Of a stretch of DNA of 64,000 bases, positions 1 to 64,000 are shown piece after piece. The notes under the pieces were generated by a model, which saw only the letters and a program-made list of their open reading frames with translations, did no database searches and was not told the origin of the DNA. The position numbers were made by a program, and so were the translations under genes. The stretch's first letter is position 1; every line of letters starts with the position of its first letter. This DNA comes from a virus: the IMG/VR virus record IMGVR_UViG_3300045283_000397, positions 1 through 64,000 of that record, one strand, 5' to 3'.

Positions 1-779
1 CCCCGGCGCTGGCGGACCAGCTCGTTGCTGGGACTGGTGGCGTTTATCTGGGCGGTGGCGGCGTCGTAGGGCGCGGCGCGGCTGTGCTCCGGGCCCACCA
101 TGGCCGGGCCGCCGGGATGCTGCGGGCGCGCAGCCAGGCCCTGGACAGCGGCGATGATCATCTCGGGAGTCAGCGCGCCCGCGCCCGCGGGCTGGCTACG
201 CATGCGCTCGACCTCCGCGGTGAGGAGGTCGATCTTGTGGTTGAGGGTGCGAATTTGCGAGTCGCGATCCTCCAGCTCCTTGCGCATCTGGGCCAGGCCC
301 ACGCCCTTCTGGGCCACCTTGAGGAATTTCTCGGCCTCGTTGATCCAGCCCTGGCAGCCCATCCCGATGTTGTCGATCGCGGCGCCCGAGAGATCCACGA
401 GCTGCTCCATGGTATAGACGCCATGCGCCTTGAGAGTGCGCGCGATGCTGGGCTTCTCGGGGTAGATAAGGTCCACCGGGGTGCCGTCGGGGATATGCGT
501 CTTGTTCTGCTGGAAGGCGGCCCACTGGCGCGGCCACTGCCTCACCACATCGGCCGTCGCCGGCTTTACCACAATATTGTAGCGCTCCTCGCCCGGCTGG
601 TAGATCTTCACGAAGACCTGGTCCTCGTACACCGGGCGGTTGGCCTCGCGCGACTTGGCCGGGTTGGGCACCGAGTCGTTATAGAAGATGACCACGGGCT
701 CCTTGCCGTAGCGCGCGATGCCCACGTTGCCTTGCCAGTCGATGTTGGTGTGGCCGCTGAATTCAGTCATGTCTGCCAT
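1..779 (-). CDS. Phage protein with C-terminal helix-hairpin-helix-like part (partial, runs off window)
   Basis: This leftward ORF starts at the ATG at 777-779 and stays open to base 1, so its C-terminus is missing. The visible part is about 259 residues. It begins MADMTEF; the middle reads LKAHGVYTMEQLVDLSGAAI followed by DNIGMGCQGW, which looks like a helix-hairpin-helix segment, and then comes a heptad-like coiled stretch (MRKELEDRDSQIRTLNHKID). The tail is rich in Ala, Pro and Gly. Similar proteins are common downstream of podovirus capsid genes, but I cannot name a function. It lies 2 nt after the next upstream gene's stop, so it is probably co-transcribed with the capsid operon. Confidence 0.8.
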   Translation of the reverse strand, partial: MADMTEFSGHTNIDWQGNVGIARYGKEPVVIFYNDSVPNPAKSREANRPVYEDQVFVKIYQPGEERYNIVVKPATADVVRQWPRQWAAFQQNKTHIPDGTPVDLIYPEKPSIARTLKAHGVYTMEQLVDLSGAAIDNIGMGCQGWINEAEKFLKVAQKGVGLAQMRKELEDRDSQIRTLNHKIDLLTAEVERMRSQPAGAGALTPEMIIAAVQGLAARPQHPGGPAMVGPEHSRAAPYDAATAQINATSPSNELVRQRR

Positions 780-780
780 T

Positions 781-1137
781 TCAAGCTCCTGCCTTGTTAA
801 TGCGCACGCCGTTGGCGTCCGCGGCGCCCAGCGAGTCGCCGGGCGAGCCCTCCAAAGGGCTGTTGCCCATCTGGTTGATGTAGTCCTCGATCTGGGAGAT
901 GTTGCCTTCGATGGTGTCGAGCAGCGCGGACTTGTTGTCCAACGCCGCGCCGCCGCGTTTCTCTATGACGTCGAGGCGCGCATTGAGCTGCGCGGCGCGC
1001 GCGCCCAGCGCGGCCATAACCGCGGGCGAGCGCGCGGCCAGGCGCTTGATCTCATGGTGGTCTGCCATTCGTTGCCTCATCATGTATAGGTTGGCCTGCG
1101 CGTGGGCTATGCCCGCGAGCAAGAGATCGTGGCGCAT
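781..1137 (-). CDS. Hypothetical coiled-coil-prone protein, 118 aa
   Basis: The start was placed at the ATG at 1135-1137, 3 nt after the stop of the TPR glycosyltransferase gene; the frame is open further upstream, but that stretch overlaps the neighbour and is Arg-rich, unlike coding sequence here. The protein reads MRHDLLLAGIAHAQANLY and has a long helical segment with regular hydrophobic spacing (ALGARAAQLNARLDVIEKR, then TIEGNISQIEDYINQMG). It has no signal peptide or membrane segment. The position between a glycosyltransferase and a structural-type gene suggests virion morphogenesis or assembly, but that is inference. Confidence 0.7.
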   Translation of the reverse strand: MRHDLLLAGIAHAQANLYMMRQRMADHHEIKRLAARSPAVMAALGARAAQLNARLDVIEKRGGAALDNKSALLDTIEGNISQIEDYINQMGNSPLEGSPGDSLGAADANGVRINKAGA

Positions 1138-1139
1138 CG

Positions 1140-2570
1140 CTATTCGGCGGCTGCGAGCAACGCGGCGCCGTAGCGGCTGGCGCGCACCAGCTTTACCAGC
1201 TCGTCCTGAACTTGGTTCATCACCGAGCGCCAATCGCCCGGCTCGGGCTGGGCGAAGATGCGCATGGTGGGATACCAGGGGCTGGTCGGCGCGTTGCCCA
1301 GCCAGCGCCAGCAGCCATCGTAGCGCGAGAGCAGCCAGGTGGGCACTCCCAAGGCGCCGGCCACATGGGCCACTGCGGTGTCCACCGAGATCACGAGGTC
1401 GAGACCCGCGATCATGGCCGCGGTGTCATAGAAATCGTCCAAATCGTCGGTAGCATCGGCTATGGTCATACCCACGGGCGGGGAGCGCACCTGGGCGGCG
1501 GGCTCGCCGCCCTTCTGGAGGCTAACCCAGCTGACCGCGCGCACCTGGGCTAAGGGAGCCCAATCATTGAGATGCGTGGAGCGCCTCTGGTCGGTGGCCA
1601 CGCAGGCGGGCTGGCTCTTGCGGCTCATGCCCGCCCAGCAAGCGCCCACTCTCAGCCCCGGCGGCAGCGCCTTGATCATGTCCTGGCAGGATTCGATACG
1701 CTCCCTCGATGGAAAGACGTAGGGCACGCCCGCAGGGATGGTTTCAACGGTGGTGCCCAGTATGCGCGGACAGCTCATCACCGGCGCACAGGCAACGGTG
1801 CGCGGCGGGAGCGCCTCGCCATAGCAAACCACGCCGTCGATGCCCTTCATGGTCGCGGCCAAGCGCGCGAGCGGGGGGCGGACTTCTAAGTAAACCCGGC
1901 CGCGCCAGCGCTCCTTGGCCAGCGCGGCGTAGCGCATGAAATGGATAGCGTCGCCGTGGCCCTGCTCGGTGTAGAGCAGGAGGCCCTCGTCCGGGTCTTT
2001 GGCTTTTTCGCCCTCCCAGACGGGCAAGGGCAGGCCGCGCGGCACGAGCTGGGAGCTTTTCCAGCGCCACTCGAACTCGCGCCACCCGGCCGCGAAGTTG
2101 CCCAGCTCCAATTCCATGAAGGAGAGGTTGAGGTGGCCGTCCACGTATTCGGGATTGTGCTTTATGGCCTCGCGGTAGGCGGCGAGGGCCGGAGCCTTGC
2201 GGCCCTGGGCCTTGTGGATGTTGCCCATGTTGACGAGCGCCTCGCCGAAGCCCGGCTTGAGCTTAAGCGCAAGCCCATAGTCGCTGATGGCGTCGTCCCA
2301 CAATTGCAGGTCAGCGCGCGCCACGCCGCGATTGTTGTAGTATTCGGCGACGGGTTCCAGCGCGATGGCGCGATCGATATTAAGGACGGCGTCGAACGGG
2401 TGGCCGAGCTGGAGCAGGTAGAGCCCGCGATTGTTCCAAGCCCGCGCGTCGCGCGGGTCGGCTACCAGGCATTGGTGCAACTGGGTTATGGCAGTGGGCA
2501 AATTGCCCTGGTGGCCGTGCATCATGGCGGACTCGAAGAGCTCGGCCGAGTTATTCGCAGGCTTAGGCAT
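1140..2570 (-). CDS. TPR-glycosyltransferase fusion (GT9-like C-terminal domain)
   Basis: This 476-residue protein has two parts. Residues ~10-170 are tetratricopeptide repeats with typical spacing (AWNNRGLYLLQLG, YYNNRGVARADLQ, ALVNMGNIHKAQGR, DGHLNLSFMELELG). Residues ~190-470 resemble the glycosyltransferase domain usually attached to such TPRs, with the donor-site signature ISVDTAVAHVAGALG and then WRWLGNAPTSPWYP. Proteins of this design transfer sugars to proteins or glycans in bacteria. SD GGGAGG precedes the ATG by 3 nt. It sits downstream of a strong terminator hairpin and is one of at least three sugar transferases in the late operon, so I infer a role in glycosylating virion or host surface structures. 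The donor and acceptor are unknown. Confidence 0.88.
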   Translation of the reverse strand: MPKPANNSAELFESAMMHGHQGNLPTAITQLHQCLVADPRDARAWNNRGLYLLQLGHPFDAVLNIDRAIALEPVAEYYNNRGVARADLQLWDDAISDYGLALKLKPGFGEALVNMGNIHKAQGRKAPALAAYREAIKHNPEYVDGHLNLSFMELELGNFAAGWREFEWRWKSSQLVPRGLPLPVWEGEKAKDPDEGLLLYTEQGHGDAIHFMRYAALAKERWRGRVYLEVRPPLARLAATMKGIDGVVCYGEALPPRTVACAPVMSCPRILGTTVETIPAGVPYVFPSRERIESCQDMIKALPPGLRVGACWAGMSRKSQPACVATDQRRSTHLNDWAPLAQVRAVSWVSLQKGGEPAAQVRSPPVGMTIADATDDLDDFYDTAAMIAGLDLVISVDTAVAHVAGALGVPTWLLSRYDGCWRWLGNAPTSPWYPTMRIFAQPEPGDWRSVMNQVQDELVKLVRASRYGAALLAAAE

Positions 2571-2587
2571 GGTTCCTCCCTGTGGTG

Positions 2588-2617
2588 AAAAAGGGCGGCG
2601 GGCCTAGGGCCCGCCGC
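2588..2617 (-). terminator. Rho-independent terminator
   Basis: A perfect 10-bp GC stem (2595-2604 with 2608-2617) encloses a 3-nt loop. On the minus strand it is followed by CC and then five T residues (2592-2588). It lies between the end of the structural gene at 2635-3201 and the TPR-glycosyltransferase, so it would end or attenuate the leftward transcript. It is the clearest intrinsic terminator in the window. Confidence 0.85.
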
Positions 2618-2634
2618 TAAGTTGCGGGACTACG

Positions 2635-3201
2635 TTAGTCGAGCGCGCCCGCCAGGGGATAGTTGAGGATAGCATTGAATCGCGACCCAGCCGTGAAGGC
2701 GGACTGGGAGAACACGATGCCAGCCACGATGCCCGAGGTGCCCGCGCCGCCCGTGGCGCCCAGGCCGCCGGTGGTGGTGGACGAGTGCAACGTGGCATTG
2801 GCGGCCACCGAGAGGCCCACGAGTACCAGCGGCGCGTTGCCGGCGCGCTGGACCCAGAAGTAGGAGCCGGTCTGGGTGCCCGAGGGCGCCGGGACGAACA
2901 TCGAGCCGTTGGAGCCGCCCACCACGCCGAGCAGCTGGCCAAAGCCCGCGCGCACGAGGGTGTTGGTAATCGGCGCCACCGACCACGAGCCGGGCGTGCC
3001 CGCGATGATGACCACGTTACCGAAGCCGATGGTCACCGAGGCCGTGCAGTAGACCCACTCCGAGCCATCCGTGCCCCAGGCGAGCTCCCCAGCGAGAAAC
3101 GGAGGGGCAGGGTATTCGGGCGCGGACTTGACATCGAGCAGGAAGACCGAGTTGATGTCGATGCCTTCCTGCGAGGTAGTGCTGTAGATTGCGGCGGCCA
3201 T
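2635..3201 (-). CDS. Putative virion structural protein, 188 aa
   Basis: The start is firm: SD AAAGGAGG lies 8 nt before the ATG at 3199-3201. The protein (MAAAIYSTTSQEGIDINSVF) is rich in Gly, Ser, Thr, Val and Ala, with alternating hydrophobic residues typical of beta-structured head-decoration or tail proteins. It has no signal peptide. The C-terminus reads FNAILNYPLAGALD. It is the last gene before the terminator at 2588-2617. A function beyond a probable virion component cannot be read from the sequence. Confidence 0.75.
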   Translation of the reverse strand: MAAAIYSTTSQEGIDINSVFLLDVKSAPEYPAPPFLAGELAWGTDGSEWVYCTASVTIGFGNVVIIAGTPGSWSVAPITNTLVRAGFGQLLGVVGGSNGSMFVPAPSGTQTGSYFWVQRAGNAPLVLVGLSVAANATLHSSTTTGGLGATGGAGTSGIVAGIVFSQSAFTAGSRFNAILNYPLAGALD

Positions 3202-3348
3202 TGGCCACCTCCTTTATAGTCGGGTTAAGGGTAAGCGGTGCAGTGGAGGTGCCGCCGCCCATTGGTTTGGGCAGCCGCGCCTTACCGCCGCGCTATCGGC
3301 CGGGGGGATTGGTTTCCCCTAAGACCGGCCTGCGCGGCGAGAAGCTCT

Positions 3349-4065
3349 CTAGGTCAGCGCGAGTTGCTCGCCCAGTTGGGCCAGCAGTCGCTGGTCGTCC
3401 GGCGTGGCGGTGCGCCGCACGTGGTCGCTCTTAAGCGCGAGCTCGACGCGGCGCGCAAGCGGCGCGCCACGGTAAGCGCGCGGCCAATTGCGCATGGCGT
3501 GGAAGCCGAAGGTCGCGTGGCGCACGGGGATGCACTCGTAGGCGAAGCGCGCGGCTAGGGCCTCGGGAGCCCAGCGGAAACCGCTCGCTTCCAATGCTCT
3601 CCGGTAACCGCGGCAGAGCGTCTCGTCCTCCGGCGTTATGACCGGGAGGCGCTTCTCCCACAGATACTTCATGAGCCGCGCGGAGCGCAGGCTAAAGCCG
3701 CCGTTGCCCACGTTGCGCCCGTCGCCATACCACCAGGGCGCCCCGATGTAGTCGTAGGCGAGGAAGTCATCGGTCCATTGGCGCGGGTTGAGCACGCCCG
3801 CATCCCAATGGAGATTGAGCACATGGCTGGTCTCGATGTAAATGGGCGCCACGCGCCAGAGCAGCTCCTCGGGGCCCACCTTCTTGGCATCCATCCAGGG
3901 CACGTAGCGATGGCGCGCGCCCGAGCCGGCCAGCAAATCCTCGTTGGAGAACAGCAGCACCTGGCCGAATTCGATCTGCGCGAGGGCATCATCCAGTGCC
4001 AGGCGCATGAGGCCGGGGTTGATGTTGTCGGCCGCGAGCAGGGTGACTTGGGGCAGCCTAAGCAT
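3349..4065 (-). CDS. DUF5672-like glycosyltransferase
   Basis: The start was placed at the ATG at 4063-4065 (MLRLPQVTLLAADNIN), which overlaps the stop of the upstream gene by 8 nt; the longer frame adds nine poorly supported residues. The protein has the pattern of DUF5672 (putative glycosyltransferases): VLNLHWDAGVLNPRQW, then DDFLAYDYIGAPWW, then VGNGGFSLRSARLM. The DYIGAPW and NGGFSLR motifs are the family hallmarks. It is about 238 residues, near the family's usual size. It sits next to UDP-galactopyranose mutase, so galactofuranose transfer is an attractive but unproven role. Confidence 0.82.
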   Translation of the reverse strand: MLRLPQVTLLAADNINPGLMRLALDDALAQIEFGQVLLFSNEDLLAGSGARHRYVPWMDAKKVGPEELLWRVAPIYIETSHVLNLHWDAGVLNPRQWTDDFLAYDYIGAPWWYGDGRNVGNGGFSLRSARLMKYLWEKRLPVITPEDETLCRGYRRALEASGFRWAPEALAARFAYECIPVRHATFGFHAMRNWPRAYRGAPLARRVELALKSDHVRRTATPDDQRLLAQLGEQLALT

Positions 4066-4420
4066 CAGTACCACGCGGTTGCTGATTCTCAAAATCGTTA
4101 ATGTTTATTTCGCACAAAAACTTTTCAGCCGGCGGCGCCCCGTTTAACGAAAGCAGTCCATCCAGGCGCGTATAATTATCCCAATGCTCCCCCTCAGATG
4201 ATAATATGTATTGCTGGCCATGTAAGCCGTCTAAGGTTGCCGGCCCTCCGACAGCACTTGACCAATAGATGCCCCGGCGTGGGCTCAAATAAATATAATA
4301 GCAATCAACCGCCGTTTCGCCATACCCAATAAGCCGAACAGCGTCCCATCCGTCGAGCACAACCTTATTAAAGTAGCGCTGACAAAAGCCATATATCTGT
4401 GGGTGTCCTGGATTTATCAT
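4058..4420 (-). CDS. Hypothetical protein, 120 aa
   Basis: The start was chosen at the ATG at 4418-4420, which overlaps the UDP-galactopyranose mutase stop as ATGA. The protein (MINPGHPQIYGFCQRYFNKV) is aromatic-rich and soluble, with no recognised motif. Base composition is noticeably more AT-rich than its neighbours, hinting at separate acquisition. Its position between mutase and DUF5672 glycosyltransferase suggests it belongs to the sugar cluster. Confidence 0.68.
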   Translation of the reverse strand: MINPGHPQIYGFCQRYFNKVVLDGWDAVRLIGYGETAVDCYYIYLSPRRGIYWSSAVGGPATLDGLHGQQYILSSEGEHWDNYTRLDGLLSLNGAPPAEKFLCEININDFENQQPRGTDA

Positions 4421-5583
4421 ATGGTGCGCCACTTGGCGAGCGGCACCGCGTGGTCCTGGCCGCCCTGGGTGAGCTCCTCGCGCATCTGCATCGCTTGCTC
4501 GATGCAGTCGTCCATGTCGAGGCCGTAGCGATAGCTGCCGGCGCGCCCGATGCTATAGACGCCCGGCGGCATCATCGCGTGATAGGCGGCGGCGCGGTGC
4601 TGCTCGGACTTGAAGGGCATCGGATAGTGCTTACCGTTTCGGCTGGGTATTTCAAGGCCAAGCAAGGTGGTCGGGGACTGATGGCGCGTAAACTTCTTGT
4701 ATTCGACCACGCGCGTGAACTGCTCGCTATTGGCGTAGTAGAGCATAAAGGTATTGGCCGGGAGGGCATGCTCCACCGGCAATACGATGCGGTGGAAATC
4801 GCGGCCCATAAACGGTAACTCGCCTTGGATTTTACTAATGAAAAAGTCATCCGGGGCAATCGTATTTACAATTAAATCAAATATATGCCACCCTCCACCT
4901 ACGAAAAACTGCTTCTTTCTTAAATCCATGGATCCGATTTTAGTTTTGAGCAGCACCTTGGCCGATTGCGTAGCGATGGCGAAGTAGTCGTCGTAGCCGT
5001 TGGCGGCATAGGGGTAGCCAGAGAGTGCGTTGTCCCAGGCTCGGCGCGGACCGGACTTGAGCGCCACGCCCTTCGGGCTCCAGCCGAAGTCGTCTATCTC
5101 GCGGTTGTCCGCGACGGCCCACATCTTCTTGTTGTAGCCATCGACCATCTTGGAATAGAGCGTACGCCCCACGTATCTAATCCAATATTCCTCCAGATTT
5201 TGGGGCGAACATATAACCTGAGAACCTGCCTCAAATAATTCCTGTTCAATTTTCATCGCATCAGGCATCCGCTCGATGTCGGCGGTATTGATGGGGTAGG
5301 AGTAGAAGGCGTTGTCGCGCTCGACGTAGGTGTAGAATTCATGCTCCGGGATTGGCCGAAGAGGGATGAGGCCATCCATGTAGGCCCAGACGGCCGCGTT
5401 CTGAGTGAGAAAGTGGCGCGGGCCGAAGGTGTGCGGGTGGCCGCCCCACCACATGGTGCGCACCCCGGCGCCCAGGACCGGGGTGGATTCGACGATCGTG
5501 ACGTCCCAGCCCTGCATGAGGTGCAGCTGGTGGGCCGCGGCGCAGCCCGCGAAGCCGCCGCCGATTATGAGCGCGCGCTTCAC
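4417..5583 (-). CDS. glf: UDP-galactopyranose mutase-like flavoprotein
   Basis: UDP-galactopyranose mutase converts UDP-galactopyranose to UDP-galactofuranose using reduced FAD. This 388-residue protein starts with a dinucleotide-binding fold, ALIIGGGFAGCAAAHQL, and continues with family-like GPRHFLTQNAAVWAYM, YNKKMWAV and a C-terminal FAD-contact segment YSIGRAGSYRYGLDMDDCI. The length matches bacterial Glf (about 370-400). It overlaps the upstream ORF by 4 nt and the downstream one by 4 nt. Phage-encoded Glf beside glycosyltransferases implies that the phage makes its own galactofuranose donor, presumably for glycan decoration. Confidence 0.88.
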   Translation of the reverse strand: MKRALIIGGGFAGCAAAHQLHLMQGWDVTIVESTPVLGAGVRTMWWGGHPHTFGPRHFLTQNAAVWAYMDGLIPLRPIPEHEFYTYVERDNAFYSYPINTADIERMPDAMKIEQELFEAGSQVICSPQNLEEYWIRYVGRTLYSKMVDGYNKKMWAVADNREIDDFGWSPKGVALKSGPRRAWDNALSGYPYAANGYDDYFAIATQSAKVLLKTKIGSMDLRKKQFFVGGGWHIFDLIVNTIAPDDFFISKIQGELPFMGRDFHRIVLPVEHALPANTFMLYYANSEQFTRVVEYKKFTRHQSPTTLLGLEIPSRNGKHYPMPFKSEQHRAAAYHAMMPPGVYSIGRAGSYRYGLDMDDCIEQAMQMREELTQGGQDHAVPLAKWRTI

Positions 5584-5879
5584 GATATCGCCCTTGGATA
5601 AAAGGGAGAATCTTTATGGCGCAAGATATGCGGCTTCAATTCCAGAAACAATTCATCTGAAAGATGAATTGGAGAATGATATCGCGCGCGATTAGCGCTA
5701 ATGCTCTCCGTCTGGCGCACGACTTGATTGGACCACCACCAATTTTCCTTAGTCTCACACTGCCAGCAACCCCAATTTATAGGCACCTCGAATGACTCCC
5801 GCACCCAAAGGTAATGGGCTTCCGCAAGACCAAGCGGGGTTTGCAAATAAATAAAAGGTTCTAAAACAGTAATACTCAT
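5580..5879 (-). CDS. Hypothetical protein, 99 aa
   Basis: The start is the ATG at 5877-5879 (MSITVLEPFIYLQTPLGLAE), overlapping the methyltransferase stop as ATGA. The protein carries WGCWQCETKENWWW, then IHLSDELFLELKPHIL and RHKDSPFYPRAIS. No catalytic motif was recognised. It is embedded in the sugar gene cluster. Confidence 0.72.
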   Translation of the reverse strand: MSITVLEPFIYLQTPLGLAEAHYLWVRESFEVPINWGCWQCETKENWWWSNQVVRQTESISANRARYHSPIHLSDELFLELKPHILRHKDSPFYPRAIS

Positions 5880-6808
5880 CCGTAGTGGCCCTTCCCGTAC
5901 AGCATCTGCCACCAGCGCTCGTCGGCGCTGGCCGGGGGGTCGAGCTGGGCGGCTTGCCAGGCCTGGACCTCGGCCAGGGTGACGGTTAGGTCCGGGGGGC
6001 GGGCGGAGCCGTCGATAGCCTGGGGCGTTACGGCGTAGCGGCGCAAAGTGGCTTGAACGGTGTCAGAGCCGTTTAGGGCCTCGGAGCCCCAGCCCTCGAT
6101 AAGCAGCGGGGCGCCCCAGATAGAGGCCAGGCGCATGAGATAGGCGGCGGCGTCGCGGTGCATCTCGCAGATGACGTGGTTGGCGGCCACCAACTCCACC
6201 GGGAGCGCTTCGAGTGGTGCGGTGTCGATGCGGTAGAAGTGCCACCAGGGCACATGGACCACCCGGCCGGTGTGGTCGGCGCCATTAGCGCCGGGCTGGG
6301 CCATCTCGACAAAGCGCTCGCCAAGCAAGGCCTCGTAGAGGCGGTTCTGCCACAGATAGAAGGCCTGGGCGTTCTCCACCGCATAGACCACGTAGCCGGC
6401 GAGGCCGAGTAGCGCGGTTAGGTAGCCGGAGCCCGGGCCGATCTCCACGATAAGGGCCGGGGGCGCGGCGCGCGCGCGTATGGCGCGGAAGGCGATGGTG
6501 GCGCGGGCCAGCGCGCCGCGCGGCGTAACCGGGTGGCCATTGGTTAGGCTGCGGGCAGCGCGCGATATCTGGCGCCACCAATCCCACTCCTCCTGGGTGA
6601 GACCGCCGAGCTTCTCGTTGAAGTCGTCATCGAAGCGGCCCTCATGCATCGCATCGGCCCAGCGCCATAAAGCGCCCGAGCTAGCGGCTCGAGCGGGGTA
6701 GCCAATGGCGTTGAACAGCGCCGGGCGGCAGGCCTGGATAAGCCGGTTGGGCAATCCCTGCTCGGCCAGCAACTCGGCACGGTCGTAGGCGGCGGGGGTA
6801 AGCGTCAT
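5876..6808 (-). CDS. Putative SAM-dependent methyltransferase (sugar O-methyltransferase-like)
   Basis: The start is the ATG at 6806-6808 (MTLTPAAYDRAELLAEQGLP), overlapping the upstream stop as ATGA. Of 310 residues, motif I of class I methyltransferases is clear at about residue 120, ALIVEIGPGSGYLTALLGLA, followed by the acidic VYAVENAQAFYLW and a central VAANHVICEMHRDAAAY. The C-terminus reads WWQMLYGKGHYG. Context among glycosyltransferases, mutase and epimerase points to a sugar or glycan substrate rather than DNA, but the substrate is inference. Confidence 0.72.
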   Translation of the reverse strand: MTLTPAAYDRAELLAEQGLPNRLIQACRPALFNAIGYPARAASSGALWRWADAMHEGRFDDDFNEKLGGLTQEEWDWWRQISRAARSLTNGHPVTPRGALARATIAFRAIRARAAPPALIVEIGPGSGYLTALLGLAGYVVYAVENAQAFYLWQNRLYEALLGERFVEMAQPGANGADHTGRVVHVPWWHFYRIDTAPLEALPVELVAANHVICEMHRDAAAYLMRLASIWGAPLLIEGWGSEALNGSDTVQATLRRYAVTPQAIDGSARPPDLTVTLAEVQAWQAAQLDPPASADERWWQMLYGKGHYG

Positions 6809-7344
6809 AGCGGCGGTATCCAAATAATTTGGGTCCCAGCATATTTACCCACCTCCCAGATAAACCAGGAATAGGACGTGGTACCGCTGCCAGCGTCGCC
6901 TTGATTGCCGTTCTTATAGATCGAAAGGCGCTGGGCGAATACCAGCACCCTAGCCGGGGGGCGGTCGCAGTAGAATTTGTTGTAGCGCCGTTTGCTCTCC
7001 AAAAAGGCCGTGCGTAATAGCAAGCAGACCTTGCCAGAAGCTAACGAAAGAGCGTGCTCCAGGATATCTTCGGCGATCCCGAACGGGGGGTTAGTGACAA
7101 TGTTGTCCTGGGGCGCGGTGATGTCGAAGAAATCGCGCCGTTCGCCGAAGCCTCGATCATATTTATCCGAAGCTTCCACCCAATAGCCATATTCTCTCAG
7201 CACCTTAACCATGCTGCCATCGCCACAGCAAGGTTCTAAAATAGACCCCTCAAATTTTTCATGGACCAGTAGTGCCTGAGTACCCCAACGCGGCGTTGGA
7301 TAAAAATCTGGGCCCGATTCGGCCAAGCGCCTATACGTGGCCAT
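6805..7344 (-). CDS. N6-adenine-type DNA methyltransferase-like protein
   Basis: The start is the ATG at 7342-7344 (MATYRRLAESG). The 179-residue protein has the arrangement of small phage DNA methylases: DFYPTPRWGTQALL, then SAM-binding ILEPCCGDGSMVKVLREYG, then catalytic NPPF in VTNPPFGIAEDILEHAL. NPPF/Y is motif IV of amino-methyltransferases acting on adenine or cytosine in DNA. It could protect phage DNA from restriction. An RNA or protein substrate cannot be excluded. It lies between the WbuC cupin and the sugar methyltransferase. Confidence 0.78.
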   Translation of the reverse strand: MATYRRLAESGPDFYPTPRWGTQALLVHEKFEGSILEPCCGDGSMVKVLREYGYWVEASDKYDRGFGERRDFFDITAPQDNIVTNPPFGIAEDILEHALSLASGKVCLLLRTAFLESKRRYNKFYCDRPPARVLVFAQRLSIYKNGNQGDAGSGTTSYSWFIWEVGKYAGTQIIWIPPL

Positions 7345-7348
7345 ACGT

Positions 7349-7819
7349 TCAATTCCCCAACTGAGCGGCAAGAAGCCTAATGTATTCCTGCTGGACCGCC
7401 GGGGCGTCATCCCGGCATGGCGCCCATGGCGCGAATTCGCGGTCGGCCTCGCCCAGGAAGGGCCCGGGCTTGCTTTCGTGGTAGACCACCAGCTTGGAAA
7501 CCGGCGTGGTCAGATGCCAGGCGCCCGCGGGGATGAGGGTAAGGAACGGGTCGGCGTGGTGGGCAAGCACCATCTGGTCGATGACCTGGCCGCTATCGTC
7601 AAAGACGAAGACCGCGAGGTCGCCCCTTATGATGTGGAGGCCTTCCGCCTTTGCCGGGGTGTTGTGGCGGTGCGGTGGAAAATAGGATCCGCGGTGCTCG
7701 CACACCACCATGGAATGGTAGAGGGCCTCGGGCCCAGAGTGCAGGCAGATGCGCTGGTTCTGCCTGGTCTTCTGGGCGGCGAAGACCAGCTTGTTAACGG
7801 CGGCTTTGTCGACGTTCAC
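7349..7819 (-). CDS. WbuC-family cupin
   Basis: The protein starts with GTG at 7817-7819, which overlaps the stop of the 56-aa gene as GTGA. The 156-residue product has a cupin core: FPPHRHNTPAKAEGLHIIRG, FVFDDSG, and IPAGAWHLTTP. The His residues of PHRH and AWH are candidate metal ligands. The PHRH...E...G pattern and the N-terminal region resemble the WbuC cupins encoded in O-antigen clusters. Their exact reaction is not well defined; a role in nucleotide-sugar processing is likely. It is co-located with Glf, epimerase and transferases. Confidence 0.8.
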   Translation of the reverse strand: MNVDKAAVNKLVFAAQKTRQNQRICLHSGPEALYHSMVVCEHRGSYFPPHRHNTPAKAEGLHIIRGDLAVFVFDDSGQVIDQMVLAHHADPFLTLIPAGAWHLTTPVSKLVVYHESKPGPFLGEADREFAPWAPCRDDAPAVQQEYIRLLAAQLGN

Positions 7820-7986
7820 TTTTCGTCTTCCTTATACACCGCATAGACATATTTCCAGGCTTCATGTGCTGCGCACATATTATAATACGCCACGTCCTCA
7901 TTGTCGTCATCTTTAAGAAATAAATTAACTGCCTTACTGAAATCGTAAGAATATTTAACTAATAAACCTTCAAGATCAGCTTTCAT
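7816..7986 (-). CDS. Small hypothetical acidic protein, 56 aa
   Basis: ATG at 7984-7986, TGA at 7816-7818. The product begins MKADLEGLLVKYSYDF and ends VYAVYKEDEK; it is acidic and helical. It is linked by overlap to the WbuC gene downstream. The stretch 7,816-8,130 is clearly more AT-rich than the surroundings. Confidence 0.6.
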   Translation of the reverse strand: MKADLEGLLVKYSYDFSKAVNLFLKDDDNEDVAYYNMCAAHEAWKYVYAVYKEDEK

Positions 7987-8072
7987 GGATGCCCACCATG
8001 GCTATCGTCTAGAAAGATACCGTAAAAACAATAGCCCATACAAATCAAGCCCATTGTAGTTAATAAACCCAT
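7983..8072 (-). CDS. Tiny membrane peptide candidate, 29 aa
   Basis: ATG at 8070-8072; its TGA overlaps the start of the 56-aa gene as ATGA. The peptide MGLLTTMGLICMGYCFYGIF is strongly hydrophobic, a single possible membrane span. GTAGGA lies just upstream as a weak SD. It overlaps the alternative 42-aa ORF at 8002-8130 in another frame, and only one may be real. Confidence 0.35.
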   Translation of the reverse strand: MGLLTTMGLICMGYCFYGIFLDDSHGGHP

Positions 8073-8130
8073 TCCTACGTAACCAATGATTGAAAAAGTT
8101 TGTCCACACATCTTCAATAACCTTTAGCAT
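8002..8130 (-). CDS. Alternative small ORF, 42 aa
   Basis: ATG at 8128-8130, TAG at 8002-8004; the product begins MLKVIEDVWTNFFNHWLRRN. It starts 5 nt after the epimerase stop, which fits the packing of this operon. It overlaps the 29-aa frame at 7983-8072. No function can be assigned. Confidence 0.4.
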   Translation of the reverse strand: MLKVIEDVWTNFFNHWLRRNGFINYNGLDLYGLLFLRYLSRR

Positions 8131-8135
8131 AGGTA

Positions 8136-9041
8136 TTAGTGCTCATAGTTGACCACCTCGGCGGCGTAGCGGTCGATCATCGAGCCGATCTCCTGCGGCG
8201 CGTAGCCCCAGCGTTGGATGGCGCGCGCGGAGGAGATAAGGAAGGGCGGCTTTACCGGGGGAGCCTCGGTAAGTTCGACCTGCTGGCCTAAGCCGGCGGC
8301 GAGGCGCGTAATGGCCTCACGCACCGTTACTTGGCCAGCGGCGGCGCAGGTGACAGCGTTCAGGCCGCGCGGCATTTGATCACGCGCTAAAACGCGCGTA
8401 ATCAACGCGCAGAGGTCCGCGATGTGCACCGCGTTATTGAAAGGAGCGTCGAGGTTGTAAGCCTTTATCTGCACGGGCGCGGCGTGATGGTTACGGTGCA
8501 ACTTGGCAGCGAGGGCTGGCAGCCAGTTGCGCGCGCTGGCGCGCAAACCGATTATGCCGGGTAGGCGCAGCGCGAGCGCGGGTATGTCGAGGCCGGCCAG
8601 GATGCGCTCGCCCATATACTTGCTGGTGCCGTAGGGGTCGGGGTTGAGCCGACGGGAATGCTCATTCAGCACATATATGCCGTTCCCAATGTCGCCGTGG
8701 ACGCAGATGGACGAGAAGAAGATGACGATGCGCGGCTGCCATCTTACGAGGGCATCGGCCAGGCAGAGCATGTCGGCCACATTGTACTCGGCGATTACGT
8801 CAGCCGTGCACCAGGGCCCGGCCGCGGCGCAATGAATGACTGCCTCGGGCGCGGGGCCGGGGAGGCTGCCAACCTCGGCCAAGTCCCAATCGTATAGGCG
8901 CACGCCCAGCGCGTGCAAGGACTGGTTCTCGGGCGAGCGCGCGCGGGCCAGCGCGACCACGTGGGTGCCGGGCAGCGCGGCCAGGGCGCGCGCTACGTGG
9001 CTGCCCGCAAAGCCCCCGGCGCCGGTGATGAGCACCCTCAT
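8136..9041 (-). CDS. NAD-dependent nucleotide-sugar epimerase/dehydratase (extended SDR)
   Basis: The start is the ATG at 9039-9041, which shares a base with the upstream stop (TAATG). The 301-residue protein opens with the Rossmann motif VLITGAGGFAGSH, has VIHCAAAGPW, the substrate-binding FFSSICVHGD and the catalytic YGTSK (Y-x-x-x-K), the order seen in extended short-chain dehydrogenases such as UDP-glucose 4-epimerase and 4-ketohexose reductases. The exact sugar cannot be read. With Glf, WbuC and C-methyltransferase it forms a route to unusual nucleotide sugars. Confidence 0.86.
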   Translation of the reverse strand: MRVLITGAGGFAGSHVARALAALPGTHVVALARARSPENQSLHALGVRLYDWDLAEVGSLPGPAPEAVIHCAAAGPWCTADVIAEYNVADMLCLADALVRWQPRIVIFFSSICVHGDIGNGIYVLNEHSRRLNPDPYGTSKYMGERILAGLDIPALALRLPGIIGLRASARNWLPALAAKLHRNHHAAPVQIKAYNLDAPFNNAVHIADLCALITRVLARDQMPRGLNAVTCAAAGQVTVREAITRLAAGLGQQVELTEAPPVKPPFLISSARAIQRWGYAPQEIGSMIDRYAAEVVNYEH

Positions 9042-9376
9042 TAGTAGATCGTCTCGTAGCGCTCGCTTACCTTGGGCGTTTCCTTCTCGCCCAGGGCGAC
9101 TTCCACGTCGATTACCCCGGCGTCGGCGATCTCGTCCCAGTGTTCCTCGATATACAAATGGGCAACATGCCAGGTGCGATCGCCCCAATCGTAGGGGTCA
9201 TGGTGGGCTGGCCGGCGGCCGTGGAGACTGGTGAGCAAGATACAGCGCTTCTCGCCATAGCCCGCGCGGCGCAGCAGATAATCATCGTAGCTATTGCCGA
9301 AGAGCGAGCAGTCGATGGCCACGGCCGGGATGAATGTGCCCTTGTCGCGGATTTCCAGGAACTTCACGCGCGTCAT
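9041..9376 (-). CDS. Hypothetical protein, 111 aa
   Basis: ATG at 9374-9376 with an SD-like GGGAGG 5 nt upstream. The protein begins MTRVKFLEIRDKGTFIPAVA and contains LRRAGYGEKRCILLTSL and HVAHLYIEEHWDEI. It has no membrane segment. It is the first gene after a 143-bp gene-free stretch that holds a three-way-junction-like fold. Confidence 0.75.
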   Translation of the reverse strand: MTRVKFLEIRDKGTFIPAVAIDCSLFGNSYDDYLLRRAGYGEKRCILLTSLHGRRPAHHDPYDWGDRTWHVAHLYIEEHWDEIADAGVIDVEVALGEKETPKVSERYETIY

Positions 9377-9399
9377 GTAAGCCCTCCCTAAGCATAGGC

Positions 9400-9482
9400 G
9401 TCCCGCAAGGCAACTTTCTCCGATATTCCTGGATCGCTGTTGCCGCTACGTGGGCCGGCTAGGGGGCTAGCCGCTGCGGGAC
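9400..9482. other. Three-way-junction-like folded element in an intergenic gap
   Basis: Within the gap 9377-9519, an 8-bp perfect stem (9400-9407 with 9475-9482) closes two inner perfect stems: 6 bp (9409-9414 with 9439-9444) and 7 bp with a GGGG tetraloop on the + strand (9456-9462 with 9467-9473). All three coexist without conflict. On the minus strand it would lie in the leader of the gene at 9041-9376. It is not a tRNA, since no T-arm is present. Its function is unknown: RNA processing site, attenuator or structured leader. Confidence 0.5.
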
Positions 9483-9519
9483 AAAGGGTAGGTTAGCGCC
9501 GCGCGCGGGCGCGGCAAAG

Positions 9520-9651
9520 CTAAAAGCGCCCAGCCAGTACTTCACGCGCGGCTAGGTACATGCACATGAGCGCGAGGCCGAGCACGAAGGCCATCGCGCC
9601 GCGCAAGTAGCGCGCGGGGATATAGGCGCCGAGGAGTTCCAATAGGTTCAT
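9520..9651 (-). CDS. Single-pass membrane microprotein, 43 aa
   Basis: ATG at 9649-9651, overlapping the stop of the glycosyltransferase as ATGA. The sequence MNLLELLGAYIPARYLRGAM is followed by AFVLGLALMCMYLAA, one clear membrane span, and ends REVLAGRF. The short size and overlap fit the other tiny membrane ORFs of this phage. Function unknown. Confidence 0.6.
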   Translation of the reverse strand: MNLLELLGAYIPARYLRGAMAFVLGLALMCMYLAAREVLAGRF

Positions 9652-10514
9652 TCGGCGGCTATCGATGCGGCGCGGCGCGAGCGGGCCAGGGTTAGGGCGA
9701 GCTCGGCGATGGCCGGGGGGCTGAAGGAGCGCACGCAGTTGCCGTGGCCGAGGGGGCAATCCCAATAGGTGGTGGGCGCCGTGAAGCGCGACTCGCACCC
9801 GCCGCAGCCCAGCGGGGTGGGGATTATATGGGTGGGCACGTCGTTAGGGCGCTCGTGGACGACGTGCTCGGGGTGGGCCATGGTCGTCATGGCGATTACC
9901 GGGGTGCTCGTTGTTTGCGCCAGGATCATGGGGCCGGACTCGGAGCAGATGAAGCAGTCGGCGGAGGCGATAAGGGCGGCTTGGCCCGCGAGCGGAAGCT
10001 TGGAGCGCATGTCGCGCACATTGGTAAGCCCATCGTGGTCTTGGTAGGTGCCCGTGACCACGACATTGAGGTTTTGGGCCGTGAGTAAATCGACCAATTG
10101 CTGCCAAAACTCCAGCGGCAGAGTGCGGATGGGCCAGTTGCGGCAAGGATGGATGACGATCGTGCCGGGGGCCGGGGGGGCTTCGGGGTATTTGAAGTGG
10201 AGGTGGTGCGGAGTGTCTTGATCACCGAAGGCGACCTCGGAATAGGCGTCGATGGGATGTAGCTGGCGCAGCCGGTTCTCGAAGGCCATGTTGAGATCGA
10301 TTTCGCGCGAGTAAGTCAGGTTAGATGAAGGCGAGGCGCCGGCAACGTCGGGGTTGGCCCAGAAGACCTGGGGGTAGGCGGTCTCGACCCATATTTCGTG
10401 GCGCGGGTTCTCCTGGCGCAGGCGGCGGATGATCGGGGTAGTCTCCAGTACGTCGCCCAGCGCGCCGGTGCGCCGGACGAGGATAGATGGGGGTGAAGAA
10501 TGGATGATGGTCAC
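9648..10514 (-). CDS. GT9-family (heptosyltransferase-like) glycosyltransferase
   Basis: This 288-residue protein has the GT-B pattern of ADP-heptose/LPS heptosyltransferases: N-terminal ILVRRTGALGDVLETTPIIR (the G-A-L-G-D motif) and C-terminal ALIASADCFICSESGPMILAQTTSTPVIA. The segment TIVIHPCRNWPIRTL matches the IHP..WP acceptor or donor region. A late Cys cluster (CGGCES, CPLGHGNC) is typical of a subgroup. It overlaps the next ORFs by 4 nt on each side. It probably adds a sugar to a phage or host glycan. Confidence 0.85.
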   Translation of the reverse strand: MTIIHSSPPSILVRRTGALGDVLETTPIIRRLRQENPRHEIWVETAYPQVFWANPDVAGASPSSNLTYSREIDLNMAFENRLRQLHPIDAYSEVAFGDQDTPHHLHFKYPEAPPAPGTIVIHPCRNWPIRTLPLEFWQQLVDLLTAQNLNVVVTGTYQDHDGLTNVRDMRSKLPLAGQAALIASADCFICSESGPMILAQTTSTPVIAMTTMAHPEHVVHERPNDVPTHIIPTPLGCGGCESRFTAPTTYWDCPLGHGNCVRSFSPPAIAELALTLARSRRAASIAAE

Positions 10515-10714
10515 TCCTGCACCTCCAGCAAATCCATAGCCTTGCGGCGCGCGTGGTGCTCATCGGCCATGCCCAGCGCGTAACCGGCCCAGAGCAGAAA
10601 GCGCGGGTCCATGCCAGCTACATCGTCTGGCGGATTAGGTGCGCGCTTGCGGCCCTTGATGAAGTCGTCGTAGCCGCGCTTGAGCGCAAAGGGCCAGTCG
10701 GAGTGGTCGGCCAT
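10511..10714 (-). CDS. Hypothetical protein, 67 aa
   Basis: ATG at 10712-10714, overlapping the upstream stop by one base. The product reads MADHSDWPFALKRGYDDFIK and ends AMDLLEVQE. It is soluble, helical and of unknown function, translationally coupled to the GT9 gene. Confidence 0.68.
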   Translation of the reverse strand: MADHSDWPFALKRGYDDFIKGRKRAPNPPDDVAGMDPRFLLWAGYALGMADEHHARRKAMDLLEVQE

Positions 10715-11214
10715 TACTTCTTGGGCTTGTTGCTGGGGCCGAAAATGCTCTCCATGAGACCCGGCTTGGCTGGCTCGGGGGCCGGGAGGATGGTGGGCGC
10801 GGAGCGGTGCCCCATGGCGCGGTCGGTGGCGGCCTTGTCCTCGGCTGCGCGCGCGGCGGTAGTCTTGTCGCGCGCGGCGCGGTCCTCGTCCATGCGCTTA
10901 TTGATGCGCGCGGTCTCGGCCTGGCTGGCTTCAGCGCGCGCGGTGGCGGCCTTCTGCTCTTCCGCCCTTACGGCGGGGTCTTCCAACTTCATGGCCTCAT
11001 GCAATCTTGCGCCGGTTTCGGCCAGGCGCGCGAGGTGGTCGGTCAGGATGACCGCGCCGTTGGAATAGACCGAGTGGGCCTCGGCCGTGACGCGCGCGAG
11101 GTTGTCGCGCGCGGGGCCGGGGGGCGTCTTACCAGGGACCAGCAGGGCGTCGGCCTGGGCGAGCAAGTCGCGCATGCCGGCGTCGGCATTGGCGTAGTCG
11201 GCGGGGCTGGACAT
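10714..11214 (-). CDS. Hypothetical coiled-coil protein, 166 aa
   Basis: The product starts MSSPADYANADAGMRDLLAQ. Residues ~85-135 are a long Ala/Glu/Arg/Lys-rich helix (EEQKAATARAEASQAETARI), strongly coiled-coil-like, and the tail is Pro-rich, ending IFGPSNKPKK. It lies directly downstream of the GIY-YIG gene, hence in the original capsid operon before endonuclease insertion. A role in virion assembly is plausible but not shown. Confidence 0.72.
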   Translation of the reverse strand: MSSPADYANADAGMRDLLAQADALLVPGKTPPGPARDNLARVTAEAHSVYSNGAVILTDHLARLAETGARLHEAMKLEDPAVRAEEQKAATARAEASQAETARINKRMDEDRAARDKTTAARAAEDKAATDRAMGHRSAPTILPAPEPAKPGLMESIFGPSNKPKK

Positions 11215-11219
11215 GGTCT

Positions 11220-12245
11220 TTATTCCTCTCCTAGGGGTCCATTCTTACCTTGTGCCTTACGCGCGGCCCATTGGGCCTTGGCGCGTTGGCGAGCCGCTTC
11301 TACATATTCTGGAGTGCGACAGGCAGCGCGGATGTTCTGATTTTTCTCTGGAACTGGTTCCAGTTTCCTTATTCTTCTCTCTTCTGCCCGGCGCGCGGAT
11401 ATCTCGGCACTTTGACGCCGCAAACGGGCCAGAAATCTCTCCCGATACTCCGGGTCATTTTCCATTTTCTCAGCCGCCTTAAGGGAAGCGGCCTTGGCTT
11501 GACGGCCCAAGCGCTCGTCACGCACGGCCCTTTTCTCGGGGTCATCTATACAAATCTGGCGCGCCTTATCGGAGGCAGCTTTCAACCAGCCGCGCTTACG
11601 TTCCTGGTATTCCATGTCCTCGTGCCAGCGCCGATGAGCCTTGGATACGTTATTCAACACAATGGCTCTTAACTCTGCCGCCCGCACCGGGTCATTCCAC
11701 TGCTCATGCGCAATAGCTATGGCGGTTAAGGCTTGGGCTACCCCGGCTGCGCGCTTAACCGGATCGTTCCAGCGTGCTTCGCGTTTGCGCTGCAAGTTAG
11801 CTCGATATTCGGGATCTTCTTTCCATTTACGGCGCGTAGACGCATGTGCCAACGGTAGCAAGAAAGCAATACGCTCAGCGCGCTCTTGTTCAGACAGATC
11901 GGCCCAGCGCGCCTTCATAACCGCCGACATATACGGGCTCGTGATCGCAAGAGACTTATGCGGAAGCAAAAGATTATAGCCGAATTCCCTAAGGTGAGAT
12001 TGCTTTTCTTCTATCCAATACAGTTCTCTAATCCATCGCAACTTAGCATCGCATTCTTCGATAAAGTCCCAAAGGAAATTTTCCTGACCGTATTTGTTCC
12101 ACGCATTTTGAAAATGTCGATTGCCATGCACTCCGCGTTCTAAACTCAATATGTGAGATTTTATACGGCCCAGTTTATTTAATGTAGAACCAATGTAGTG
12201 CTTATTGTTGATGGCGTTCCGCGCGGAATAAATGAAGGCTCGCAT
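11220..12245 (-). CDS. GIY-YIG homing endonuclease (free-standing)
   Basis: The 341-residue protein begins MRAFIYSARNAINNKHYIGS; FIY...HYIGS is the GIY-YIG catalytic pair, and IKSHILSLERGVHGNRHFQN supplies the expected Arg/His helix, with the catalytic Glu region near EECDAKLRWIRELYWIEEKQ. The rest is a repetitive Arg/Lys/Glu helical DNA-binding tail (KAHRRWHEDMEYQ, KMENDPEYRERFLARLRRQS). It lies just downstream of the last capsid exon and not inside an intron. A phage-type promoter (12270-12298) and SD GGGAGG precede it. Confidence 0.92.
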   Translation of the reverse strand: MRAFIYSARNAINNKHYIGSTLNKLGRIKSHILSLERGVHGNRHFQNAWNKYGQENFLWDFIEECDAKLRWIRELYWIEEKQSHLREFGYNLLLPHKSLAITSPYMSAVMKARWADLSEQERAERIAFLLPLAHASTRRKWKEDPEYRANLQRKREARWNDPVKRAAGVAQALTAIAIAHEQWNDPVRAAELRAIVLNNVSKAHRRWHEDMEYQERKRGWLKAASDKARQICIDDPEKRAVRDERLGRQAKAASLKAAEKMENDPEYRERFLARLRRQSAEISARRAEERRIRKLEPVPEKNQNIRAACRTPEYVEAARQRAKAQWAARKAQGKNGPLGEE

Positions 12246-12254
12246 TTGGGTTCC

Positions 12255-12292
12255 TCCCCCGAGGAAAAGAGCATAACTCCTTCCTCGGGGGA
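12255..12292. repeat. 12-bp perfect inverted repeat (hairpin) after capsid gene
   Basis: Bases 12255-12266 and 12281-12292 are perfect reverse complements with a 14-nt loop. The stem overlaps the spacer and -10 box of the promoter for the GIY-YIG gene, and its minus-strand 3' arm abuts that gene's SD. It could act as a processing or attenuating hairpin on capsid read-through RNA and also occlude the endonuclease SD. No T-run follows, so a classic terminator is unlikely. Confidence 0.6.
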
Positions 12293-12298
12293 AGTAAA
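12270..12298 (-). promoter_or_regulatory. Sigma70-like phage promoter for the GIY-YIG gene
   Basis: On the minus strand, TTTACT (12293-12298) is followed by a 17-nt spacer and TATGCT (12270-12275). The start CTTTACTTCCCCC is identical to that of the promoter at 38607. It would fire about 18 nt before the endonuclease ATG, giving the homing gene its own transcription. Confidence 0.6.
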
Positions 12299-12311
12299 GG
12301 CTGGGCTGGTC

Positions 12312-15300
12312 TTAAGCTGTTAAGACACCTTGCAGAAAGGCGTTGCTTAACGTCATATTTCCTGCCCACCCAATAAGCCTGCAATTTGTTTAACTACCAG
12401 AGTTTTAAATCTGGCTTCTCCCTGTCACCAGGGAGTTCGGACTATATCTTCACCCCTTGCGGGGGCCGGGCACTCGTGGGTGCATTATTGTTGGGACTCA
12501 GCACCTAGTCTCTACGCCTTCTGCCGAACCTTGTGGCCCTCGGCAGCTTGGCACGGGATTGTCTCTTGCGAGAGGTTCCCCGTTTAACCCGGTTTAGCTA
12601 TGTGTTTGTTACCAAACACCCATGACCAAGCTAATTAAACGATCATGGCGTCTTGATTGACTGAAAATCTGTCAGGGTCAAGCGGACGATTTGTTATTTG
12701 TCCCTGGCTCTTTATCCAAGGCGCCTGCGCGTTGCCGCGCAGATCGGACTATATCTTCAGGCTTGCCAACCGTATGGAGCAACTCGCTGCTTTCCAGCAT
12801 TAAGTTGAACCATTGATCAAACCAAGTCTGTCGGGCGCTCGTGGGCCGATTATCGTTGGAACTCACGGCCTAGTCTCTACGCCTTCCGCCGAACCCTTGT
12901 GGTCCTCGGCGGCTTGGCACGGTATTGTCTCTTGCGAGGGTTTCACCGTATTCACCCAATTGTCTAATGCAGCGTTGCCACTGCACGAGGCTCTGCTCGA
13001 ACCATGTTGCGCCTGGAGTGAGGTCTCCAGTGCAAGTAACGAGTGTTAAGCATATACATAGTGGTGCTGGGTGCACCGCCCACCGCCGACGTAGACGAAG
13101 ACAGCTGGGGCGGCAGCGGGTCGGCGGCGAAGCCCTGGAAGCCGCCGTCGAGCACCACGTCGGCGTTGAGGTACTTGAGGGATTGGAATCCGGCCTCGGC
13201 CATGTCCGGGGCCGCATTCTCGGTCTGGATGCGCTGGATCGCTTGCAGCGCATTCAGGTAATACTTGTACATCACGTTGTCAGCGATGATCAAGTCCGGG
13301 TAGTCGCGCCCGCGGATGAGCGTGACCCAGAGCGAGTCCATCTGCTGGAGGATGGTCGAGCTGGAAAGCACTGCCCCGCCGTTGGTGGCGGCGGACCAGG
13401 ACTGGTTCTGCCAGAAGGACCACTGCGAGCGATCGATGCCGCCGACAGTGCCGCTAGTCGGCGTGGCGGCGACGAGGAGTTGCAGTCCGCCGACGGAGTT
13501 GGTCACGGTTCCGTCGCCGTAGATGCCCTGGGAGAGGCCGTTCATGAAGGTATCCTCTGCGTTCATGATTCGGCTCTCAAGGAGATCTATGATTGCCTCC
13601 TCTCCGCTATTTTGCAACTCTTCCAATCCGCTGATGCTAACGGCGACTGCCGCTTGGCGAATTGGATATTCGGCTGCGGTAAATACCTGAGAGGGAGCGA
13701 TGTTCAACGTCTGGTAGCCGCTGTCAATTATTTGTTAGTGCGCTGGCTTTTTATCCGGCGCTCCTGCACGTTGCCGCGCAGATCAGCACATATCTTCGGT
13801 TTATTAGCTACCGTCGGGCGCTCGTGGGCGGATTATCGTTGGGTCTCACCGCCTGTGCGTTACACCTTCCGCAGCACCTAACGCCCGCTACGGCTCGGCT
13901 CGGTATTGTCCCCGTTTATTGGGGAGATTCACCGAATTCACCCGATTAAGTGGCACAGCAAATATTTGCTAACCACTGGAAGGTTTGATTGTCCGCATAA
14001 TTAAGCTCCTGGACGATCGTCCTTCCGCCTCCGAATGTTTTGCAGTTTTGTTACCCCTGCGCATTAGCCGGGGGACTAACTTATCAGTTAGCCTCTGCGC
14101 GTTGCCGCGCAGCTCGGAGCACATCTTCCCTTCCGGGGCTGGTCCATGCTCTCTACACGCGCCAGGGCCTGTAAGCCCAGCTTGGCTCGGTATTGCCCGC
14201 GTGGGGCTTCCACCGAATTCACCAGCATCCCACCACGCCCTTGTACTGCGCGGCGGCCCCCTAATTAGAGGTTGCCCTTGCGGGTCAGTCGGAGTAGTGC
14301 AGCGTTGTTGCGCTTTTGTTATCGCGCGGGCTTTTTATCCCGCGCATCAATGACTTCATTTTCGCCATTGCTCAGACTATCTTATTAAGCCGACGTAATT
14401 CACGGGCTCTGCGCTTACCTTCGCTTATCTTTCTACCATGGTCTGCGGGCACGCCATTGCGCCAACGACCTGCGGTGCGCGAAGCTTCTATGCCAGCTCG
14501 GGTGGCTTCTTTGGTGAAATCGAAGGAAATCTTGTACGTGTTATAGAGCAAGCCCTTTTCCTCGTACACCTTCATCCACCTTAATTCAGCCGCGCGTTTT
14601 TGAGGCGCCGTTGGGTATAACTCCCCCAGATCCTCCAAGAGGATCATTTTAAACGCCTGCTCGCCATAGCGAACCCAATCTTTCTGAAGTTCCGGTTCAG
14701 CGTGCCCGCCAGCTCTTAGCGTGCACCTATGTTCACGAAACCTCTTCGCGATCAAGCTAGCTATTGTTTTATTATATTTACGCTGGGCTGTTTTTCTGCC
14801 ACCAGTGCAACCAACATAGACTTTATTCGTGATCGTATTCAAAAGTCCGTAAACTACTGCCATTCGGGATCCCCCTCTCTGGCTAGACGACTTACTGGGC
14901 GCTCGTGGCGGGGTTATTCTTTCGTCACCCGCTAGTCGTTACACCCACCATAGCCCTGAAGCTTACCTCGCCTCGTAGGCGAAATAAAGGCTTTACGTCT
15001 ATGGCTCGGCTCGGTGTTGGCGTCTCAGCGTCCACCGAATTCACCCAGTTTTACATGAGCCGCATTCAACTCATGTTGTCAGCCAACTCGCCCGTGCGAT
15101 TTCTGAGCGTGGTGGTGACAATTTCGGAGCAGTCTTTGTTACACCCCCAGTCAGGGGCGGCCCGCTAGGGGCTCTGCATGTCCCCATGCAGCTCGGAGCA
15201 CCTCACGCCTTCCGGCGACGGCCCATGCTCTCTACACGCGCCAGAGCCCTTGTGGAGCTCAGCTTGGCTCGGGATTGCCCGTTCTGGGCTTCCCCCGACT

Positions 15301-15370
15301 TCGCCGTCATCCCGGCGCACCCTTTTAGCTGCGCGCCGGCCCTCTCCGCAAGAAGGTTCGGGAAAGCCAT
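12312..15370 (-). CDS. Major capsid protein, split into seven exons by six group I introns
   Basis: Minus-strand exons are 15370-15351, 15129-15069, 14312-14269, 14042-13972, 13724-13001, 12686-12639 and 12381-12312. Joined, they give 1038 nt and 345 residues with no frame break. The start ATG (15368-15370) has SD AAAGGAGG. Junction residues restore the pattern of podovirus HK97-fold capsid proteins: MAFPNLL+SEIVTTTLRNR, ADNMS+RNNAALL, KGNL+KTFGGG, FQW-Y-SGYQTLNIAPS, RRNMV+PLDPDRF, AMIV+RLIGWAGN. The C-terminus is LSNAFLQGVLTA. Scaffold and portal genes lie upstream, as usual. Expression of capsid therefore depends on six splicing events. Without joining, only the 247-residue main-exon fragment would be seen. 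Confidence 0.94.
12382..12638 (-). ncRNA. Group I intron 6 of the capsid gene (257 nt, no ORF)
   Basis: The intron follows ATCGT of exon 6 and ends with G before CAGGCTTATT of exon 7. Core landmarks on the minus strand are CAATCCCGTGCCAAGC (P4 region), GTAGAGACTAGG (P7 5' strand) and GAAGATATAGTCC (P3/P7 3' strand), so P7 is GACTA/TAGTC. P1 is supported by CCAUGA of the exon pairing with UCAUGG inside the intron, with a terminal U.G pair possible. It closely resembles intron 5. Confidence 0.93.
12687..13000 (-). ncRNA. Group I intron 5 of the capsid gene (314 nt, no ORF)
   Basis: It starts after ATGGT of exon 5 and ends in G before TCCGCTTGAC. Core elements are CAATACCGTGCCAAGC, GTAGAGACTAGG and GAAGATATAGTCCG, the P7 pair again being GACTA/TAGTC, followed by a GC hairpin (CTGCGCGGCAACGCGCAG). 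Splicing restores N-M-V-P-L-D. The extra length lies in peripheral sequence with no ORF of note. Confidence 0.93.
13725..13971 (-). ncRNA. Group I intron 4 of the capsid gene (247 nt, no ORF)
   Basis: It interrupts the codon for Tyr in W-Y-S-G-Y: the 5' exon ends TGGT, the intron ends in G, and the 3' exon starts ACAGC. P1 is a clear 6-bp helix, AGUGGU of the exon with GCCACU in the intron, placing a U.G wobble at the splice site as required. P7 is GCACA/TGTGC, different from introns 5 and 6 but still paired, which is covariation. Confidence 0.94.
14043..14268 (-). ncRNA. Group I intron 3 of the capsid gene (226 nt, no ORF)
   Basis: It begins after GGCAACCT of exon 3 and ends in G before CAAAACATTC. 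P7 is GAGCA (plus-strand positions 14147-14151) with TGCTC (14117-14121). P4-type CAATACCGAGCCAAGC is present. Splicing restores G-N-L-K-T-F. It is strikingly similar to intron 1 over its whole length, including the 5' GGGCCG..GCGCGCAG segment, which suggests intron duplication. Confidence 0.92.
14313..15068 (-). ncRNA. Group I intron 2 of the capsid gene (756 nt, carries GIY-YIG ORF)
   Basis: It starts after ATGAGT of exon 2 and ends in G before CGCAACAACG. P1 is a perfect 8-bp helix, ACAUGAGU of the exon with GCUCAUGU in the intron, with U.G at the splice site. P7 is CGACT/AGTCG. The ribozyme core lies at about 14,880-15,060 and the endonuclease ORF (14372-14863) occupies the 3' half. Splicing gives M-S-R-N-N-A. 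It is the only capsid intron with a homing gene. Confidence 0.94.
14372..14863 (-). CDS. Intron-encoded GIY-YIG homing endonuclease
   Basis: This 163-residue ORF lies inside capsid intron 2. It starts MAVVYGLLNTITNKVYVGCT: VYG...VYVG is the GIY-YIG pair. RFREHRCTLRAGG gives the conserved Arg/His helix. LLEDLGE with AAELRWMKVYEEKGLLYNTY gives the downstream catalytic Glu region. The C-terminal RKISEGKRRARELRRLNKIV is a basic NUMOD-like tail. GAGAGGGGG precedes the ATG as an SD. It would mobilise intron 2 into intron-less capsid alleles. Confidence 0.92.
   Translation of the reverse strand: MAVVYGLLNTITNKVYVGCTGGRKTAQRKYNKTIASLIAKRFREHRCTLRAGGHAEPELQKDWVRYGEQAFKMILLEDLGELYPTAPQKRAAELRWMKVYEEKGLLYNTYKISFDFTKEATRAGIEASRTAGRWRNGVPADHGRKISEGKRRARELRRLNKIV
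15130..15350 (-). ncRNA. Group I intron 1 of the capsid gene (221 nt, no ORF)
   Basis: It lies after only 20 nt of coding sequence (exon 1 ends CCTTCT) and ends in G before CTCCGAAATT. P7 is GAGCA (plus-strand 15226-15230) with TGCTC (15196-15200). CAATCCCGAGCCAAGC marks P4. At 221 nt it is close to the minimal size of natural group I ribozymes. Splicing restores L-L-S-E-I-V. The exact 5' splice base is inferred from phase and the following capsid consensus. Confidence 0.9.
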
Positions 15371-15552
15371 CCGGCTTCCTCCTTTTTGCTAGTCCATCCA
15401 ACCCAGCCCCACCCCGGCCAACGCCCGCCCACCCCCTCTGTCGAGGGAGACATCGCGGGCCAAGCACTCGGGATCTTTAGCTGGGCTTCTGCGGCTACGC
15501 CCTTGTGGGGCCGCCCGCCGCGAGGCTCTTGTCTCTCTTGTAAAGGGACAAA

Positions 15553-15819
15553 TCAAACCGGCTCTCGGTTAAAATGGAAAATAACTCCAGGCTTCCAATC
15601 GAACAGATCGCCCTTATTACGAGGCACCCCGGCAAACTGCGCCATCTTCCTATTATAACCACTCTCGGTCATTTGTTGATGGCCAGCGCGCCGCGACAAA
15701 TGACCATCAGCCTTAACCCAGAAGGCAAAATCCTTAAAATCAGACATATGCCAACGCGGACGCAACCTAACGACTTCTAGCTTTTGCGCCGCCGTCAATT
15801 TCTTCCATTCAACAAACAT
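15553..15819 (-). CDS. Hypothetical protein, 88 aa
   Basis: ATG at 15817-15819. The product begins MFVEWKKLTAAQKLEVVRLR and contains FWVKADGHLSRRAGHQQMTE. It is basic and soluble, with no recognised domain. The SD is weak (GGATAGG at distance). It is the gene just upstream of the capsid gene, where scaffold or protease genes often lie, but nothing in it supports those roles. Bases 15,371-15,552 between it and the capsid ATG hold only the capsid SD and no clear promoter. Confidence 0.6.
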   Translation of the reverse strand: MFVEWKKLTAAQKLEVVRLRPRWHMSDFKDFAFWVKADGHLSRRAGHQQMTESGYNRKMAQFAGVPRNKGDLFDWKPGVIFHFNREPV

Positions 15820-15837
15820 TGTATGCCTATCCAGTTG

Positions 15838-16173
15838 TTACCCACTGACGCTACCCGTCGTACCGTATTTGATCCGTGCGTACCTCTCTGAACGCTTAGC
15901 TAAGCAATCCTCAAATCCCTGCCGGTACGCAAGGTCTATCGGTTCTGTGAGGTCGATTAGGTCACGTTGGGGCATCCTCACCTTATCGTGCATTGCTCTT
16001 ACGTCAGCTTCGGCCGTCAACAACGCACCGCAACGGGCATTTGCCTCTCGTTTCCCTACTTCGTCGCCAGCAACAATGTCTTTGAGGCAAGCTGCTCCCT
16101 CTTTTGAAAGCAGGCTCGCCGCCGCCAAGACGCACGCTCGCCATCCTCTGACCCAAGCATCGTCCAGCGTCAT
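15838..16173 (-). CDS. Hypothetical protein, 111 aa
   Basis: ATG at 16171-16173 with GGGGGGAT upstream as SD. Begins MTLDDAWVRGWRACVLAAAS; later VRMPQRDLIDLTEPIDLAYR. The pattern 'AW.RGWRACVLAAAS' resembles small phage helical proteins of unknown function. No membrane segment or catalytic motif. Confidence 0.68.
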   Translation of the reverse strand: MTLDDAWVRGWRACVLAAASLLSKEGAACLKDIVAGDEVGKREANARCGALLTAEADVRAMHDKVRMPQRDLIDLTEPIDLAYRQGFEDCLAKRSERYARIKYGTTGSVSG

Positions 16174-16234
16174 GATGTACTATCCCCCCGGTTCAACACC
16201 AACACCGATAGATCGAATTCATGCCACGCGCCGA

Positions 16235-16576
16235 CTATAGCTTATCATGCTCCCCCAGCACCTCCAACGGTGCGGGCTTCCTTAGCCGCTCAACTACCGT
16301 ATAGCTCTCACGGTCCAAATACCCGCCCCACTCGCCCACTACCCAACGTACCAGCGCCGCCTTAAACCCCTCATCCTCCGGCCCATATGCGGCATTCTCC
16401 AGCAACGCCTGGGCGGTCAAAAGCGATTGCATTAGCTGCGCATCGCGCTCATCATATGTGCTTGGGGGCACGTATTTACCAGAACCCTCATATTGCTTGC
16501 GGTAAGCTACCAACTTAGCCTGGCCGCCCCAGACATGCTCATTGATAATCTCGCGCGCCGACCTAGCCATCGCCAT
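16235..16576 (-). CDS. Hypothetical protein, 113 aa
   Basis: Start at the ATG 16574-16576 (or the next ATG two codons on), SD GGGGGGA, overlapping the upstream stop by 14 nt. Product MAMARSAREIINEHVWGGQA, with VRWVVGEWGGYLDRESYTVV. Soluble, unknown function. Confidence 0.68.
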   Translation of the reverse strand: MAMARSAREIINEHVWGGQAKLVAYRKQYEGSGKYVPPSTYDERDAQLMQSLLTAQALLENAAYGPEDEGFKAALVRWVVGEWGGYLDRESYTVVERLRKPAPLEVLGEHDKL

Positions 16577-16754
16577 TCCCCCCGGTCACATCGTCGGGGT
16601 CAAAGTCCGGCGCGTACCATGGCCGGGGGTGTGGCATCTCCCCCCGCTCACGTTGAGCGCGACGCAGCGCCGCCAAGCGGCGACGCGCTTCGGCCCGCAC
16701 ATCGATCGGCTTAAAACGCGGGCGACGGCCATCGCCCAAGGCGTTGTGCTTCAC
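16563..16754 (-). CDS. Hypothetical basic protein, 63 aa (GTG start)
   Basis: I chose the GTG at 16752-16754 because it overlaps the upstream stop as GTGA, the common arrangement here, while the ATG at 16802 would create a 52-nt overlap. The product reads VKHNALGDGRRPRFKPIDVR then RRRLAALRRAQRERGEMPHP and ends DFDPDDVTGGNGDG. It is highly charged, possibly nucleic-acid binding. Confidence 0.55.
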   Translation of the reverse strand: MKHNALGDGRRPRFKPIDVRAEARRRLAALRRAQRERGEMPHPRPWYAPDFDPDDVTGGNGDG

Positions 16755-17047
16755 TGCAACTGCCTCCCCGGCTCGCGCTCCTCGCCCGCCCCGCAATCGC
16801 ACTCACTCAATTCCCTATACCAAGCATCGCGTAACTCGGCGCTGCGGAAGAACATGAAGCCTTCCAGGCACCCGCGCGAGGCCAGCGCCTTGACGGACAC
16901 AACCGTTATCTCGCTGATGCCCTCTCCCGACCAGGGCACCGTTTCCATGAGGTAGTGCTCCGCGCCCACGCGCGCGAGCACCGCGCCCTTATAGGCGCCC
17001 TCCTCGTCCAGATGCAAAAAGCTCATACCCACCAGATCCTCGGCCAT
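16751..17047 (-). CDS. Hypothetical protein, 98 aa
   Basis: ATG at 17045-17047 with SD AGGAGA. Product MAEDLVGMSFLHLDEEGAYK, containing VLARVGAEHYLMETVPWS and CLEGFMFFRSAELRDAWYRE, ending with a Cys-Asp-Cys/Glu-rich tail. The pattern looks like a small beta-rich domain; function unknown. It is the first gene after a 165-bp gap. Confidence 0.72.
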   Translation of the reverse strand: MAEDLVGMSFLHLDEEGAYKGAVLARVGAEHYLMETVPWSGEGISEITVVSVKALASRGCLEGFMFFRSAELRDAWYRELSECDCGAGEEREPGRQLQ

Positions 17048-17107
17048 CGCTCATCTCCTAAATTACGTGCGGGTCGATCGAATTGACGGCCAATGAGCAA
17101 ATCTAAT

Positions 17108-17179
17108 CATGGAGGAAGCCGATCCGATCTTTCGTTGACCCGAGGCCCGCACTCCCCGGGCGAGGTACCCTCCTCCATG
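17108..17179. repeat. 9-bp inverted repeat in a 165-bp intergenic gap
   Basis: CATGGAGGA (17108-17116) and TCCTCCATG (17171-17179) are perfect inverted copies 54 nt apart, each flanked on its outer side by an AAATCTAA direct repeat. The gap 17,048-17,212 has no ORF. It may form an RNA fold or mark a regulatory site upstream of the 98-aa gene; no promoter of the recurrent type is present. Confidence 0.4.
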
Positions 17180-17212
17180 TAAAATCTAACCCCGCGCGCG
17201 GGCGCGCGCTAC

Positions 17213-17641
17213 CTAGCTGCTGGGCATCGGCGCAAAGAAGCAACGCCGCGAGCCATCCGGGCGCTTGCAGCGCCAATAAGCACCGTCGGGTGAAGGCTGC
17301 GTCTCGGCGAAGGGCACGGTTTCTACGCGCAGCCCCGGGTCCTCGGCTGGTGCGCGCGAAAAGGGTACCGCTGACACGACCGGCGCAAATGGCCGAAATG
17401 GATCAAGGGGCTTACCGGATTTCGACAGCAACAACCGGTAGCCGTTGCGTGTTTCTTTCACATGACGTTTCGGGATTTCAAAGCAATCGCCCTCGCCGCA
17501 GCACCATTCCCCGGCCACATTCCTCAGCTCCCCCCGGCTAATCCAGCTATCGTGCGAGTGCGTTTGGCGCGAAATGGCCAGCAGCGCGAGAGTGGCCAGC
17601 AACACCGCCAATATCAATGGCCCGATGCGCCAGCCATCCAC
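17213..17641 (-). CDS. Membrane-anchored or secreted Cys-containing protein, 142 aa
   Basis: The N-terminus MDGWRIGPLILAVLLATLAL is a membrane anchor or signal peptide. The body has HDSWISRGELRNVAG, then EWCCGEGDCFEIP, and later YWRCKRPDGSRRCFFAP. The WCCGEGDC signature is shared with small exported proteins I associate with Rhizobiales and relatives, which supports an alphaproteobacterial host. Role unknown; two Cys pairs could form disulfides in the periplasm. It sits between scaffold and capsid genes. Confidence 0.72.
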   Translation of the reverse strand: MDGWRIGPLILAVLLATLALLAISRQTHSHDSWISRGELRNVAGEWCCGEGDCFEIPKRHVKETRNGYRLLLSKSGKPLDPFRPFAPVVSAVPFSRAPAEDPGLRVETVPFAETQPSPDGAYWRCKRPDGSRRCFFAPMPSS

Positions 17642-17642
17642 G

Positions 17643-18917
17643 TCACCGGCCCTCGACCTCCGCGCGCGCTTCCATAAGGCTTTCGCGCACGCTTTTGCCC
17701 TTGCCCTTGGGCTGGGCTACCGCCGGCCCGGCCGCGCCCGGCGCGCCCCCGGTCACCGAGACCCCCGCCTTGCGCGCCTTGTCGGCCTCGGCCTGAACAG
17801 CGGCCTGGCGCGCCTTGGCATCGGCCAGACGCTTAGCCTCAGCGGCCTTGGCCTGGTCGGCCAGCACCTTCTCGCGCACCCCCGGCACAGCCCAGATAGC
17901 CGTCTCGTAGGCGCCGTCGAGGTCCACTCTACCCTCCTTGAGCGGCACCTCGCCCGAGGCGATGAGGCGCGACATGGTCTGGCGCACCTCCTCGAAGTGC
18001 GGCTTGTCCTTGGCCCAGGCCGCCAGCACCTCGTGCGTCTTGGCCTCGTTCTGCTGGGCGAAGGTCTGCTCCAGAGTGCCGAAGCGCTGCTCCACCTGCT
18101 GCTGCATCGCGCGCATCTGCGCATTGATGCCGTCGATATACTGCTGCATCGCGGGAGAAGCAGCCTCAGGCTGGCCAGCCGCAGGAGCAGCTGCCCCATT
18201 AGCACCAGCAGCAGGCGCCACAGCCGGAGCCGCTGACGCACCAAACTGCGCCAGATCGAGATTGAAGCTCTTGGCCAGCGCCGGGAAGGCCTGGGTCGGG
18301 TTGCTGGCCAGCGCGCGGAACCAGCCGAAGAGCTGGTCTATGGCCTGGGCGCGAGTGTGGCCGTGCTGCCTAATGGCAGCGTCGTGCGGGGCTATGGCGC
18401 GGTCGATGTCGGCGTAGCCGGCCTTGAGCTGGTCCACGCCCTTCTGCACGTCGGCCTCGCGCTTGGCCACCGCCGCGCGCACCGGCTCGGGCAGCTCACC
18501 CCAGGCCGCCTTGGCCTCCTTGGACCAGCCCGCGGGCGCCGCAGGAGCGCCCGTAGCCGGGGGGGCCTCGGGGGTAATAGCGGCCTCGCCCGGCTGGGCC
18601 TCTGGCGCGGCCTCCCCGGCCGCGGCGGCGGCTCCCGGCTCGGCTCCCGGCTCGGCTCCCGCTTCGCCCTCCCCGCGCTTTTTGAAACGGCCCTTCTCGC
18701 CGCGCTCGACCGCCGGTTTCTCGGGCTCGCGCGCGGCGTCGAAGTTGGCCTGGAGCTCCTCGCGGATGCTACGGCGCTCAGCGCCGGGGCTCCGGCCTTC
18801 GCCAGCGGGAGTTTCGGGCGGCGGCGCGCCGCCGCCAGCCTCCGGGGGCTCAGCGGCGCCGGTCTCGGTCTCGGGCGCAAAGAGCGGGGTGAGCATGGTC
18901 GTATTAAACCACTTCAT
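17643..18917 (-). CDS. Putative capsid scaffolding protein
   Basis: A 424-residue, Ala/Pro/Glu-rich protein between portal and capsid genes, where scaffold is expected. SD AAAGGAG precedes the ATG. It starts MKWFNTTMLTPLFAPETETG, followed by a low-complexity acidic-Pro region (to about residue 140), then a helical domain (ATGWSK-like WSKEAKAAWGELPEPVRAAV, and YADIDRAIAPHDAAIRQHGH, FGWFRALASNPTQAFPALAK), then a long charged coiled coil (AKAAEAKRLADAKARQAAVQ). The EAWG.LP..VR.AV and I.P...A...G...A segments are common in podovirus scaffold proteins. No protease motif was seen. Confidence 0.8.
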   Translation of the reverse strand: MKWFNTTMLTPLFAPETETGAAEPPEAGGGAPPPETPAGEGRSPGAERRSIREELQANFDAAREPEKPAVERGEKGRFKKRGEGEAGAEPGAEPGAAAAAGEAAPEAQPGEAAITPEAPPATGAPAAPAGWSKEAKAAWGELPEPVRAAVAKREADVQKGVDQLKAGYADIDRAIAPHDAAIRQHGHTRAQAIDQLFGWFRALASNPTQAFPALAKSFNLDLAQFGASAAPAVAPAAGANGAAAPAAGQPEAASPAMQQYIDGINAQMRAMQQQVEQRFGTLEQTFAQQNEAKTHEVLAAWAKDKPHFEEVRQTMSRLIASGEVPLKEGRVDLDGAYETAIWAVPGVREKVLADQAKAAEAKRLADAKARQAAVQAEADKARKAGVSVTGGAPGAAGPAVAQPKGKGKSVRESLMEARAEVEGR

Positions 18918-18953
18918 TTCTTATTCTCCTTTGGGCGGCTTGTGCGGCCCGTT

Positions 18954-19502
18954 TCAACCTAAAGGCCAGCGAGACTGAACAATCGCCCCGAGCGGGAGTG
19001 CAGAATAGTACGCCGCGACTTGCTCCCGTTCCAATATCAATTCGGCCAGGAAACCCGGCGCAGCGTAGCGGCCATTGGCCCAGCGCTGCGGCTCAGTCGC
19101 CATAAGCGAAAGCCTCACCCGGTTATCCATCTCAGAGCAAATCACCTGAGTTAAATGGTCCATGTAGCCGTAGCGTTCGATATCTCGGCGCGCTTCGGGC
19201 CAATTAATCTCATAGGGTAGCTGAGCGACAAATTTGCCCTTGTAGCGCGCCACGAAGTGCCGGCCATTGGGCATCACCGAATCATAAAACAAACGCGGGA
19301 ACTGCTTGTGGTTGACCTCCTGGCCAGCGCAAGGCACCCAGCCCGCGGGACACCACTCCGGCAACACAACCTTAGCCGAGAGGCCCTCGGGTTCTGTCAG
19401 AACAGGGCGCGCAATAGCCGGAGCCGCACTGGGTGCGACCAGCGCGCCGAAAAACGCCGCAACGCCCTTTAGAAAGCTGCGCCGCAACATAAGCAAAGTC
19501 AT
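18954..19502 (-). CDS. Tat-signal exported protein with tail-collar-like motif
   Basis: The start was placed at the ATG at 19500-19502, with GGGAGG 6 nt upstream. The N-terminus MTLLMLRRSFLKGVAAFFGA then LVAPSAAPAIA is a textbook twin-arginine signal (R-R-S-F-L-K). Then CPAGWVPCAGQEVNHKQFPR recalls the P.GW..CDGQ.....P.L motif of phage tail-collar domains. Of 182 residues, the rest is unrecognised. A Tat export signal on a phage virion-module protein is unusual; it may be a moron or a host-envelope modifying factor. Confidence 0.7.
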   Translation of the reverse strand: MTLLMLRRSFLKGVAAFFGALVAPSAAPAIARPVLTEPEGLSAKVVLPEWCPAGWVPCAGQEVNHKQFPRLFYDSVMPNGRHFVARYKGKFVAQLPYEINWPEARRDIERYGYMDHLTQVICSEMDNRVRLSLMATEPQRWANGRYAAPGFLAELILEREQVAAYYSALPLGAIVQSRWPLG

Positions 19503-19514
19503 AAGCACCTCCCG

Positions 19515-19688
19515 TTAAGCTATCCTCTTGCGATCCACTATCACCTTCTCGCTACGCTCGCGCTCGGCTTCCGCCTCGCGGGCGCGCGCCACGCGCTTCA
19601 GGTGCTGAGCGTATTCTTCGTCCAGCCCCAGCGCCTTGACTTCGCCCGGGGCGAGATAGCAGCGGTTGGAGTTGGGCACGCGGTCCAT
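19515..19688 (-). CDS. Small hypothetical protein, 57 aa
   Basis: ATG at 19686-19688 overlaps the upstream stop as ATGA; TAA at 19515-19517. Product MDRVPNSNRCYLAPGEVKAL, then a charged helix AHLKRVARAREAEAERERSE-like segment. No known domain. Placed by coupling with the 91-aa gene. Confidence 0.62.
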   Translation of the reverse strand: MDRVPNSNRCYLAPGEVKALGLDEEYAQHLKRVARAREAEAERERSEKVIVDRKRIA

Positions 19689-19963
19689 CAAGCCATCTCT
19701 TTATCCTGAGCCATAGCTTCGCGCATAGCAATACATGCATTCTCAACGCGAGATTCAAACAAATCCACAATATCCCTGGCATCCTGCAATCGCTCTTTCC
19801 CCGAAAAAGTCACGGCTATCGCTCTGCGCTTCATGGGCATTTTCCGATTGACCACCAGAAAAGCTTCATCGTCGGGCACCCAATATCCCTCGCAAGTTTC
19901 ACCAAATTTTGCGCGGATATAGCGCAAAGCCATTTCACGGCCCAAATCTTCCAATATACTCAT
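19688..19963 (-). CDS. Hypothetical protein, 91 aa
   Basis: ATG at 19961-19963 with SD GGGAGGAAG. Product MSILEDLGREMALRYIRAKF, with EGYWVPDDEAFLVVNRKMPM and a helical C-terminus. Soluble; unknown function. Confidence 0.68.
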   Translation of the reverse strand: MSILEDLGREMALRYIRAKFGETCEGYWVPDDEAFLVVNRKMPMKRRAIAVTFSGKERLQDARDIVDLFESRVENACIAMREAMAQDKEMA

Positions 19964-20259
19964 CTTCCTCCCAACTCCCTAATAGCATTGCGAATGGCCT
20001 GGCGCCGCGCGTCGCGGCTGAGCACCACCGGCTTGCGCGGGCGCAATAGCGTCTCGGTCTCAGTTCCCACTTCAATACAACCCACGTCGCGCGTGCGCTG
20101 CCTAAATTTCCGCTTGGACGTGAAATATTCCCCGGTCGCCATATGACGCGTAGCGTCCATCTCGTCGCGGATCACCCGCACCGCCTCGCGGGCCACGTGC
20201 AGCGGTACGACGCGCGCGCGGTCCACCAACTTGCCCTTGCGCATCACGAATACGGTCAC
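19960..20259 (-). CDS. Hypothetical protein, 99 aa (GTG start)
   Basis: The GTG at 20257-20259 overlaps the exonuclease stop as GTGA and was preferred over the ATG at 20283. Product VTVFVMRKGKLVDRARVVPL, with TGEYFTSKRKFRQRTRDVGC, and a basic C-terminus ending IRELGGR. Possibly nucleic-acid binding, but nothing specific was recognised. Confidence 0.62.
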   Translation of the reverse strand: MTVFVMRKGKLVDRARVVPLHVAREAVRVIRDEMDATRHMATGEYFTSKRKFRQRTRDVGCIEVGTETETLLRPRKPVVLSRDARRQAIRNAIRELGGR

Positions 20260-20699
20260 GCGGCAAGCCTCATCTCGTTCCACTCCATCAGCGCGCGGGC
20301 ATCGGCCAGGGCATTGTGCGGCTGGGCCGAGACCGGCTGGCCGGGGGGAGTCTTTAAAATCGTGATGCGGCAGGCGAAGTCGAGACTGCTACCGAAATCT
20401 GGTCCACTGAGCAAGCGGAGAAAATGTTCAGCGTCAGTATGCCAGTCGCAAATAATCTCAGGATTATCAAATTGTTGAATAAAACACTGGAACTCGCTAC
20501 GAAATATCAAGGGTCTCATGTACTCCACGCCCAACTTTGGGATAACATTTTGAGCTACCCAAGGATCATAAGCCTCAGGCTCAATAGTTACGTTGCGCGC
20601 CTGCGCGGCGTACCATTCCGGACCATGGGGCGATACCAACGCCAGCGAGATGAGCTCGCCGCCATGGCCGTTGAACTCAGTGTCCAGGTAGAAGCGCAC
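20256..20699 (-). CDS. DEDDh 3'-5' exonuclease (DnaQ-like fold)
   Basis: A 147-residue protein with exonuclease motifs in order: Exo I FYLDTEFNGHGGELISLAL (D-x-E), Exo II region ICDWHTDAEHFLRLL, and Exo III HNALADARAL (H-x(4)-D). The spacing matches short RNase T/DnaQ-like 3'-5' exonucleases such as the phage-type exoribonuclease family. It could trim RNA or DNA ends. It starts one base before the portal stop, inside the head-gene cluster, an unusual place for a nuclease. It is one of three DEDDh proteins in this window. Confidence 0.85.
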   Translation of the reverse strand: MRFYLDTEFNGHGGELISLALVSPHGPEWYAAQARNVTIEPEAYDPWVAQNVIPKLGVEYMRPLIFRSEFQCFIQQFDNPEIICDWHTDAEHFLRLLSGPDFGSSLDFACRITILKTPPGQPVSAQPHNALADARALMEWNEMRLAA

Positions 20700-23236
20700 T
20701 AGAGCCCCCCGGCCGCGGCTTGCTGTGGCACGGGCGGCGCCATGACCTGCTTGGCGATCTCGGCGGCGCGCTCGGCCGCGCCCTGGCGCGCATCGTGCTG
20801 GCGCTGGGCGTGGGATTCCTGCAACTCCAGCTGGCGGTTCTGGAGCTCCAGCACCTTTATCTGCATCTCCATACGGCGCAGCTCCAAATCCGTAGCATCA
20901 GACTGCGCCTGAGCTTGAGCTTGCTGCTGCTCGCGCGCGGTCTTCATCTGCTCGGCCTGGGCATCGGCTGCGGCCTGCTGCTGATCGGATTGGGCATTTA
21001 TTTTGGCCACCTCAACGGCGGATTGCGCCCGCGCGGCATCGGCCTGGGCCTTTATCTGGAGCGGATTGGGCTGCTGGCCTTGCTGCTGGGCGCGCTTCTT
21101 GGCCAGTTGGACGGCCTCGTCGCCGAATTCCTCGATGGCCGCCTCCAGGTCGCGCCCGGCCTTGAAGCCGCGCACCGCGAATTGGAGCAGCTTGACCAGC
21201 AGCGGCACCGACTCGGGCATCTGCGCGCCCATGGCCATGGCGGTCTGCATGAACTTAGTCACCGCGCCCACGAATTCGGTGCGGTCGGCCTTCTCCTGGG
21301 CCTGATCGCCATAGACCGAGGAGTCCACCTCGATGTCCACCCTAAAGCCGCGCAGCTTCTCATTGCGCAACAGCGCGATGGCCGCGGCGATGCGCTGGAG
21401 CCCTTCCAGCTTGGCCATCAGCTCGGGCGATAGAGGCGGCGGTGCCAGGGCGCCCGGCATAGCCGGGGGGGCGCCCGGGAAAGGCACGACGTTCTGGCCC
21501 GGGGGCGGCATGACAGGTGCGGGGCCGGCGCCTTGAGCAGGGAGGGCGCTGGGTGCCGGCCCCTGCAACGCAGCGGGCCCGGCCATGGGAGGTACGGCCG
21601 GGGGCGTCCCTGGCTGCGGCACATCGCTGGTGCCCGGGGTTGCGGCGCCGGGCGGCAGCAAGTCGATGTCGGGCGCGCCCAGGCCCTCCTCATAGAGCGC
21701 GCCGGAAACCTCGATGAGGCTCTTGGGCGAGAAATGCATGGACATGATCTCGGCCATGATGCGCAGGGTATCGCGGCAGAGCCTAGCGACCTCGCCCTGG
21801 CGGCGCTGGAGCCGGGTGCCCGAATTGTTGGACTTAAGGCGCTGGCCGCCCATCGTCTCGCGCGCGTCGGTGGTGCCGCGCAGCACATCGGTTATGCCGG
21901 TGAGGCGGTCCATCTCGGCGACGATCTTCTCCTTGAGCGCCATGAGCTCGTTGAGTACGCCGATGATTTCCTTGAGCGGCAGCAGACTCATGACCCCGGC
22001 CACGCCGCCCTTCTCGGCGAAGGCGGCCCATTGATCCACCGGGATGAGCTCATTCTCCACCGATTCATCCAGCAGGCGCTGCATGTCCTTCTGGGAGGCG
22101 TCGTAGAGGCCGGCCACCTTGCAAGCCTTGCTGAGCATGTGGATGCGCTGCGTCAGCTCGTCCACCTGGATGGCCTGGTCCTGATATTGGATGTAGTCGG
22201 GCACCGGGGTGAGCGTATTGTTGGTGGCGTTAGCGTAGAGCGGGCGCGGCACCGGGAAGAAGTTCTCCAGCTGGAGGGGATCGTCCTTGCGATTGCAGAG
22301 CCACTCGTAGCCCTCGGCTATCCAATAGACCTTCTCGTCCGCGCGGTTCCAGATCTCGACGACCTCGCCCTTCTTGCTGGCCTCCATCTCGGGCACCACC
22401 GTCTCGGCCTGGCGCCTGCGCTCGCGGTCGTCCTTCTCGAGCGGGATGGCCTTGCCGATCTTCTTGCCGAAATTCTTAATGAGTTCGTCGCGCGTGAGAT
22501 AGACTCTCTTGCCCACCGCGATGACTTCCGCCCAGATGCGCGCGCGCGCCGGGAAGGTAAAGAAATCGGTCCAGGGGATGTAGTCAACCGGGGTGCTTTC
22601 GCGCGCGATGCGATCGCCGGTCTGCTCCAGTTTCTCCTCGGCCAGGGAGTCGTCCTCGGGCTCAATCGGACCCTGGGCATCCCTTAAGTCGAGCCCGGAT
22701 TCCACTGGAAGTGAAATCCCGGGCTCGACTTCGGGCTCATAGCGCACCCAGGGCACGCCCCGGCCCGCGAGCAAATAGTCCATCACGCATTGGTTAATGG
22801 CCTCGTCGATGCCGCAGAATTCAATCTCATTGCGCAAGGCGCGCTCGAGCATCTGCGCCGCGCCGCGCCCGGCGGGGTCCTTATCCTTAAAGCGGCGCTC
22901 GACCACCGGGGTGGGCAAGCGGCCATAGAGGGCGGGATGCAGTATCTGGACATTGGACCACAGCGCATTGTAGCGGCGCTGGCCCTCCTCGTCTATGCGC
23001 GAGCGCTCGTCGCGATAGCGCTTCTCGATCGTGTGGCCGCGCTTGACCCACCTGCGCATCTCGTCGTGCACATCGTCGAGCTGCTGCTTCCAATAGCTGG
23101 CAAGCCTACGGCCCTCCTCGCCGCCTTCCGGCCCTGCGAGCAGGTCGAGCTGCGGGCCGCGCGCGCCGTTAGCCAGGGGGACTCTGACTTCTACGTCACC
23201 GGCCTCGGTGTCTATTTCTTCCTGGTTATTGGCCAT
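20699..23236 (-). CDS. Portal protein
   Basis: At 845 residues this is in the range of large podovirus portals. The N-terminal ~500 residues have portal-like features: helical start YWKQQLDDVHDEMRRWVKRG, RRYNALWSNVQILHPALYGR, then MDYLLAGRGVPWVRYEPEV, WTDFFTFPARARIWAEVIAV, VYWIAEGYEWLCN, and DRLTGITDVLRGTTDARETM followed by GGQRLKSNNSGTRLQRRQGE, a signature of the P22-like/podovirus portal stem region. A Pro/Gly/Ala linker and a long Gln/Ala coiled coil form the C-terminus. It makes the dodecameric DNA channel at the capsid vertex. Confidence 0.9.
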   Translation of the reverse strand: MANNQEEIDTEAGDVEVRVPLANGARGPQLDLLAGPEGGEEGRRLASYWKQQLDDVHDEMRRWVKRGHTIEKRYRDERSRIDEEGQRRYNALWSNVQILHPALYGRLPTPVVERRFKDKDPAGRGAAQMLERALRNEIEFCGIDEAINQCVMDYLLAGRGVPWVRYEPEVEPGISLPVESGLDLRDAQGPIEPEDDSLAEEKLEQTGDRIARESTPVDYIPWTDFFTFPARARIWAEVIAVGKRVYLTRDELIKNFGKKIGKAIPLEKDDRERRRQAETVVPEMEASKKGEVVEIWNRADEKVYWIAEGYEWLCNRKDDPLQLENFFPVPRPLYANATNNTLTPVPDYIQYQDQAIQVDELTQRIHMLSKACKVAGLYDASQKDMQRLLDESVENELIPVDQWAAFAEKGGVAGVMSLLPLKEIIGVLNELMALKEKIVAEMDRLTGITDVLRGTTDARETMGGQRLKSNNSGTRLQRRQGEVARLCRDTLRIMAEIMSMHFSPKSLIEVSGALYEEGLGAPDIDLLPPGAATPGTSDVPQPGTPPAVPPMAGPAALQGPAPSALPAQGAGPAPVMPPPGQNVVPFPGAPPAMPGALAPPPLSPELMAKLEGLQRIAAAIALLRNEKLRGFRVDIEVDSSVYGDQAQEKADRTEFVGAVTKFMQTAMAMGAQMPESVPLLVKLLQFAVRGFKAGRDLEAAIEEFGDEAVQLAKKRAQQQGQQPNPLQIKAQADAARAQSAVEVAKINAQSDQQQAAADAQAEQMKTAREQQQAQAQAQSDATDLELRRMEMQIKVLELQNRQLELQESHAQRQHDARQGAAERAAEIAKQVMAPPVPQQAAAGGL

Positions 23237-23674
23237 TTACGAGAGGTCCAGGCCCTCGACGTAGATGTCGCAAGTGGCCGCGGAGCCCTGGGCGGCGGTG
23301 AGCGCGAAATAGACATTGGCCAGCGTGTAACGCGTGGTGGCGGCGGTGGCCGAGAGCGTCAGATCGAGGCGGATGGTGGCTGCGGTGAGTGCGGTATAGA
23401 CCTGGGTGTTGGCCACAATGGCCGTGCCGCCCTTGCTGGTGGTAGGATAGATGCCGCCCACCGCGAGCGTCAAGTTAGCGGTGCAATTGGTCACCACGAT
23501 GCGCTCGATGGTAAACGCGGTAATCTGCGCGGGTACCGCCATGGCCTGATCGGCCGTGGTGTTCATATTGGCGCCACGCAACGTGGCGATGACACCGTTG
23601 ACTCGGCCACTGAATTGCGCGCCGAATGCGGCGCTAAGCATCAGCCAAAGAACCAGCGCGATGCGCATGATCAT
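23237..23674 (-). CDS. Secreted or virion-associated beta-rich protein, 145 aa
   Basis: The ATG at 23672-23674 overlaps the upstream stop as ATGA; the longer frame upstream is Arg-rich and spurious. Product MIMRIALVLWLMLSAAFGAQ has a Sec signal peptide with likely cleavage after AFG-A. The body is Thr/Ala/Val rich: ITAFTIERIVVTNCTANLTL and AATCDIYVEGLDLS, consistent with a beta-sandwich. It is one of three consecutive proteins with export signals between portal and terminase. Confidence 0.65.
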   Translation of the reverse strand: MIMRIALVLWLMLSAAFGAQFSGRVNGVIATLRGANMNTTADQAMAVPAQITAFTIERIVVTNCTANLTLAVGGIYPTTSKGGTAIVANTQVYTALTAATIRLDLTLSATAATTRYTLANVYFALTAAQGSAATCDIYVEGLDLS

Positions 23675-24165
23675 ATGGTGCTCCAAGCCGCGCCGGTATA
23701 GACGCCGCGCCAGACGCCGTAATTGGAGTTGATGACGAAGGTACCGGAGCCATCGATATTGCCGGCTGCGGGCGTTACCGTGATGTTGTTGCTGGCGGCG
23801 TCGCCCTTGCAATCCTTGACCACCAGCAGCGAGCCGGTGGTCGGGGTGGCGAAGAGATTGACCGCGGTGGCCGCGCCGGAGGTCTTATTCACGCAGATAA
23901 CGATATCGCTCGTGGCCGCGGTTATGTCGCCCGCGGCGATGACGGTGCGCACCTTCAATATCGCGCCGGACTTGAAGGTAAATATGCCTGTGGCCTGGGC
24001 CACGGTGGGATTGGGGTAGGCGCCGCCTAAATCGCCGCCCGCGGCGCCCCCGGGCGCGGGATTACTGGTAGACGCCAATTCGCCCCAGGCTCCGGGCAAC
24101 GCAACAAACCAAGCCGCAGCGGCCAGCGCCGCGCAGGCAAAAATAATTGGGCGCGTCTTAAACAT
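23671..24165 (-). CDS. Tail-fibre-like secreted protein with GDLGGAYPNPTV motif, 164 aa
   Basis: Start at the ATG 24163-24165 (MFKTRPIIFACAALAAAAWF), sharing a base with the upstream stop. After a signal peptide comes GGAAGGDLGGAYPNPTVAQA, the 'GGDL.G.YPNPTV' motif found in many phage tail-fibre and structural proteins, then a Thr/Asn/Val-rich beta region ending GVYTGAAWSTI. The combination of signal peptide and fibre motif is unusual. It may be a virion decoration protein exported during infection, or the N-terminal hydrophobic part may serve as a membrane anchor. Confidence 0.68.
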   Translation of the reverse strand: MFKTRPIIFACAALAAAAWFVALPGAWGELASTSNPAPGGAAGGDLGGAYPNPTVAQATGIFTFKSGAILKVRTVIAAGDITAATSDIVICVNKTSGAATAVNLFATPTTGSLLVVKDCKGDAASNNITVTPAAGNIDGSGTFVINSNYGVWRGVYTGAAWSTI

Positions 24166-24623
24166 CAAGGCGCCATCGTCTCGAACGAAAACACGCAGTG
24201 CGCGGCATAGGTCAGCGTGAACGGCCCGGTGGACGAGCACACCACCACCAAGCCCGCGCTGGTGGGCAAGCGGCTAGCGGCGTTGAGCATGAAGAAGTCC
24301 GAGATGCCCAGCGTCGAGCTCGGCGCGATCTGGTACCACTTGAGCACGCAAGGCCGCGCGGCGGCGGCGGAAGTGCAACCCGTCACCGCGATGGTGCCCG
24401 CGCCCGCGTTGGGCGCGGCGGCGGCGTCGAGCAACATAATCCAAGCCGCGCCGGTACTGTCGGTATTGACCTGGCCGCCATAGACCTGGCACCCGCTGGC
24501 GCAGAACACATGGCTGGCCTCCACCGCGCCCGATGCCTTGGTCTGGGCTTGCGCGGGCGTGCAAGCCAGGCCCGCGGCCAGCGCGAGCGCGCCGCGCGCA
24601 GCGCCGCGATGGATGATGCTCAC
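24165..24623 (-). CDS. Secreted hypothetical protein, 152 aa
   Basis: Begins MSIIHRGAARGALALAAGLA followed by CTPAQAQ, a clear Sec signal peptide with an A-Q-A cleavage site. The mature part has ASHVFCASGCQVYGGQVNTD, CTSAAAARPCVLKWYQIAP and PFTLTYAAHCVFSF; the Cys residues could form disulfides. Beta-rich, consistent with virion or periplasmic location. It overlaps the next upstream ORF by 4 nt. Confidence 0.68.
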   Translation of the reverse strand: MSIIHRGAARGALALAAGLACTPAQAQTKASGAVEASHVFCASGCQVYGGQVNTDSTGAAWIMLLDAAAAPNAGAGTIAVTGCTSAAAARPCVLKWYQIAPSSTLGISDFFMLNAASRLPTSAGLVVVCSSTGPFTLTYAAHCVFSFETMAP

Positions 24624-24964
24624 TGCTTAATCTCCTGTTCGGGTTGCGACGCGGCGGTGCCCAGCATCTGGTCCACCATCTCCAACGCTGAGGTGAGCCA
24701 GGCGGTGATAACTACGGCGTTAACCTTCATGCGGTTGAAATGGGCGCGGCTGACCTGCGGGTCGCGCGCGGCGAGTGCGATCTGTTGGCGCGTGTCCTCG
24801 AGCGACATGATGAGGAACTTGCGGATGCCCAAGGTTTCAGTGAGGTTGGTCTCGAAGAGCGGAGCCAGGGTAGTAGGCGCGGCAACTGGGGTGGTCTCCA
24901 AAAACTGTATGCGCAGGCCCTCACGCACCTTGCGCGGGTCGTAGGGCTTAGGCTGCTTCAACAT
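24620..24964 (-). CDS. Hypothetical protein, 114 aa
   Basis: I chose the ATG at 24962-24964 (MLKQPKPYDPRKVREGLRIQ), which overlaps the upstream stop by 7 nt; an ATG at 25000 in the same frame would overlap more. The C-terminus is helical (AHFNRMKVNAVVITAWLTSA) with a Gln/Glu tail. No export signal, unlike its neighbours. Function unknown. Confidence 0.62.
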   Translation of the reverse strand: MLKQPKPYDPRKVREGLRIQFLETTPVAAPTTLAPLFETNLTETLGIRKFLIMSLEDTRQQIALAARDPQVSRAHFNRMKVNAVVITAWLTSALEMVDQMLGTAASQPEQEIKQ

Positions 24965-25146
24965 GCGTTGTAGCCACCCGGCCAATTCGTCTGATACCAT
25001 GGATTATATGGAAGTGGGTATTGTTGCTGCGCCAGCCCGCCCTGGTGGTGAACCTTTATGCCCATAAGATCGCGCGGCAATGCCTCAATGGCCGCTGCGA
25101 AGCGGTTCATGGCTTCAACCAATGCCTTTGCTGTCTCTTCGCTCAT
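24958..25146 (-). CDS. Small protein with Tyr/Pro/Asn-rich tail, 62 aa
   Basis: ATG at 25144-25146 overlaps the methyltransferase stop as ATGA. Product MSEETAKALVEAMNRFAAAI, then a tail QQYPLPYNPWYQTNWPGGYN. The N-terminal half is an amphipathic helix, the C-terminal half is disordered and aromatic. Similar helix-plus-tail small proteins occur in phage head modules; role unknown. Confidence 0.6.
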   Translation of the reverse strand: MSEETAKALVEAMNRFAAAIEALPRDLMGIKVHHQGGLAQQQYPLPYNPWYQTNWPGGYNAC

Positions 25147-26399
25147 GTTGCGGTCTCCCTTGCCGGCTCCAGTATTTCGACACTGGGCATCGCGGTGATG
25201 AAGCGCATGCCGCGCGCGATGAGGTCGCGCTCCTGGGCCAGGATGGCGACGTGGTGGTTCCAGGCCAAGAGCAGGGCGTAGTCGGGAGTGTCCTCCCGGA
25301 GGCATCCAGGGTCGCGGATAAGCAGACGCGACCCCGGGGCGTAGAGGCCCTGCTTGAGCGGGGTGGTGTCGGTCAGGTAGTCGAGCTGGTCGCGGCCGAT
25401 GCCGCAATAGTTGAGCAAAGTGTTGCCCTTGGCCGGGGCGCCATAGCCTACTATGCGCTTGCCCTGATCCTTGAGGTCGCGCAATAGGTCGCGCAAATCG
25501 ACGCGCATACATTGGGCATTAGTGGCGAAATCGTGCCAAGTGTGTTCTTCGCAGAGGCCATTCTTATAGACCCCGGTCTTGCGCTCCTGCTCTATCAAGC
25601 GCGCCACGGCAGTGGGCATGTCGCAGTAGAAATCTTGAATGGACTTGAGAGCAGAGCAAAACAGCCGGAGCGATTGGCCCTGGCTGGGTACCACCTGGGC
25701 ATGGTCGAGTTGCAAGCCGCATTCGAGCAGCATCGGGATGATGGCTTCCAGAGAATAATAACAAGCATGCTCGTGATAGATGTGGTCCCAGCAGCCGGCT
25801 GTCACCAGGTGATGGGCCCAGTGGACCTCGGCAATTAAGATACCCTCCTCGCCCAGCAGAATAGCGATGGCCTTGAGGAGAGAGCGCGGGTCGTCGGTGT
25901 GAGCGAGCACGTTATTGGCGCAGACGACGCGCGCGAGGCCAAAGTGCTCGACAATGTCCTCTGCCAGATCTTGGTCGAGCGCCTGCGGCGCGAACTCGAT
26001 GCCCCGGGCTTCATTTATCTCGGACAAATTAACGGCTGGGTCCACGTTGAGGCGCTGGAGGCTATCGGGGAGCCTGCACAACAGGGTGCCGTCGTTGCCG
26101 CCGATGTCAATAACGAGATCGCCCGGGCTGCAACGCGGCATGATAGCTTCGCACGCGTAATTCGCCCAATGCTCGCGTGCGGCGGCAGAGGCGCCGGTGA
26201 GGTAGCGGTAGTTGCGGTATAAGTTGGGCGGCTGCGCGTCGCGCAGCTGGGCGAGGCCGCAAGCGCGGCAGAAGGCCAGCGCGAGCGGATAGCGGACCTC
26301 GGGCTCGTCCAACGCGGCCAAGTAGGCATTGGCGGGCGGCTGGGTGCCGAGGTCGAGTATCGGGGCAAGTGCGGCCGAGGAGCAGGCGCGACAGTTCAT
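25143..26399 (-). CDS. Sugar C-methyltransferase (NovU/TylCIII-type)
   Basis: The 418-residue protein has the three-part layout of deoxysugar C-methyltransferases. Residues 1-60 form a Zn-binding domain with paired Cys (CRACSSA and FCRACGLAQL). Residues ~95-200 are a SAM-binding domain with DLVIDIGGNDGTLL and the VVCANNVLAHTDDP segment. The C-terminal part starts near KRIVGYGAPAKGNTLLNYCG. HEHACYYSLEAI carries the conserved H-E-H-x-x-Y-Y. These enzymes methylate C3 of dTDP-4-keto-6-deoxysugars. It extends the phage sugar pathway although it lies 16 kb from the main cluster. Confidence 0.87.
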   Translation of the reverse strand: MNCRACSSAALAPILDLGTQPPANAYLAALDEPEVRYPLALAFCRACGLAQLRDAQPPNLYRNYRYLTGASAAAREHWANYACEAIMPRCSPGDLVIDIGGNDGTLLCRLPDSLQRLNVDPAVNLSEINEARGIEFAPQALDQDLAEDIVEHFGLARVVCANNVLAHTDDPRSLLKAIAILLGEEGILIAEVHWAHHLVTAGCWDHIYHEHACYYSLEAIIPMLLECGLQLDHAQVVPSQGQSLRLFCSALKSIQDFYCDMPTAVARLIEQERKTGVYKNGLCEEHTWHDFATNAQCMRVDLRDLLRDLKDQGKRIVGYGAPAKGNTLLNYCGIGRDQLDYLTDTTPLKQGLYAPGSRLLIRDPGCLREDTPDYALLLAWNHHVAILAQERDLIARGMRFITAMPSVEILEPARETAT

Positions 26400-26728
26400 G
26401 CGCGCGACACCAATTGGTATTCATCCTCCATCACGCCGAGATATTCCTGGAGAGGCACCCACTTCCCAATGGCCGCCATGCCCGGACGCCAGCGCAAATA
26501 CGCAGGCTCCCTGGGTCCCATGGCCTCGAAATCAGGCAGCCATACATGCCAACTGGTCCTCTGCTTCGTGGAGAGCGGGTCATCCTCATAGGTAGTCATC
26601 CAAGCGATCTTGATATTGATACCGACCATCGAACTATCGATCTCGCCGCCCAACGGTGCAGCCAGACCCAGCGTGGGCGCGGCCACCGACATGGCGATAG
26701 CGTTACGGCGCGTGAACTTATTGGTCAT
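26396..26728 (-). CDS. Tat-signal-like small exported protein, 110 aa
   Basis: Starts MTNKFTRRNAIAMSVAAPTL: twin Arg followed by a hydrophobic stretch ending GLAAP, a probable Tat or Sec signal. The mature part contains NIKIAWMTTYEDDPLS, WHVWLPDFEAMGP and LQEYLGVMEDEYQ. It overlaps the C-methyltransferase start and the next stop by 4 nt. No family recognised. It is the second RR-signal protein of this late operon. Confidence 0.65.
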   Translation of the reverse strand: MTNKFTRRNAIAMSVAAPTLGLAAPLGGEIDSSMVGINIKIAWMTTYEDDPLSTKQRTSWHVWLPDFEAMGPREPAYLRWRPGMAAIGKWVPLQEYLGVMEDEYQLVSRA

Positions 26729-27060
26729 GCTGCGGCCTCGTGGGCGGCCTGACCCGCGCGTGCAAAGTCAGGGGCTTTATCGAAGATTTCAGTGGCCATG
26801 TCAGCATAGCCGCGTTCAGAAAGCAGATTCACTGTATATTTCTGACAATCACGAAATCCCTGCGCATAGGCATTGCGCGCGGCGGCCGGGGTGGCCTCCT
26901 GCTTGAGGGCTTCGATCTCGGCAGCCATGGCGCGGCGTTCGGTGGCAAGGGCTTCGATAAGGTCGGCTATCGCGGCCGGGGCATAGTCGGCGGTGATAAT
27001 GCCCGAGCGCAGGCGCGCGGCGATGGCGGCGAGGGCGTGGGGGGCAGTGCTAAGCGTCAT
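26725..27060 (-). CDS. Hypothetical helical protein, 111 aa
   Basis: ATG at 27058-27060, overlapping the upstream stop by 11 nt. Begins MTLSTAPHALAAIAARLRSG, with an alpha-helical middle (TERRAMAAEIEALKQEATPA) and YAQGFRDCQKYTVNLLSERG. The 'A.A.G..DC...' pattern recalls small phage proteins of unknown function. Confidence 0.65.
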   Translation of the reverse strand: MTLSTAPHALAAIAARLRSGIITADYAPAAIADLIEALATERRAMAAEIEALKQEATPAAARNAYAQGFRDCQKYTVNLLSERGYADMATEIFDKAPDFARAGQAAHEAAA

Positions 27061-27589
27061 TGGGCACCAGCAAACCGTTGCGCGCGATATAGTCGGGTTT
27101 GCGCGGCTCCCTGGACTTGTGCTCGAATTCGGCGATCTCGTTCTCGGTCATTTCCTCGGCGTCGCAGGGCAGTAAGATACCGCCCAAGCGAGGGTCGCAG
27201 CAATGCTTCAATCCCGCGCTGCGGCCATAAGGATAGCCAAGGCGTGCTGCTTCACGATGATGATGCTTGCACCACCAGCGTGTTGGCTGTCCGTAACGCG
27301 GATCGTCCGAGCCGTCCAAAACATCCTCGGCTAAACTATATTCAGTGCGCAAAATTTCTCTTTCCAGGTAATCCACCACGGCGCGTTCACCTGCTAGCTC
27401 TGGCTCTACCTGCGCTATCTCGCGCGCGAATTGCTGGGCACGGACCGCATATACCGGCGCGATTGCGGGCGCCGCGCCAAAACGATTGCGCATCGTCGTC
27501 AAGGCAATCTCATATAGATTTAGAGACGGCCCAGCCGCGGCCGGCTGCTGACCCTCAACGCCAAATCCAAAAGGTCCCCACCATCTCAT
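27050..27589 (-). CDS. Hypothetical protein, 179 aa
   Basis: The ATG at 27587-27589 overlaps the terminase stop as ATGA (the longer frame is shadow). Product MRWWGPFGFGVEGQQPAAAG; later DYLEREILRTEYSLAEDVLD, WWCKHHHREAARLGYP and KHCCDPRLGGILLPCDAEEM. The Cys/His-rich centre may bind metal. Position directly after TerL suggests a head-assembly role, but no family was recognised. Confidence 0.68.
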   Translation of the reverse strand: MRWWGPFGFGVEGQQPAAAGPSLNLYEIALTTMRNRFGAAPAIAPVYAVRAQQFAREIAQVEPELAGERAVVDYLEREILRTEYSLAEDVLDGSDDPRYGQPTRWWCKHHHREAARLGYPYGRSAGLKHCCDPRLGGILLPCDAEEMTENEIAEFEHKSREPRKPDYIARNGLLVPNDA

Positions 27590-29094
27590 CGTATGCGGGT
27601 CCCGGTCATGCGCTTGCCCCTGCGCTCGTGCGCGTCCCACATATCGCGAAGTGTCACGGTGCAAACCTCGGGATTGGTCGAGAGTATCTTATCGGGCTCG
27701 GTGGGTGCGGGCGGACGGCCGGGGATCATGCGGTCGATTACCTGGCCGATTAATCCGAGAGCATCAACCTGATCATCGTTTCTGCCCACCGGGAAGGCCA
27801 GGAGCTCCTGGCGGAAGTCGGGGTACCAAGCGGCTTGGGCAGGTACATAGAGGCCGCGCGTGGCCGCTCGCCCGCGAATGGATTGCGCGCGGATGGCCTT
27901 GTCGCTCCGCGTAGGGAATTGCGCGCGCACCACGTTGATACGGCGCTCGAGCAAGCGCTTATGCAGGAACGGGCCCACGCCCGACTTGATCTGGCCGCTT
28001 TCTTCCGCCCAGCCCGCGGGCTTCCATTTGTCCATCATGTCGCACTGGGTCTCCACCCAGATGTCAGAGCTCGTGCGCGCGCGCCAGAGGTCCAGCACGT
28101 AGATGCGCTCCTCCGGGTCCACGCCCACCACGATGTGGCAGGTGTAGTCGCCGCCGTCGGACGTGACGGCATAATCCGAGGCGCCGTAGACGTGGAGCGT
28201 GTCGCGTGCCGGGGGGTCCACGTAGGGGCGCAGCCAATCGGCCGAGAAGTAGATGCCCTGGTCGGGGGTGGGGTTCTGCTGGTAGAGCGCGGACCAATCG
28301 GCAGCTTGGGTATTGGCACGAATGCGCTCCAAGGCCCTGAGATCATACTTCTCGGGCCAGAGAGCGCGGCCATCATCATCGATGGCCTTGAGCTCGACAA
28401 CCTCCCAGCGGTCGCCGCCCGCGGCCTGCTGGTCCAGCAGCATTCCCGAGAGGTCCTGCTCGTGCATGCGGTGGTTGATGAGCACAATGGCGCCGCGCTC
28501 TTCGAGACGGTTGTAGGCGGTGCCCGAGAACCACGTCATTACCGCCTTGCGCTCAGCCTCGGACCGGGCGTCGGCCATGGACCCGAAGGGATCGTCGATG
28601 AGCAGCACGTGGGCGCCGCGGCCCATGATGTCGGAGCCTATGCCCACCGCGTAGTAGCTACCGCCTTGCTCGGTATTCCAGCGGCCCTTGGCCTGGCTGT
28701 CGCCGCTCAGACGTGTTTGAAAAAGTCGAGCGTACTCGGGTGAGCCCACGAGATTCCGCACATCGCGTCCAAAATCCTCCGCGAGCGGTCCGGAGGCAGA
28801 AGCGCTAATGAATTGTCTATGAGGGTAATGGCCGAGGTAGAAGGCCGGGAAGCGCCGGCTGGCGAGCTCGGACTTGCCATGCCGGGGGGGCACGAGGAGC
28901 ATGAGGCGGTCGGTCTGACCACGAAGGATCCTTTCGAGCTGGGCGGCGATTTGGCGGTGGAAAGACGCGGTTTGATAGCGAGGGTAAGTGTACTCGGTAA
29001 ATTCAATGAGTGAAACGCGTGCCGCGCGGCGGCGCAGCAGCTCGCTCGCTGCGCTCGGGGGCGGCACTGCGTACGATGGCTGCGAGCTCCTCAT
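27586..29094 (-). CDS. terL: Terminase large subunit
   Basis: This 502-residue packaging motor has Walker A PPRHGKSEL at about residue 71, Walker B VLLIDDPFGSMADAR, a coupling motif region NHRMHEQD, and a C-terminal RNase H-like nuclease with VYGASDYAVTSDGGDYTCHI (catalytic Asp) and NDDQVDALGLIGQ. This is the usual order for TerL, and the length is typical. The annotated ATG at 29092-29094 makes a 92-nt overlap with TerS; no closer ATG exists, so a GTG/TTG or this ATG must be used. It cleaves and pumps DNA through the portal. Confidence 0.95.
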   Translation of the reverse strand: MRSSQPSYAVPPPSAASELLRRRAARVSLIEFTEYTYPRYQTASFHRQIAAQLERILRGQTDRLMLLVPPRHGKSELASRRFPAFYLGHYPHRQFISASASGPLAEDFGRDVRNLVGSPEYARLFQTRLSGDSQAKGRWNTEQGGSYYAVGIGSDIMGRGAHVLLIDDPFGSMADARSEAERKAVMTWFSGTAYNRLEERGAIVLINHRMHEQDLSGMLLDQQAAGGDRWEVVELKAIDDDGRALWPEKYDLRALERIRANTQAADWSALYQQNPTPDQGIYFSADWLRPYVDPPARDTLHVYGASDYAVTSDGGDYTCHIVVGVDPEERIYVLDLWRARTSSDIWVETQCDMMDKWKPAGWAEESGQIKSGVGPFLHKRLLERRINVVRAQFPTRSDKAIRAQSIRGRAATRGLYVPAQAAWYPDFRQELLAFPVGRNDDQVDALGLIGQVIDRMIPGRPPAPTEPDKILSTNPEVCTVTLRDMWDAHERRGKRMTGTRIR

Positions 29095-29509
29095 CCGTCA
29101 ATTCCCTGGCGTCGGCGCGCCGTATGGTGTGGTCTACCTCGGTGCGGCTACGCCACAACTCGGGCTGGCGGTTCTCCAGCCAATACTGCGCGGCAGAAGG
29201 CTCTGCCGGCACGTGGCGCGTCTTGGTGGCCTGGACCAGTGTGCCATCCTTGCGGGTGTAGGAGTAGGGCTCCTCCACGTCGTAGCCGGTGGCGCGCCGG
29301 TAGAGCGCCATGGTCACGCGCTGGTCGGCCATCTGGCCGCCGACTTGGATTGCTCGGCGGAAATCGTCGTGGCAGCAAGCCCAGAGCTGGATCTGGGCGA
29401 GGCTCACGGCGAAGTGCTTGGCGAGCTCGACCTCGCTGGCGCCGTTGGCGCAGAGCTGCTCGGCTGCGGCCGCGTAGGCGGGGTCGTACGGCTTGCAGGC
29501 GTCACTCAT
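29003..29509 (-). CDS. terS: Terminase small subunit
   Basis: 168 residues. An N-terminal HTH-like part (ASEVELAKHFAVSLAQIQLW) is followed by FRRAIQVGGQMADQRVTMAL, YRRATGYDVEEPYSY and VPAEPSAAQYWLENRQPELW, a combination typical of phage small terminases of this family. It recognises phage DNA for packaging. Its ATG overlaps the HAD gene stop as ATGA. Confidence 0.9.
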   Translation of the reverse strand: MSDACKPYDPAYAAAAEQLCANGASEVELAKHFAVSLAQIQLWACCHDDFRRAIQVGGQMADQRVTMALYRRATGYDVEEPYSYTRKDGTLVQATKTRHVPAEPSAAQYWLENRQPELWRSRTEVDHTIRRADARELTDEELAAIVRSAAPERSERAAAPPRGTRFTH

Positions 29510-30027
29510 AGGAACCCATCAATCCCTTGGCGGCGCGCCTCGGCGCCCAGTTCCAGCGCGTTCAGCTCGCGCCCAGCTGGTTGTAGGCCCTCTCCGCTTA
29601 CGACACCACCAATGAGCGAACCACTCAACGCCTGCGGCTTAGGGCGCTTGTTCCAGGGCTTGAACTTCTTGATAGTGTCAATTGTCGGCCATGTTCCGTC
29701 AAAGGTCAAGGCGCGGTCGTCAATTGTGACAAAAGCACTGGGCTTGTGTAGCGGCCACAATATCGAAGAAAGCTTGTCATCCGATACGGTATCGTGGTCA
29801 AATACGCGGTAGAAATGCTGCTCTAACCACCAGCGCATTGCGCTGCGCCCGAACCAATGGTTCGAACGGGAAGATAAGATGGCTACGGTGAAATGCTCAG
29901 TGGCATCCCAAAGAAATTGCATAGCACCCGGCACAGGTGGATCGGGAATGTTGCGCGCGCCCTTCCACCCGCTCGTATAGCTATGTAGCACGCCATCAAA
30001 ATCGAGGCACAAAATGGGCTTATTCAT
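29506..30027 (-). CDS. HAD-superfamily hydrolase
   Basis: 173 residues. HAD motif I is PILCLDFDGVLHSYTSGW (D-x-D), motif II ILSSRS, and motif IV-like FVTIDDRALTFDG. The short cap resembles small phage nucleotide or polynucleotide phosphatases. Substrate unknown; its position before TerS suggests a DNA-end or nucleotide role. The C-terminal ~45 residues are not part of the HAD core. Confidence 0.83.
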   Translation of the reverse strand: MNKPILCLDFDGVLHSYTSGWKGARNIPDPPVPGAMQFLWDATEHFTVAILSSRSNHWFGRSAMRWWLEQHFYRVFDHDTVSDDKLSSILWPLHKPSAFVTIDDRALTFDGTWPTIDTIKKFKPWNKRPKPQALSGSLIGGVVSGEGLQPAGRELNALELGAEARRQGIDGFL

Positions 30028-30028
30028 G

Positions 30029-30289
30029 CTAGTACATCCTGAACCCCCGGGCGATCGGCCCGGGCTTGCTAAACTTGCGCGGGGCTACCGGCACGAGGTC
30101 CTTGCCATCGCGCAAGTCTTCCCACAGCTTCTGCATGGCTCCCTGGCGCGCGCGGCGGCGCTCGCGCCAGAGCGCCCCGATTACCGCGTTGCGCGTCATG
30201 CCGAAGCGCGCGGCTAACGCGGCGATGGGCGTGCCGTTGTCGGCGAGGTCGAGCAGCGCGGCGTCGCGCGCCTCGTTAGGGCGCTTCAC
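30029..30289 (-). CDS. GcrA-like HTH protein, 86 aa (GTG start)
   Basis: The GTG at 30287-30289 overlaps the upstream stop as GTGA and was preferred to an upstream ATG. The product has IAALAARFGMTRNAVIGALW; the R-N-A-V-I-G-x-x-x-R signature is that of GcrA, the methylation-sensing cell-cycle regulator restricted to Alphaproteobacteria. The rest, ending GPIARGFRMY, is phage-specific. I infer a sequence-specific DNA-binding protein, possibly a TerS-like or regulatory factor. Likeness is limited to the HTH. Confidence 0.65.
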   Translation of the reverse strand: MKRPNEARDAALLDLADNGTPIAALAARFGMTRNAVIGALWRERRRARQGAMQKLWEDLRDGKDLVPVAPRKFSKPGPIARGFRMY

Positions 30290-30582
30290 AGGCCACGCTC
30301 GATGCGCGCGAGATGATCTTCGCAAATGGAAAGAAGACTCTTCATCCGCTCATGGCGGCGCGTCAAATCCTGAATCAACCCAGCCGAGGTGCCCGGCGCC
30401 GAGGCCCCGGGAGAGCCTTCAGTCGGGCGCGGCTCGGACCCATGAACGCGGTCCGAAATGAGAAGCAGCGCGCTGGCTACCTTGCCCAAGCGGTCCAACT
30501 GGCCATCTAAATCGCTCAAGAGCGACGTCAGCGTAGCGGGCGAAGAACCTGTTCCACTTTGGCTGTTTGCAAACTTATCCAT
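30286..30582 (-). CDS. Hypothetical protein, 98 aa
   Basis: Begins MDKFANSQSGTGSSPATLTS; two helical blocks (LSDLDGQLDRLGKVASALLL and RRHERMKSLLSICEDHLARI) flank a Pro/Gly/Ser-rich linker. Coiled-coil-prone. Overlaps the upstream ORF by 8 nt. Unknown function. Confidence 0.62.
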   Translation of the reverse strand: MDKFANSQSGTGSSPATLTSLLSDLDGQLDRLGKVASALLLISDRVHGSEPRPTEGSPGASAPGTSAGLIQDLTRRHERMKSLLSICEDHLARIERGL

Positions 30583-30916
30583 AGCCGCTCTCCCTTAGTT
30601 GTTCCTTGCGCTCGCCCCGGCCGACGTCATCCTCGCCCGTCCTTTGCTTCCAATACCAGCACCATGCGGTGGGCGCGATGTCGCCCGCGACCTCGGTGCA
30701 GCTGCGCGGGCGGCGGTAGTGCGCGCAAATGCCCGGGCGCCCGGAAGGCCCGCAATGGCGCAGCGGGTTGCGCGCGGGGTTCTCATAGCCGGCCTCGGCC
30801 TTGCTCCGCTTGCCGCGATGCTCGTCGGCTGCGGCGCTAATGGTCGCGCGGAGCGCGACGTTGGGCGGGGGTTTTGCCCGACTACGCACGCCTTCACCAC
30901 CGCGATAAAGCGCCAT
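30575..30916 (-). CDS. Hypothetical basic Cys-containing protein, 113 aa
   Basis: Starts MALYRGGEGVRSRAKPPPNV; the middle has LRHCGPSGRPGICAHYRRPR then SCTEVAGDIAPTAWCWYW, four Cys that may bind zinc. A basic C-terminus follows. The family was not recognised. It lies 2 nt after the FN3-like gene. Confidence 0.55.
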   Translation of the reverse strand: MALYRGGEGVRSRAKPPPNVALRATISAAADEHRGKRSKAEAGYENPARNPLRHCGPSGRPGICAHYRRPRSCTEVAGDIAPTAWCWYWKQRTGEDDVGRGERKEQLRESGYG

Positions 30917-30918
30917 GG

Positions 30919-31215
30919 CTAGGTGTTGACGGTGGCCTTGAGGTCGCTCACCGCGGCCGGCGCGGCGGCAGCGATGGTCGCCGTAGCGGTGTTGCTGGGC
31001 GCGCTTACGGCTCCGGTCTTGTCTTGCACGATCACGGTGAAGGAATGCTCCCCCGGCGTCAAATCGCCGGTGGTAAAGGAGCCCCCGGCACCATCCACCA
31101 CGCCGATCTCGCGGTCGCCGTTGAAGACCTTGGTGCCCGCGATCTGGTCCGCGGGGAGCGGGGAGCCATCAGCGCGGGTGGTGGGGGGAGTCCAAGTCAG
31201 CGTTGCGGTGGCCAT
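30919..31215 (-). CDS. Fibronectin type III/Ig-like domain protein, 98 aa
   Basis: The start is the ATG at 31213-31215 with TAGGAG 9 nt upstream; the long in-frame extension to 31578 overlaps another gene and is not Ig-like. The product MATATLTWTPPTTRADGSPL followed by AGTKVFNGDREIGVV, HSFTVIVQDKTGAVSAPSN and TATATIAAAAPAAVSDLKAT matches a single FN3-type beta-sandwich. Such domains decorate phage virions and may bind host glycans. The gap 31,216-31,339 upstream has only weak ORFs. Confidence 0.78.
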   Translation of the reverse strand: MATATLTWTPPTTRADGSPLPADQIAGTKVFNGDREIGVVDGAGGSFTTGDLTPGEHSFTVIVQDKTGAVSAPSNTATATIAAAAPAAVSDLKATVNT

Positions 31216-31339
31216 GGTGCGGCTCCTATGGTGGCGGACGCGATAGCGGATGCGCAGATCGAGCAGATAGATGAAGGCGGACGCGGGCGGCGCGCGATGA
31301 TGGCGATGGGGCCAGAGCCTGATGAACATCGCATCAGGA

Positions 31340-31708
31340 CTATTTGCCACGCTTTCCGACACGGTGGGCCGATGGGTGCCCCGAGTTCCTAAGCATACCC
31401 GAGCGCTGATGCACCCCATAGGAAAATCCGTGGGCATTTTGCGCAGCCGGTGGGCGGAAACTGTGCGCGCCACCCTCTCCCGATCTTTGGTGATGGGCAG
31501 CAAGCCCGAAATTCGGCGTGGCGTGCTGCTGCCCGGCCACCAGCTCGGTATTCTTGCCCTCGCTGTGGCCCTCGCCATGGGCCATGAGCTCGGGCACCGC
31601 GACGCGGTGCGGCGCGGCGATGCCGGTCTTGACGGAACCGCGGCTGGACTTCGGCTGCCGCGCGTGGCCGGCGCCCTCGCGCGGCTTGGGCTGGGATTTC
31701 ATGCTCAT
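31340..31708 (-). CDS. Hypothetical basic protein, 122 aa
   Basis: ATG at 31706-31708 overlaps the DUF6496-like stop as ATGA. Starts MSMKSQPKPREGAGHARQPK; ends QRSGMLRNSGHPSAHRVGKR. The closing S-G-x-x-x-AHR.GKR pattern occurs in small phage proteins. Basic, probably nucleic-acid-binding or a minor head protein. Confidence 0.6.
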   Translation of the reverse strand: MSMKSQPKPREGAGHARQPKSSRGSVKTGIAAPHRVAVPELMAHGEGHSEGKNTELVAGQQHATPNFGLAAHHQRSGEGGAHSFRPPAAQNAHGFSYGVHQRSGMLRNSGHPSAHRVGKRGK

Positions 31709-31890
31709 CGGCGTTTGCCTTTCGGTTTGATGTTGGCCTCGCGCATTGCAATCGCAATCGCCTGGGGCCGCGAGGTCACCACGGGCCCGCGCTTGCTGCC
31801 GCTGTGCAGCTTTCCCTGCTTAAACGAATGAAGCTCCCGCTTCACGACCGCGCGCTTCTGGGCCTTGGTCTTGGTCGGTCCTACCGGCAT
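31705..31890 (-). CDS. DUF6496-like small basic protein, 61 aa
   Basis: Start at the ATG 31888-31890 (MPVGPTKTKAQKRAVVKREL), 10 nt inside the end of the HNH gene. The body HSFKQGKLHSGSKRGPVVTS then RPQAIAIAMREANIKPKGKR matches the H.FK.G.L.SGSK.GP.V.SR.QAIAIA pattern of DUF6496, a small family in phages and bacteria of unknown role. Confidence 0.75.
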   Translation of the reverse strand: MPVGPTKTKAQKRAVVKRELHSFKQGKLHSGSKRGPVVTSRPQAIAIAMREANIKPKGKRR

Positions 31891-32732
31891 GCTGCAACCT
31901 CGTAAGTCCCCGGGCCGTAAAGTATCATCTCGATTTGCTGTAGGACGCGCCCCTCCCACATTTTCTCATGTATCCAGGCCGGGCGCGACTTGCCCCGGCG
32001 CGCGGCAGCGCATGCCAACCTGTGCGCCTCGCTCTGGCGCTTGCCTGTCTTGGCCAAGCTTATCTTGGCGCGCGACTCGGGCCGGTGTTTGCGCCCAGTC
32101 CAATGCGAGCCGTCCCTCTCGAAGCGCCGCTTGGCCGAGGCGCTCATCTTGAGCCGAGCCTCCGGGGTATGTCCCCAGCCGGTGCGGATACGGCTCATCT
32201 TGGCGCGGGTCTCGGTGGACTGGCCCCGGCGCGCGCTGGCCTCGCCGATCGCGGCGCGGTGCTCCTCACTCAATTTGCGCCCGAGCGAATATTTGTTGCC
32301 CCTGCGCTGCTCTGACATGAGCGCGCGGGTCTCGGGGCTATGCCGCATTCCCTCCGCGAACTTATTACCAGTCATCAGCTCGCGCATCATCGCGATCCAT
32401 TCGGGAGTCTGCTTGGTGCCCTTCCGGCTGGAAGCCAAACCCGACTCCCTGAAAGCCACCTGGGCGCGCGCGTATTGCCAACCGCTGATCACGCGCCTCT
32501 TATGCAAATGGCGCTGCCCCATGCGCACCATGGCGTAGTTCATGCGGCGCCTGGCGTCACCCTCGGTAAATTTGATAAGCAGCCAGTGGACCAGGAAGTG
32601 CTCGCGAAAAGTCAAATCAACCAAATTCTCCCGCTTATTGCTGCCGCCCAAGCAGCGCGGGATCACGTGATGGCGCTCGGTATACTCGCCCACCGGACCG
32701 CGCGCCCTGGCCCTCGCAATCAGGGGTATCAT
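31881..32732 (-). CDS. HNH homing endonuclease with NUMOD3-type repeats
   Basis: The start is the ATG at 32730-32732; the long upstream frame is shadow of other genes. The 283-residue protein begins MIPLIARARARGPVGEYTER and has the HNH core ERHHVIPRCLGGSNKRENLV with DLTFREHFLVHWLL. Downstream are repeated R/K-S-x-E-x-R-A-x-x-S modules (HSPETRALMSEQRRG, KLSEEHRAAIGEASAR, STETRAKMSRI, RPESRAKISLAKTG), which are NUMOD3 DNA-binding repeats. It is free-standing, inserted between small virion-module genes, overlapping the DUF6496-like gene by 10 nt. Confidence 0.9.
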   Translation of the reverse strand: MIPLIARARARGPVGEYTERHHVIPRCLGGSNKRENLVDLTFREHFLVHWLLIKFTEGDARRRMNYAMVRMGQRHLHKRRVISGWQYARAQVAFRESGLASSRKGTKQTPEWIAMMRELMTGNKFAEGMRHSPETRALMSEQRRGNKYSLGRKLSEEHRAAIGEASARRGQSTETRAKMSRIRTGWGHTPEARLKMSASAKRRFERDGSHWTGRKHRPESRAKISLAKTGKRQSEAHRLACAAARRGKSRPAWIHEKMWEGRVLQQIEMILYGPGTYEVAACR

Positions 32733-32805
32733 ACCAGCGCCGATATTTATTTTCCAAAAACATGCGCGCCTATTTGCTCCTACGCAGCACCTTGCGCGCC
32801 GGCTT

Positions 32806-32910
32806 TTACGGCGCACGATAGCCGCCCACAGGACGGCGCTTGGGGGCCCGCGCCGCACGGTTGCGCGCGGTGGTCGTGATGATCTCGGGCAGGCCGGGCG
32901 CGCCGGGCAT
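32806..32910 (-). CDS. Tiny basic ORF, 34 aa
   Basis: ATG at 32908-32910, directly after the stop of the next upstream gene; TAA at 32806-32808. Product MPGAPGLPEIITTTARNRAA, then RAPKRRPVGGYRAP. Arg/Pro-rich. Only position supports it. Confidence 0.35.
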   Translation of the reverse strand: MPGAPGLPEIITTTARNRAARAPKRRPVGGYRAP

Positions 32911-33210
32911 CTAGGCCACCGCCGCCGCTTCCGCGGCCACCGCCGCGCGGGCGCGCGCCAGCGCCTGGCCAAACGTCCAATCGAATGGAAATAGGGACCC
33001 CCGCCCGCGCGCGATGACGCCGGGGTCGCGCCCAGCGTAGATGGCCATAATCTCGGGCGGCCAGCCCATGCGGTCGTGGTCGCCCATCCACTGCGCGATG
33101 AGACATCTCCCGCAGTCATGGAAATTGTAGGTCTTGCCCGGGTCGCGCGTCTCCAGCCACGCGATGAGGTCATGCACGTCGCGCTTGCGCCATTGCGGAT
33201 TGTAGAGCAT
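32911..33210 (-). CDS. Hypothetical protein, 99 aa
   Basis: Start placed at the ATG 33208-33210 (MLYNPQWRKRDVHDLIAWLE); the longer frame reads through the neighbouring membrane ORF. Contains DPGKTYNFHDCGRCLIAQWM. This 'L..WLE..DP...Y...DC..CL.AQ' pattern is frequent in small phage proteins of unknown function. The C-terminus is Ala-rich helical. Confidence 0.65.
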   Translation of the reverse strand: MLYNPQWRKRDVHDLIAWLETRDPGKTYNFHDCGRCLIAQWMGDHDRMGWPPEIMAIYAGRDPGVIARGRGSLFPFDWTFGQALARARAAVAAEAAAVA

Positions 33211-33214
33211 CGTT

Positions 33215-33325
33215 TCAGCTCCCTGTCCAGTAGTGCCAAACGTAGGCGAGCAGCGGCCATCCAAATAAAACGAATAAAGTGGCCGCCGCGATGAAGGCCA
33301 GCACACCCAGCAGAAGCTCACGCAA
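33215..33325 (-). CDS. Membrane microprotein candidate, 36 aa (TTG start)
   Basis: TTG at 33323-33325, TGA at 33215-33217. Product LRELLLGVLAFIAAATLFVL then FGWPLLAYVWHYWTGS: one strong membrane span. The start codon is uncertain because an in-frame stop lies just upstream and no ATG is present. It fits the set of tiny membrane ORFs in this phage. Confidence 0.4.
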   Translation of the reverse strand: MRELLLGVLAFIAAATLFVLFGWPLLAYVWHYWTGS

Positions 33326-33360
33326 CGCGAACTTACCCGGCGGCTAGGTGCGATAGACGC

Positions 33361-33624
33361 TCACGCGCCGATCACAAGTTCGATGTCGCAAGCCTGCTGG
33401 CCGCGCTTGGTGGTCTCCACGCGGAAGCGCACCGGGTCGCCCTCCTTGATCTCGGGCAGCCCGGCCTTCTTGAGCGCGCTGACGTGCATGAACACGTCGG
33501 GCTCGCCCTCGCGCCCGATGAAACCGAAGCCCCTACTCTCGTTATACCATTTAACCTTCCCCTCCAATTTTGCGCCATTAGCACTAACCGGGGGGGATTG
33601 CGCAACTATCGTTCCGTCGCTCAT
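33361..33624 (-). CDS. Cold-shock-domain protein
   Basis: Start placed at the ATG 33622-33624 (MSDGTIVAQSPPVSANG), because the longer frame runs through the TnpB right end. The 87-residue protein has the CSD core KVKWYNESRGFGFIGREGEP and DVFMHVSALKKAGLPEIKEG. KWYN..RGFGFI carries RNP1 and VFMHVSAL carries RNP2. It binds single-stranded RNA or DNA and may act as an RNA chaperone, which is of interest given six self-splicing introns in the same transcript unit. Confidence 0.87.
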   Translation of the reverse strand: MSDGTIVAQSPPVSANGAKLEGKVKWYNESRGFGFIGREGEPDVFMHVSALKKAGLPEIKEGDPVRFRVETTKRGQQACDIELVIGA

Positions 33625-33773
33625 TTCTCGTCGTCTCCTACGTCTGATCTCGATCCGAACGTTTAACATCCGGTTCCGATACTTCTCAAGATTCACAGTC
33701 CAGACCTCAAGTGGTACAACGAAGGGGATTTGCATAGCCGGGGGCCACCCCAGGTGCGTTTCTGGGTGCACGC
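33625..33773 (-). ncRNA. Candidate omegaRNA/right end of the TnpB element
   Basis: Directly 3' of tnpB on the same strand, non-coding for the cold-shock gene if the inner start is used. It includes hairpin-forming GGGTGCA..TGCACCC straddling the tnpB stop, ACCTGGGGTGGCCCCCGGCT, and a 3' segment CTTGAGAAGTATCGGAACCG just before ATGTTAAACG, the kind of sequence found at IS605-type right ends. In this family the reRNA overlaps the tnpB 3' end and uses downstream sequence as guide. The exact boundary is inference. Confidence 0.55.
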
Positions 33774-34892
33774 TCATCCTACCTGGATCACGTTATGCAC
33801 CCCCAGACCAATCCCGGCCTGGAGAATGTTTCTAGCAGCGTTCCAGTCCCTGTCAATAACTAGCCCGCACTCAGTGCATGCATGCGTTCGCATAGCTAAG
33901 GACTTAAAGACCAGCGCCCCGCAGCCAGAACATTTTTGCGACGTATTCCTCGGATCTACCCTAACAAAGTGAACACCGGCCCTTTCAGCCTTGTATTCCA
34001 GGTAGCCAAGGAACTTAGCCCATGAAGCATCGGCGATTGAACGCGCTACCGTCGAACAGCGCATCATACCATTTATTCTTAAATCTTCAACAGCGACTAA
34101 ATCTGTGCGCTTAATCAAAGCCGCTGCTTGCTGGTGCAGCCAAGTGGCGCGTGTATTAGATATCTTACGATATATTCGCGCCACTCTAGCTCGCGCCTTA
34201 CGGCGGCGATTACTATGACGTCGGCAACGCGCCAAGGCTCGCTGCGCCACACGCATCTTACGTTCTGCCTTTCGCGCAACACGCGGGTTAGGCAGAACTA
34301 CCCCATCAGAACAATAAGCAAAGACCTTCAACCCTAAATCAATTCCTAACGCATCAGCCACGGCGCGCTTAGCTTCGGCATCAATCTCCAACCCAAAACA
34401 TACAACCCATCCCCGTTCTTCGCGCCTAAGAATACAAGAATATATCCGATGTTTCTTAGGTAACGGGCGATGGAAATGAACCCGCAAACCAGTCGCCATT
34501 CCCTTAAATCTAATTCTCTTACCAACAAACTGAACTGTAGAGGCCAGCCCAAAGCTATTCCAACCGTCTCTTCCTTTAAATCTGGGGAATCCAGCTTTAC
34601 CCCGTCGAGCCTTTACGCGCCTATAGAAACCTGCAAATGCTTCATCCAAACGCTTCAACGTCCAGCGCTGTAGCGCAACTGAGAAATTCGCCATTTCAGG
34701 CAATTCGCGACGACAAATCGTCAAAGATAAAGTTTGATCAACAAATGTAAGACCCTTCCCAGTCTTCCGGTAGCAATCAATCCGCTCCTCTAACGCAGCA
34801 TTGTACAACTGACGCTGAGATTCAAGAATACCCTCTAGCTGCCTATGCTGGCGCTTAGTCGGTAAGAGGCGATAACGATAAGTAAGAAACAA
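33774..34892 (-). CDS. tnpB: TnpB RNA-guided nuclease (IS200/IS605 family), no TnpA
   Basis: A 372-residue full-length TnpB with a TTG start (34890-34892) and SD GGAGGGG. N-terminal YRYRLLPTKRQHRQLEGILE; RuvC-like catalytic triad visible: Asp in ALGIDLGLKVFAYCSDG, Glu in DLVAVEDLRINGM, Asp in IDRDWNAARNILQAG. Zinc ribbon CSGCGALVFKSLAMRTHACT with ECG supplies four Cys. All key residues are present, so it may be active. No tnpA lies nearby. In a phage it could act as a homing or anti-competitor nuclease, or be domesticated. Confidence 0.92.
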   Translation of the reverse strand: MFLTYRYRLLPTKRQHRQLEGILESQRQLYNAALEERIDCYRKTGKGLTFVDQTLSLTICRRELPEMANFSVALQRWTLKRLDEAFAGFYRRVKARRGKAGFPRFKGRDGWNSFGLASTVQFVGKRIRFKGMATGLRVHFHRPLPKKHRIYSCILRREERGWVVCFGLEIDAEAKRAVADALGIDLGLKVFAYCSDGVVLPNPRVARKAERKMRVAQRALARCRRHSNRRRKARARVARIYRKISNTRATWLHQQAAALIKRTDLVAVEDLRINGMMRCSTVARSIADASWAKFLGYLEYKAERAGVHFVRVDPRNTSQKCSGCGALVFKSLAMRTHACTECGLVIDRDWNAARNILQAGIGLGVHNVIQVG

Positions 34893-34969
34893 CCGTTACC
34901 CCTCCCATTTCCATCGATGCCTATTATAGCACCGAATCCGCGCGTGCGCTAGTCTCCGCGAGAGGCGAA

Positions 34970-35536
34970 CTAGGCCGCAGGTAAGCTCAACTCCTGCCGC
35001 GCCTTGCGCGGCCTCCAGTAGGGTCGCTTGGCCTTCTTCTCGCGCGGCTGGGCCGCCTCCAGCCACTCGTCGTCCATGTCGATGGGCACCTGGCGCCCCA
35101 TCATGCCCAGCAGCACGCGGCAACGCGCCTCGCCCGTGCGCGCATGCCAGATGGCTTCGAAGCCCTGGTAGGGGCCGCCGGCCACGCGCACTCTCTCGCC
35201 GGGGAGGAAGCGCTCCGCGCGCGGCGGGCGCGGGAAATCAATGATGGATTGGCGGTCGGCGCGGGCCAGCAGATCATCCATTATGGGCTGCGGCACAGTG
35301 CCTTGCACCATCGCCACGATGCCGTAGGTCTCGCGCACCTCGCGCCTAGCCGAACCCAACGGGCACCACGCGAACACATAGCGCGGGAATGAGGGGACTA
35401 GGCGCTCCTGCTTGCGGCCGCGCCGGACGCGGACCTCGAGATGGCGGAAGATGTGGAATGGCAACTGCTGGCGCGCAAGGCGCGCCGCGACCTGCGTCTC
35501 GGCGCCGGGGGCGGAGACCGCGAGCTTCCAGGTCAT
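34970..35536 (-). CDS. NusG-like transcription elongation/antitermination factor
   Basis: Start chosen at the ATG 35534-35536 (MTWKLAVSAPGAETQVAARL); another ATG lies 11 codons upstream. The N-terminal part has NGN features (ETQVAARLARQQLPFHIFRH, then VPSFPRYVFAWCP, ETYGIVAMVQG) and the C-terminal part a KOW motif FLPGERVRVAGGPYQGFEAI followed by RVLLGMMGRQVPIDMDDEWL. This is the NusG/RfaH two-domain layout, 188 residues. It is the first gene of the ~35-kb leftward late operon and lies behind a promoter and hairpins, so I infer it promotes read-through of that operon. Confidence 0.87.
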   Translation of the reverse strand: MTWKLAVSAPGAETQVAARLARQQLPFHIFRHLEVRVRRGRKQERLVPSFPRYVFAWCPLGSARREVRETYGIVAMVQGTVPQPIMDDLLARADRQSIIDFPRPPRAERFLPGERVRVAGGPYQGFEAIWHARTGEARCRVLLGMMGRQVPIDMDDEWLEAAQPREKKAKRPYWRPRKARQELSLPAA

Positions 35537-35641
35537 GCGCTTTGGCCGGGGCGGTACATGCCCTAGCACCCCTAACGGGTAGCCCAGTCCGTACGCAGGC
35601 AGCTTAGCGCGTTTGCGCGGGCGGGTAAAGGGCTAAGACAG

Positions 35642-35675
35642 GGCGACCCCGGCCCGATGCGGAACCGGGGTCGCC
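35642..35675. terminator. Strong hairpin (attenuator candidate) upstream of the NusG-like gene
   Basis: An 11-bp perfect stem, 35642-35652 with 35665-35675, with a 12-nt loop, lies between the promoter at 35713-35741 and the NusG-like gene. A second weaker stem (35688-35693 with 35704-35709) precedes it. There is no T-run on the minus strand, so it may be a pause or attenuation site rather than a full terminator. Confidence 0.55.
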
Positions 35676-35712
35676 TGCGTTGATCTCACCTTCCGACAGG
35701 TGCGAAGGTAAA

Positions 35713-35741
35713 ATCTTAGCCTAACCGGGGAGCGCAGTAAA
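35713..35741 (-). promoter_or_regulatory. Sigma70-like phage promoter for the leftward late operon
   Basis: Minus strand TTTACT (35736-35741), 17-nt spacer, TAAGAT (35713-35718). It matches the recurrent promoter of this phage and points into the NusG-like gene, giving a leader of about 170 nt with two hairpins. Confidence 0.6.
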
Positions 35742-36227
35742 GGCCTGGCCAGGGGTATTGACGGTATTGGTCCAACGCGCCTGCGCCTACGTGATCGCAC
35801 GAGCGCGCGGGTGAGGTTAATACTTCAATACTCAGGGCGTGCGGGCAAGGTTACGTGGGTGTGTTCAAGGGCTTACCCCCGGTCGTTTAGGTATTGGTTA
35901 GGTATTGAATATTGATTATCCCTATTAGTAGTAATCCTATAGCTATATGTAGTAGGGTTTTTGCTAATAATTCTACGCAGGAAAAACGTAAATCATAAAT
36001 ACCATAGTACCTTCACCCTATAGGTAGTGCCCCACAAAGCTACCTATAGGGCTAGCGCACACCCGTTTTATAGGCTAGCCTACCCGTACTACCCTCCGAC
36101 AAGGACGATCAATGCCATGCCCTCCCACACCCATCTAAGGGAATACCGCCTTCCGCGCGCCACCGACGCGCCGGGAACTTCTCCCAACACCCCCGCGGAG
36201 GAGGTCCACCCAGCGCGCTGATGCGTC
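35742..36227. other. AT-rich divergent intergenic region (possible origin/control region)
   Basis: About 490 bp with no convincing gene, between the leftward operon and the rightward primase operon. From about 35,880 to 36,100 the sequence is strongly AT-rich in an otherwise GC-rich genome, with repeats of GGTATTG (TTAGGTATTGGTTAGGTATT) and several CTATAG/TATAGG motifs. A short ORF at 36117-36221 (34 aa, MPSHTHLREYRL) has little support. Composition, divergent genes and an adjacent primase suggest promoters and possibly a replication origin. Confidence 0.55.
36016..36051. repeat. 12-bp perfect inverted repeat in the AT-rich control region
   Basis: CCCTATAGGTAG (36016-36027) and CTACCTATAGGG (36040-36051) are exact reverse complements, 12 nt apart. 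Each half contains CCTATAGG, itself a palindrome, giving a nested symmetry. Half-matches CCTATAG (about 35,937) and TTTTATAGGCTAG (about 36,066) flank it. It is a good candidate for a dimeric regulator or initiator binding site. Confidence 0.7.
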
Positions 36228-37790
36228 ATGCCCCTTACCCCCGCCCAGCGCCTCGCGGCCCTATTCACTGGCAACGACACGGCCCACGGCACCCACGGCG
36301 AGCCCGAGCACAACCCCACCAAGGCCAAGTGGGAGATCAAGGCCACCGCGCGCACTAAGCGGGGGGCCCCCACCATCGAACTCTGGGAGCAGCACCTCGC
36401 TGGCGACTACCCGCTCGGCATCGTTGCCATCCAGACCAACTCCACCGCGCAATGGGGCTGCATCGACATCGACGAATACCAAGACGACTTGCTGCGCCTC
36501 ATCCAACAAATAAACGTAAACCACTACCCCCTCGTCCCTTGCCGCTCCAAATCCGGCGGCCTTCACTTATTCCTCTTCCTCACCTCCCCGGCCCCGGCCA
36601 TTGCCATCATCACCCTACTGCGCGACATCGCGGCGCGCATTGGCCACGCCACGGCCGAGATCTTCCCCAAGCAAGCCCAGGTCCAGACCGAGCGCGGCGA
36701 TGTGGGCAACTGGATGATAATGCCCTACTTCGGCTCGACCTACAATAACAAGCTACGCGAGCAGGTCGGCCTCAAGCAAACCGGTGCTGAGCAAACCCTA
36801 ACCGAATTCCTCGACGTAGCCGAAGCCGCGCGCATAACCCCCGACCAGCTGCGCGCATTCTCTACCCCCGCCAACGGCCACGGGCGCGCGCGCCCGCCCA
36901 GCGGTCCATTTAGCGACGGGCCCCCCTGCCTCCAGATACTCACAGAGATCGGCTGGTCCACCAATCGCAATGAAACCCTCATGCACGCCGGGCGCTACGC
37001 TAAGCTCTCTCACCCCGATTGGAAGTCCGAGATCGCGCGCTATAATTCCGAATATTGCCGCCCCCCGCTGCCCCCCGAGGAAGTCACCACGATTGTGCGC
37101 TCGCTAGAAAAGAAAGACTATGAGTATTTTTGTAAGAAACAGCCCATGGCCAGCCATTGCAATTCCTCGCAGTGCCATGCGCGCAAATTCGGCGTAGGAC
37201 CCAGCGACGATTTCCCGCGCATAACCGCGCTGCGCAAGATAGAGGGAGCATCCCCGGTATGGTTTATGAATGTAGACGACATGGCCCTGGAGCTCTCCAC
37301 CGAGCAGATGCAGCGCTTTGACCTTTTCCAGCGAGTTGCACTGGCCGTAGGGAATCACTTCTATCCCCCGATGAAGCAGGCCGCATGGGGCCAATTACTT
37401 AATGCTGCGCTGGCCAACGTCATTATCATCGAGGCCTCGTCCGATCTCACAGCGGCCGGCATTTTTCTCGCCCATTTAGAGGACTTTCTCACCAATAAGC
37501 GCCGCGGCAAACTACGCGACGAGCTACTTTCTGGCCTCCCCTGGGAGGACGAGGACGAGCATCGCTACTACTTTTCCATGAAAGGTCTTACCACTAGCCT
37601 CAAACGCGCAGGCGTGCGCGATCACGAATTGGGCGAAACCTGGATCAGCAAGCGCATCCGCGATCTCGGCGGAGATCGCAAATTCCTCAAAATCAAGGAA
37701 AAGGGCATCAACGTATGGTGGGTACCTTCCGCCTGCGTTTCGCCCACCCCGACCCCCGATATACGCCCGCTGCCCTCAACCCCCATCTGA
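36228..37790 (+). CDS. Archaeo-eukaryotic-type primase (AEP, TOTE-like)
   Basis: 520 residues. The catalytic AEP core is visible: WGCIDIDEYQDDLLRL (D-x-D), then PLVPCRSKSGGLHLFLFLTS (S-x-H with Gly-Gly) and AEIFPKQAQVQTERGDVGNW. This order and the FPKQ motif fit phage/TOTE-associated AEP primases. After about residue 230 comes a PriCT-like helical region (ILTEIGWSTNRNETLMHAGR, then LPPEEVTTIVRSLEKKDYEY) and a C-terminal domain LTTSLKRAGVRDHELGETWI. A Cys cluster (CKKQPMASHCNSSQCHARKF) may bind zinc. It is the first rightward gene. It should prime replication; no DnaG was seen. Confidence 0.88.
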   Translation: MPLTPAQRLAALFTGNDTAHGTHGEPEHNPTKAKWEIKATARTKRGAPTIELWEQHLAGDYPLGIVAIQTNSTAQWGCIDIDEYQDDLLRLIQQINVNHYPLVPCRSKSGGLHLFLFLTSPAPAIAIITLLRDIAARIGHATAEIFPKQAQVQTERGDVGNWMIMPYFGSTYNNKLREQVGLKQTGAEQTLTEFLDVAEAARITPDQLRAFSTPANGHGRARPPSGPFSDGPPCLQILTEIGWSTNRNETLMHAGRYAKLSHPDWKSEIARYNSEYCRPPLPPEEVTTIVRSLEKKDYEYFCKKQPMASHCNSSQCHARKFGVGPSDDFPRITALRKIEGASPVWFMNVDDMALELSTEQMQRFDLFQRVALAVGNHFYPPMKQAAWGQLLNAALANVIIIEASSDLTAAGIFLAHLEDFLTNKRRGKLRDELLSGLPWEDEDEHRYYFSMKGLTTSLKRAGVRDHELGETWISKRIRDLGGDRKFLKIKEKGINVWWVPSACVSPTPTPDIRPLPSTPI

Positions 37791-37803
37791 GGAGACCTCG
37801 AAT

Positions 37804-37983
37804 ATGGACAAAGACGACTTATCCAATCTAGTTGAAGAACGCACACTACAACTGCGCTGGTACCAAGGTCCTGGCACCGCTCTTCCGCGTCTACAACAAC
37901 TCTGGCTAATTACCGGAGGATATCCCCCAAGTAACGACATACGCTATGAATGGCGCGACGTGCCCACTGAGCATACTCCATGA
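37804..37983 (+). CDS. Hypothetical protein, 59 aa
   Basis: ATG at 37804 with SD GAGGAG; TGA 37981-37983. Product MDKDDLSNLVEERTLQLRWY and ends WRDVPTEHTP. Soluble; unknown early-region protein. Confidence 0.65.
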   Translation: MDKDDLSNLVEERTLQLRWYQGPGTALPRLQQLWLITGGYPPSNDIRYEWRDVPTEHTP

Positions 37984-38156
37984 CTACCCCCGAAGATCTC
38001 GCCGGCCCCTACATCCTCTGGCTCGACTACGGTACCGAGGGCTGGCAGCCGCGCTCCTACCCTTCCATCCGCGCCGCGCTGGAGGCCGAGCGCTACCAAT
38101 CGCGCTACATCCTCACGCGCACCGTTTCCTACAAAATCAAGGACACCACGCCATGA
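37980..38156 (+). CDS. Hypothetical protein, 58 aa
   Basis: ATG at 37980 overlaps the previous stop as ATGA. Product MTTPEDLAGPYILWLDYGTE, then WQPRSYPSIRAALEAERYQS. The compact alpha/beta pattern resembles small phage proteins of unknown function. Confidence 0.65.
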   Translation: MTTPEDLAGPYILWLDYGTEGWQPRSYPSIRAALEAERYQSRYILTRTVSYKIKDTTP

Positions 38157-38341
38157 AGCAAGCCAAGCTCGAAGCGCAAATAGAGACAGACGATTTCCAG
38201 CCGCAGCCGGCCGGCATAGCGCCCGCCGCGCCGCATCGGTTTGTCCCCTTTCTTGGCCGGCCGGGTGTGGATGACATGTGTGCAGCCGCCACAGAAATTG
38301 AATCACTCCATCGTGTTATTAACTCCGGGAGGGCAAAATGA
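38153..38341 (+). CDS. Hypothetical protein, 62 aa
   Basis: ATG at 38153 overlaps the previous stop as ATGA. Product MKQAKLEAQIETDDFQPQPA; ends LHRVINSGRAK. No recognised domain. Confidence 0.6.
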   Translation: MKQAKLEAQIETDDFQPQPAGIAPAAPHRFVPFLGRPGVDDMCAAATEIESLHRVINSGRAK

Positions 38342-38592
38342 GCCTCCGCAACACCCGCCCAGGCATATGGCTGACTTTTCGTTGTTACCGCTGCCAACAA
38401 CTCAAATTTATAGCGAATGCTGGCCATTACAAAAACCTGAATGATATGATCGGCGTCGCGCGCGACCGCGGCTGGTTCATCCCCGCCACTAATCTCTGCT
38501 ATTGCCCTGCTTGCTCCCCGGCCGCGCGCAGCGCCTACGCGCGCCGCAAGATCGTCCTCAAATTCGAAGGTGAAACGCTGCGCCTAAAATAA
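38338..38592 (+). CDS. Zinc-ribbon-like protein, 84 aa
   Basis: ATG at 38338 overlaps the previous stop as ATGA. Contains LTFRCYRCQQLKFI and NLCYCPACSPAARS: C-x2-C twice, about 38 residues apart, a plausible zinc ribbon. The last gene before the promoter at 38607. Confidence 0.68.
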   Translation: MSLRNTRPGIWLTFRCYRCQQLKFIANAGHYKNLNDMIGVARDRGWFIPATNLCYCPACSPAARSAYARRKIVLKFEGETLRLK

Positions 38593-38606
38593 TTTTCCCC
38601 ACCCCC

Positions 38607-38635
38607 TTTACTTCCCCCCAAACCTCCTTTATACC
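38607..38635 (+). promoter_or_regulatory. Sigma70-like phage promoter
   Basis: TTTACT (38607-38612), 17-nt spacer, TATACC (38630-38635), followed by the palindrome CCTAGCCCTAGG-like element and then a GGAACTGGG leader before the ATG at 38669. The layout is shared with the promoter at 44960-44988 on the other strand, including CTAGGTGAA just downstream. Confidence 0.65.
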
Positions 38636-38668
38636 TAGCCCTAGGTGAACCGAGAAAGGAACTGGGAA

Positions 38669-38887
38669 ATGTCAAAGCGAACCAAATATACCGTTCACTG
38701 CCCTGACGGGCACATCGCGCGCTTCTCCGAGCAATGGCACGCGCGCGTTTTCGCCATTGCACTTTCTGAACGCATGCCGATGTACTGCATCGAAATGTCA
38801 GCGCCCGACGGCCTAATAGGCCAATACCGCGGCGGCGACACCACCCCCGAGTTCAAGCAGCACCACATCAGTGGCCTTTTCCGCTAG
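38669..38887 (+). CDS. Hypothetical protein, 72 aa
   Basis: ATG at 38669 was chosen over 38645 because of the SD AAAGGA and the shared GGAACTGGGAAATG leader. Product MSKRTKYTVHCPDGHIARFS; ends HHISGLFR. First gene after the promoter; unknown function. Confidence 0.7.
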   Translation: MSKRTKYTVHCPDGHIARFSEQWHARVFAIALSERMPMYCIEMSAPDGLIGQYRGGDTTPEFKQHHISGLFR

Positions 38888-38941
38888 CCCTAGCCCACCC
38901 CGCGCGCTATGCTAGCCCCGCAACCAAGGACACCCACGCCG

Positions 38942-39127
38942 ATGCCCACCTACACTTTCACCGGCCCCGCCGTGCCCGCCATAGCCACGCGCGTAAGCGC
39001 GCCCAGCGAACCCGCAGCGCGCGACTTAGCCATGGCCGCGCGCCACACAGCCCAGCAGATGGCCAAGATCCAAGCGCGCCGGCCTTACCTTGGCGCTGGC
39101 CTAACCCTCATCAAGCAAGAGGATTAG
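38942..39127 (+). CDS. Hypothetical protein, 61 aa
   Basis: ATG at 38942 with AAGGA upstream. Product MPTYTFTGPAVPAIATRVSA, then ARDLAMAARHTAQQMAKIQA. A TATGCT -10-like box lies at about 38,910, but no good -35 box pairs with it. Function unknown. Confidence 0.6.
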   Translation: MPTYTFTGPAVPAIATRVSAPSEPAARDLAMAARHTAQQMAKIQARRPYLGAGLTLIKQED

Positions 39128-39211
39128 CCGATGCTCTACGACAAGAAGTGGGATACCCCGCCACCACCTTCCACCCCGACTGGACCACCACCTAACAGAA
39201 GGAACTGGGCA

Positions 39212-39721
39212 ATGCTACCACGCTACCGCACCGCTTGCGAGCAACTAAACACCCAAGCCTTAGAGCTCTTGGCCGAGCGCTTCGACCTCCAGGCCACGTC
39301 GGACTCCAGCTACGATCTGCTCCGACCGATCAGCCACGCCGCCGCCACCGTAACCCTCCTGCGCGCCGGCTACACCCAAGACGCCGAGCTCCTGCTCGGA
39401 CGCCCCATAACCCACTGCGCGCCCGCCCCCAACTCCCCGCTCCTCGTCTGCGGCACGGCCACCCTCCTCGCGCGCCTGGCGGCGCAACTACCCGCCGAGC
39501 GCGGGCCCACCCCCGGCACCAACAATACGCGCCTCTACGACCGGCTGCGCGTCCAATCGGTCGGGCCAGATGCCCGGCGGATTGGAATGCGATCTCTCGG
39601 CCGCGCGCGCTTACGCCCTGGCGTCACCGTCGGCCAGCTCCTGCGCCGCGGCATGTCGCGCCGCCGCCTTAGCGAGGCCGCGCGCCAGGGTTGGATCACC
39701 CTGGCCGAGCCCACAGCGTAA
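39212..39721 (+). CDS. Hypothetical protein, 169 aa
   Basis: The frame is open from an ATG at 39131, but the ATG at 39212 is preceded by the leader AGAAGGAACTGGGCA seen at other operon starts, so I prefer it (MLPRYRTACEQLNTQALELL). Contains ISHAAATVTLLRAGYTQDAE and a basic C-terminus LRRGMSRRRLSEAARQGWIT. Soluble, Leu/Ala/Arg-rich. Unknown function; the upstream 27 codons are Pro-rich and may be untranslated. Confidence 0.6.
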   Translation: MLPRYRTACEQLNTQALELLAERFDLQATSDSSYDLLRPISHAAATVTLLRAGYTQDAELLLGRPITHCAPAPNSPLLVCGTATLLARLAAQLPAERGPTPGTNNTRLYDRLRVQSVGPDARRIGMRSLGRARLRPGVTVGQLLRRGMSRRRLSEAARQGWITLAEPTA

Positions 39722-39747
39722 ACGGTGAGTGTACAACGGAGGAAGTA

Positions 39748-40005
39748 ATGAACGACCTCACATCCGCCGAGCGAGAGTTGTTATCTTGGCTCTCTGAGGA
39801 AGATTTTAACCAATACGGCGAATGCCACGGGAAAACTCTTGACTCGCTCCTTGCGAAGGGGTTGGCGCGAATTCACGGCCCCGGAGAACATCAGCGGTTC
39901 ATCGCCAACGACTTTTCCGGCACCAAAGGAATGATGTACCGGGCCGTTTCTTTAACTGAGGCCGGCTGGGAAGAAGTTAAGGCGATGCGAGTCGTAAATA
40001 CCTGA
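39748..40005 (+). CDS. Hypothetical protein, 85 aa
   Basis: ATG at 39748 with SD GGAGGAAG. Product MNDLTSAERELLSWLSEEDF, with GKTLDSLLAKGLARIHGPGE and AVSLTEAGWEEVKAM. The helix-turn-helix-like arrangement 'L.WL...G......L...GLA' followed by a 'LT.AG' wing suggests a winged-helix fold. DNA binding is possible but not shown. Confidence 0.65.
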   Translation: MNDLTSAERELLSWLSEEDFNQYGECHGKTLDSLLAKGLARIHGPGEHQRFIANDFSGTKGMMYRAVSLTEAGWEEVKAMRVVNT

Positions 40006-40026
40006 TTAACGACGGGACCCAGAGCG

Positions 40027-40833
40027 ATGGTCATCGTTTTAGATTGCGAAACCACCGGCCTCCGCCCCGAGGCCGGCCACACCGTGGTCGAGCTCGCCGC
40101 GGTGGCCTTAACCCCCGACCCTTACCCATTCACCGAGCTCTCGGTAGACCTGGCACAGGGCACCGGCCTAAAGTACCGCACCCAGCAAACCTACTCGCTC
40201 GCCCCCCATCCATTCTCCACTCTCGTCGCCCCGGGCCGGCGCCTCTCCCCCGAGGCCCAAGCCGTGCACCACCTGCGCGATATCGACTTGCGCCAGGCCC
40301 CTAAGCTGCCACTAGCCCTAGACCAGATGCTGCACCACTTCGGCGCCTCGCGCGGCACGCGGCTGGTAGTTGCGGCTCATAACGCCGCGTTTGACCGGGC
40401 TTTCCTGGAGACCTTCCACGACCACTTCGGCGCGGCCCAATGGCTGTGTACCTATCGCCTAGCCTGCCACCTCTACCCCAATGCCCCGGGCCACTCCAAT
40501 CAAGTCCTCCGATATTTCCTCGGGTTGGACAACGAAGTGCGCGCGAGCCTCCCCGGCCAATCGCTTTCTGCGCACCGCGCCCTCTACGATGCCATCACCA
40601 CCGCCTGCCTACTCAAGCACATGCTTAGCAACCGCACGCTAGAAGACTTGTTGATCCTACAGGATCAACCCGTCCTCCAGCGTGTGGTACGTTTCGGCAA
40701 ATATCGCGGCCAGGAGTGGGCGGCCGTGCCGCGCGACTACCTCGCCTACGTCATGCGCCAGACCGGTCCCGGCGGCTTCGACGCAGACGTGATGCACACG
40801 GCCGCCTTCCACATGAACAGGAGTCCGATATGA
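40027..40833 (+). CDS. DnaQ-like 3'-5' exonuclease with C-terminal DUF3820-like domain
   Basis: 268 residues. Exo I MVIVLDCETTGLRPEAGHTV (D-x-E), Exo II LVVAAHNAAFDRAFLE (H-N-x-x-F-D), Exo III LSAHRALYDAITTACLLKHM (H-R-A-x-x-D). The C-terminal segment VVRFGKYRGQEWAAVPRDYL matches the FGKYRG..W..VP..YL pattern of DUF3820. Such proteins are proofreading or repair exonucleases. It may partner the phage polymerase. Confidence 0.87.
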   Translation: MVIVLDCETTGLRPEAGHTVVELAAVALTPDPYPFTELSVDLAQGTGLKYRTQQTYSLAPHPFSTLVAPGRRLSPEAQAVHHLRDIDLRQAPKLPLALDQMLHHFGASRGTRLVVAAHNAAFDRAFLETFHDHFGAAQWLCTYRLACHLYPNAPGHSNQVLRYFLGLDNEVRASLPGQSLSAHRALYDAITTACLLKHMLSNRTLEDLLILQDQPVLQRVVRFGKYRGQEWAAVPRDYLAYVMRQTGPGGFDADVMHTAAFHMNRSPI

Positions 40834-41258
40834 AAATCAACGGCAAGCGCGTAGTGGATGCCACCCGCCCCCTCAAGATCGAGATAAGCGCGAAGGACGC
40901 CGCGGCGGGTAAGCGCAACGATCCCGGTGGATGCGCTGCCGCGCGCGCCATCGTGCGCGGCTATCGCGACACCGGCGCTAAGCAAGCCAGAGTACACCTC
41001 GGGCGCACCTATATCGAATACGAGGACAAGTGGGTGCGCTACAACACTCCCACCTCGCTCAAGACCGAAATCGTCTCCTTCGACCGCGGCGCCGAGGCCC
41101 AATATTCGGCCGGCACCTACAACCTCCAGGCCATCCAGCCCACCGCGCGCCTGGGCGTCAAGCGCTCCGGGCCCTCCGGCCCGCGCGGCAAGCGCCCGCA
41201 CATCGCGCGCGTCCACCACCAGATCGAAGGCGTCCGCGCCCGCGGAGCCAACCGCTAA
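40830..41258 (+). CDS. Hypothetical protein with KINGKRVVDAT N-terminal motif, 142 aa
   Basis: ATG at 40830 overlaps the exonuclease stop as ATGA; the earlier in-frame start is shadow. Starts MKINGKRVVDATRPLKIEIS. The same opening occurs in the 86-residue protein at 62523-62783. The middle GAKQARVHLGRTYIEYEDKW and basic C-terminus suggest a small DNA- or RNA-associated domain. Function unknown. Confidence 0.72.
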   Translation: MKINGKRVVDATRPLKIEISAKDAAAGKRNDPGGCAAARAIVRGYRDTGAKQARVHLGRTYIEYEDKWVRYNTPTSLKTEIVSFDRGAEAQYSAGTYNLQAIQPTARLGVKRSGPSGPRGKRPHIARVHHQIEGVRARGANR

Positions 41259-41440
41259 TGGCCCGCCGCAAGCCGATACCGCGCACCGGGGGCGCCACGC
41301 TACCTTGTCCCGGCTGCGGCGGGATAACGCGCGCCATAGAAACTCGCCGGCCCCCGGCTAAGCACCACCCGGTGGTGCTACGCCAGCGGCGTTGCGTGGA
41401 TTGCGGCCTCATCACCCGTACGCGCGAGCAGCGCGCATGA
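41258..41440 (+). CDS. Zinc-ribbon protein, 60 aa
   Basis: ATG at 41258 shares a base with the previous stop (TAATG). Product MARRKPIPRTGGATLPCPGC; the pairs CPGCGG and CVDCGL, 28 residues apart, form a zinc ribbon similar to NrdR or transcription-factor-like ribbons. Basic; likely nucleic-acid binding. Confidence 0.72.
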   Translation: MARRKPIPRTGGATLPCPGCGGITRAIETRRPPAKHHPVVLRQRRCVDCGLITRTREQRA

Positions 41441-41673
41441 TCGTTGCGGGCGAGAGCGGGACCGTGAAGGCGCGCCCAGCCGTACCGGAGCTTCTGGACG
41501 AACTATTCTCAGCCGTCCAAGAAGCGCAAGGCCATGGCTTCATCTCAGATGGTGAAGCCTACGGCCTTACCCACCAGCAATTCTTCGATCAAATCCGCTC
41601 CCGCTTGGACTGGAACAAAGAGGCGATAAAGATTATCAAGAAGTTTCTCCGCAAATATGGGGAAAGGGCATGA
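41437..41673 (+). CDS. Hypothetical protein, 78 aa
   Basis: ATG at 41437 overlaps the previous stop as ATGA. Product MIVAGESGTVKARPAVPELL; the rest is helical and ends KKFLRKYGERA. Unknown function. Confidence 0.65.
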   Translation: MIVAGESGTVKARPAVPELLDELFSAVQEAQGHGFISDGEAYGLTHQQFFDQIRSRLDWNKEAIKIIKKFLRKYGERA

Positions 41674-42092
41674 TTGATGGCGGCTTGCGCGCGCTCTTCC
41701 GCGCCCACCTGCCCGCCTTCATGTGGACCAGCATCGAAACCGGACAAACGGGAAGGGGTATCCCTGATAGCGAGTATTGTTATCAAGGCCAAACCGGATG
41801 GATTGAATTTAAGGTGGTTTCGGGTTGGGCAGTGCCACTGCGCCCCGAGCAAGTCGCCTGGCTTAGCCGGCGCGCGCGCTATAGGGGGCGCTGCTGGGTG
41901 GCCGTGCGCCGCAAGCACTCGGGCGGCCCGCGCAAGGGCGCCGCGGTGGATGAGATTTACATCTGGCCCGGCGCGCGCGCGGCCGACCTCAAGCGCCTCG
42001 GCCTTGAGCATGGCCTGCTGGGCGATTGCTACGGCGCCAACGGCCCGGCGCGGTGGTCCTGGGACGCCATCGCGCGACTGCTGACCACCTAA
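41670..42092 (+). CDS. VRR-NUC-like nuclease
   Basis: 140 residues. GRGIPDSEYCYQGQTGWIEF with KVVSGWAVPLRPEQVAWLSR gives the G.PD...(x~10)..E.K.....L...Q pattern of the VRR-NUC/Holliday-junction-resolvase-like nucleases. Asp, Glu and Lys of the PD-(D/E)xK core are visible. It may resolve branched replication intermediates. Its stop overlaps the stop of the convergent zinc-ribbon gene. Confidence 0.78.
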   Translation: MIDGGLRALFRAHLPAFMWTSIETGQTGRGIPDSEYCYQGQTGWIEFKVVSGWAVPLRPEQVAWLSRRARYRGRCWVAVRRKHSGGPRKGAAVDEIYIWPGARAADLKRLGLEHGLLGDCYGANGPARWSWDAIARLLTT

Positions 42093-42310
42093 GAATTATA
42101 GGTGCGGTGCGGCAACACTCGGCCATACATGACGCGCCCCGAATACGGCTCGCTGCTGGTCACCCCGGTCATGGCCGGGTGCTCGGGGTGCTGGTCGCCG
42201 GGCTTGTGGCCGCATCCCCGGCACACCATGAAGCCGCTCTTGCGCTCGTAGGACGCGCCGCAGCGCGGACACCCCACAACCCTGCTCCGTTTCTTATCGC
42301 GCATCAGCAT
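42089..42310 (-). CDS. Zinc-ribbon protein, 73 aa
   Basis: Product MLMRDKKRSRVVGCPRCGAS; CPRCG and CRGCG are two Cys pairs 15 residues apart, a zinc ribbon. The C-terminus SGRVMYGRVLPHRTYNS is aromatic. It is the terminal gene of the leftward replication operon and meets the rightward operon with a 4-nt stop overlap. Confidence 0.7.
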   Translation of the reverse strand: MLMRDKKRSRVVGCPRCGASYERKSGFMVCRGCGHKPGDQHPEHPAMTGVTSSEPYSGRVMYGRVLPHRTYNS

Positions 42311-42494
42311 TGTCCCTAATGTAGTTGACCTCTCTCCTCAGCGCCGCGCCACGGTAGCCTAGCCCCGCTATCCGCGCGCCGAGCACATCCACATCGCCCT
42401 CGTACATCCCCCCGGCCTCGCGGAACTCCGCGATGGCGCGCTCGCGCCGCCACTGCCACAACTCGGTGGCTTGCACCCCCGGCCCGGGCCCCAT
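42294..42494 (-). CDS. Hypothetical protein, 66 aa
   Basis: Start placed at the ATG 42492-42494 (MGPGPGVQATELWQWRRERA), overlapping the upstream stop as TGATG. Helical; ends VNYIRDNADAR. Unknown. Confidence 0.6.
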   Translation of the reverse strand: MGPGPGVQATELWQWRRERAIAEFREAGGMYEGDVDVLGARIAGLGYRGAALRREVNYIRDNADAR

Positions 42495-42634
42495 CACACC
42501 CTCCCTATCAGGCTGAACACCACCATCAGCACCAGAACCGCCGCCGCTAGCCAAAGCGGCGCGGCCCAGGCCACCTTATACGCTAGCCCGCGCGCCAGCG
42601 CGCGCACGATGTGCTCCGCGAGCGACTGACGCAT
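42494..42634 (-). CDS. Single-pass membrane microprotein, 46 aa
   Basis: ATG at 42632-42634. MRQSLAEHIVRALARGLAYK is followed by a membrane span WAAPLWLAAAVLVLMVVFSL and IGRV. Amphipathic basic helix plus one transmembrane helix. One of several such tiny ORFs; holin-like roles are possible but unsupported. Confidence 0.6.
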   Translation of the reverse strand: MRQSLAEHIVRALARGLAYKVAWAAPLWLAAAVLVLMVVFSLIGRV

Positions 42635-42831
42635 CAGTGGTTCGGCGCGAAGCCGCCCTCCCACCCGGGTGGGTCGGGCGGCTCGGCATGTGCCCGCTCG
42701 TATTCGATGAAGCTCTCGATTCGGTCCTGAATCAATTGGGCGAGCTCCTTGCACCTGGCGTCGCTAAACAATAACGGCTCATCCTCCAGGAACACCGAGG
42801 CGAGGTCGTAGCAGCGCGGGTCGTAGCTCAT
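42634..42831 (-). CDS. Hypothetical protein, 65 aa
   Basis: Product MSYDPRCYDLASVFLEDEPL, then RCKELAQLIQDRIESFIEYE; ends EGGFAPNH. The 'YDP.CYDLA..FL.DEP' pattern is frequent in small phage and alphaproteobacterial proteins of unknown role. Confidence 0.7.
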   Translation of the reverse strand: MSYDPRCYDLASVFLEDEPLLFSDARCKELAQLIQDRIESFIEYERAHAEPPDPPGWEGGFAPNH

Positions 42832-42832
42832 C

Positions 42833-42940
42833 TCATGCCCCCGCCACCAGCGCGCCGAACACGGCCACGCAGGCCAGGAACAGGCCGAGCGAGGCCAGCG
42901 CCCCGAGCTCGACCAGGATGTCGTACAGCGTCCAGTTCAT
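42833..42940 (-). CDS. Single-pass membrane microprotein, 35 aa
   Basis: ATG at 42938-42940, overlapping the upstream stop as ATGA. MNWTLYDILVELGALASLGL and FLACVAVFGALVAGA are almost entirely hydrophobic. Placement supports reality; function unknown. Confidence 0.5.
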   Translation of the reverse strand: MNWTLYDILVELGALASLGLFLACVAVFGALVAGA

Positions 42941-43227
42941 AACCCCGTCCTCCTCAGTAGGCGCCGCGCCTCGGCGACCCTGTCCATGATGCACTGGTAG
43001 TTTGTGTTGCCGAATTCGCGCCGGCACAGCGGCTCCATGAGGCTTATCGAGGCATCCACCTCATTGGCCAATTTGGCAAGGGCCTCATGTAGCGGCCCGA
43101 CTTCAGTTGCCGCCGCGAACAGCTTTTCGCACTCGACCGGGGTGAGTTCCCGATCACCATCGCTTTCGCGGACGATGAGGTAAGTTTCAAGCGGCTTCTT
43201 GATGACCATTAATCCGGGGATGATCAT
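42937..43227 (-). CDS. Hypothetical protein, 96 aa
   Basis: Start at the ATG 43225-43227 (MIIPGLMVIKKPLETYLIVR), coupled to the upstream stop. Contains ELTPVECEKLFAAATEVGPL and ISLMEPLCRREFGNTNYQCI. Soluble; unknown. Confidence 0.65.
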   Translation of the reverse strand: MIIPGLMVIKKPLETYLIVRESDGDRELTPVECEKLFAAATEVGPLHEALAKLANEVDASISLMEPLCRREFGNTNYQCIMDRVAEARRLLRRTGL

Positions 43228-43418
43228 TGGTCCTCCTCCAGCTCTACCTGGCGCGCCACCACCACGGCCAGGGCGGAGCTCACGGTGCCCTCCATCTGCC
43301 AGCCGTGCAGATCGTGGCGGTTGACCATGAGCTTGAAGAGCGAGCGCCGCCCGCCCGAGCGCCGGCTCTCCCATATCTCGTAGGAGGGCCGCACCCGCGT
43401 CATCATGTATGTCGTCAT
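43224..43418 (-). CDS. Hypothetical protein, 64 aa
   Basis: ATG at 43416-43418 with SD GAGGAAAGG and a GGAACTAGGAC leader close to the shared GGAACTGGG element. Product MTTYMMTRVRPSYEIWESRR; ends ARQVELEEDQ. Unknown. Confidence 0.65.
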   Translation of the reverse strand: MTTYMMTRVRPSYEIWESRRSGGRRSLFKLMVNRHDLHGWQMEGTVSSALAVVVARQVELEEDQ

Positions 43419-43434
43419 GTCCTAGTTCCTTTCC

Positions 43435-44931
43435 TCAGTTGACATAAGCCAGCAGCTGCTGCGCCCGGGTGATGGCTACGTAGGCCAGGTTCTCTTCCTG
43501 GCGCTTCTGCCAGTCCTGCTTGGCCCAGGGGCTGGGGCACAAGCCCGACCGGTAGAGGTACACCCGGCCCCACTCGCGCCCCTTGGAGCGGTGGTAGGTG
43601 GCACAGGTGATGATGCGCTGGCCTTCGGCCGCGTCGGTGTCCGCGAACATAGTGTTAATGAAGGCCTGGACGTCGCAGACGTCCTTTTGGCCTTTATTAA
43701 GGACCGCCTGGCAGATCTCCACCAGCGTCTCGCACTTGTCCGCGACGGCTTCGGCCTTGACATCCTGGCCACGCGCCAGGTGCTTCTGCATCTCGCGCTC
43801 CCTGTAGATGTCCAGGCGATTGAGCAGCGCGTCGATGGTCTTGACCTTCCACCGCCCCGCCAGCTTTGCCAGGCCCTCGCCGATCGCGCGGCCTTCCACC
43901 TTGCAAGCCTTGCCCTGGCGGATCATCGAATAAGCTACCTGGATGAGCGGCGCGGTGTTGCGGCAGAGCACCGCGTCGCCGGCCCCGAGGTCCTCGGGCA
44001 GCGCCGGCAGCATAGCTACCTCGCCCTTGGCGGCGCCTTCGGCCGCCTCAATGTCCGGCACCAAGCGCTGGGCCTCGGCCACCACCGCGCGCGGGCAACG
44101 CCACGTCATGGTCAGCGGCATGGCCTGGGCCTGTAAGTCTTTGATCAGGTCGGTCAGCGCGTCGGCACCGGCGCCGGCAAAGCCCATGATGGCCTGGCGG
44201 TCGTCGCCCACCACCACCATGCGCCCGCTCCTCTTGAGAAACTTGCGCATCAGCGCCTGGCGCGTGCGGTTGGTGTCCTGGGCCTCGTCGAGGAAGATGA
44301 GGTCCTTACCGAATTTGACGCGGATGTTCTTGATGAGCGGGAACAGCACCATGTCGTCGAAGTCTACCACGTCGGTCTGCTCTAGCGAGGCCCGATAGAT
44401 ATACTGGGCGGCCTCCACGATCGCGTCCATGGCCGAAGTATCATCCAGCCCGTTCACGTCGTAGTGGTCGGCCAGCGCGTGCCAAGTCATGGCGTCGCCT
44501 ATGGGGGAGTCGGTAAAGAAACCGACTCCCGCAACTTTGGCCAGGTGCACCAGTTGGCAAATCTGGGCCTCGTATTCGCGGTAGACGGCCTCGTTGCGCC
44601 CGCGCACTAGCAAGCGCACCTTGTTGTCGTCCACCTTGGGCTTGAACATGAACTTGACGAGCCCGAATCCTATGCTGTGCGTGGTGGCGGCCTGGGCCTG
44701 GCGCCAGTCCAACCCCATCTTGGCCAGCTTGCCCTTGATCTCCTCGGCGATGGCCTTGCCGAAGGCGCAGACCAGCACCTCGTGCCCGGGGAACTTCGCC
44801 AGATACGCGGCCACCCCGAGCAGGATTGTGTGCGTCTTGCCCGTGCCCGCGCGCGCCACCAGCGCCAGGTGGCTCACGCCTTCCACCAGTGCCCTTACGA
44901 AGTCCGCCTGCTGCTTGGTAGGGGTAGTCAT
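43435..44931 (-). CDS. UvrD/Rep-type superfamily 1 helicase
   Basis: 498 residues. Motif I LALVARAGTGKTHTILLGVA (Walker A), Q-motif-like PTKQQADFVRALVEG, motif II KDLIFLDEAQDTNRTRQALM (DEAQ), motif III VVVGDDRQAIMGFAGAGADA, motif IV-like TMTWRCPRAVVAEAQRLV, and C-terminal motifs ATYHRSKGREWGRVYLYRSG and EENLAYVAITRAQQLL. All are in proper order, giving a complete 3'-5' DNA helicase. It has its own promoter at 44960-44988. It is one of two SF1A helicases and no DnaB-like helicase was found, so it may act at the fork. Confidence 0.92.
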   Translation of the reverse strand: MTTPTKQQADFVRALVEGVSHLALVARAGTGKTHTILLGVAAYLAKFPGHEVLVCAFGKAIAEEIKGKLAKMGLDWRQAQAATTHSIGFGLVKFMFKPKVDDNKVRLLVRGRNEAVYREYEAQICQLVHLAKVAGVGFFTDSPIGDAMTWHALADHYDVNGLDDTSAMDAIVEAAQYIYRASLEQTDVVDFDDMVLFPLIKNIRVKFGKDLIFLDEAQDTNRTRQALMRKFLKRSGRMVVVGDDRQAIMGFAGAGADALTDLIKDLQAQAMPLTMTWRCPRAVVAEAQRLVPDIEAAEGAAKGEVAMLPALPEDLGAGDAVLCRNTAPLIQVAYSMIRQGKACKVEGRAIGEGLAKLAGRWKVKTIDALLNRLDIYREREMQKHLARGQDVKAEAVADKCETLVEICQAVLNKGQKDVCDVQAFINTMFADTDAAEGQRIITCATYHRSKGREWGRVYLYRSGLCPSPWAKQDWQKRQEENLAYVAITRAQQLLAYVN

Positions 44932-44959
44932 GGCCCAGTTCTCCTCTTCACCTAGCCCT

Positions 44960-44988
44960 AGTATGCCCCTTCCAATCCCAGAAGTAAA
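44960..44988 (-). promoter_or_regulatory. Sigma70-like phage promoter for the helicase operon
   Basis: Minus strand TTTACT (44983-44988), 17-nt spacer, CATACT (44960-44965), followed by AGGGCTAGGTGAA and then the leader GAGAACTGGGCCATG. It is nearly a mirror of the promoter at 38607 on the other strand, in both boxes and downstream elements. Confidence 0.68.
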
Positions 44989-45002
44989 GCCCCTTGCTTC
45001 AT

Positions 45003-45101
45003 TTATTTTGCCCTATACGCGCGCCAAGCCATCACCGCCCACGCCCCCGCCAGCACCACCCCCGCGCCCGCGTAGAGCCACCAGCCGGCTAGGTCCTTCA
45101 T
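45003..45101 (-). CDS. Single-pass membrane microprotein, 32 aa
   Basis: ATG at 45099-45101, TAA 45003-45005. MKDLAGWWLYAGAGVVLAGA then WAVMAWRAYRAK: one membrane span with a basic tail. It follows the GIY-YIG gene. Only composition and placement support it. Confidence 0.45.
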   Translation of the reverse strand: MKDLAGWWLYAGAGVVLAGAWAVMAWRAYRAK

Positions 45102-45114
45102 CCTACAGACCTTT

Positions 45115-45837
45115 TCAAAATCCTTGGTACGAATTCTTTTGCCACCAGAGTTTATCGGGGACAAATCCCCCATCATCAGCCCATCGAAAATAATCGTTTC
45201 TCATAGCTAAACGCTGCATGGCTGCTTTTCGATTTGCTACCGTTTTAGCTGACTGCTTTTTGCCTTTTCGAGCTGCGCTTAGTTTTTTCAAATGTTCTTC
45301 AGACTGCTTCTTGCCTATGAAATGTAGTCTAGTTTTCTCAATCGCTTCTTGGGAACGCTTTCGGCCCTTTAAAGAAACCCCTTGCTTTTGTCTAGATTCC
45401 AAGGTTCTTTTGGTACCTATTTTGGCTTTTCTCATTTTCTCCCGAGTTTCAGGCCCAGGTCTAATCCCTTCATGAGCTATACTAATAAGGCGCCGAGTTT
45501 CCATCGAGAGATAACGGCCAGATTTGCTGCCGCGATAGACATTGGTGGTGCGATTATAATAGCGAACGCAAAGCTCATCGCGAGTAATCATGCTGACCCA
45601 GCGCTGCTCAATTTCCAAAAGCGCCTGGACATTCCTAATGGCTATCCGATATATTATGCGGCGCTTGAAATCTTGGGACCGTTCCCGGTACTCCTTAAGC
45701 ATGGTCCGAGAAGAACAAATATAGCCATCGTCCTCTTCACCCATGTGAGAACCGACATAGAACATTTTGCGAGAACGATCGCGCCAGATGTACACAAAAC
45801 CATAAAATTTAGGCAGTGTTCCATGCATTTTTGGCAC
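45115..45837 (-). CDS. GIY-YIG homing endonuclease beside the DNA polymerase gene
   Basis: 240 residues. FYGFVYIWRDRSRKMFYVGS contains the GFVYI...FYVGS catalytic pair; LKEYRERSQDFKRRIIYRIA and LEIEQRWVSMITRDELCVRY supply the Arg and Glu parts. The C-terminus has NUMOD3-like repeats (ISIAHEGIRPGPETREKMRK, TRLHFIGKKQSEEHLKKLSA). The gene is AT-rich and starts 29 nt inside the polymerase 3' end. It probably targets intron-less or endonuclease-less polymerase alleles of related phages. Confidence 0.9.
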   Translation of the reverse strand: MPKMHGTLPKFYGFVYIWRDRSRKMFYVGSHMGEEDDGYICSSRTMLKEYRERSQDFKRRIIYRIAIRNVQALLEIEQRWVSMITRDELCVRYYNRTTNVYRGSKSGRYLSMETRRLISIAHEGIRPGPETREKMRKAKIGTKRTLESRQKQGVSLKGRKRSQEAIEKTRLHFIGKKQSEEHLKKLSAARKGKKQSAKTVANRKAAMQRLAMRNDYFRWADDGGFVPDKLWWQKNSYQGF

Positions 45838-47779
45838 TCCCCCAATCCTTACCGAATTCAGCGTCCACCTTCATCGGCACGCGCAATTGTACTACGTCAC
45901 GCATGATCTCGGCTACTCTCAGGGCCGTTTTTTCATCGCCCACCGACACATCTATCTCGTCGTGCATCATGAGCAGCGGCGTAATTCCCTCATGCCAACA
46001 TTGGCGAAGCGCCAACTTTGCCTGAATGGCCGCGCTACCCTGGATGAGGCGATTGAGGGCCTTCTGGCAGAAAGCCCGGCGCAAGCGCTTATCGGGCCAC
46101 AACGCGCGCGCGGCGGCCAGCGGACGAGGATAAGCGTAACCGGGTTCCCCGTCGCGCCAGGCCAACTCCCACAAATCGAAGTGAGAGCGCGCCCCGTTGA
46201 GCAAACGCACCCAGCCACGGCTTTCGGCCAGCTGCTGGCAGCGCTTTGCCAATTCCTTAACGAAGGGTAATTCGCGATTGTACTGATCCAAAATGGCGCG
46301 CGCAGCTTCCTCGCTCTGGCCAATCATCATCGCGAATTTCTTCACCCCGGCCCCATAGCTGACGCCGAAGTTTGCATCCTTAGCAGGTTTGCGATCCAGC
46401 CCCGTGATCTCGGCCACATATTGATGGAAGTCGGTCTCGGGGTCCTCGCGGTAGCGCTGTGCCGCTGCGCCCGCGCCAGGGAGATCTAGTAGCTCGGCGA
46501 AGTGCACGATCAATCTGTATTCCTGCTGGCTCCAATCGAACGAGCCCCACACTTCCCCCGGCTCCGGCAGGAACGCACCGCGGAACACCGCGGCTATCTC
46601 CTCATCGCGACTGGGCGCTTGCTGCAAGGCGGGGTCGGAATAGCTGAAACGATAGGAGCGCGTGCCATCCCCTGGTTCCCCTCGGTAAGAATTCACACTG
46701 GCGTGGAGCCGTCCTCTATGGGCGTAATCTAAGATAAATCCTTTAAGAAATTTGTCGGCTGCCTCGGTCAGCTGGTCCGCTCTCGACACCAGCCGCGGCA
46801 ACCAGTGTTCATGCCCCCTCATCCAATCCTTGGTAAATGACCCCTGGCCCGTTTTGGCCGTGCGCGGGTAGCCTATGCGCTGGGAGTCATGCGCCTTCTC
46901 CAGCCAGCGCGGCGAGCGCACCTGCTCCATCCCCAGCGCCGTCACTCCCAGCTGCTCGGTCAGCTCCTTCAGCACCCCATCGCGCTTTTCCAGCAGCGCC
47001 CCCCGGCTCCGCGCCACGCCCTCCAGGTCCACCCTAATGCCGCGGCGCCGCATCTCCAGGCACATGGGCACCAAATCCATCTCCAGCCTATACGCTGCCC
47101 AGGTGCCCTCGGCCTCCAGCGTCGGCACCAGCGCGTTATAGAGCGCCAGCGTGGCCCTGGCGTCCGCCTCCGCGTACAAGCCCACGTAGCGCGCCGGCAG
47201 CCTCCACAGCGCGCCCTTTACCGCGTCGCCATGGTACCCGTAGGCAGCCGCGGCCTCCCTAAGCGCGCGCTCGTCCTTCCCCGGCAGATCGCGCCACCGG
47301 CAGAGATCGTCCAGCTGGTAGTTGAGCCGATTCTCATCGACCATCACCGCGGCGGCCAAGCTATCCTCTATGATCGAGGGAGGTTCCAGGCCCCATTGGG
47401 CGCGCTGCCACCCGAGATCGTAGTTGGCAGAATGGTACAGCCAGCGCAGCCCCCCGGCCGCGGCGTGGTGGTCGCCCAGCCAGCGCCTCACCGCGCCTTC
47501 ATCAAAATTCGCCCCCTCAGGGTGGCGCAGCGGCACGTAGATGGCCTGATCGTCCCAGGCCCAAGCTATTCCGGCTATGTGCCCGCTACGGTACGGCCAG
47601 CCCGACCCGCGCCCGGCGGCGAGCGAGTCGTCGCGCGTCTCGATGTCTTCCGCGATAATCAACTCTCCCCGGTCGCGCAGATCGGGCAATTCCGCCGGCG
47701 CCACCCACGCGGAAGGCGGCGTTATCAAGGGGAGTTGCTCTCCTCCAATGTGGACGCTTTTGGCCCGGGCGCGCGCCAT
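45809..47779 (-). CDS. Family A (Pol I-type) DNA polymerase
   Basis: 656 residues. The N-terminal 3'-5' exonuclease region has IIAEDIETRDDSLAAG (D-x-E), HSANYDLGW and YAEADARATLALYNAL. Polymerase motif A is WGSFDWSQQEYRLIVHFAEL, motif B KDANFGVSYGAGVKKFAMMI, and motif C LLMMHDEIDVSVGDE (HDE). All catalytic residues are present, so proofreading and synthesis should both work. It lies with primase, SF1 helicases and exonuclease in the replication set. No intron was seen in it, although a homing endonuclease flanks it. Confidence 0.95.
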   Translation of the reverse strand: MARARAKSVHIGGEQLPLITPPSAWVAPAELPDLRDRGELIIAEDIETRDDSLAAGRGSGWPYRSGHIAGIAWAWDDQAIYVPLRHPEGANFDEGAVRRWLGDHHAAAGGLRWLYHSANYDLGWQRAQWGLEPPSIIEDSLAAAVMVDENRLNYQLDDLCRWRDLPGKDERALREAAAAYGYHGDAVKGALWRLPARYVGLYAEADARATLALYNALVPTLEAEGTWAAYRLEMDLVPMCLEMRRRGIRVDLEGVARSRGALLEKRDGVLKELTEQLGVTALGMEQVRSPRWLEKAHDSQRIGYPRTAKTGQGSFTKDWMRGHEHWLPRLVSRADQLTEAADKFLKGFILDYAHRGRLHASVNSYRGEPGDGTRSYRFSYSDPALQQAPSRDEEIAAVFRGAFLPEPGEVWGSFDWSQQEYRLIVHFAELLDLPGAGAAAQRYREDPETDFHQYVAEITGLDRKPAKDANFGVSYGAGVKKFAMMIGQSEEAARAILDQYNRELPFVKELAKRCQQLAESRGWVRLLNGARSHFDLWELAWRDGEPGYAYPRPLAAARALWPDKRLRRAFCQKALNRLIQGSAAIQAKLALRQCWHEGITPLLMMHDEIDVSVGDEKTALRVAEIMRDVVQLRVPMKVDAEFGKDWGSAKNAWNTA

Positions 47780-47783
47780 GGGG

Positions 47784-48059
47784 CTAGTGGGCCCGCAGCT
47801 TGGTCTCAGCCTTCAAGGCCAACCAGCCACGTTGGGTGGTATAGATAACCCTCTGTGCTTCATTCACGTAATAGGGCGGGGGTTTTTCGATTTGTTTATA
47901 TTTCTTCCAGGGTCTCCAAGGACGGGCGAAAAGCCGCTCCTTCCAGGTACGGCGCACCAAATCGAAATCAGTCAAATAGTCGCTGACCAAGACGCGCATG
48001 CCCCCAATCACCATTCCGGTGTCCAGATTCTGGCCTTCAAAGAGGTTCCCCCCGGTCAT
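47784..48059 (-). CDS. Hypothetical protein, 91 aa
   Basis: ATG at 48057-48059. Product MTGGNLFEGQNLDTGMVIGG, with VSDYLTDFDLVRRTWKERLF and ARPWRPWKKYKQIEKPPPYY. Basic C-terminus. The second half resembles small phage proteins that contain W..RW..L.P..P unit; no function known. Confidence 0.65.
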   Translation of the reverse strand: MTGGNLFEGQNLDTGMVIGGMRVLVSDYLTDFDLVRRTWKERLFARPWRPWKKYKQIEKPPPYYVNEAQRVIYTTQRGWLALKAETKLRAH

Positions 48060-48190
48060 CGCAACAGCACCCCCAGCAGCAGACCCGCGGGCATGGCCGC
48101 CGCTAGCGCCAGCGCTATGTTCTGCACCTGCTCGCCCACACTAGTGACCAGCAGCACGGGCTCGCGCCAGTCGGCCAGCAGCCTACGCAT
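48056..48190 (-). CDS. Small hydrophobic protein, 44 aa
   Basis: ATG at 48188-48190; its TGA overlaps the next start as ATGA. MRRLLADWREPVLLVTSVGE then QNIALALAAAMPAGLLLGVL: one likely membrane span. Placement and coupling support it. Confidence 0.5.
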   Translation of the reverse strand: MRRLLADWREPVLLVTSVGEQVQNIALALAAAMPAGLLLGVLLR

Positions 48191-48963
48191 CATGGGGCCT
48201 TGCTCAGGTGGTTCCATTTGATCATGGTGTGGCCGCTCTCGCCGTCAAGTTGCACATAGGCATCGCCATCTTGCAAGAACTCCTTGGCCACCCCGGTCCG
48301 GCCATAATAGGTATGGCCGGGGGTGGTGCACACCACCCGGTCGCCCACCTTCATATCGAAGGCACCGCCTCCGGGCACTATGTTCTGGCGCGCATGGTGG
48401 CCGCCATCTTCCGGTGTGCCCGGCCTGTTGGGCTCCTCGCGCCATTTGGCCCCGCGCCTTGCCAACTCCGCCCTTATATCGCGCGCCAGCGCGTCGCCCA
48501 CGCGCGAAAGCGGCGAGCGCCCGAGATCGATCAGTTGCGCGCGCAAGCCCGAGGTGGACCACTGATTTAGTGACTGTCTGTTGAGGGGAGGTTCCGTAGC
48601 CAGTGGCCCCGTCCTTATCACGCTGCGCGCAGCCATTTCCGCTTCCACTAAAAGCAAATAGCGCCTCAAGTCGCGCACCTCGGCCAACACGGTGCCATCC
48701 CCGCCTGTGGCGTCGGCTTCGACGGCGGCAAACACGTCGTAGCGCTCCACCGTCAAGTTGGGCTGGCCCGCGCGCGAGCGATTGAGAATGTGCGTCTCGC
48801 GCCCTAGCATATTCTCCAAGCGGTCCCACTTGCGCGCCAACATATGAAACGCGCCGCAACCACCACGCTTTTTCCAGGAACCTTGGTAAGTTTTTTCTTT
48901 TTCTTTTATATGTTCCACATCAGACTGGGCGATCGAAAATAAATAATCTAGATGGCTGGACAT
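48190..48963 (-). CDS. Hypothetical protein, 257 aa
   Basis: Starts MSSHLDYLFSIAQSDVEHIK. Contains YQGSWKKRGGCGAFHMLARK and WDRLENMLGRETHI, a pattern seen in phage proteins near replication genes. The C-terminal ~60 residues (DMKVGDRVVCTTPGHTYYGR, HTMIKWNHLSKAP) look like a small beta-barrel. It overlaps the HNH gene by 16 nt. Function unknown; nucleotide or DNA metabolism is possible. Confidence 0.68.
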   Translation of the reverse strand: MSSHLDYLFSIAQSDVEHIKEKEKTYQGSWKKRGGCGAFHMLARKWDRLENMLGRETHILNRSRAGQPNLTVERYDVFAAVEADATGGDGTVLAEVRDLRRYLLLVEAEMAARSVIRTGPLATEPPLNRQSLNQWSTSGLRAQLIDLGRSPLSRVGDALARDIRAELARRGAKWREEPNRPGTPEDGGHHARQNIVPGGGAFDMKVGDRVVCTTPGHTYYGRTGVAKEFLQDGDAYVQLDGESGHTMIKWNHLSKAP

Positions 48964-49454
48964 TTAGCCCTCCTTTTCTCCCAACCTCTTTTAGCAGACT
49001 TGGACATTCTTTCTTTCACTCCTGGTAAAGCCCACCATGCAAGAATAGAAGCTTTCATCTTAGGGCGGGGGCCGGGGGGCCTCTTGATTAAACCGTCTCT
49101 TTCAGCTTTTTGTTGGTTTTGAGATCGAGTGAGGAGTTGAAGATTTCTTAGTCTACAATCTAATTTCTTATTATTTATATGATCTACCTCCATTTTAAGG
49201 GAGATAGGACCATTAAACCAAAACCAAACTAACCGATGAGTATAAACCATTTTGCCGTGATGGCGAACTTGTCCTCTACCATTAGGACCGGGGGTGTGTC
49301 CCACTCTTCTCCAGGGGCCTTTAATATGGGTAGGGCCACCCATTTGCTTACAAGTTAAAATATGACCTGATTTATTTACTCTATAAAGACCACTGGTCTT
49401 CATAATAGGAAATAAATAATCGTTTTTACCTGTGTATCTATAATTAGGCACCAT
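48948..49454 (-). CDS. HNH homing endonuclease
   Basis: Start chosen at the ATG 49452-49454 (MVPNYRYTGKNDYLFPIMKT), inside the end of the HD gene. A NUMOD4-like N-terminus (SGLYRVNKSGHILTCKQMGG) is followed by THRLVWFWFNGPISLKMEVD with HINNKKLDCRLRNLQLLT, the HNH core D-H-I-N...N. AT-rich compared with flanking genes, so likely recently acquired. Free-standing, inserted between the HD nucleotidase and the 257-aa gene. Confidence 0.9.
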   Translation of the reverse strand: MVPNYRYTGKNDYLFPIMKTSGLYRVNKSGHILTCKQMGGPTHIKGPWRRVGHTPGPNGRGQVRHHGKMVYTHRLVWFWFNGPISLKMEVDHINNKKLDCRLRNLQLLTRSQNQQKAERDGLIKRPPGPRPKMKASILAWWALPGVKERMSKSAKRGWEKRRAKCPAI

Positions 49455-49989
49455 CGGCCACCGCCTCCTCCAGCCTCTCGCGCTTGATTTGATAGGCAAG
49501 CAGGTTGGTGCGGATAAATTCGGGCAGCTTCATCTCCAGCAGTGTCGCGCGGCACCGCTGGGCGACCAGCGCCGCATACCTATTGCCCATGTTGATCTCA
49601 TGCAGCGCCCATTCCAGCATCTCGAGCGTCTCGGCCGCTTTGAATACCGCGCGATCCATCTCGCTCAGCACCTGCACCCCCGGCAGCTGCCAGCGCTTGG
49701 CCATCGCGCGGTGCGCCTCGTCCTCGCTCACATCCAGCGCGGCCTTGAGCAGCTTGTTGCTGCGCTTGGCGTGCCAGCTACAATCCCCTGCCCAAAGTTC
49801 TCCCACATCATGGACTAGTCCATGGACTAGCACGTGGCGCGGGCAGTCAGGCCAGATCGCCAGCAGCAGCCGCATCACCTGCCAGCTGTGTTCCCCGGTA
49901 GTCTGGCGGCTAACGTGCGGGAACACCCCGTAGCGCGGTATCTGACCAGCGCGCCGGGCGTCTAGCACGTGCTCTTCGCGCATGGTCAT
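49444..49989 (-). CDS. HD-domain 5'-deoxynucleotidase-like hydrolase (YfbR-like)
   Basis: 181 residues. TTGEHSWQVMRLLLAIWP gives the first His, VLVHGLVHDVGELWAGDCSW gives the H-D pair, and EMDRAVFKAAETLEMLEWAL gives the later Asp. This is the E-H-S/T...H-D-x-x-E layout of YfbR-type 5'-deoxynucleotidases that dephosphorylate dNMPs. Phages with modified DNA often carry such enzymes to remove normal dNMPs. It lies in the same operon as the TS homologue. Confidence 0.83.
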   Translation of the reverse strand: MTMREEHVLDARRAGQIPRYGVFPHVSRQTTGEHSWQVMRLLLAIWPDCPRHVLVHGLVHDVGELWAGDCSWHAKRSNKLLKAALDVSEDEAHRAMAKRWQLPGVQVLSEMDRAVFKAAETLEMLEWALHEINMGNRYAALVAQRCRATLLEMKLPEFIRTNLLAYQIKRERLEEAVADGA

Positions 49990-50531
49990 GCGGGCGCCTT
50001 CGTCCTGATATTTTGCATGGCGAATTGCACGCAGCGCGCTTGATGCTTGGCATCGTCAAGGGCGTTGTGATGCATACCCTGGCGCAGAATGGATCGTGGA
50101 TCGAATTGAACGATTTCGAAAAGGGTGCGTGTGCAGCGCACATTCCAAAATTTCCAAGGCACCATGGTACCGACCGCGTGTGCCGCTGCCAGCCACAGCG
50201 GCTCATCAAAGTTGGCGCCGTGCGACCATATCTGCTCGGCCCTGGCTTCCCAGAGGAACCATTGGTGGAATTCCTTTACGACTTCGCTAAGCGCGCGCGG
50301 ATCGATTAGAAGCGCGGCTTCCGCTTCGCGCGATTGGCGTGACCACCATTCTTTGGTTGCTGTATCGACGATGAGGCCGGCTTCAAGGCAGGAAACATAG
50401 TCGATATTGCGATAGAATTCAGCACCCGTAATCTTCCCCAATGGATCGAATGCAACCGCCCCGATGGAGCGTAGCACGCACCCTGGCCGAGTGCCGTATG
50501 TTTCGAGATCGAGCATTACGTTGAGCATCAT
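49986..50531 (-). CDS. DEDDh 3'-5' exonuclease (RNase T/exo VIII-like)
   Basis: Start at the tandem ATGs 50526-50531 with SD GGAGG. 181 residues: MMLNVMLDLETYGTRPGCVL (D-x-E), later IWSHGANFDEPLWLAAA (H-G-x-x-F-D), C-terminal MHHNALDDAKHQARCVQFAM (H-N-x-x-D-D). This matches the phage family of short DEDDh exonucleases near recombination or replication genes. It overlaps its neighbours by 4 nt. Confidence 0.86.
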   Translation of the reverse strand: MMLNVMLDLETYGTRPGCVLRSIGAVAFDPLGKITGAEFYRNIDYVSCLEAGLIVDTATKEWWSRQSREAEAALLIDPRALSEVVKEFHQWFLWEARAEQIWSHGANFDEPLWLAAAHAVGTMVPWKFWNVRCTRTLFEIVQFDPRSILRQGMHHNALDDAKHQARCVQFAMQNIRTKAPA

Positions 50532-50629
50532 ATCCTCCGCCCCGCCCACACCAGCGCCGCGACAATCGCCAGCGCTAGCGCGCCCTGGGCCGCCTGGCCC
50601 AGGTCCATATACATCGGCCCCGTCATCAT
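50528..50629 (-). CDS. Single-pass membrane microprotein, 33 aa
   Basis: ATG at 50627-50629 overlaps the TS-homologue stop as ATGA. MMTGPMYMDLGQAAQGALAL then AIVAALVWAGRRI: one membrane span. Stop-start coupling on both sides supports translation. Confidence 0.5.
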   Translation of the reverse strand: MMTGPMYMDLGQAAQGALALAIVAALVWAGRRI

Positions 50630-51744
50630 GACGCCACCATCTCCGGCTTGCGCATCCGGCGCTCGAACCACTCGCGGCATGCAAGGCGCCAATCCGTCGC
50701 TGCTATTTCTGTGGTAAGCGCCAAGGCTTCATTGCGGTGGCCCAACCTCCACAGCCGCATGCAGACGGCCATGGGCCAGACCGTGCGCGAGAGGAACATA
50801 TTGCGGAACCCCCAATTTGGCGCGCAAGGCTCTGGGTCAATAACGTGTAGGTCGTCCAACATTTCCATCAAGCGCATCAGCTCCCGGTCAAAGCTCTCGG
50901 GCTCGTCCACCAGCGCCATCGGCGCCACCCCGGCCGTGGCGTAGCCGTTGCCCGCTAGCGCGAGAGGCAAGCCGAGGGCGCGCAGCGCGCTGACCGGGGT
51001 GCCCTTGGGTGCGCCCGCGCGTCGCGCCAAGCGCTCCAGTTCGATCACGTAGATATGTAGGTTCCAGCTAACCATGGTCAATGTGCCCACCTGCACTCCG
51101 ATCATGGCGGCTAGGTATTCGAGCAAAATTGCAAAATGAACGGAATTCGCGCCCGCAAGCCCAAACAAAAAATCATGGCTGCGGCTGGTGGTCATCATAT
51201 GCAGCGCATCGTCACGCACGCGCAAATTTATCATGAGATTACAGGGCCTATCGCGCCACTCGCCCTTGAGATCGTTGGCACCGATGGTATACCTATCGTA
51301 GACGTCGGCAGCGGCGATATCTGATGCATCCCACATCTGGATTACGGCCTGGCGATCCCCCCGGTTACGGCGCAGCTTCTCGATGCAGACGGCTAGCTGG
51401 TCGTAGCCGAAGTGCGTCCTCCACCTTTGTCCATAGCCGCCATGGATGTTGCCGTCGGGCTCGGCAAAGCGCGCGCCGAAGTCGCTGATGTAATTGTTGA
51501 GCAGAGCCGCGTCCGAGCGCCCCGCCAGCATGGCCGCCGCCTCTATGAGGTGGAATGCAGGATTGGCATCCCTCACCGCATTGAACAGCACGCACTCGCG
51601 CGGGCGCGCATATACGGTGGCCACCGGCCCCGGCGCCACCAGCACCGGCCCGTTGCGGGACGCCTCCTGGCTCCCGTGCTGGAGCAGATAGTCCACGCCC
51701 AGGGGCAGCGCCTCGGCGACATTGACCGCGTGTATTACGTGCAC
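50626..51744 (-). CDS. Thymidylate synthase homologue (TS or dUMP hydroxymethylase)
   Basis: 372 residues. The TS catalytic segment reads RPCNLMINLRVRDDALHMMT followed by TSRSHDFLFGLAGANSVHFA: active-site Cys, the R-S-x-D phosphate site and the Asn that reads uracil (Asp in dCMP enzymes). SWNLHIYVIELERLARR gives the H-x-Y. The N-terminal GGYGQRWR matches the Y.R.R region. The Asn indicates a dUMP substrate, but sequence alone cannot separate methylation from hydroxymethylation. Nearby TAGT-like and HMUDK-helical-like genes favour hydroxymethyl-dUMP synthesis. Confidence 0.85.
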   Translation of the reverse strand: MHVIHAVNVAEALPLGVDYLLQHGSQEASRNGPVLVAPGPVATVYARPRECVLFNAVRDANPAFHLIEAAAMLAGRSDAALLNNYISDFGARFAEPDGNIHGGYGQRWRTHFGYDQLAVCIEKLRRNRGDRQAVIQMWDASDIAAADVYDRYTIGANDLKGEWRDRPCNLMINLRVRDDALHMMTTSRSHDFLFGLAGANSVHFAILLEYLAAMIGVQVGTLTMVSWNLHIYVIELERLARRAGAPKGTPVSALRALGLPLALAGNGYATAGVAPMALVDEPESFDRELMRLMEMLDDLHVIDPEPCAPNWGFRNMFLSRTVWPMAVCMRLWRLGHRNEALALTTEIAATDWRLACREWFERRMRKPEMVAS

Positions 51745-51947
51745 TCGCGTGTCTCCGCGCTGGGATGGGCCGTGACAAAGGCGTCGCGCTCCTCCCGGAT
51801 GGCAAAGCCCCAGGTCCTAACGCGCGTGGAGAATACGACTGAGAGGTGCTTCCCCGGCACGCGCTCGGGCCGCACCTTGGTGCTGGATGTAGCGCAGAAG
51901 GGGTAGCGGTGTTTACGCTCTTCCCAAAATGTATGTGCTTTTCCCAT
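51735..51947 (-). CDS. Hypothetical protein, 70 aa
   Basis: Start placed at the ATG 51945-51947 (MGKAHTFWEERKHRYPFCAT); an ATG four codons earlier would fall in a candidate -10 box. Ends FVTAHPSAETRECT. Basic, unknown. Overlaps the TS-homologue start by 10 nt. Confidence 0.6.
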   Translation of the reverse strand: MGKAHTFWEERKHRYPFCATSSTKVRPERVPGKHLSVVFSTRVRTWGFAIREERDAFVTAHPSAETRECT

Positions 51948-51954
51948 GGGCACT

Positions 51955-51983
51955 ACCATGGGCCCGCGCGCAGGCGCAGTAAA
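51955..51983 (-). promoter_or_regulatory. Possible phage promoter (weak -10)
   Basis: Minus strand TTTACT (51978-51983), 17-nt spacer, CATGGT (51955-51960). The -35 box and spacer start (GCGCCTGCGC) match the promoter near 61,500, but the -10 is poor and the transcript would begin nearly at the next start codon. Confidence 0.35.
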
Positions 51984-52051
51984 GCGTGGAGGCCCGCCAG
52001 CGCTAGCTGGTCGGGCCCCCTACAGTCCAGCAACTCTGTGGGGGGACGGGG

Positions 52052-52687
52052 TTACTCGACCGCGACGTATCCCTTCTCCACGTCCCAGCGCAGGCAGCCC
52101 AGCGCCACCGAGCGCCCGAGCTTCTCGCACAGCGTGGCGACCTTTATGCCGGTGCGGTAGGCGGCGAACCATTCGTGCGCCTTGGTGCCCTCGCGCTTGG
52201 GGTTGCCCTCCGCCAGAACGGTGATCTTGGCCTCGTCGCCGTAGGCCGGCGCGCGTCCGCGCCGCCCGCTTCCATTGCCTTCCTTCTTCGCCTTCTTAGC
52301 CTTGGCCATCTGGCCCTCCTTGCTTTCTGCCGGGGCCGGATATGCCTGCGGCGGTTCCTGCGGTACAGTGGGTGGCTCGGCCGGGGTCACCCGCATGGCC
52401 TCGGCTTGGTCTTGTAACACCTCTTCGCAGAGGCGCTCGGCGCGCGGGTCGGCACGCAACCTAGCCAGGCCGGGGCTAATATCGTCCCCCCCGGCGCGGC
52501 GCTGGCCCTCCTTGTGGGCCTTCATGCTGCTGGCGATGGCCGCCAGCGACTTCTCGGCGTCGCTGCGGTCCTTGAAGCAGCGCCGCTCGCGATAGTGCGT
52601 CAATCCCGCGAGTTGCGCGTCGGCAACCAAAGTGTTGTAGGCGCGCAGCATCTGCTGGATGGTCATCTCGCTATAGTCGGTCTTCAT
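52052..52687 (-). CDS. Hypothetical DNA-associated phage protein, 211 aa
   Basis: The ATG at 52685-52687 has SD GGAGAG and the leader AACTGGGCA. N-terminal MKTDYSEMTIQQMLRAYNTL and THYRERRCFKDRSDAEKSLA; a middle Pro/Glu/Lys linker (MAKAKKAKKEGNGSGRRGRA); C-terminal ITVLAEGNPKREGTKAHEWF with AAYRTGIKVATLCEKLGRSV. The C-terminal unit resembles a small domain found in many phage and bacterial proteins, often next to DNA-binding parts. Function unknown. Confidence 0.7.
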   Translation of the reverse strand: MKTDYSEMTIQQMLRAYNTLVADAQLAGLTHYRERRCFKDRSDAEKSLAAIASSMKAHKEGQRRAGGDDISPGLARLRADPRAERLCEEVLQDQAEAMRVTPAEPPTVPQEPPQAYPAPAESKEGQMAKAKKAKKEGNGSGRRGRAPAYGDEAKITVLAEGNPKREGTKAHEWFAAYRTGIKVATLCEKLGRSVALGCLRWDVEKGYVAVE

Positions 52688-52726
52688 TGCCCAGTTCTCT
52701 CCTGATAGTGGTTTATTAGTATTCAA

Positions 52727-52755
52727 CCTCTAACCCATCTCTTGGAGAATGTAAA
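52727..52755 (-). promoter_or_regulatory. Possible phage promoter (weak -10)
   Basis: Minus strand TTTACA (52750-52755), 17-nt spacer, TAGAGG (52727-52732). The -35 fits the recurrent type, the -10 does not fit well. It is followed by the GAGAACTGGGCA leader of the 211-aa gene, as at stronger promoters. Confidence 0.4.
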
Positions 52756-52769
52756 GGGGGTCCGCGAAA

Positions 52770-53576
52770 TTATTTTCTTCCGTCTTCGGCTGCTTTTTTC
52801 CAGGCCACGGTGACTTCGGTGCGAGTGCCGAAGCCTTCGGCGTCTGTTTTATTGGCCTTTTGGCGTAATTTTACATAACCGGGGTGAAGTTCTACTAGGC
52901 GCTGAGCGCTGGCTTCGTGCAGCGCATGGGTGCGCCAGAGCGAGCATCCCCCCGGCGCATTGGTCTGTCCCTGATCGTTGGCCCAGTAGCAGAGATTGGC
53001 ATTGCCCAGACCCGCGCGCAATAGCTGGAGCTGTACGTCGAAGTCTTCCATGACCGGGAGGCGGTCATGTTCGCAGGCCAAGAATTCCTTGGTGCGATAG
53101 ACGAGCACACGCATCACGCGCGTGTCGCGCAGCACCAAGTCCTCCGGCGTGCCCACGCCGTGCCGATTGTTGCCTTCGCGGCTGCTCACCCCTGCCGAAG
53201 CCACCTCGGCCAAGCAATCCAGCAGCGCCGCCAGCATTTGTTCCATATCACCCCAGGCCACGGGGCGCAGGTGCCAGCTCTCGTTAGATTTCCTTACAAA
53301 AAAGCGCACGTCGTCGTCCATCATCAGGAAAGCATCCTGCCCCTGGCCGCTGGCCATTTCGCCAATGATGCGTCTCTTCTCACCGATAGACCTATATCCG
53401 ATTCCTTCTACCGTCACGCCTTTAATAGAGTTATTGGCCAATTTGTTCTTGTATCGGGCGACTTCGTCTCCCGGCACGACCAATATGGTGCGCGCGCGCA
53501 GCCCTGGTCCCATATCTGCGAGCGGGCCGTGTGGGATGAGCGCGGCGCGCCCCCGGCTGGGGATGTAGATCTTCAT
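52770..53576 (-). CDS. TAGT-like glycosyltransferase (DNA hypermodification candidate)
   Basis: 268 residues. Starts MKIYIPSRGRAALIPHGPLA, has IGYRSIGEKRRIIGEMASGQ and the acidic DAFLMMDDDVRFFVRK, then RHGVGTPEDLVLRDTRVMRV, VYRTKEFLACEHDRLPVMED and FDVQLQLLRAGLGNANLCYW. IPS.GRA, the DDD motif and the E.F...L acceptor segment are those of GT-A folds of the TET/JBP-associated glycosyltransferase group defined by Iyer, Aravind and colleagues. Members glycosylate modified bases in phage DNA. No TET/JBP gene is visible here. A surface-glycan role cannot be excluded. Confidence 0.66.
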   Translation of the reverse strand: MKIYIPSRGRAALIPHGPLADMGPGLRARTILVVPGDEVARYKNKLANNSIKGVTVEGIGYRSIGEKRRIIGEMASGQGQDAFLMMDDDVRFFVRKSNESWHLRPVAWGDMEQMLAALLDCLAEVASAGVSSREGNNRHGVGTPEDLVLRDTRVMRVLVYRTKEFLACEHDRLPVMEDFDVQLQLLRAGLGNANLCYWANDQGQTNAPGGCSLWRTHALHEASAQRLVELHPGYVKLRQKANKTDAEGFGTRTEVTVAWKKAAEDGRK

Positions 53577-54301
53577 GATTTTCTTCGAATACGTTTACCA
53601 AGCCCTTGTTTCTTAGCTCTTCGAGAAGCTGCGGCGCGCTTCTCCGGCGTCCAAGCACTCCGTTGTTTTTCACGCGTTTCCAAGCTGGCCTTGCGCCCAG
53701 TGTTTAATATGCGTATGCGCCTGCTTTGTTCTCGACGCCGCTTAGGTGTCCATGCTGCACGCTGCTTGGCACGTGTTTCTTTACTAAACTTGATACCGCG
53801 CCTTTTCTCTCCGGCTATGGCTGCTTTAATAAGGAAACTCGCCACAGATTCTGCCGACCAAGTTTTACGGCCGAATTTACCTTTGGCGTGTTGTTTCTTA
53901 ACTCGTCGTGATCGGCGTTTTATTTCTTCGGGATCTGCTGCAATTTGCAAAGCAGCTACGCTCATTTTAATTTTTGTTTCTTCAGTATGTTTAGACCCTT
54001 TGGGGGTACCAGCATTGGGTTGGACATTTAATAAAGGGCCATCATAATTATCCAACCACCATTGTTCCCTGATGTCCAATTCGGACTCAGGGCAAAGTTC
54101 CATTATTTTATATTGCCAGTCCTTTGGATTGGTGCTGTTCCAAGCGTCTAATAATTTCTTGCTATGGTGCCATGGCCGTTTGAGCATGGCCCGATGATAT
54201 GAAAATCTGTTCTCTATCCACACTGACCCACCAATATATGCCATTTTGGTCAGCACATGGATCAGGGCATATATGCCGCAACTCTTTTTAGGCCTGGCCA
54301 T
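53573..54301 (-). CDS. GIY-YIG homing endonuclease between hypermodification genes
   Basis: 242 residues. CGIYALIHVLTKMAYIGGSV gives GIY..AYIGG; RFSYHRAMLKRPWHHSKKLL and LDIREQWWLDNYDGPLLNVQ provide the Arg/His helix and catalytic Glu (E-Q-W). The C-terminus is a run of basic NUMOD-type repeats (KRRSRRVKKQHAKGKFGRKT; ETRAKQRAAWTPKRRREQSR). It overlaps the TAGT-like gene by 4 nt and the helical gene by 14 nt, so it was fitted precisely into a pre-existing gene junction. Confidence 0.91.
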   Translation of the reverse strand: MARPKKSCGIYALIHVLTKMAYIGGSVWIENRFSYHRAMLKRPWHHSKKLLDAWNSTNPKDWQYKIMELCPESELDIREQWWLDNYDGPLLNVQPNAGTPKGSKHTEETKIKMSVAALQIAADPEEIKRRSRRVKKQHAKGKFGRKTWSAESVASFLIKAAIAGEKRRGIKFSKETRAKQRAAWTPKRRREQSRRIRILNTGRKASLETREKQRSAWTPEKRAAASRRAKKQGLGKRIRRKS

Positions 54302-55169
54302 TCCCTTCGAAAAGGCGCTTGGGCCTCCCCTCCCCTAGTCGCACGCGCTCATATTTGTCGAATTCGCAATTTAGCGATTGACAGTCTTGACCATGAAATG
54401 GCTCGTGTAGCCATTTGCTATTTATCCAGTCTTGCAGCCTGCGCAGCTGCAAGCGCCATTCATCCTCGCGCCACGCGGCATCCTTTGGCCTATTCAAAAT
54501 CCTATTTAAGCCACGCCTGCTCCCTGGGCCACTGGCAGCGAACGTATACCAGTCCACGGCCTTGCGCAACGGCTCCACATATTTGCAGTCAGCAATTACT
54601 TGCGCGGCCATAAAGCTACCGAGCCCTTGCATCTGGCCCAGCAGCATGTGGTAACTGTTTAGACTGTCCCCCGGTTTGGGCCGCAACCTTTCTCGCCCCT
54701 GCCAGAGTGGTTGCAACACTTCCACTGTGACATACTCTGCCTTGCTCATCTTGCGCCCATTGGTGCTGACGATGTAAGCTGGCCCAAAGCACAGTTCACC
54801 ATACTCCTTGCGCCGCGCCATCACCCTCAAGAACCTCTCAGGCTCCCAAGGCACCGGCCAGCCGATCTCCGCCAGCGTCTCCGGCCAATTCACGAATCTT
54901 GCAACAACCATCCCGAACCACAAATCCTCATCCCCGGCGTAGGGCTCGCGCCAATTAACCCGGATCCATTGCGTCACAGCATCATCCTCGCGTCGAATGT
55001 TGCAAAATCTGTAAGAACGTAAGATGATGTCATCCGTCCAAGGCTTCGGCTGCCCCGCCGAGCGCCTAAGCCTGATGGCCTCGCGTTCAACGGCGAAGGC
55101 CAGGAGACGTTCGCGCGGATCGGCAATGGCGCCAATCTTAGTTTCAATCGCTGGCGCGGGCACTGCCAT
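54288..55169 (-). CDS. 5-hmdU kinase helical-domain/thymine-pyrophosphorylase-like protein
   Basis: Start at the ATG 55167-55169 with SD AGGAG. 293 residues. FAVEREAIRLRRSAGQPKPW followed by TDDIILRSYRFCNIRREDDA and VTQWIRVNWREPYAGDEDLW is, to my reading, the signature of the alpha-helical DNA-glycosylase-like domain found in 5-hmdU DNA kinases and alpha-glutamyl/putrescinyl-thymine pyrophosphorylases of hypermodified phages. Also LLGQMQGLGSFMAAQVIADC recalls the HhH-like part. No P-loop kinase domain is fused. Together with TS homologue and TAGT-like gene it suggests thymine hypermodification. Confidence 0.68.
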   Translation of the reverse strand: MAVPAPAIETKIGAIADPRERLLAFAVEREAIRLRRSAGQPKPWTDDIILRSYRFCNIRREDDAVTQWIRVNWREPYAGDEDLWFGMVVARFVNWPETLAEIGWPVPWEPERFLRVMARRKEYGELCFGPAYIVSTNGRKMSKAEYVTVEVLQPLWQGRERLRPKPGDSLNSYHMLLGQMQGLGSFMAAQVIADCKYVEPLRKAVDWYTFAASGPGSRRGLNRILNRPKDAAWREDEWRLQLRRLQDWINSKWLHEPFHGQDCQSLNCEFDKYERVRLGEGRPKRLFEGNGQA

Positions 55170-55371
55170 GCTCCTTGGCGGTCTCGATGGCCCAGCGCGG
55201 GGCGCAATAGCGCTTCTCGTTGCGCGCATAAATCACGGCCTTGCGCGGCAGCCAGAGCCGCCAGCCGTAGTAATCGAACTGGATGGCCCAGTCCGTGCGC
55301 TCGTGGGACTCGCCCAGGTAGCGGTATCCCGGCAAACGCTCAGCCACCCGTTTTATCCCCCGCATCACCAT
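55144..55371 (-). CDS. Hypothetical protein, 75 aa
   Basis: Start at the ATG 55369-55371 (MVMRGIKRVAERLPGYRYLG); overlaps both neighbours. Contains WAIQFDYYGWRLWLPRKAVI. Basic, aromatic. Unknown. Confidence 0.62.
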   Translation of the reverse strand: MVMRGIKRVAERLPGYRYLGESHERTDWAIQFDYYGWRLWLPRKAVIYARNEKRYCAPRWAIETAKEHGSARASD

Positions 55372-55582
55372 TGACCTTCTCCACCGTAATCTTAACCCGG
55401 TCCCCTGCATGTATTTCGGGTTTTTCAAACCCGAGATGCAAGCTCTCGTAGCTGCCTTCCAAGTGCATGTACCAGCCCAACGATTGCTCGCGGAACTTGG
55501 CCTCCTCGCCGAAGCCGCTTAGATATATCTTGCGCATCTCCTTGCGTACGCTAAGCACCCGGGTATGCGTCACCCATCGCAT
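55340..55582 (-). CDS. Hypothetical protein, 80 aa
   Basis: ATG at 55580-55582 (MRWVTHTRVLSVRKEMRKIY), 2 nt past the DUF6745-like stop. Has EQSLGWYMHLEGSYESLHLG and AGDRVKITVEKV. Small beta-rich protein of unknown function. Confidence 0.65.
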   Translation of the reverse strand: MRWVTHTRVLSVRKEMRKIYLSGFGEEAKFREQSLGWYMHLEGSYESLHLGFEKPEIHAGDRVKITVEKVNGDAGDKTGG

Positions 55583-55584
55583 GG

Positions 55585-56856
55585 CTAGGTTTCTACTACG
55601 GGAACATATTCCTTGGGAGTAAGACCAAAAGTCCAAGCCGCCGCCTCGTGCGCCTTGGTTATTTGGGGCGGGACACGTAAAAAATAATGTTTAAAACTGC
55701 CGTCGAGTTCGCGTGTCGAGTTAACTACCTCCAGCATTACAATGGGCTCGTCGAAGGGCAGCTCGCGCCGCCAGAGCGTGCCATAATTCTCATCATAGTC
55801 TAGCCGCTTGCCCCCGGCATCGCGGATATAGGCAGCGGCGCCTTTGATTTCGGCCTTGGGCCGATACTGATCAATCATTACCCGACGGACCTCGGCATTT
55901 CGCTCCTTGTCCACAGCTTCTATGGTGATGGTTTCGGGTTTCTCGATAATTTGCGCAGGCACCCTAACGCCGTGCACCGCATAAATGGCCCAGCCATCTG
56001 GGTAAACGCAAGCCGGCCCTGTGAGTGAGTGCAGGTGACCGCGCTCATCTCGCATTAGTATGTGGTGACGCTCCGAGACCCAACAGATGTTCTGATGCGG
56101 CAAAGCCCAACCGGTACTCTGGGAGAGTTCCCACAACCCTGCCAATTTTTGAGTTTCTGCAACAAGGCCCAAAGTCTCATAAAAATAGCTATAAAAGGCT
56201 AACCAAGAAGCATCATGGGCTCCGTACACGCTGTCCCCCACGCTGGCCCACACGCTGTCCCGCACGCTGGCCCACACGCTGTCCCGCACGCTGTCCCGCA
56301 CGCTGTCCCCCACGCTGGCCCACACGCTGGCCCACACGCTGGCCCACACGCTGTCCCCCACGCTGGCCCACACGCTGTCCCGCACGCTGGCCCGCACGCT
56401 GTCCCCCACGCTGTCCCGCACGCTGTCCCGCACGCTGTCCCGCACGCTGGCCCGCACGCTGGCCCACACGCTGTCCCGCACGCTGGCCCGCACGCTGGCC
56501 CACACGCTGTCCCACACGCTGGCCCCCACGCTGGTCCCCACGCTGGTCCCCACGCTGTCCCGCACGCTGGCCCACACGCTGGTCCCCACGCTGTCCCGCA
56601 CGCTGTCCCCCACGCTGTCCCATTCCCGGTCAAGGATGATGGCCCGGGTTAACCCCTGTGAAAGCGGCGACCCACACCAAATTATCTTGCGCGGGGGTTT
56701 AAGTCCCCCTTGTCGATAAGTCTCGTAAATAGCGGCCTCGGCCCTGGGACGATTGGCCACATCAGTACAGAGTCCAATTTTGGTCCAGTGCTCTACAAAC
56801 TCGGGGAAGCGCGCAATTTGTTTGGGCGTGAGGCGCTCGATCTTAGTCCGCGACAT
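55585..56856 (-). CDS. DUF6745-like protein with 33 tetrapeptide repeats
   Basis: 423 residues. An N-terminal part (MSRTKIERLTPKQIARFPEF, then GLTRAIILDREW) is followed at residues 80-211 by 33 copies of a [D/A/T]-S-V-[G/R/W] unit, and then by a conserved C-terminal domain (WLAFYSYFYETLGL, then WELSQSTGWALPHQNICWVS with ERHHILMRDERGHLHSLTGP, then YPDGWAIYAVHGVRVPAQII). The 'H...GPA..YPDGW.IYA.HGVRVP' part is typical of DUF6745. The repeat probably makes a regular solenoid and can change length by slippage. Role unknown. It is paired with the next gene, an arrangement I believe is common. Confidence 0.8.
   Translation of the reverse strand: MSRTKIERLTPKQIARFPEFVEHWTKIGLCTDVANRPRAEAAIYETYRQGGLKPPRKIIWCGSPLSQGLTRAIILDREWDSVGDSVRDSVGTSVWASVRDSVGTSVGTSVGASVWDSVWASVRASVRDSVWASVRASVRDSVRDSVRDSVGDSVRASVRDSVWASVGDSVWASVWASVWASVGDSVRDSVRDSVWASVRDSVWASVGDSVYGAHDASWLAFYSYFYETLGLVAETQKLAGLWELSQSTGWALPHQNICWVSERHHILMRDERGHLHSLTGPACVYPDGWAIYAVHGVRVPAQIIEKPETITIEAVDKERNAEVRRVMIDQYRPKAEIKGAAAYIRDAGGKRLDYDENYGTLWRRELPFDEPIVMLEVVNSTRELDGSFKHYFLRVPPQITKAHEAAAWTFGLTPKEYVPVVET
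56224..56619. repeat. 33 tandem 12-bp repeats inside the DUF6745-like gene
   Basis: The plus strand shows CACGCT followed by GTC, GGC or GGT and CCN every 12 bp from 56227 to 56619 with no break in phase. Variation is confined to codons 1 and 4 of the unit, while the S-V codons (AGC GTG) are invariant. Because the 12-bp unit lacks stops, all six frames stay open here and produce spurious long ORFs. Confidence 0.95.
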
Positions 56857-57157
56857 TGCGAATGGCCTCCGGCGAGTATTCGCGCTGACGGATCACCAGG
56901 TAATTACCCGGCGGCACCAGCACCGTGGAATGCTCATCATGCTCCAGCGCTACCGAGCTATCACCCGACACATACATAAAGATGGCCGCGAGCTTCGGAT
57001 CGCTGAACAGTGCAGCTCGATCATCCTTGATGGCATGGGCATGTCCGGTTGCTTCGCCATGGGCCAGTACTGCGCGGCCATTCTCACGTTCGACGGCCAC
57101 GAGGCCTTTGGGCAGAGCTTTTACCGGAATTACCAGAACGTCGCCTTGACGATACAT
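56843..57157 (-). CDS. Hypothetical protein, 104 aa
   Basis: SD AAAGGAG precedes the ATG at 57155-57157. Product MYRQGDVLVIPVKALPKGLV, with VLAHGEATGHAHAIKDDRAA and ALEHDEHSTVLVPPGNYLVI, then RQREYSPEAIRNVAD. The 'RQGDVL...GE.TGHAH...EH....P.G.Y.V.RQREY' pattern is a well-spread small family often encoded beside DUF6745 proteins. His-rich, possibly metal-binding. Function unknown. Confidence 0.78.
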   Translation of the reverse strand: MYRQGDVLVIPVKALPKGLVAVERENGRAVLAHGEATGHAHAIKDDRAALFSDPKLAAIFMYVSGDSSVALEHDEHSTVLVPPGNYLVIRQREYSPEAIRNVAD

Positions 57158-57184
57158 AGTCCATCTCCTTTATTGTAGATTAAC

Positions 57185-57198
57185 TTAGTTTAAACTAA
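57185..57198. promoter_or_regulatory. 14-bp perfect palindrome (operator candidate)
   Basis: TTAGTTTAAACTAA is an exact palindrome in the short gap between the helicase stop and the 104-aa gene. It is AT-rich in GC-rich surroundings and lies about 30 bp upstream of the SD of the leftward gene, a natural place for an operator or promoter element. Confidence 0.5.
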
Positions 57199-57212
57199 AA
57201 TGTAGGCGCAAG

Positions 57213-58718
57213 CTATACCCAAGGACACGCTAGCTGCCCGCCCGCGGCCACCAGCGTTAACCGTTCACGCGCTCGCGTTACCGCCACGTACCAAACACGG
57301 CGCTCAGGATCAGGATTGGTCTCCATTTCCTGATGCGTCCTTTTTGCCATATCCGATAAAACGATTACGTATTCTGCTTCACTGCCCTTGGACCCGTGTA
57401 TGGTGCTGATGCGCACCCTAGGCTTGGCGCGTAGCCGCTCGCCGCGCCTGCGCATCGCCAAGATGTAGCCCACGTCCTGCTGCGGGAGGCGATCGAGCGC
57501 GACGTGCCAGATCGCGTCGACAAGCAGGCCGCCCTTCTTCTTGAGATCATCCAGCGTGACCGGGGGGGCCTGCTCGTCGAATGCGCTGAGCGATTTGTAT
57601 CCGCGCGCTACCCCGCGCCCCACGCTCATGGCCTGGTACACTGCGCGCGCTGCTTCCACCGCCACCGCGCCCCCGGCCCTTAGCCTCTCCCAGTCAGATA
57701 TTACCTGCAAGACTTCGGTGCTTACCGAAGGCTTTTCATTGCGGTGATAGTACACGCCGGCTTCGCGCAGCGCGGGCGCCACCACATCGTTGAGCACATA
57801 GGCGTTGCGCGCCAGCACCAGCACGTCCGGCCCCTCGGTCAGCCCCACGTCGAAGGCGACCTCGTGCGCCACCGCGCCCTCCGCTGCGCGCGGCGCCCAC
57901 TGCTTAGGCCTGCGGTGCGCTACTGGGGAGATGAGTGTATTGGCGAGGATCTGTACAGCGCGCGGCACGCGGTAGGATTGGCCCAGCACGCGCACGTCCC
58001 CGGCCATGTCCACTAGATGGGACGAGTCTGCTCCGGCCCATTGGAAGATTGCCTGGTCGTCATCCCCGGCCACCACGCAACGCTTGGCGCCCTGCCTGAG
58101 GCGATCGAACACATCCCACTGTAATTTCGGGAGGTCTTGACATTCATCTCCTATTAATGTCTCCAGGCGCAGCTGGAGGCCCTCCCTGAGGAATTGCTGG
58201 AGCATGTCGGTGTAGTCCATCAGCCCCCGCGCACGCTTGAATTCGCGCAACGCGCGCGCCACTCGCTCCACCTCGTGCCACGGCAGGCCATCATCAAACT
58301 GATCGAACTGCTCTCGCAGTTTGACCATCTTGATTCTTGCCAAGTTTTCCATAAAGATGATGCGGTCGCCGGGCTCGAAGCCCGCCTGGAGCCCGTCTTC
58401 CGACCACCCCCCGGTCACCCTTATGCCGGCCCAGTCGGCGAATTCCCTGGTCGCCTTGCGGTCCATCACCTCGCCCGGGCGCAGGCCCAGCAGCCGGAAG
58501 CACAAGGAGTGCAGCGTGCGGAACCAGGGCAGCTGCGCGCGCGCCAGCCCGAACTTCTCGCTCGCGCGCGTCACGGCCTCCTCGGCCGCGCGCCGCGTGA
58601 ACGAGAGGTAGGCGATGCGCTCGGGTGCCACGCCGCGCGCCAGCTCTGCGTCTACGATGTCGAGTAGCGACGTAGTCTTGCCGCAGCCGGGGGGGCCAAG
58701 GATAATCTCGGGCATCAT
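57213..58718 (-). CDS. Second UvrD/Rep-type superfamily 1 helicase
   Basis: Start at the ATG 58716-58718, overlapping the upstream stop as ATGA; the 31-residue extension lacks support. 501 residues: motif I IILGPPGCGKTTSLLDIVDA, motif Ia YLSFTRRAAEEAVTRA, motif II LETLIGDECQDLPKLQWDVF (DECQ), motif III CVVAGDDDQAIFQWAGADSS, motif IV LGQSYRVPRAVQILAN, motif V STIHGSKGSEAEYVIVLSD, motif VI VWYVAVTRARERLTLV. Complete. It is closer to PcrA/UvrD-like phage helicases than to the first one and likely has a distinct role in repair, recombination or fork movement. Confidence 0.92.
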   Translation of the reverse strand: MMPEIILGPPGCGKTTSLLDIVDAELARGVAPERIAYLSFTRRAAEEAVTRASEKFGLARAQLPWFRTLHSLCFRLLGLRPGEVMDRKATREFADWAGIRVTGGWSEDGLQAGFEPGDRIIFMENLARIKMVKLREQFDQFDDGLPWHEVERVARALREFKRARGLMDYTDMLQQFLREGLQLRLETLIGDECQDLPKLQWDVFDRLRQGAKRCVVAGDDDQAIFQWAGADSSHLVDMAGDVRVLGQSYRVPRAVQILANTLISPVAHRRPKQWAPRAAEGAVAHEVAFDVGLTEGPDVLVLARNAYVLNDVVAPALREAGVYYHRNEKPSVSTEVLQVISDWERLRAGGAVAVEAARAVYQAMSVGRGVARGYKSLSAFDEQAPPVTLDDLKKKGGLLVDAIWHVALDRLPQQDVGYILAMRRRGERLRAKPRVRISTIHGSKGSEAEYVIVLSDMAKRTHQEMETNPDPERRVWYVAVTRARERLTLVAAGGQLACPWV

Positions 58719-59104
58719 GTGAATAGGCGCAAGATCATGGTTTTGGCATTTTCTAAGGTAGTGGCTTTGACGCAGGCTGGGTGGTGGCGCCAAGTGCCGA
58801 AACTGGAGCAATCGCCCGCGATAAAGACCGGGATGCCATTGGCGATGGCGATGCCTACCTCTACCAGGGCGCCACGCAACTCGTCTCCCGGTTCTGCGTA
58901 GACGATGAGCGCGCGCGAGGTTTCCACGTCGTGCTGATCTACCATCCAGAAAATATGAAAATCCTCGGGCGTAGCGGACTCTTCATGCGCGGCTTGATCG
59001 AACCAGCGCGCGTGTAGATCTATGCCATGTTGCTTCCATTCGTAGCGCAAATCACACAAGCGCGGCGCATATTTAATCTTACTGGCGATATAGACACGGA
59101 TCAT
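58715..59104 (-). CDS. Nucleoside 2-deoxyribosyltransferase-like protein
   Basis: Start chosen at the ATG 59102-59104 (MIRVYIASKIKYAPRLCDLR); the frame is open to a TTG at 59266 with low-complexity Ala/Gly sequence. 129 residues: VYIASKIKYAPRLCDLRYEW, FWMVDQHDVETSRALIVYAE and GDELRGALVEVGIAIANGIP match the Y.A....A....L...G.......D...........D.......G..VE.G.A...GIPV layout of nucleoside 2-deoxyribosyltransferases, with a catalytic Glu in VEVG. It may salvage or rework deoxynucleosides, consistent with base modification. Confidence 0.78.
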   Translation of the reverse strand: MIRVYIASKIKYAPRLCDLRYEWKQHGIDLHARWFDQAAHEESATPEDFHIFWMVDQHDVETSRALIVYAEPGDELRGALVEVGIAIANGIPVFIAGDCSSFGTWRHHPACVKATTLENAKTMILRLFT

Positions 59105-59258
59105 TGCATTTGCTCCAGCTGCTCCGCCACCGCCCTTAGCGCCGCGGCCCACTCCCCCGGCGCACCGCGCGCCAGCCGGCGCCCGAGCGAGCGCCCGGGC
59201 CATCTCTCCGGCTACGCGCGCCATCGCGTTATGGGCGCGCGCCAGCTGCTGCTCACGG

Positions 59259-59417
59259 TCAGTCAAGCACTTCGACGACTAGCGGGGGAAAGTGCCCGAA
59301 AATTTTGTCGAAGCCGTATTCGTACGGCTCCTCGCGCATTTGCTGTTGCAATGCGGCGATGGCGCGCTCATTGCGGCGCGGCGGCTTATATTCAGAAGTC
59401 TCGATGTCATTTTCCAT
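59259..59417 (-). CDS. Hypothetical protein, 52 aa
   Basis: ATG at 59415-59417. Product MENDIETSEYKPPRRNERAI then AALQQQMREEPYEYGFDKIF; ends FGHFPPLVVEVLD. Charged, soluble. SD GGAACC is weak. Unknown. Confidence 0.55.
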   Translation of the reverse strand: MENDIETSEYKPPRRNERAIAALQQQMREEPYEYGFDKIFGHFPPLVVEVLD

Positions 59418-59438
59418 AGCATGGTTCCTAGATAGAGT

Positions 59439-59515
59439 GCCTCCCCGGCACGCGTGGGTGAGACGGCGAGCGCGCAGCGGAACTGGGCGAACTACGGCGC
59501 GCTGGCCGGGGAGGC
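59439..59515. other. Long nested hairpin in an intergenic gap
   Basis: In the 279-bp gap 59,418-59,696, an 11-bp perfect stem (59439-59449 with 59505-59515) encloses a second 7-bp perfect stem (59469-59475 with 59497-59503). The inner loop contains GGAACTGGGCGAACTA on the + strand, recalling the shared leader element. Length is tRNA-like, but there is no T- or D-arm. It may be a structured RNA or a regulatory cruciform. Confidence 0.45.
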
Positions 59516-59519
59516 GCAT

Positions 59520-59541
59520 GAAAGCCCCCCTTGGGGCTTTC
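59520..59541 (-). terminator. Hairpin, probable terminator of the ssDNA-binding-protein gene
   Basis: Perfect 9-bp stem (59520-59528 with 59533-59541), 4-nt loop, with T-rich 3' arm (GGGGCTTTC) on the minus strand. It lies about 155 nt after the stop of the gene at 59697. No long U-tract follows, so efficiency is uncertain. The remaining sequence 59,542-59,696 shows no gene. Confidence 0.6.
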
Positions 59542-59696
59542 ATATCAGGTGTTGAGTGCCGGGCCTCGTGGGCTTCTGACTTCCCGGTTGTCGCGTTTTT
59601 GTCGCATCCCACTTGAAGCAAGTCCTTCCTTTGCCGCGTCGAACTTGCAAAGCCACAGCGTCCACCGAAGGACGGGGTCGACACGGCTTGAACCAA

Positions 59697-60551
59697 TTAG
59701 AACGGCGGATCGCTGGCCGCCGCGCCCGTGTCGGCCTCGGGCGCCGCCTGCTTTTCGCCCGACTCCACTGCGGCGCACAGCGCCCGGCCCAGCGCGATGT
59801 CCTCGGCCGTCTGGACCCAGCCCGCGCGCTGGGGGTCGAGCAGGTACCACTCGCCCAGCTTGTTGGTTCTGTATCGGGTTTTTAACCGATACAGATGGTG
59901 AAATGCGGCGGATTGCTTCCCGGGGGCCAGGGGGTGGTTGACGATGTCGCTATTCCAGCCCTTGGCCACCGTGTGGCCGGTGCCCGAGAATGGGATTACG
60001 TAGGGCAGCCGGCCGCCCGCGTCGGTGTGCACCAGGCCCGTCACTTGGCGCGTCTCGACCACTATGGTGCCCTTGGGCATCACCCAGGCCTGGCGCTGGT
60101 TGCCGCGGTCGTCCGTTATGGTGCCCAGCTTGGCCTCCGGCGGCCGGTGCGTGTGGCGCGCGACGAAACCGGAGCCGCGCTGCGCGCCCCATTCGATCCA
60201 GAGGCCATGGGCAAAGTGGCAGGGCTGGAAAATGACCCCGTCGTCTCCAGAGACGACTGGGTCATCGGCGTTGCGCAGCCAAATACACCCCGCCTCGGCG
60301 CCCTCGATATAGTTCTCGTTCTTTTTGAGCACCTGCGGGCTCTGGGCCTGGAGCACGTAGATGAGCGGCACCAGGTTATCGGCCTGGTCGGTGCTCACGC
60401 CGCGCCCGGCGTCCTTCTCCATCTCGGCCATCAACGCGGCGGGCAAGGCACCCTCGGCCTGGGGTACCACGGCGCCTTGGCCGGGGCCGGGGGGTTTATT
60501 GATCTCCTCGGTGGTCGGCACAGGATCTTTGGTACGACTTAGGATAGACAT
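59697..60551 (-). CDS. Putative single-stranded DNA-binding protein
   Basis: 284 residues, MSILSRTKDPVPTTEEINKP. The centre has LVPLIYVLQAQSPQVLKKNE, CIWLRNADDPVVSGDDGVIF, GTIVVETRQVTGLVHTDAGG and PYVIPFSGTGHTVAKGWNSD, beta-rich segments. The tail GEKQAAPEADTGAAASDPPF is acidic/flexible and ends D-P-P-F, like the D-x-P-F tip by which SSB proteins bind partners. That tail and its place beside replication genes support the call; an OB fold cannot be shown by eye. The SD is an AGGGAGCC-like element. Confidence 0.55.
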   Translation of the reverse strand: MSILSRTKDPVPTTEEINKPPGPGQGAVVPQAEGALPAALMAEMEKDAGRGVSTDQADNLVPLIYVLQAQSPQVLKKNENYIEGAEAGCIWLRNADDPVVSGDDGVIFQPCHFAHGLWIEWGAQRGSGFVARHTHRPPEAKLGTITDDRGNQRQAWVMPKGTIVVETRQVTGLVHTDAGGRLPYVIPFSGTGHTVAKGWNSDIVNHPLAPGKQSAAFHHLYRLKTRYRTNKLGEWYLLDPQRAGWVQTAEDIALGRALCAAVESGEKQAAPEADTGAAASDPPF

Positions 60552-60555
60552 AGGC

Positions 60556-60762
60556 TTAGGCTCCCTTCATTTGTTCGGAGATAACTTCGGCCGCCACCTT
60601 CTTGATGTAAGCCGACCAGCGATTGCGATCGTCCCAAGGCGTTAGGGCAAAGGGTGGGTAGCCGCTCTTCGCCATGTCCTGATAGCCGTCATTGGCGCGC
60701 TGAATGATGGCGTCGGCTATCTGCTCGGGTGTTTTGGTTTGGAGCTTGGGGCGCTTGGTCAT
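60556..60762 (-). CDS. Hypothetical protein, 68 aa
   Basis: ATG at 60760-60762, overlapping the upstream stop as ATGA. Product MTKRPKLQTKTPEQIADAII, with DGYQDMAKSGYPPFALTPWD and a helical end VAAEVISEQMKGA. Unknown; between two replication-type genes. Confidence 0.65.
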   Translation of the reverse strand: MTKRPKLQTKTPEQIADAIIQRANDGYQDMAKSGYPPFALTPWDDRNRWSAYIKKVAAEVISEQMKGA

Positions 60763-61361
60763 GTCTTGCGCTCCTTGATCTCCACCTGGTGGCCGTGGGT
60801 GGCGCCCAGCGCTTCCATCTCCGCGCCGCTAAGGCCGCGGTGAGCTTCCACCTGCTCGCGGAACCAGGCGGTGAGAGTGTTCCACTGCACGGTGCGCTTA
60901 AGGGAAGCGATGAGGCCCGCCTCGCCCAGCTTTTGGACCAGTGTACGGGCCTCGTCGATCTCTTCGCGGTTAAACTCTACCGAGACCACGCACTTGATGA
61001 TGTCGCCGCCTTGCTTGGCTTCGAGCAGGTCGAAGGCCGCCTCGCGCTTCTCGCTGGGCCACTCCGCCGCGATGTTGGCCCTATAGTAGGGCTTTAGGCG
61101 CGCGTCGTAGGCGGGCAGGTTGCCGGCCGCCGGCAGCCCGACTTGGTCGGTGCCCGCGGCCATCAGCAGCGCCGGCAGCGTATCGAACCTTCTTTTGTCG
61201 ATGCGCGCCTGGGTCTCCTTGCGGCGTGCTTCCAGGTCGGCGAGCACTTGCTGGTCGTCGCGCTGGGCGGCGAGCTCGGCGCGCACCGTTTCTAGGGTAG
61301 CCGGCGCAATGGCCAGGGGGCGCTCGGCGTCTACAAGTACGGCGGTGGGTATACCATTCAT
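60759..61361 (-). CDS. Hypothetical replication-region protein, 200 aa
   Basis: Start at the ATG 61359-61361 (MNGIPTAVLVDAERPLAIAP) after a GGAACTGGG leader. A coiled-coil stretch (LADLEARRKETQARIDKRRF) is followed by TLPALLMAAGTDQVGLPAAG, LKPYYRANIAAEWPSEKREA, DIIKCVVSVEFNREEIDEAR and KRTVQWNTLTAWFREQVEAH, ending THGHQVEIKERKT. The pattern recurs in phage replication regions, next to SSB-like genes, but no activity is known to me. It is the first gene of the leftward operon from the promoter at 61476-61504. Confidence 0.7.
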   Translation of the reverse strand: MNGIPTAVLVDAERPLAIAPATLETVRAELAAQRDDQQVLADLEARRKETQARIDKRRFDTLPALLMAAGTDQVGLPAAGNLPAYDARLKPYYRANIAAEWPSEKREAAFDLLEAKQGGDIIKCVVSVEFNREEIDEARTLVQKLGEAGLIASLKRTVQWNTLTAWFREQVEAHRGLSGAEMEALGATHGHQVEIKERKT

Positions 61362-61475
61362 AAGCTGTCTCCCAGTTCCATACACGGGGGCGAGGGGGCT
61401 GAGGCAGGAAATCCCCCGGCGCAGCCTGCCCAGGTACTTGGCCACATCTTGCGATGCCGCCCCCGTGCAAGGAGT

Positions 61476-61504
61476 ATAGTGGCGCTAGGCGCAGGCGCGG
61501 TAAA
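61476..61504 (-). promoter_or_regulatory. Leftward phage promoter
   Basis: Minus strand TTTACC (61499-61504), 17-nt spacer starting GCGCCTGCGC, then CACTAT (61476-61481); TATACT at 61473-61478 is an alternative -10 with a 20-nt spacer. It drives the SSB-like operon. Diverges from the rightward promoter at 61518-61546. Confidence 0.55.
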
Positions 61505-61517
61505 GTGCTATTTTTGC

Positions 61518-61546
61518 TTTGTCGCGCCGGCCGCGCGGGCTAAGCT
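61518..61546 (+). promoter_or_regulatory. Rightward phage promoter
   Basis: TTTGTC (61518-61523), 17-nt spacer, TAAGCT (61541-61546), close to the TTTACT/TAAGAT promoter at 35713-35741. It would drive the rightward small-gene operon starting at 61637. The two divergent promoters occupy the 275-bp gap 61,362-61,636. Confidence 0.5.
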
Positions 61547-61636
61547 ATTGGAGTAAACGGTGAGTTACCAACCATAGGAATCTCAGTTCATAGTTTCCCG
61601 GCGCCTCGCGGATTTTCAGGGGCTAGGAGAACGAAA

Positions 61637-62506
61637 ATGATCAGTCATCCGAATCGCGGCACGATCACCAAGGCCATCGTGACTAAGTTGCTCAAGATCG
61701 TGGACGCTGGTCTTGTGAAAGGCGTCGGTAACGCCAAGCCGGGCAAAATGTGTATCGAGGCGGCAGTCTGTTACGCGCTCGGCGAGCCGCATGGCGATAG
61801 GCCGTCCTGTGTCGCTCCGGTTCTCCGTGAACTCAAAATTCGTCTGAACGATAGCAATTGGTCCTCGGAAGAAGCCAGGGCCAAGGGCCTGCGCCGGCTC
61901 GGCGTGGCCCAATTGGGCAGCGCTGGCGCGCTGGACGAAAAAGAGTTCCGGCGCCGTGTTTTCGATTACGCCCTGCGGTCATCCGTTCCGGCCGCCCTGC
62001 GGTCTGCGGCTACAATCCAGAAGGGCCACAAGCACAAGGCAGCGCTGCTTGATGCAGCGGCGCGGTGCGAGAAGGAAGGAACAAGGGAAGCGGCTTTGCA
62101 GGCTAAGAACGCCGCCGCCGCCGCCGCCTACGCTGCCGCCGCCGACGCCGCCGCCGCCGCCCACTTTGCCGCCGCCGCCCACGCTGCCGCCGCCCACGCT
62201 GCCGCCAACGCCGCCTACGCTGCCGCCGCTGCCGCCGCCGCCCACGCTGCCGCCGCCTACGTTGCCGCCAACGCCGCCTACGCTGCCGCCGCTGCCGCCG
62301 CCGCCTACGCTGCCGCCGCTGCCGCCAACGCCGCCTACGCTGCCGCCGCCTACGTTGCCGCCCACGCTGCCGCCGCCTACGTTGCCGCCGCCCGAAAGGC
62401 CGCTCGCGACACGTCGCTCGCGGCCTATGCAGAGGCGGTCGTGCAAATCCTCGTCAGTATGGATGCGCCCGGTTGCAAATGGCTTGAACTAACGGAAGCG
62501 GCTTAA
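61637..62506 (+). CDS. Protein with long Ala/Tyr repeat helix, 289 aa
   Basis: ATG at 61637 with SD TAGGAG. The N-terminal domain (MISHPNRGTITKAIVTKLLK, then CIEAAVCYALGEPHGDRPSC and APVLRELKIRLNDSNWSSEE) is followed by AALRSAATIQKGHKHKAALL and by residues ~159-253, which are almost pure Ala interrupted by Tyr, His, Asn and Val (AAAYAAAAH-type units). The C-terminus VVQILVSMDAPGCKWLELTE is conserved in a family of phage and actinobacterial Ala-repeat proteins. The repeat should form a long helix. Function unknown. Confidence 0.75.
   Translation: MISHPNRGTITKAIVTKLLKIVDAGLVKGVGNAKPGKMCIEAAVCYALGEPHGDRPSCVAPVLRELKIRLNDSNWSSEEARAKGLRRLGVAQLGSAGALDEKEFRRRVFDYALRSSVPAALRSAATIQKGHKHKAALLDAAARCEKEGTREAALQAKNAAAAAAYAAAADAAAAAHFAAAAHAAAAHAAANAAYAAAAAAAAHAAAAYVAANAAYAAAAAAAAYAAAAAANAAYAAAAYVAAHAAAAYVAAARKAARDTSLAAYAEAVVQILVSMDAPGCKWLELTEAA
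62111..62394. repeat. GCC-rich low-complexity repeat coding Ala/Tyr
   Basis: About 280 bp of imperfect units such as GCCGCC(T/C)ACG(C/T)TGCC repeat, including near-identical longer blocks (GCCGCCAACGCCGCCTACGC occurs three times). Mixed 9-18-bp periodicity suggests growth by slippage and unequal exchange. Confidence 0.85.
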
Positions 62507-62522
62507 CCAACGAGAGACCAAA

Positions 62523-62783
62523 ATGCGAATCAACGGGAAGCGTGTCGTGGATGCCACGAAGCCCCTGCATATTTCAGTGTCAAAGCGTGACGCCGCGTTC
62601 GGAAAGACAATGGACCCGGCGAATAAGGCGCTCAACTGGCTGGCTCTTGAACTTGCCCGCCTCCGCCTCCGGCCGACTGAGGAGGAATTGACGCGGGTTG
62701 TAATTCAAGGTCGCGATGAATTATGGACGGATCGATCAATCGTCCGCGCCATCACTGCGCGATTCCCCAAGGTGCAACTATGA
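62523..62783 (+). CDS. Hypothetical protein sharing the INGKRVVDAT motif, 86 aa
   Basis: ATG at 62523, SD GAGAGA. Product MRINGKRVVDATKPLHISVS, whose first ~25 residues match the start of the protein at 40830-41258 (INGKRVVDAT-x-PL-x-I-x-(V/I)-S). The remainder (KALNWLALELARLRLRPTEE) differs. The shared module probably defines a small domain used in different proteins of this phage. Confidence 0.7.
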   Translation: MRINGKRVVDATKPLHISVSKRDAAFGKTMDPANKALNWLALELARLRLRPTEEELTRVVIQGRDELWTDRSIVRAITARFPKVQL

Positions 62784-63265
62784 CGGACGCGTGGGTTGAG
62801 TCTGCATGGCGGACTTATAACAATCAGCGGCCACGGGGTGACATCAGCGCAAAGCCAGCCTTTCAAGCGGGCTGGCGCGCCGCGCTCGCCGCAGCGCAGG
62901 CCGGGGCGCCGTACTTGCAGGGCGAGCTACGCTGGCTTGATGAGTTTGTCCACACGATCTTGCATGAGTTTGAGGGAGTGCTACCCGATCCTGAGCGCTA
63001 CCAGTTGACTCCATTGGAAAAAGGCCGCGAAGCATTTATTGCGGATGCTCGCGCGCAAATCAGGAGCAGAGTTGACCGCGCCCTACGGCCTCCCGCAGCG
63101 CCGGCAGAAAGTACAAGTTGCTTGGAGTGCGGTATGCCAACGCCGTGGCATAAAAGCAAATGCAGCCTCGCGCCGCCCCTGTCAGCTTCCGAGCAGGCAG
63201 GAGCACCAAGCAAAGTCCTTCTGACCGGCATTCACCCCTACGGCAAATCACTGAGGGACAAATGA
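62780..63265 (+). CDS. Hypothetical protein, 161 aa
   Basis: ATG at 62780 overlaps the previous stop as ATGA. Product MTDAWVESAWRTYNNQRPRG, with FQAGWRAALAAAQAGAPYLQ ('F..GW.AA' pattern of small phage proteins) and a Cys/His segment SCLECGMPTPWHKSKCSLAP that may bind zinc (CLEC...H..KC). Unknown. Confidence 0.7.
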   Translation: MTDAWVESAWRTYNNQRPRGDISAKPAFQAGWRAALAAAQAGAPYLQGELRWLDEFVHTILHEFEGVLPDPERYQLTPLEKGREAFIADARAQIRSRVDRALRPPAAPAESTSCLECGMPTPWHKSKCSLAPPLSASEQAGAPSKVLLTGIHPYGKSLRDK

Positions 63266-63444
63266 GCTACGACCGAAACCCAAGCTACGAGCGGCTTTTG
63301 GCCCATACGTTGCGCCACGGCATAAAGAAATGGTTGCTTCGTGGCACATATCGCGAGGACGCCCAGACGATCCGCGCCGCCATCAAGCGTATGTCCTCGC
63401 GCGAGATCGCCAAAAGACTGGCGCGCATCTTGGCACAGCGTTGA
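63262..63444 (+). CDS. Hypothetical basic protein, 60 aa
   Basis: ATG at 63262 overlaps the previous stop as ATGA. Product MSYDRNPSYERLLAHTLRHG, then AIKRMSSREIAKRLARILAQ. Basic; an HTH-like C-terminal half (S.REIAKRLA) suggests nucleic-acid binding. Confidence 0.65.
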   Translation: MSYDRNPSYERLLAHTLRHGIKKWLLRGTYREDAQTIRAAIKRMSSREIAKRLARILAQR

Positions 63445-63473
63445 TGGCCCTATTACAACGGAGGAAATGAAAG

Positions 63474-63710
63474 ATGGATCGCGCAGAACTGGGTGTTGAT
63501 GGTAATTGCGGTTTTGCCTTGCTTGGGGCCAATATCCAAGAAGGCGAAGCCGAGTTTGAACCCATCAAAGACTTTGGTCAACACTGGCACGCTGAACAGC
63601 ATCGGCAGGCAAAGCTTGCCATCAACAGGGCCTTTCGGCGTCTCAAGGAGAGATTAGGTAGGAATGACCTCTCCTACTTCCTTGGCCCTAGCCATCCCGA
63701 TAGTTGTTAA
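63474..63710 (+). CDS. Hypothetical protein, 78 aa
   Basis: SD GGAGGAAATG lies just before the ATG at 63474. Product MDRAELGVDGNCGFALLGAN, then EAEFEPIKDFGQHWHAEQHR. Ends LGPSHPDSC. Soluble; unknown. Confidence 0.68.
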   Translation: MDRAELGVDGNCGFALLGANIQEGEAEFEPIKDFGQHWHAEQHRQAKLAINRAFRRLKERLGRNDLSYFLGPSHPDSC

Positions 63711-63737
63711 CGACAGCTTAGCCACGGAGGGCAAGAA

Positions 63738-63977
63738 GTGAGTGATGTTTCTAAGGTGGTAGTTGACGCTAATGAGTTGGCCAAACTGCGCGCCGATCTT
63801 GCACGGACAACGGAAGCTCTAGAAGCCATTTTTAACTTAACCGATGGAGAAATCGAAGTGAGATTTAGAACGAGTAGCACTAAGACCGAGGAACAAATGG
63901 GTCGAAACTCGACGATCTATAGTTTGCTATCTCTGCCGCGCAATATGGCCCGAGATGCTCTTCGCGATCGGCAATGA
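63738..63977 (+). CDS. Hypothetical protein, 79 aa (GTG start)
   Basis: GTG at 63738 with SD GGAGG 10 nt upstream. Product VSDVSKVVVDANELAKLRAD, then RTTEALEAIFNLTDGEIEVR. Helical; ends MARDALRDRQ. Unknown small rightward-operon protein; composition is less GC-rich than the left half. Confidence 0.65.
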   Translation: MSDVSKVVVDANELAKLRADLARTTEALEAIFNLTDGEIEVRFRTSSTKTEEQMGRNSTIYSLLSLPRNMARDALRDRQ

Positions 63978-64000
63978 CATAATGACCGGATGAACGATAT

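Follow-up and report, generated by a model that had tools for sequence, protein, structure and literature searches.

A tailed-phage major capsid gene interrupted by six predicted group I introns

Phage genes are assumed to be under strong pressure to stay compact, and the group I introns of phages have been described mainly in genes of DNA and nucleotide metabolism. Several described systems resemble the locus analysed here. A phage major capsid gene split into several pieces is found in the crAss-like Zeta group, where the capsid gene of the cMAG OLRF01000054 consists of five ORF fragments with four insertions (Yutin et al. 2021, PMC7886860); genomes of that group carry up to 14 introns over many genes, whereas the virus studied here has six (up to nine in its relatives), all of them within the capsid gene. 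The major capsid gene of Faustovirus E12 is also rich in introns (12, five of them called group I) and has tiny exons, and two of its group I introns carry GIY-YIG genes, but this is an amoebal giant virus, unrelated both as a virus and in its host, and its other seven introns are spliceosome-like (PMC6247863). The cluster J mycobacteriophage LittleE has a probable group I intron in its major capsid gene, with splicing observed by RT-PCR, although it is a single one (PMC3706429). Bastillevirinae and Twort phages have genes that contain two or three group I introns, in some cases with exon skipping, but these are mostly DNA polymerase and terminase genes and the number does not exceed three per gene (PMC11878797 and references therein). 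The genomes of Jug phages are rich in short group I introns, many of them without an endonuclease gene; in contrast, their about 18 introns per genome are distributed over many genes, with terL in 2-3 fragments (PMC12363816). Finally, the nrdD-type introns of T4-like phages (Tequatrovirus) match the intron core by blastn (E 1e-4), but they reside in another gene and reach 44 bits with the family-A profile described below, against 75-194 bits for most of the listed introns from other phages' capsid genes. No published phage gene with six or more introns was found in the open-access literature. The initial annotation of this DNA had called six introns in a virion structural gene exceptional, a term to be used with caution, as the multi-intron capsid genes of the crAss-like phage (PMC7886860) and of Faustovirus E12 (PMC6247863) were already known. 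Multi-intron phage genes are not new; the number of introns in this one is a record.

The DNA analysed (hereafter the window) comprises 64,000 nucleotides, positions 1 to 64,000 of the 90.5-kb IMG/VR record IMGVR_UViG_3300045283_000397. Seven exons on its minus strand, between positions 15370 and 12312, join into a single ORF of 343 codons plus the stop codon:

15354..15370, minus strand: capsid exon 1, 17 nt (intron-free alleles and spliced alignment)
15069..15129, minus strand: capsid exon 2, 61 nt (in-phase join, spliced alignment and intron-free alleles)
14269..14312, minus strand: capsid exon 3, 44 nt (in-phase join, spliced alignment and intron-free alleles)
13972..14042, minus strand: capsid exon 4, 71 nt (in-phase join, spliced alignment and intron-free alleles)
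13001..13724, minus strand: capsid exon 5, 724 nt (in-phase join, relatives and spliced alignment)
12642..12686, minus strand: capsid exon 6, 45 nt (intron-free alleles and spliced alignment)
12312..12381, minus strand: capsid exon 7, 70 nt including the stop codon (in-phase join, spliced alignment and intron-free alleles)

The exons were placed with a splice-aware protein-to-DNA aligner written for this analysis, using the intron-free L003 allele as query. This aligner slightly rewards U and G at the intron ends, and the joins are constrained by the reading frame and by the intron-free alleles. Since about 25 relatives possess the same capsid gene without introns, the junctions are fixed, and the length of the joined protein (343 aa) is exactly that of the intron-free alleles. 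Three intron-free capsid proteins, from Bradyrhizobium phage ppBjS10J-1, Myxococcus phage Mx8 and Stenotrophomonas phage BUCT555, were used as independent queries against the genomic DNA. Introns 1-5 were recovered at the corrected coordinates with all three, and intron 6 with two of them (Mx8 puts it 7 nt off). The seven in-phase minus-strand exons of the initial annotation were borne out as a single reading frame. The lengths proposed for them (20, 61, 44, 71, 724, 48 and 70 nt) hold for exons 2-5 and 7, but not for exons 1 and 6; the 20-nt exon 1 and the 48-nt exon 6 were rejected, as each adds a residue missing from the intron-free alleles. The product has 343 residues instead of the 345 first proposed, the two that drop out being present in no intron-free homologue. 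After these two 3-nt corrections all the predicted junctions match the intron-free capsid genes. Introns take up 66% of the gene span, as the earlier figure of two thirds had it.

The joined protein was identified as a capsid protein, as previously proposed, by its end-to-end match (residues 1-343, E 5e-108) to PHROG 9953 (major head protein), and the major virion protein of Mx8 is 46% identical to it. Genes for the portal protein and the large terminase subunit are also encoded in the window (PHROGs). A search of the PDB for a sequence match to the joined protein, as a check of the HK97 fold, found none, and an AlphaFold2 model of the capsid protein built from 16 close sequences was discarded (pLDDT 32). 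Judged by sequence comparison, the observation of a capsid gene with seven exons and six group I introns is confirmed, with the two corrections indicated.

It is very probable that this is the sole major capsid gene of the virus, that its late precursor self-splices to the message for the 343-aa protein, and that the introns are mobile. A late capsid transcript of about 3 kb would be made, each intron would fold so that its P7 binds guanosine, and cleavage after the U of the P1 U.G pair, followed by exon ligation, would yield a spliced message of 1,032 nt encoding the 343-aa head protein. An alternative is that only some of the introns are constitutively removed, giving capsid isoforms or a delayed capsid supply. 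Exon skipping between phage group I introns has been published (PMC11878797); in this gene introns 5 and 6 show 85% identity over 126 nt, and exon 6, with its 45 nt, could be skipped keeping the frame. However, the lengths of exons 2, 3 and 4 are not divisible by three, so that the loss of any one of them alone breaks the frame, and the residues encoded by exon 6 are conserved, with most of codons 306-320 invariant. We regard partial splicing of this kind as unlikely.

About 50 loci for this capsid were found in IMG/VR. Most of the close relatives are intron-free at all junctions, and 11 viruses (including that of the window) bear 56 curated introns, located at 28 sites of one gene. Nine introns are present in L032 and nine plus a 51-nt intron-like stump in L034; the window virus and L038 have six each, L023 and L036 five each, L027, L033 and L042 four each, and L035 and L031 (the latter partial) two each. 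L241 and L238 have a few further introns beyond the 56 curated ones. None of the counts includes the stretch of L042 between codons 127 and 164 or the 51-nt insert of L034. Introns predicted in the distant relatives L040, L045-L049, L052 and L053 were alignment noise and were not used, and the single large introns predicted in L028 and L029 disappeared with a better query.

These contigs are metagenomic, and introns that are 78-85% alike within one gene can mislead assemblers, so the gene might have been stitched from several viruses or from repeated intron sequence; the stump of L034 and the 37 capsid codons missing from L042 could be errors of this type. Such an artefact is nevertheless highly improbable for the window, where all the exons lie in phase in a single intact frame. 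L032, which comes from an independent metagenome, shares introns 1, 2, 5 and 6 at the same sites with 91-97% identity, and the same architecture is seen in eleven contigs from several metagenomes. Just as improbable is a dead capsid gene swamped by selfish introns, with a working copy elsewhere in the genome. The heavy intron load would fit it, as would the in-frame stop that L034 contains as assembled. Against it, the window exons have neither stop nor frameshift, and no second full capsid gene was found in the 90.5-kb record, where the best other match was weak and covered 43 residues. In addition, the dN/dS of the joined frame was 0.07-0.08 versus the closest relatives (88-89% identical DNA), and that of the small exons alone was 0.064. 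These low values, together with the covariation described below, which beat every shuffle, place the in-frame pattern beyond chance. As far as the genome sequence tells, the interrupted gene is the only major capsid gene found in this tailed-phage genome.

The introns that separate the exons are the following:

15130..15353, minus strand: intron 1, 224 nt, group I family B, without P7.1 (A1 covariation; family-A profile E 2e-7)
14313..15068, minus strand: intron 2, 756 nt, group I with P7.1 and an endonuclease gene inside (family-A profile E 3e-22)
14043..14268, minus strand: intron 3, 226 nt, group I family B (A1 covariation; family-A profile E 1e-11)
13725..13971, minus strand: intron 4, 247 nt, group I family A (RF00028 32.2 bits, E 2e-5, below gathering; A2 covariation)
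12687..13000, minus strand: intron 5, 314 nt, group I family A (RF00028 65.9 bits)
12382..12641, minus strand: intron 6, 260 nt, group I family A (RF00028 63.8 bits)

The Rfam covariance search gave a divided answer. The gathering score of RF00028 was exceeded by introns 5 and 6, intron 4 remained below it, and introns 1-3 gave no group I match. The latter three were detected with a nucleotide profile of family A built from 27 introns from which they had been left out. No Rfam match to group II exceeded its threshold; the matches to mir-3075, HIV_FS2, group II and RNase P were below their own cut-offs and were set aside as chance. Two alignments of introns from the window virus and its relatives were used for the comparative structure: A1, with 15 family-B introns (introns 1 and 3 included), and A2, with 27 family-A introns (introns 4, 5 and 6 included). 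The crossing helices P3 and P7 were paired in 100% of cells in both alignments, with compensatory changes in both helices. When all helices were counted, 97.2% of cells were paired in A1 and 99.1% in A2, and both sides had changed, in at least one sequence of the alignment, in 24 of 40 and 24 of 29 pairs, respectively. Every shuffle used as control scored lower, and slid structures dropped to 30-42%. The six P7-type pairs given in the initial annotation (GAGCA/TGCTC, CGACT/AGTCG, GAGCA/TGCTC, GCACA/TGTGC, GACTA/TAGTC and GACTA/TAGTC, for introns 1 to 6) stand as written. Helix P7.1, located between P7 and P3 and a mark of subgroup IA, was 98.3% paired in A2, with compensatory changes, and is present in introns 2, 4, 5 and 6; in intron 2 it was read by eye, the core of this intron being recognised by the profile and by its P7 (CGACT/AGTCG). 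Alignment A1 leaves no room for P7.1; introns 1 and 3, which lack this helix, are classed as group I with no subgroup assigned.

A U precedes the intron and a G ends it in all 56 curated introns, and thus in each of the six, as had been noted for the window. With the junctions corrected, a U.G pair lies within P1 at the 5' site of every one of the six. The predicted helices are CCU|UCUU/GAGAGGG in intron 1, CCU|CUA/UAGGGG in intron 3 and GGU|UC/GAGCC in intron 5, all of which continue past the splice site but are short, with 3 bp on the exon side; ACAUGAGU/GCUCAUGU in intron 2, of 8 bp with the U.G; AGUGGU/GCCACU in intron 4, with the U.G inside; and CCAUGAU|CG/UGGUCAUGG in intron 6, also with the U.G inside. 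Those of introns 2 and 4 are unchanged from the first description, while in introns 1 and 6 it is the corrected 5' site that brings the U.G inside P1. Across the 56 introns, the splice sites paired better in P1 than the remaining U positions of these genes did (KS p 9e-10); taken singly, only intron 2 clearly separates from them. Profile similarity, the U.G in P1 and the covariation over 42 related introns identify introns 1-3 as group I; with the Rfam matches of introns 4-6, the comparative evidence supports all six introns as group I, as initially annotated. Hardly any weight can be given to group II, archaeal-type or spliceosomal-like insertions, which the missing Rfam match of three of the six introns would allow, against the crossing P3/P7 covariation in both families, the U before and the G at the end of every intron, and two Rfam group I matches above threshold with none for group II, and which are refuted for introns 4-6. 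Exons, junctions, ribozyme cores and purifying selection are established at this comparative level.

Two genes of the GIY-YIG type accompany the introns:

14372..14863, minus strand: GIY-YIG homing endonuclease ORF within intron 2, 163 aa (PHROGs best E 5e-7)
11220..12245, minus strand: free-standing GIY-YIG homing endonuclease gene, 341 aa (PF01541 E 3e-7, PHROGs E 4e-18)

The ORF of intron 2 matched homing endonuclease and GIY-YIG families of PHROGs (E 5e-7 to 3e-3) and gave no match to Pfam; intron ORFs of relatives match PF01541 (Pfam). Other introns, located at other sites, encode GIY-YIG or HNH genes. The free-standing gene starts 66 nt downstream of the capsid stop codon. Several relatives, including two that lack introns, have GIY-YIG or HNH genes 70-110 nt behind the capsid gene. 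Since five of the six introns in the window have no ORF, it is likely that the downstream GIY-YIG gene helps them in trans. We infer that endonucleases mobilise the capsid introns, which would maintain themselves and increase in number as mobile elements: enzymes of the GIY-YIG or HNH type, encoded in some introns or behind the capsid gene, would cut intron-free alleles, into which the intron would be copied, and introns would also reach new sites within the capsid gene.

The distribution of the introns is consistent with such mobility. Among the introns shared with L032 at the same sites (1, 2, 5 and 6), intron 1 is 91% and intron 2 92% identical. Sites filled in some viruses are empty in close relatives; the window virus, L027 and L032 are only 11-12% apart in exon DNA, yet their intron sets are very different, which indicates that turnover is fast. 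In the tree of spliced genes, the intron-bearing viruses fall into at least two separate groups among intron-free ones. The similarity of intron 3 to intron 1 (78% over 174 nt) and that of intron 6 to intron 5 indicate that introns spread to new sites in the same gene. No intron sites were found between codons 128 and 287, where random U positions would give about 16 of 31. These codons encode the least conserved part of the protein (84% versus 93-95%), and in the remaining codons conservation at the intron sites does not exceed that at other U positions (p 0.19). This is most simply read as introns settling at conserved target DNA.

Throughout the 90.5-kb record, scanned as the window plus two further stretches, profiles of both families found no related introns other than those of the capsid gene. 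On the full contigs of ten relatives with introns, Rfam detected group I introns only within the capsid gene; on those of seven intron-free relatives it detected none. In a gene-blind scan of IMG/VR, two 14-base patterns of the intron core were searched (at least 120 rows each) and the loci matching the profiles were kept. Among the matches listed, at least 52 loci match the family profiles. Thirteen of these 52 lie in capsid genes of the same family, with identity down to about 31% (two were already in the set), and another 13 lie next to genes that encode major head proteins from unrelated families (phrog_283, 334, 1328, 3437 and 267), identified either with PHROGs or by being nearly identical to a locus that was tested. 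One listed locus adjoins a head decoration gene and another a tail tape-measure gene; no DNA-metabolism gene was among the nameable host genes (24 of the 52 had no nameable gene). Of seven such loci scanned with Rfam, five were confirmed to have group I introns (L207, L288, L249, L230 and L272), and L233 and L218 gave no match above cut-off. Most of the introns retrieved among the matches listed scored 75-194 bits, whereas control introns of isolated phages, located in nrdD and terminase genes, scored 43-64 bits with the same profile. In Vibrio phage 1.232.O, one of the isolates that matched, the intron likewise adjoins the capsid gene.

The intron family appears to favour capsid genes, and the related introns in at least five unrelated capsid families, among the matches listed, point to a capsid-specialised lineage. 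The fuller proposal has, in our opinion, an even chance of being right: a distinct group I lineage, specialised in tailed-phage major capsid genes, would use dozens of sites per gene and move between unrelated families, aided by endonucleases inside or behind the capsid gene, its home being the most highly expressed late gene and not DNA metabolism.

In this virus the gene for the most abundant virion protein would be two-thirds ribozyme, and relatives reach nine introns, with exons down to 17 nt; the same intron lineage appears to recur in unrelated capsid genes. Since standard gene callers and Rfam miss such genes, many metagenomic viruses may be annotated with a fragmented capsid or with none. 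The natural allele series, with zero to nine introns, makes the cost of intron load to the virus testable, as well as the way in which introns reach new sites and the use of intron endonucleases as weapons between co-infecting phages, which has been shown for phage PhiPA3 (PMC11620839). A scan of the genome for a host gave a single distant match, in an Opitutaceae MAG contig.

At codon 64 of the capsid gene, the intron of the window (intron 4, positions 13725-13971) differs from the one carried by the close relatives L027 and L032 (L032:5372-5699), the P7 helix of the intron core being GCACA/TGTGC in the window versus GACTA/TAGTC in both relatives. The presence of different introns at the same codon indicates that this site has been colonised, or its intron replaced, more than once.

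Four more distant capsid genes (31-57% identical) were also interrupted at, or adjoining, the position that corresponds to the intron 2 site; the introns there are ~730 nt long in L255, L304 and L305, and 291 nt long in L242. At the intron 2 site of the relative L034, a 51-nt insert with two intron-like ends (L034:5037-5087) introduces an in-frame stop; it is either the remnant of an intron deletion or a collapse in the assembly. In L042 (6067-6615), capsid codons 128-164 are absent 3' of the intron at codon 127, and their place is occupied by a small coiled-coil-like ORF (MADDEVVEMMKSL...).

Behind the capsid gene, a strong hairpin (CCCCCGAGGAA ... TTCCTCGGGGG; window 12250-12300), not followed by a T run, lies in the gap that separates the capsid stop codon from the GIY-YIG endonuclease gene that comes next. 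A GIY-YIG or HNH gene was also located ~110 nt behind the capsid gene in intron-free relatives (L005:6938-7300 and L010:6945-7130).

Upstream of the capsid gene, at a distance of 4.3 kb, one small ORF partially resembles the capsid protein:

19691-19963, minus strand, 91-aa ORF with partial resemblance to the capsid protein

Residues 43-86 of this ORF align with capsid residues 82-127 (approximately) with 39% identity (E 9e-6). The ORF may encode a small head protein or may be a partial duplicate of the capsid. A similar ORF, also upstream of the capsid gene, was found in L037 (5326-5580).
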